Of a stretch of 5,986 nucleotides of DNA, positions 1 to 5,986 are shown piece by piece. Position numbers and translations under genes: made by a program. A model generated the notes under the pieces. The model searched no databases and was not told where the DNA came from. It saw only the letters and a program-made list of their open reading frames with translations. This DNA is from Candidatus Altarchaeum sp. (GTDB lineage: Archaea > Altiarchaeota > Altiarchaeia > Altiarchaeales > Altiarchaeaceae). Location: contig JAGTWP010000049.1 in NCBI GenBank assembly GCA_018260755.1, positions 4,065-10,050 on the forward strand. Reading direction: 5' to 3'. Within the stretch, counting starts at the first letter, position 1. Every line of letters begins with the position of its first letter.

Positions 1-1479
1 ATCTATGCTGCATCTTTCATTAAATATATCAAAGTATTTTTTTTCTGTTTCTTTGATATACCCTTCACAATTGCTTATTTTTTTTTCTGTCTCGTTATAA
101 GCCCTTTTTATTTTCTCAGCTTCATCAAGATATGCTTTCCTCCGTTCATTTAAATTTTTCAGTATCGCCTTTAATTCGCGTTCTTTGCCCTTAAAATTTT
201 CCGTATTTTTTGCCAATTCGTCTATTTCCTTCTGCAAAAATTCTATATGTCTGGAAACATTCTTTATTTTCTCTATGTCGCATCTTTCATCAAATATATC
301 AAAGTATTTTTTTTCTGTTTTTTCTATATATTCTTGACATGCAAGGACCTTTTTCTGTTTTTCTTTTTCCTCTTTATCTAATCGTTCAACTTCTTCAACA
401 TATCTCCTTAACTCCAAAATTTTTTCCTTTAAATTTTCAACCTCTTCATAAATTTTGGAATAATTATCTTCATCCCTTTGAAGTTCTGAAATTTTTGAAA
501 TGTGCCTGTTGTATTCCTTTTCCTTATCTTTAAAAACAGTATATCTGTTTTTTAGGTTTAAAATTTCAGTCGCTCTATCCTCCTTTATTTTTAATACTTC
601 AAAATTTTTTGCTTCATCCTTCAGTGATGGAATAATTTTTTCTATTTCTTCAATCTCCTTTAATTCCTTTTCCTTTTCATCTATCCTGTTTCGGATATTT
701 TTCAGGTTATTTTCACATATAGAGATTTCGCCTGAAATTTGAACAAATTTTTCTTTTTTTATTTCTTCTTCGTCGCAAACCTTCTTTTTTTCAGCCATAT
801 CTTTTTCCAAATTTTCCTTTTCTTTTTCCAAATTTTCCTTCTTTTTCTTCAGGTCTGCAATCTCTTTCAATTTATCCTCTTTCTTTTTTCTTATGTCGTT
901 TTCATTCCCAATCTTTCCTTTGAGCTCGTTTGCTTTGTCTTCAAAGTCCTTATAAAATTTTCCAAAGTTATCATAAAATTTCTCCATATCTTCAAGATTA
1001 AGCAGCTTGTGGAAGTATTCTTTTCTTTCCGTTGGTTTTTGCTTTAAAATTTTTGTTAATTCACCTTGCCTGACAACAGATGTATCTATTTCATTTAAAT
1101 TTAAAATTTCGCCGAGTTTCTCATCAACGCCCCTTTGTCTGCTGGCAATATTCTTCCATCCATCCTCATTCCTTATGTCTAATGTTGCAGTAGTGCTGCG
1201 ATTTAAAATTTTGTCTCTCTTCACTCTGTATTGGACACCGTCCGCGGTAAATGTTAAAGAAACAGACATCCCGCTTTCATTCCACCTTATAAAATTATCC
1301 AGCTTAAGCCCTTCCCGTTTTTCCCATCTTTCACCAGATAACGCAAAAAGGACCGCATCAATTATTGTTGATTTTCCGCTGCCGTTATCTCCGACAATTA
1401 CGGTTGTTCCGTATTGAAAATTGAGCTTTGTGTCTTTGTGGGAGCGGAAATTTACTATGTGTAGTGTTTCAAGGAGCAT
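1..1479 (-). CDS. rad50: Rad50 DNA repair ATPase, N-terminal part (cut by window edge)
   Basis: The minus-strand frame is open for 493 codons from ATG at 1479 to the left edge, so the C-terminal part is missing. Seen: an N-terminal SMC/Rad50 motif NFRSHKDTKLNF (residues 9-20), a Walker A GDNGSGKS at residues 30-37 (Lys36), a Q-loop VRQGEL with Gln138, and from about residue 170 a long Lys/Glu-rich coiled coil. These positions match archaeal Rad50. The Walker B, signature motif and the second half lie outside the window. Cysteines in the visible coil are C235, C255, C381, C400, C471 and C490; none forms the CxxC zinc hook, so the hook must lie beyond residue 493 or be absent. Known role: with Mre11 it forms the ATP-driven complex that processes DNA double-strand breaks. 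The gene immediately upstream is a zinc-ribbon protein and not mre11, unlike many archaea. The coil carries an in-frame repeat (see the repeat entry). Identification is very secure. Confidence 0.97.
   Translation of the reverse strand, partial: MLLETLHIVNFRSHKDTKLNFQYGTTVIVGDNGSGKSTIIDAVLFALSGERWEKREGLKLDNFIRWNESGMSVSLTFTADGVQYRVKRDKILNRSTTATLDIRNEDGWKNIASRQRGVDEKLGEILNLNEIDTSVVRQGELTKILKQKPTERKEYFHKLLNLEDMEKFYDNFGKFYKDFEDKANELKGKIGNENDIRKKKEDKLKEIADLKKKKENLEKEKENLEKDMAEKKKVCDEEEIKKEKFVQISGEISICENNLKNIRNRIDEKEKELKEIEEIEKIIPSLKDEAKNFEVLKIKEDRATEILNLKNRYTVFKDKEKEYNRHISKISELQRDEDNYSKIYEEVENLKEKILELRRYVEEVERLDKEEKEKQKKVLACQEYIEKTEKKYFDIFDERCDIEKIKNVSRHIEFLQKEIDELAKNTENFKGKERELKAILKNLNERRKAYLDEAEKIKRAYNETEKKISNCEGYIKETEKKYFDIFNERCSID
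10..339 (-). repeat. In-frame internal repeat in the Rad50 coiled coil (two copies, 270 bp apart)
   Basis: Bases 10-69 and 280-339 match at 52 of 60 positions, with only one mismatch over 11-50 versus 281-320. The offset is exactly 270 bp, or 90 codons. In protein, both copies contain the core TEKKYFDIFxERC, with cysteines at C381/C400 in one and C471/C490 in the other. The sequence between the copies shows only weak similarity to the flanks. The second copy runs to the window edge, so further copies outside cannot be excluded. Confidence 0.85.
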
Positions 1480-1500
1480 TTTTAATGTTTAAAATTTGAG

Positions 1501-1510
1501 ATAAATTTAA
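1501..1510 (-). promoter_or_regulatory. TATA-like box for rad50
   Basis: The minus strand reads TTAAATTTAT, centred about 26 bp before the rad50 ATG. That spacing predicts a transcript starting at or next to the start codon, which fits the lack of any Shine-Dalgarno sequence. A second candidate, TTTAAATA at 1546-1553 on the minus strand, would give a leader of about 40 nt. Both calls are pattern-based inference in AT-rich DNA. Confidence 0.45.
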
Positions 1511-1517
1511 GAAATTA

Positions 1518-1534
1518 GGAAAAATTGTAAAAAT
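1518..1534 (-). terminator. Possible T-tract terminator after the zinc-ribbon gene
   Basis: About 32 nt past the zinc-ribbon stop codon the minus strand reads ATTTTTACAATTTTTCC, two T5 runs of the kind that end transcription in archaea. It lies between that gene and the rad50 TATA-like box, which would separate the two transcription units. There is no hairpin. In DNA this AT-rich the call is weak. Confidence 0.3.
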
Positions 1535-1565
1535 AATGGAATTTGTATTTAAATTTCATCTGTAT

Positions 1566-1793
1566 TTATCTGTACTCTTCACTCATCTCTTTCTTGATTT
1601 TTGCTAAGTCCTTTTCTACTTCTCGTTTGTTTTTTTCATCAATATCTTTGCTTACATCCAAAATCAATCCTCCAACATATCCGCAGTCCTCACATACATA
1701 TTTAGCATCCGGACTTCCGTATTTTGCCATAGACATACTATAATTCTTTATCATTTTACTTCCACATCTTGGGCATCTTAGATCATTTGTCAT
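1566..1793 (-). CDS. Small zinc-ribbon protein, function unknown
   Basis: A 75-residue protein. Seen: CPRCG at residues 7-11 and CEDCG at residues 34-38, two CxxC knuckles 23 residues apart that should bind one zinc ion in a zinc-ribbon fold, then a hydrophobic GGLILDV turn and a highly charged C-terminal helix (about residues 47-75). Zinc ribbons of this type occur in archaeal transcription factors (TFB, TFS) and many small uncharacterised nucleic-acid or protein-binding proteins. The catalytic acidic hairpin of TFS is not present, so a transcript-cleavage role is not supported. The ATG at 1793 is the natural start because it lies six residues before the first knuckle. The gene sits upstream of rad50 on the same strand with an 86-bp gap. 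Its start codon is embedded in the end of a 12-bp tandem repeat array and overlaps the stop of a possible repeat-encoded leader ORF (ATGA overlap). Confidence 0.8.
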   Translation of the reverse strand: MTNDLRCPRCGSKMIKNYSMSMAKYGSPDAKYVCEDCGYVGGLILDVSKDIDEKNKREVEKDLAKIKKEMSEEYR

Positions 1794-1873
1794 GTTCTTA
1801 TTATTGTTCTTATTTTTGTTCTTATTTTTGTTCTTATTTTTGTTCTTATTTTTGTTCTTATTTTTGTTTTCAT
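1790..1873 (-). other. Possible 27-codon leader ORF encoding a KIRT repeat peptide
   Basis: Starting at ATG 1873 on the minus strand, the tandem repeat array reads through as MKT, then KIRT five times, then IIRT, then TGA. The stop codon overlaps the ATG of the zinc-ribbon gene as ATGA, an arrangement typical of translational coupling. The peptide is short, basic and repetitive, and may simply be the by-product of a 12-bp (4-codon) repeat. No homologue is recognised. Whether it is translated is unknown. Confidence 0.25.
1793..1864. repeat. 12-bp tandem repeat, six units
   Basis: The unit TGTTCTTATTTT (plus strand) is repeated head to tail: unit 1 (1793-1804) has TAT in place of TTT near its end, units 2-6 are identical, and a degenerate seventh unit follows at 1865-1876. 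The array ends exactly at the start codon of the zinc-ribbon gene, so on the minus strand it forms that gene's 5' leader. Perfect units suggest recent expansion by slippage or active copy-number change. As the unit is 12 bp, changes in copy number keep the reading frame. Confidence 0.95.
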
Positions 1874-1902
1874 ATTATTCTGTGAAAATTTAATTTATTC
1901 TG

Positions 1903-1910
1903 CATTTAAA
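1903..1910 (-). promoter_or_regulatory. Possible TATA box for the zinc-ribbon transcript
   Basis: The minus strand reads TTTAAATG within a longer AT block (1903-1919). A start about 26 bp downstream would fall near 1881, just before ATG 1873, so the transcript would include the whole 12-bp repeat array as leader. No TATA-like sequence lies at the leaderless distance from the zinc-ribbon ATG itself, because the repeat array occupies that place. Tentative. Confidence 0.3.
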
Positions 1911-1920
1911 TTAATTTATG

Positions 1921-1953
1921 TTGAAATAATATTGAAGTAATATTGAAGTAAAA
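1921..1953. repeat. Three 11-bp direct repeats in the divergent intergenic region
   Basis: TTGAAATAATA, TTGAAGTAATA and TTGAAGTAAAA lie head to tail at 1921-1931, 1932-1942 and 1943-1953. The period is close to one helical turn, so a bound protein would meet all three on the same face. They sit between the outward-facing promoters of the zinc-ribbon gene and the purM side. They could be operator-like sites or simple repeat expansion; no regulator is identifiable. Confidence 0.6.
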
Positions 1954-1995
1954 TAAATTTATCAAAGACAAAATTATTATTGAATAAAATTTAGG

Positions 1996-2082
1996 ATGAA
2001 ACCAGCAATTAAACGAGCAAAACAACCAAAGCCAACAACCTACAAAGATGCAGGAGTAGATATTAACCCGCCTTTTTCTTAA
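1996..2082 (+). pseudogene. Truncated duplicate of the purM 5' end (28 codons then stop)
   Basis: An ATG at 1996 opens a 28-residue frame beginning MKPAIKRAKQPKPTTYKDAG and ending in GVDINPPFS followed by TAA at 2080-2082. It repeats the N-terminus of the full purM starting at 2152 (MKPTTKQPKPTTYKDAGVDI), except for a 9-bp in-frame length difference and changes in the first codons. Bases 2018-2064 are identical to 2165-2211. After residue 23 the sequence runs into an unrelated palindrome and stops, so no enzyme can be made. The two starts are in the same reading frame (156 bp apart), separated by TAA at 2080 and TGA at 2119. It may be a dead duplication remnant, or an upstream short ORF with a regulatory role; the sequence cannot separate these. 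Confidence 0.8.
2018..2064 (+). repeat. 47-bp perfect direct repeat (mate at 2165-2211)
   Basis: Bases 2018-2064 are identical to 2165-2211, an offset of 147 bp. The second copy is inside the real purM gene, codons 5-20. The perfect identity, next to diverged upstream codons, suggests recent duplication or gene conversion. The repeat is long enough to be a recombination or misassembly hot spot. Confidence 0.95.
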
Positions 2083-2097
2083 AAAGAAAAATGCGGG
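2067..2097. other. Strong hairpin (14-bp stem, one mismatch) over the stop of the purM duplicate
   Basis: CCCGC at 2067-2071 pairs with GCGGG at 2093-2097, followed by one C/T mismatch and then TTTTTCTT (2073-2080) pairing with AAGAAAAA (2084-2091), leaving a 3-nt loop at 2081-2083. The TAA stop of the truncated purM copy lies at the tip. The GC-rich base stands out in the surrounding AT-rich DNA. No T-run follows the stem on either strand, although the T5 in the left arm could act as an archaeal-type terminator on the plus strand. It could also be a palindromic repeat element inserted at the duplication junction. Confidence 0.75.
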
Positions 2098-2125
2098 CGA
2101 AAAAGAAAGGTAAATCTTTGAAAAA

Positions 2126-2132
2126 TTTATAA
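2126..2132 (+). promoter_or_regulatory. TATA box for purM
   Basis: TTTATAA inside AAAAATTTATAAC is centred 23-26 bp before the purM ATG at 2152. This predicts transcription starting at or within a few bases of the A of the ATG, meaning a leaderless mRNA, in line with the absence of a Shine-Dalgarno sequence. The promoter lies downstream of the truncated purM copy and hairpin, so the intact gene has its own promoter. Confidence 0.55.
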
Positions 2133-2151
2133 CTATAATAAATATGAAAGA

Positions 2152-3198
2152 ATGAAACCTACAACAAAACAACCAAAGCCAACAACCTACAAAGATGCAG
2201 GAGTAGATATTGACAAAAGACAGGAAGTAATGAAAAATTTTATAAATTTAATGAGTGCAACATTTAAATTTAGGGAGAAAAGAACTGGAAAGGTGCTTAT
2301 GGATGTGGGAAATTATGCAAATCTTATTGAATTTGGCGATTACGGAATTGCATTTAAAACAGATGGTGTCGGAACAAAAGTACTAATAGCACAGGAATTA
2401 GACAAATATGACACTGTTGGAATTGATATGCTCGCAATGAATGTTAACGATTTGATTTGTGTCGGGGCAGAACCGATTGCATTGGTTGATTACATTGCTT
2501 TGCAGTCCGTTAATGAGAAAATTTTAAACGGAATCGCAAAAGGAATTTACGAAGGTGCAAAACAGGCAAATGTAGCAATAATCGGAGGAGAGACGGCAAT
2601 AGTCCCGGATTTAATTAAAGGAATAAACGTTCAAAAGAAAATCGGTTTTGATTTGAGTGGAACCGCATTGGGAATTGTCAGGAAGGACAAAATTATAGAC
2701 GGAAGCAAAATTACATTTAATGATGTTATTATAGGATTTGACAGCAACGGAATTCACAGCAACGGACTAACATTGGCAAGAAAGGTTCTGCCGAAGAAAT
2801 TTTATTCCGAAATTTTAACACCTACAAAAATTTATGTTAAGGAAATTTTGGAAATAATAAACAGATATGAAATTCACGGACTTGCACACATAACAGGAGG
2901 AGGTTACAGGAACTTATTACGACTTACAAAATACGGATTTAAACTGGAAAATTTGCCTGATTTGAATGAACCACACACAAAAATTTTTGCTAAAATTCAG
3001 GAGTATGGCAATATAAGCGACGAAGAAATGTACAACACATTTAATATGGGAATTGGATTTTGTGTGATTGCGAATAAAAAAGACGCATCTGAAATTTTAA
3101 AAAATTACAATTGCAGAAAAATAGGCAAAGTGATTGCCGAACACAAAGTGTTGATAAAAACGAGTAATAAAAAGATTGAAATTTTAAAGGAAAAATAA
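2152..3198 (+). CDS. purM: Phosphoribosylformylglycinamidine cyclo-ligase (AIR synthetase)
   Basis: A 348-residue protein, the normal length for PurM. The enzyme converts FGAM plus ATP to aminoimidazole ribonucleotide (AIR), ADP and phosphate, the step that closes the imidazole ring in cytoplasmic purine synthesis. Seen, in order: YKDAGVDI (13-20), the ATP/substrate motif KTDGVGTK (69-76), MNVNDLICVGAEP (96-108), GGETA (145-149), SNGIHSNGLTLAR (198-210), HGLAHITGGG (242-251) and TFNMGIG (296-302), all characteristic of the PurM/PurL superfamily. The first 12 residues (MKPTTKQPKPTT) form a Lys/Thr/Pro-rich extension before the point where family members usually begin. The ATG at 2152 is supported by the TATA box about 26 bp upstream; an ATG at 2144 is out of frame. 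RPA follows 38 bp downstream on the same strand. No other purine gene is nearby. The 5' end is duplicated upstream. Confidence 0.97.
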   Translation: MKPTTKQPKPTTYKDAGVDIDKRQEVMKNFINLMSATFKFREKRTGKVLMDVGNYANLIEFGDYGIAFKTDGVGTKVLIAQELDKYDTVGIDMLAMNVNDLICVGAEPIALVDYIALQSVNEKILNGIAKGIYEGAKQANVAIIGGETAIVPDLIKGINVQKKIGFDLSGTALGIVRKDKIIDGSKITFNDVIIGFDSNGIHSNGLTLARKVLPKKFYSEILTPTKIYVKEILEIINRYEIHGLAHITGGGYRNLLRLTKYGFKLENLPDLNEPHTKIFAKIQEYGNISDEEMYNTFNMGIGFCVIANKKDASEILKNYNCRKIGKVIAEHKVLIKTSNKKIEILKEK

Positions 3199-3209
3199 AT
3201 TTAAAATAA
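3199..3209 (+). promoter_or_regulatory. Possible TATA box for the RPA gene
   Basis: ATTTAAAATAA directly after the purM stop codon is centred about 33 bp before the RPA ATG, giving a predicted leader of only about 7 nt. There is no Shine-Dalgarno sequence before the ATG. Co-transcription from purM with re-initiation is the alternative, since the gap between the genes is only 38 bp. Confidence 0.35.
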
Positions 3210-3236
3210 CACAAAACATCATATAATTTATTCAAA

Positions 3237-5000
3237 ATGAATGAAAAAAAAGAAAAAAATACCCCGGATGAAAGTATTATGGAAGGGGTTAAAAAATTAG
3301 CAAATTTACTCGGAAAAAGCGAAAATGAAATTTTATCCTTAATGAATAAAAAGAAAGATGAAATGGGCGGGCTGATTAATGATTATGGAGCATTATCAGG
3401 TGTTGCGAGTGATTTTGGGGTAAGAATATCCGAACTGACCGATGAAAATAATATTTCATTTTCAAAGATTAAGGATGTGCTGGTTAAGAGAGAAATTTCC
3501 GTAAATGTTATCGGAAGAGTGAAAAGAGTATTTCCGGTAAAGGACTTTCAGAGAAAAGACGGAACAGCAGGAAAAGTTGCCCGCATAATAATTTCCGATG
3601 AAACCGGAGAAATTCCTGTGGTGTTGTGGGATGCGCACTCGGAAATTTCTAACAGGGTTAAATTTAATGACATAGTCCAGCTCATTAAAGGCAATACAAA
3701 GGTCTCAACATTCAACGAGCTTGAAAGGGTTGAAATAAATTTAACTTCATTTTCTATTGTGGATATAAATCCGAAAAGTGGGGATGCAAAGACAAAAATT
3801 CCCGAAATTTCCGAACGCATTCAGACTATAAAAGAAGTAAAAGAAAAAACAAAAGACGATAAAATACCTGCTTGTGTGGTTGGAAGGATTATAAGCGATA
3901 TTGAAAGTAACGAATTTGAAAGAGTTGACGGAAGCAAAGGAGTGAGAAGCCCTTTTTTTATTGAGGATGAAACAGGAACAATAAGGATAATTGTGTGGGA
4001 TGATATGAAAGACAATAAAGACAAAGGTATAAATTTCGGAGGTCTTGTTAAAGTAAGGGGCATGGCAAAGAGAGGAATGCTCGGCGATGTTGAGCTCAGT
4101 ACAAATTCGGCAGGCAATGTAGAGAAAAGCGATGCAAAGCTAAATTTACCTGAATTAAAAAGAATAGGTGTGCAGTCCTTAAAAATAGGGGAAATTTCTA
4201 ATAAATACGAAACATTAAGCGAAGACGAAAAGAGGATTTTTACCCTAACAACAAAAGGAGTAGTTACAAAAAATTTCGGAGTGAAGGAATTTGAAGGCAT
4301 TCAGGGCAATGTCAGAAAAAGAGGGGCGTTCATGCTGAATGATGGCACAGGAAGCATCAGGATAGTCATTTGGAACGATGCTGCGGACTTTGCTGAAAAT
4401 CTCAGCGAAGGCGATGCAGTTGAAATTAAAAAGGGAAATATCAGGAAAAATATGGAAAATTGTGAAATTCACATAAGAAAAAAGAATGATATAAATTTAA
4501 TTGACAAAAAGGAATTTGCCAATCTCGATATTTCGTTTTCAAAATTAGAGGGGGTTGAAAAGAAAATTTCTGAACTCAATGACGGAGACCGAAATGTGAA
4601 ATTGGTTATAAAAATTGTGGATATTGATTCAAATCAGCAATTAACATATCCTTCATGCCCCACATGTAATAAAAAGGTTATGAATGTTGGAAATAACGAA
4701 TGGTATTGCGAAAAGTGCGGAACAAGCGTTGAGCAGGTGCCGAAATTAATGCTCAGAATTATTGGAGAGGACATAAACGGAAATGAGCAAATAAAAGTAA
4801 TACTCTTCGGAGATAATGCGGAAAAAATAATAGGAATGGATACAACGGAAATTTTAAATTTAGTCGGAGAATCAGGGGAACAAACGGTCATAGAAAAAGT
4901 AAAGACGGACTTAGAGGGCAGCGTCAAAACAATCGTAGGACATGCGAAATTTAATAAAAATTTTGCGGAGATGGTATTTTATGCGGATGAAATTGAGTAA
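3237..5000 (+). CDS. rpa: Replication protein A, single-stranded DNA-binding, multi-OB-fold with zinc ribbon
   Basis: A 587-residue protein. RPA coats single-stranded DNA during replication, recombination and repair. Seen: an N-terminal helical region (about 1-80) with EMGGLINDYGAL, a motif common ahead of the first OB fold in archaeal RPAs; OB1 about 87-175 (SDETGEIPVVLWD, Trp131); OB2 about 210-300 (EDETGTIRIIVWD, Trp254); OB3 about 337-425 (NDGTGSIRIVIWND, Trp379); and a fourth, C-terminal OB-like domain about 450-587 containing a zinc ribbon CPTC (474-477) and CEKC (491-494), 13 residues apart. The repeated DxTGxIxxxxW strand motif is typical of tandem DNA-binding OB folds. The zinc ribbon inserted in the last OB fold resembles DBD-C of eukaryotic RPA70. 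The single-polypeptide, multi-OB layout is that of the methanogen-type RPA, not the three-subunit Pyrococcus type. No partner RPA subunit is visible beside it. The start at 3237 is the first ATG in frame after the purM stop. Confidence 0.95.
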   Translation: MNEKKEKNTPDESIMEGVKKLANLLGKSENEILSLMNKKKDEMGGLINDYGALSGVASDFGVRISELTDENNISFSKIKDVLVKREISVNVIGRVKRVFPVKDFQRKDGTAGKVARIIISDETGEIPVVLWDAHSEISNRVKFNDIVQLIKGNTKVSTFNELERVEINLTSFSIVDINPKSGDAKTKIPEISERIQTIKEVKEKTKDDKIPACVVGRIISDIESNEFERVDGSKGVRSPFFIEDETGTIRIIVWDDMKDNKDKGINFGGLVKVRGMAKRGMLGDVELSTNSAGNVEKSDAKLNLPELKRIGVQSLKIGEISNKYETLSEDEKRIFTLTTKGVVTKNFGVKEFEGIQGNVRKRGAFMLNDGTGSIRIVIWNDAADFAENLSEGDAVEIKKGNIRKNMENCEIHIRKKNDINLIDKKEFANLDISFSKLEGVEKKISELNDGDRNVKLVIKIVDIDSNQQLTYPSCPTCNKKVMNVGNNEWYCEKCGTSVEQVPKLMLRIIGEDINGNEQIKVILFGDNAEKIIGMDTTEILNLVGESGEQTVIEKVKTDLEGSVKTIVGHAKFNKNFAEMVFYADEIE

Positions 5001-5137
5001 AAGCAATTGGTTGAGAGATAAAATTTATAAAATTTGTAGGAACTTAAAGAGCATGTTAAATTTCGTATCATTTTAAATTTCTTAAGATAATTTATAAGAT
5101 GTCTAATTTATAAAGTTCTTATTAAACAGGACTTTTG
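5001..5137 (+). promoter_or_regulatory. AT-rich gap with several TATA-like boxes before the tRNA
   Basis: TATA-like boxes lie at 5024-5030 (TTTATAA), 5088-5097 and 5104-5113 (both TAATTTATAA, 16 bp apart). The first is centred 26 bp before an ATG at 5053 that opens a 7-codon frame ending at 5076. The others could feed the tRNA, giving leaders of roughly 30-45 nt. I see no C/D-box or H/ACA guide RNA motifs and no coding sequence of useful length. Some boxes are expected by chance in such AT-rich DNA. Confidence 0.3.
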
Positions 5138-5147
5138 TTTAAATATA
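5138..5147 (+). promoter_or_regulatory. TATA box for initiator tRNA-Met
   Basis: TTTAAATATA is a near-consensus archaeal TATA box. Its core is centred about 23 bp before the mature tRNA 5' end at 5165, so transcription should start at or within a few bases of the mature end, with little or no 5' leader. Confidence 0.6.
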
Positions 5148-5164
5148 CGAACGTTCTATGGAAA

Positions 5165-5239
5165 AGCGAGGTAGAGGAGCTTGGAGTTCTCGCTGGGCCC
5201 ATAACCCAGAGTTCGTTGGTTCAAATCCAACCCTCGCTA
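5165..5239 (+). tRNA. Initiator tRNA-Met (anticodon CAU)
   Basis: The cloverleaf folds fully. The acceptor stem AGCGAGG (5165-5171) pairs with CCTCGCT (5232-5238), with discriminator A at 5239. The D stem GAGG pairs with TCTC (one G-U pair). The anticodon stem CTGGG (5193-5197) pairs with CCCAG (5205-5209), with anticodon CAT at 5200-5202. The T arm is GTTGG / TTCAAAT / CCAAC. Two features mark it as the initiator and not the elongator: the A1:U72 first pair typical of archaeal and eukaryotic initiators, and three consecutive G:C pairs at the base of the anticodon loop (GGG/CCC). CCA is not encoded and there is no intron. Its role is to deliver methionine to the start codon with aIF2. Position 33 is C, where U is nearly universal. 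Confidence 0.95.
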
Positions 5240-5246
5240 TTAAAAA

Positions 5247-5264
5247 TTTTCCGGATTTGTTTTT
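5247..5264 (+). terminator. Probable T-tract terminator after the tRNA
   Basis: Starting eight bases after the tRNA 3' end the plus strand reads TTTTCCGGATTTGTTTTT, a cluster of T4, T3 and T5 runs like the U-tract terminators used by archaeal RNA polymerase. The tract overlaps the promoter region of the next gene, so that gene likely starts its own transcript. Confidence 0.4.
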
Positions 5265-5268
5265 AAAA
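5261..5268 (+). promoter_or_regulatory. TATA-like box for the mfnF-like gene
   Basis: TTTTAAAA is centred about 27 bp before the ATG at 5292, the leaderless distance also seen for rad50 and purM. There is no Shine-Dalgarno sequence before the start (TTTTTCTATATG). Confidence 0.4.
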
Positions 5269-5291
5269 TTTGTATTTTTAAATTTTTCTAT

Positions 5292-5986
5292 ATGAAAATT
5301 ATAGCGATGGATATTGGCGGGGCAAATATAAAAATTTTTCACCTCGCTGATGCTCGGAGATTTAAAAAATCCGTTGATTTTTTAAATGACGGTGAATATA
5401 AGCAATATTATTTCCCGCTGTGGAAAAAAAAGAACAAATTTATGTCTTTCTTACGGCAATTAACAGAGCAAGCAGACCTTAATGCAGATGTATATGCAAT
5501 TACAATGACAGCGGAACTTTGTGATTGTTTTAAAGACAGAAGAGAAGGAGTAATCTTTATATTGAACACATTGAAGGAAATTTTAGACGGAAAAATTTTT
5601 GTCACCTCACTTATTTCAGGGACTTTCAAGAATAGATTGAAAGTGCTTTCAAACGACACAAATTTTAAATTGATTGACATTGATAAAGCAATGAAATTTC
5701 CTTATAGTGTTGCATCTGCAAATTTTATAGCAACCGCAGGATATATCTCAAAATTTGAAAAAAATGCAATCATTATTGACATCGGCTCAACAACCACAGA
5801 CATAATTCCCATAAAGGACGGAAAAATTTTAGCACACAGAACTGATTTTGAACGGCTAAAAAACGATGAACTAGTTTATACGGGCGTATTGAGGACAAAT
5901 TTAATAAGCATAAGTAATAAGATAAAATTTAAAGGCAAAAATTTAAAAATTTCAGCAGAGTATTTCGCAAATACAGGTGATGTTTA
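5292..5986 (+). CDS. mfnF: MfnF-like H4MPT-linked C1 transfer pathway protein, N-terminal part (cut by window edge)
   Basis: The plus-strand frame is open for 231 codons from ATG 5292 to the right edge, so the C-terminus is missing. Seen: a phosphate-binding DIGGAN motif at residues 7-12, FPLWK (41-45), TMTAELCDCF (71-80), ASAN (141-144), a second phosphate-binding loop DIGSTTTD (163-170) followed by IIPI, then TDFERLKNDELVYTGVLRT (184-202) and AEYFANTGDV (222-231). This is the layout of the hydantoinase/oxoprolinase-related ASKHA family whose methanogen member MfnF (MJ1427 type) joins the aminomethylfuran diphosphate to gamma-glutamyltyramine in methanofuran synthesis. Relatives in methylotrophs are annotated as H4MPT-linked C1 transfer proteins, so the exact reaction here is inferred from family. 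The start is supported by a TATA-like box at the leaderless distance. The gene begins 52 bp after the initiator tRNA on the same strand. Confidence 0.85.
   Translation, partial: MKIIAMDIGGANIKIFHLADARRFKKSVDFLNDGEYKQYYFPLWKKKNKFMSFLRQLTEQADLNADVYAITMTAELCDCFKDRREGVIFILNTLKEILDGKIFVTSLISGTFKNRLKVLSNDTNFKLIDIDKAMKFPYSVASANFIATAGYISKFEKNAIIIDIGSTTTDIIPIKDGKILAHRTDFERLKNDELVYTGVLRTNLISISNKIKFKGKNLKISAEYFANTGDV

Follow-up and report, generated by a model that had tools for sequence, protein, structure and literature searches.

A short hairpin element with long target duplication as the probable origin of a repeated purM start in Candidatus Altarchaeum

The window analysed here is a stretch of 5,986 nucleotides of Candidatus Altarchaeum sp. 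in which the first codons of purM occur twice, once in a short truncated frame and once in the intact gene (Table 1). The original prediction offered an insertion scar, a recent partial duplication, a regulatory upstream frame or a misassembly of strain variants as the source of this pattern, and which of them applies is the question raised by the locus. We propose that the repeat is very probably the footprint of a short non-autonomous mobile element inserted with a long target duplication. The sample comprised four species of Candidatus Altarchaeum/Altiarchaeum: G000, the window's own genome, which was read as stretches covering about 1.2 of 1.32 Mb, and the same-genus relatives G001, G002 and G003, whose PurM proteins are 92%, 86% and 89% identical to that of the window, respectively.

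The repeat and the hairpin before purM

A repeat search in the window recovered the pair 2018-2067 and 2165-2214 with 98% identity over 50 bp and a spacing of 147, including the predicted 47 bp of perfect identity (2018-2064 versus 2165-2211). Local alignment of one flank to the other gave a score of 94, whereas shuffled sequences reached 28 at most, indicating that the repeat is not due to chance. The duplication extends beyond the 47 identical bp to about 73 bp, as positions 1159-1231 of the G002 sequence align to both copies. Other features described from the letters were found as well: the two ATGs lie in the same frame 156 bp apart, with a stop codon between them; the 28-codon frame ends at the hairpin, its stop being a TAA within it; and the 9-bp indel in the 5' codons is accompanied by substitutions through which 1996-2017 has diverged further. 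The 28-codon frame is probably a by-product of the truncated copy.

The informative part of the locus is the spacer at 2067-2147. The segment 2121-2151, between the element and purM, aligns weakly to the region preceding 1996; it would either belong to the right-hand target duplication, in diverged form, or represent the 3' margin of the element. The element may influence purM expression, for example through the putative TATA-like TTTATAA. Two further repeats occur in the window, namely about six tandem copies of the 12-bp repeat TGTTCTTATTTT upstream of the small Zn-ribbon gene (1793-1876), and a direct repeat of 68 bp with 87% identity and a spacing of 270 bp in the coiled coil of the SMC/Rad50-like gene (2-69 and 272-339).

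Table 1. Coordinates of features in the window and of other loci discussed in the text
Feature	Location	Strand	Remark
Window	G000 contig 5, 4065-10050		Genes: SMC/Rad50-like ATPase (minus), small Zn-ribbon gene, purM, RPA-like protein, tRNA-Met, hydantoinase/oxoprolinase-like gene
Left (truncated) target-site duplication copy	1996..2066	+	purM start codon and first codons; identical to right copy over 2018-2064
28-codon open frame from truncated copy	1996..2082	+	Not present in G001-G003
Terminal hairpin of element	2067..2097	+	Pyrimidine-rich left arm CCCGCCTTTTTCTT (2067-2080), loop AAA, purine-rich right arm AAGAAAAATGCGGG (2084-2097)
Element right end CGAAAAAGAAAGGTAAATCTTTG	2098..2120	+	Matches family right end CGAAAARARAAAAAAGTAAACATTAG
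Segment between element and purM	2121..2151	+	TATA-like TTTATAA at 2126-2132, 26 bp before purM ATG
Right target-site duplication copy	2152..2214	+	Continuous with intact purM
purM (phosphoribosylformylglycinamidine cyclo-ligase)	2152..3198	+	Intact, 348 aa; Pfam AIRS and AIRS_C
Five G000 hairpin loci first examined	Window; C62; C29; C71; C42		purM; Zn-ribbon gene; gene on C29; TrkH-like gene; dnaJ
Duplication over 5' part of tRNA gene	G003 C70; G003 C88; G001 C182
Duplication over tRNA gene	G003 C139		Antisense
Duplication over ArgB-like gene end	G003 C100, C87
Duplication over rdgB	G003 C136		Antisense
Loci of other hairpin types, G000	L056 10218-10353 (C61); L073 10378-10620 (C78); L047 1808-2085 (C15)

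Copies of the hairpin element across the genus

All four sampled species carry a family of elements of about 55-120 bp with the left end GAACTTTTYTCTTTTAGAAAAARARAAA and the right end CACTCCGAAAARARAAAAAAGTAAACATTAG, the hairpin type of which is termed C-type. On the left, ACTTTTTTCTYTTTT agrees with the complement of RARAAAAAAGT at the right end; however, the left end forms a hairpin of its own, and on the right there are some 10 or more bases further out. The junctions between repeat and element are not always flush, with 0-11 extra bases on the left and a variable distance on the right, and the limits of the element can be placed only to within several bases on the left and less precisely on the right.

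Scanning 1.06 Mb of G000 for a pyrimidine/purine hairpin with a purine tract gave 8 matches, compared with none in the reversed sequence. All five C-type hairpins first examined in G000 showed the same order of truncated 5' copy, hairpin and intact gene, with flank alignment scores of 58 to 218 against shuffle maxima of 25-37. When the genus was searched, at the level of sequence only, with the right end and its reverse complement, copies were found in G001 and many in G003; the same-genus relatives bearing matches include Candidatus Altarchaeum sp. HURL_140 and Altiarchaeales archaeon A3. A second pattern yielded 25 matches in G000, G001 and G003 versus 0 for the reversed pattern, and a pattern for the left end brought in one copy from G002, which has a repeat of about 100 bp before an RNase J-like gene. 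In more distant members of the class the right-end pattern matched only at the chance level of the reversed control, and in viral contigs its exact form matched unrelated A-rich sequence only.

A uniform right-end scan, likewise confined to sequence, returned 34 matches, 28 of which were judged genuine by eye on the presence of both ends. Flanking direct repeats of 25-109 bp, well above shuffles, accompany 26 of the 34, some of these being tandem units of one locus and the repeat of L228 (34 bp, 224 bp away) being uncertain. The remaining eight consist of six that resemble chance matches and two real copies, L132 (nested) and L149 (near a contig end). Our count of about thirty copies in the four genomes includes L098, L108, L117, L152, L188, L231 and L244, found outside the uniform scan. 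Most copies are 55-120 bp long, they hold no ORF, and the aligned flanking repeats over the family measure 25-124 bp.

The window copy was compared with this family in two ways. A BLAST search of G000 with the region around the truncated copy returned two more matches; these are to hairpin spacer and not to purM, and both matched spacers again sit between two copies of the neighbouring gene's start; the match to the copy on G000 C62 has 80% identity over query 226-280 (E = 2.5e-5). A profile built without the window copy returned it at E = 0.025 in about 1.2 Mb, the best reversed-control match having E = 0.089; the former value would be far smaller if the search were confined to the spacer of about 100 bp, but that argument is post hoc. 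The assignment rests on the BLAST match to the C62 copy, the hairpin and the position between repeats, beside the profile value, and these identify the window copy as what appears to be a diverged member of the family.

Most of the duplications span the start of a protein gene, and as a rule one of the two copies preserves an intact gene; tRNA genes and other targets are listed in Table 1. The bias towards gene starts may reflect that an intact gene remains after duplication, or that insertion prefers promoters. Element and target duplication together also form tandem arrays with perfect or near-perfect units, as expected from recombination between the repeats; these occur in G003 at L238 (C70, 1200-1760; three 131-bp units), L245 (C53; two 147-bp units) and L234 (C139). 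Two other hairpin types, ATCGGTTTTTT...AAAAAACCGATGGCAAAAAA and CTAACTTTTCTTGG...AAGAAAAGTTAG, were seen between perfect direct repeats of gene starts of 38-94 bp. The A-type on C78 lies with its own 81-bp repeat at the start of rdgB, the same start as the C-type target on G003 C136, and the B-type lies on C15, both being between long repeats. Searches with the A-type found one dispersed relative, without repeats.

Empty sites, rival readings and mechanism

Comparison of the locus in the relatives revealed a single purM 5' end in each of G001, G002 and G003, the upstream copy being absent. The window copy is flanked by long direct repeats, and the empty site is present in G002. Aligned to G002 with its insertion, the window split into two pieces that share 73 bp of G002; after removal of the element and one copy, a single piece of 617 bp with 82.8% identity was obtained. 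Therefore, the purM insertion is derived, with a target of about 73 bp. Likewise, with the element and one copy of the repeat omitted, seven insertions in G001-G003 (L236, L146, L248, L244, L231, L188 and L152) gave near-full-length one-piece alignments to the uninterrupted G000 locus. Together with the window, these alignments indicate that the repeats are long target-site duplications. In addition, two insertions are common to two species, one at a Zn-ribbon gene (G000 C62 and G003 C87) and the other on G000 C29 and G001 C170. The family is mobile, duplicates long targets, faces empty sites in relatives and includes insertions shared by descent. At the shared old Zn-ribbon insertion (L057 12704-12884 on G000 C62; L148 about 1900-2060 on G003 C87), the two species agree in that the coding part of the truncated copy hardly differs from the intact gene, while the flanking noncoding DNA has diverged; gene conversion or selection might account for this near-identity.

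The suggestion that misassembly joined strain variants deserved attention. Exact 47-bp repeats stand across 18-N gaps in G000 (L053 12665-12779, L066 19311-19411, L107 about 9800-9900 and others, one of them inside the C71 locus), and they are a k-mer overlap artefact of that assembly which mimics duplications. The perfect purM repeat has this same length of 47 bp, so its identity was suspect and an independent test of misassembly was needed; the differing 5' ends of the two purM copies would also suit such a join. However, the purM spacer is unique in sequence and uninterrupted by any gap, and about thirty loci show the same arrangement; it occurs, with other repeat lengths, in three other genomes assembled separately, including HURL_140, whose contig titles state more than 2000-fold coverage. 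As the two shared insertions come from independent assemblies, misassembly becomes unlikely, and we give it hardly any weight at all. The predicted regulatory frame, with the truncated copy and hairpin acting as a leader that controls purM, draws on an open frame with its own ATG, a stable hairpin, the TATA-like box now lying between hairpin and purM, and the Zn-ribbon locus, where two species have kept the coding portion of the truncated copy nearly identical although the flanks diverged. Such a role specific to purM found no support in the single purM starts of the three relatives; the same element adjoins unrelated genes and tRNA genes, and the truncated Zn-ribbon copy of G003 carries a 1-bp deletion that breaks the frame, leaving a regulatory origin highly improbable.

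A duplication by replication or repair, in which an unstable hairpin causes polymerase slippage or template switching and leaves a partial tandem duplication with the hairpin at its junction, would require no transposase. It could also produce the repeats and the covered gene starts, and it agrees with the slightly ragged junctions, the perfect tandem arrays of element and repeat, and the failure to find a helper transposase at the loci examined. However, orthologous empty sites lack the element, and its sequence, including a right end that is conserved and non-palindromic, recurs at about thirty unrelated loci across four species. The element must therefore have moved, and the arrays are expected anyway through recombination between repeats, so that we consider replication or repair a quite unlikely origin, though less so than the two readings above. 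Recent partial duplication, as worded in the original prediction, fits the outcome but does not give its cause, whereas the insertion scar proved apt, the upstream copy being a target-site duplication from a small hairpin element.

Based on the insertion reading, we propose that, counted from a point just ahead of the purM start codon, the element would have entered about 70 bp further downstream, and that the target DNA in between would have been duplicated on both sides of it. The left copy would be cut off by the element, resulting in the 28-codon remnant, while the right copy would stay joined to the gene and keep purM intact. A transposase acting in trans might insert the element, with strand cuts about 45-125 bp apart followed by repair, and selection might mainly retain insertions in which the duplication makes the gene or tRNA whole again. 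The IS1634-type and DDE_Tnp_1 loci examined yielded no helper transposase with matching ends. It is conceivable, if somewhat unlikely, that the element is moved by an unrecognised enzyme or process of Altiarchaeota, unrelated to IS1634, which would regularly cut or copy the two target strands at points 45-125 bp from each other. Such a process would perhaps be guided by transcription or promoter opening, as most insertions cover the start of a gene or tRNA.

Comparison with known systems

Most transposable elements duplicate 2-14 bp of their target. The four related genomes provide about thirty minimal elements with mapped duplications and corresponding empty sites, a data set for asking how the length of the duplication is determined. 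At metabolic and tRNA genes the process results in truncated 5' gene copies and perhaps in new promoters, and gene callers and duplication scans could misread these. We found no paper describing such insertions in Altiarchaeota within an incomplete coverage of the literature. Similar to the hairpin family, the REP/RAYT palindromes are small dispersed hairpins; REP sequences are not known for long target duplications, whereas nearly every copy of the hairpin family has one.

IS1549 and IS1634, of the IS1634 family of the IS4 group, have direct repeats of 8 to 514 bp for which no mechanistic model was proposed, target repeats of 5-6 bp being otherwise usual in the IS1634 family (PMC2266710). The hairpin family resembles these two in its long and variable direct repeats at insertion, but they are full insertion sequences and it holds no ORF. 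IS1634-family transposases occur in G002 and G003, and the terminal repeats of the IS1634-type copies examined (CCCATATTTCCGACT; TTTTGTTGCCGTGT; TTATTACTCATCTTTCAAAGTTATT) do not match the ends of the hairpin family. Membership of the hairpin element in the IS1634 family is thus not supported by its putative ends, although the outcome is like that of IS1549 and IS1634. The only IS1634-type copy in an informative context is L177 (G003 C115, 327-2741), an element with two ORFs nested in a C-type element that has 66-bp flanking repeats. It was considered as an autonomous parent, being flanked by the element ends and the 66-bp repeats, and was rejected: its own ends CCCATATTTCCGACT and 6-bp repeat CTGTAC, which is of the size otherwise usual in the IS1634 family, lie within the C-type element, suggesting a passenger. 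The other IS1634 and DDE_Tnp_1 loci examined were without hairpin family ends.

Prokaryotic MITEs are shorter than 500 bp, AT-rich, multicopy and free of ORFs, with inverted-repeat ends and flanking direct repeats, and lie near gene boundaries (PMC10969869). Apart from the ends, the hairpin family shares these features, its copies being short, multicopy and non-coding, with target-site duplications and empty sites in relatives; its putative inverted repeat from end to end is imperfect, and ends in common with an autonomous insertion sequence were not matched among the IS1634-type and DDE_Tnp_1 loci examined. The window element, of about 55 bp, is in all likelihood MITE-like and non-autonomous. 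Its family differs from MITEs in the direct repeats, which measure about 45-125 bp compared with a few bases.
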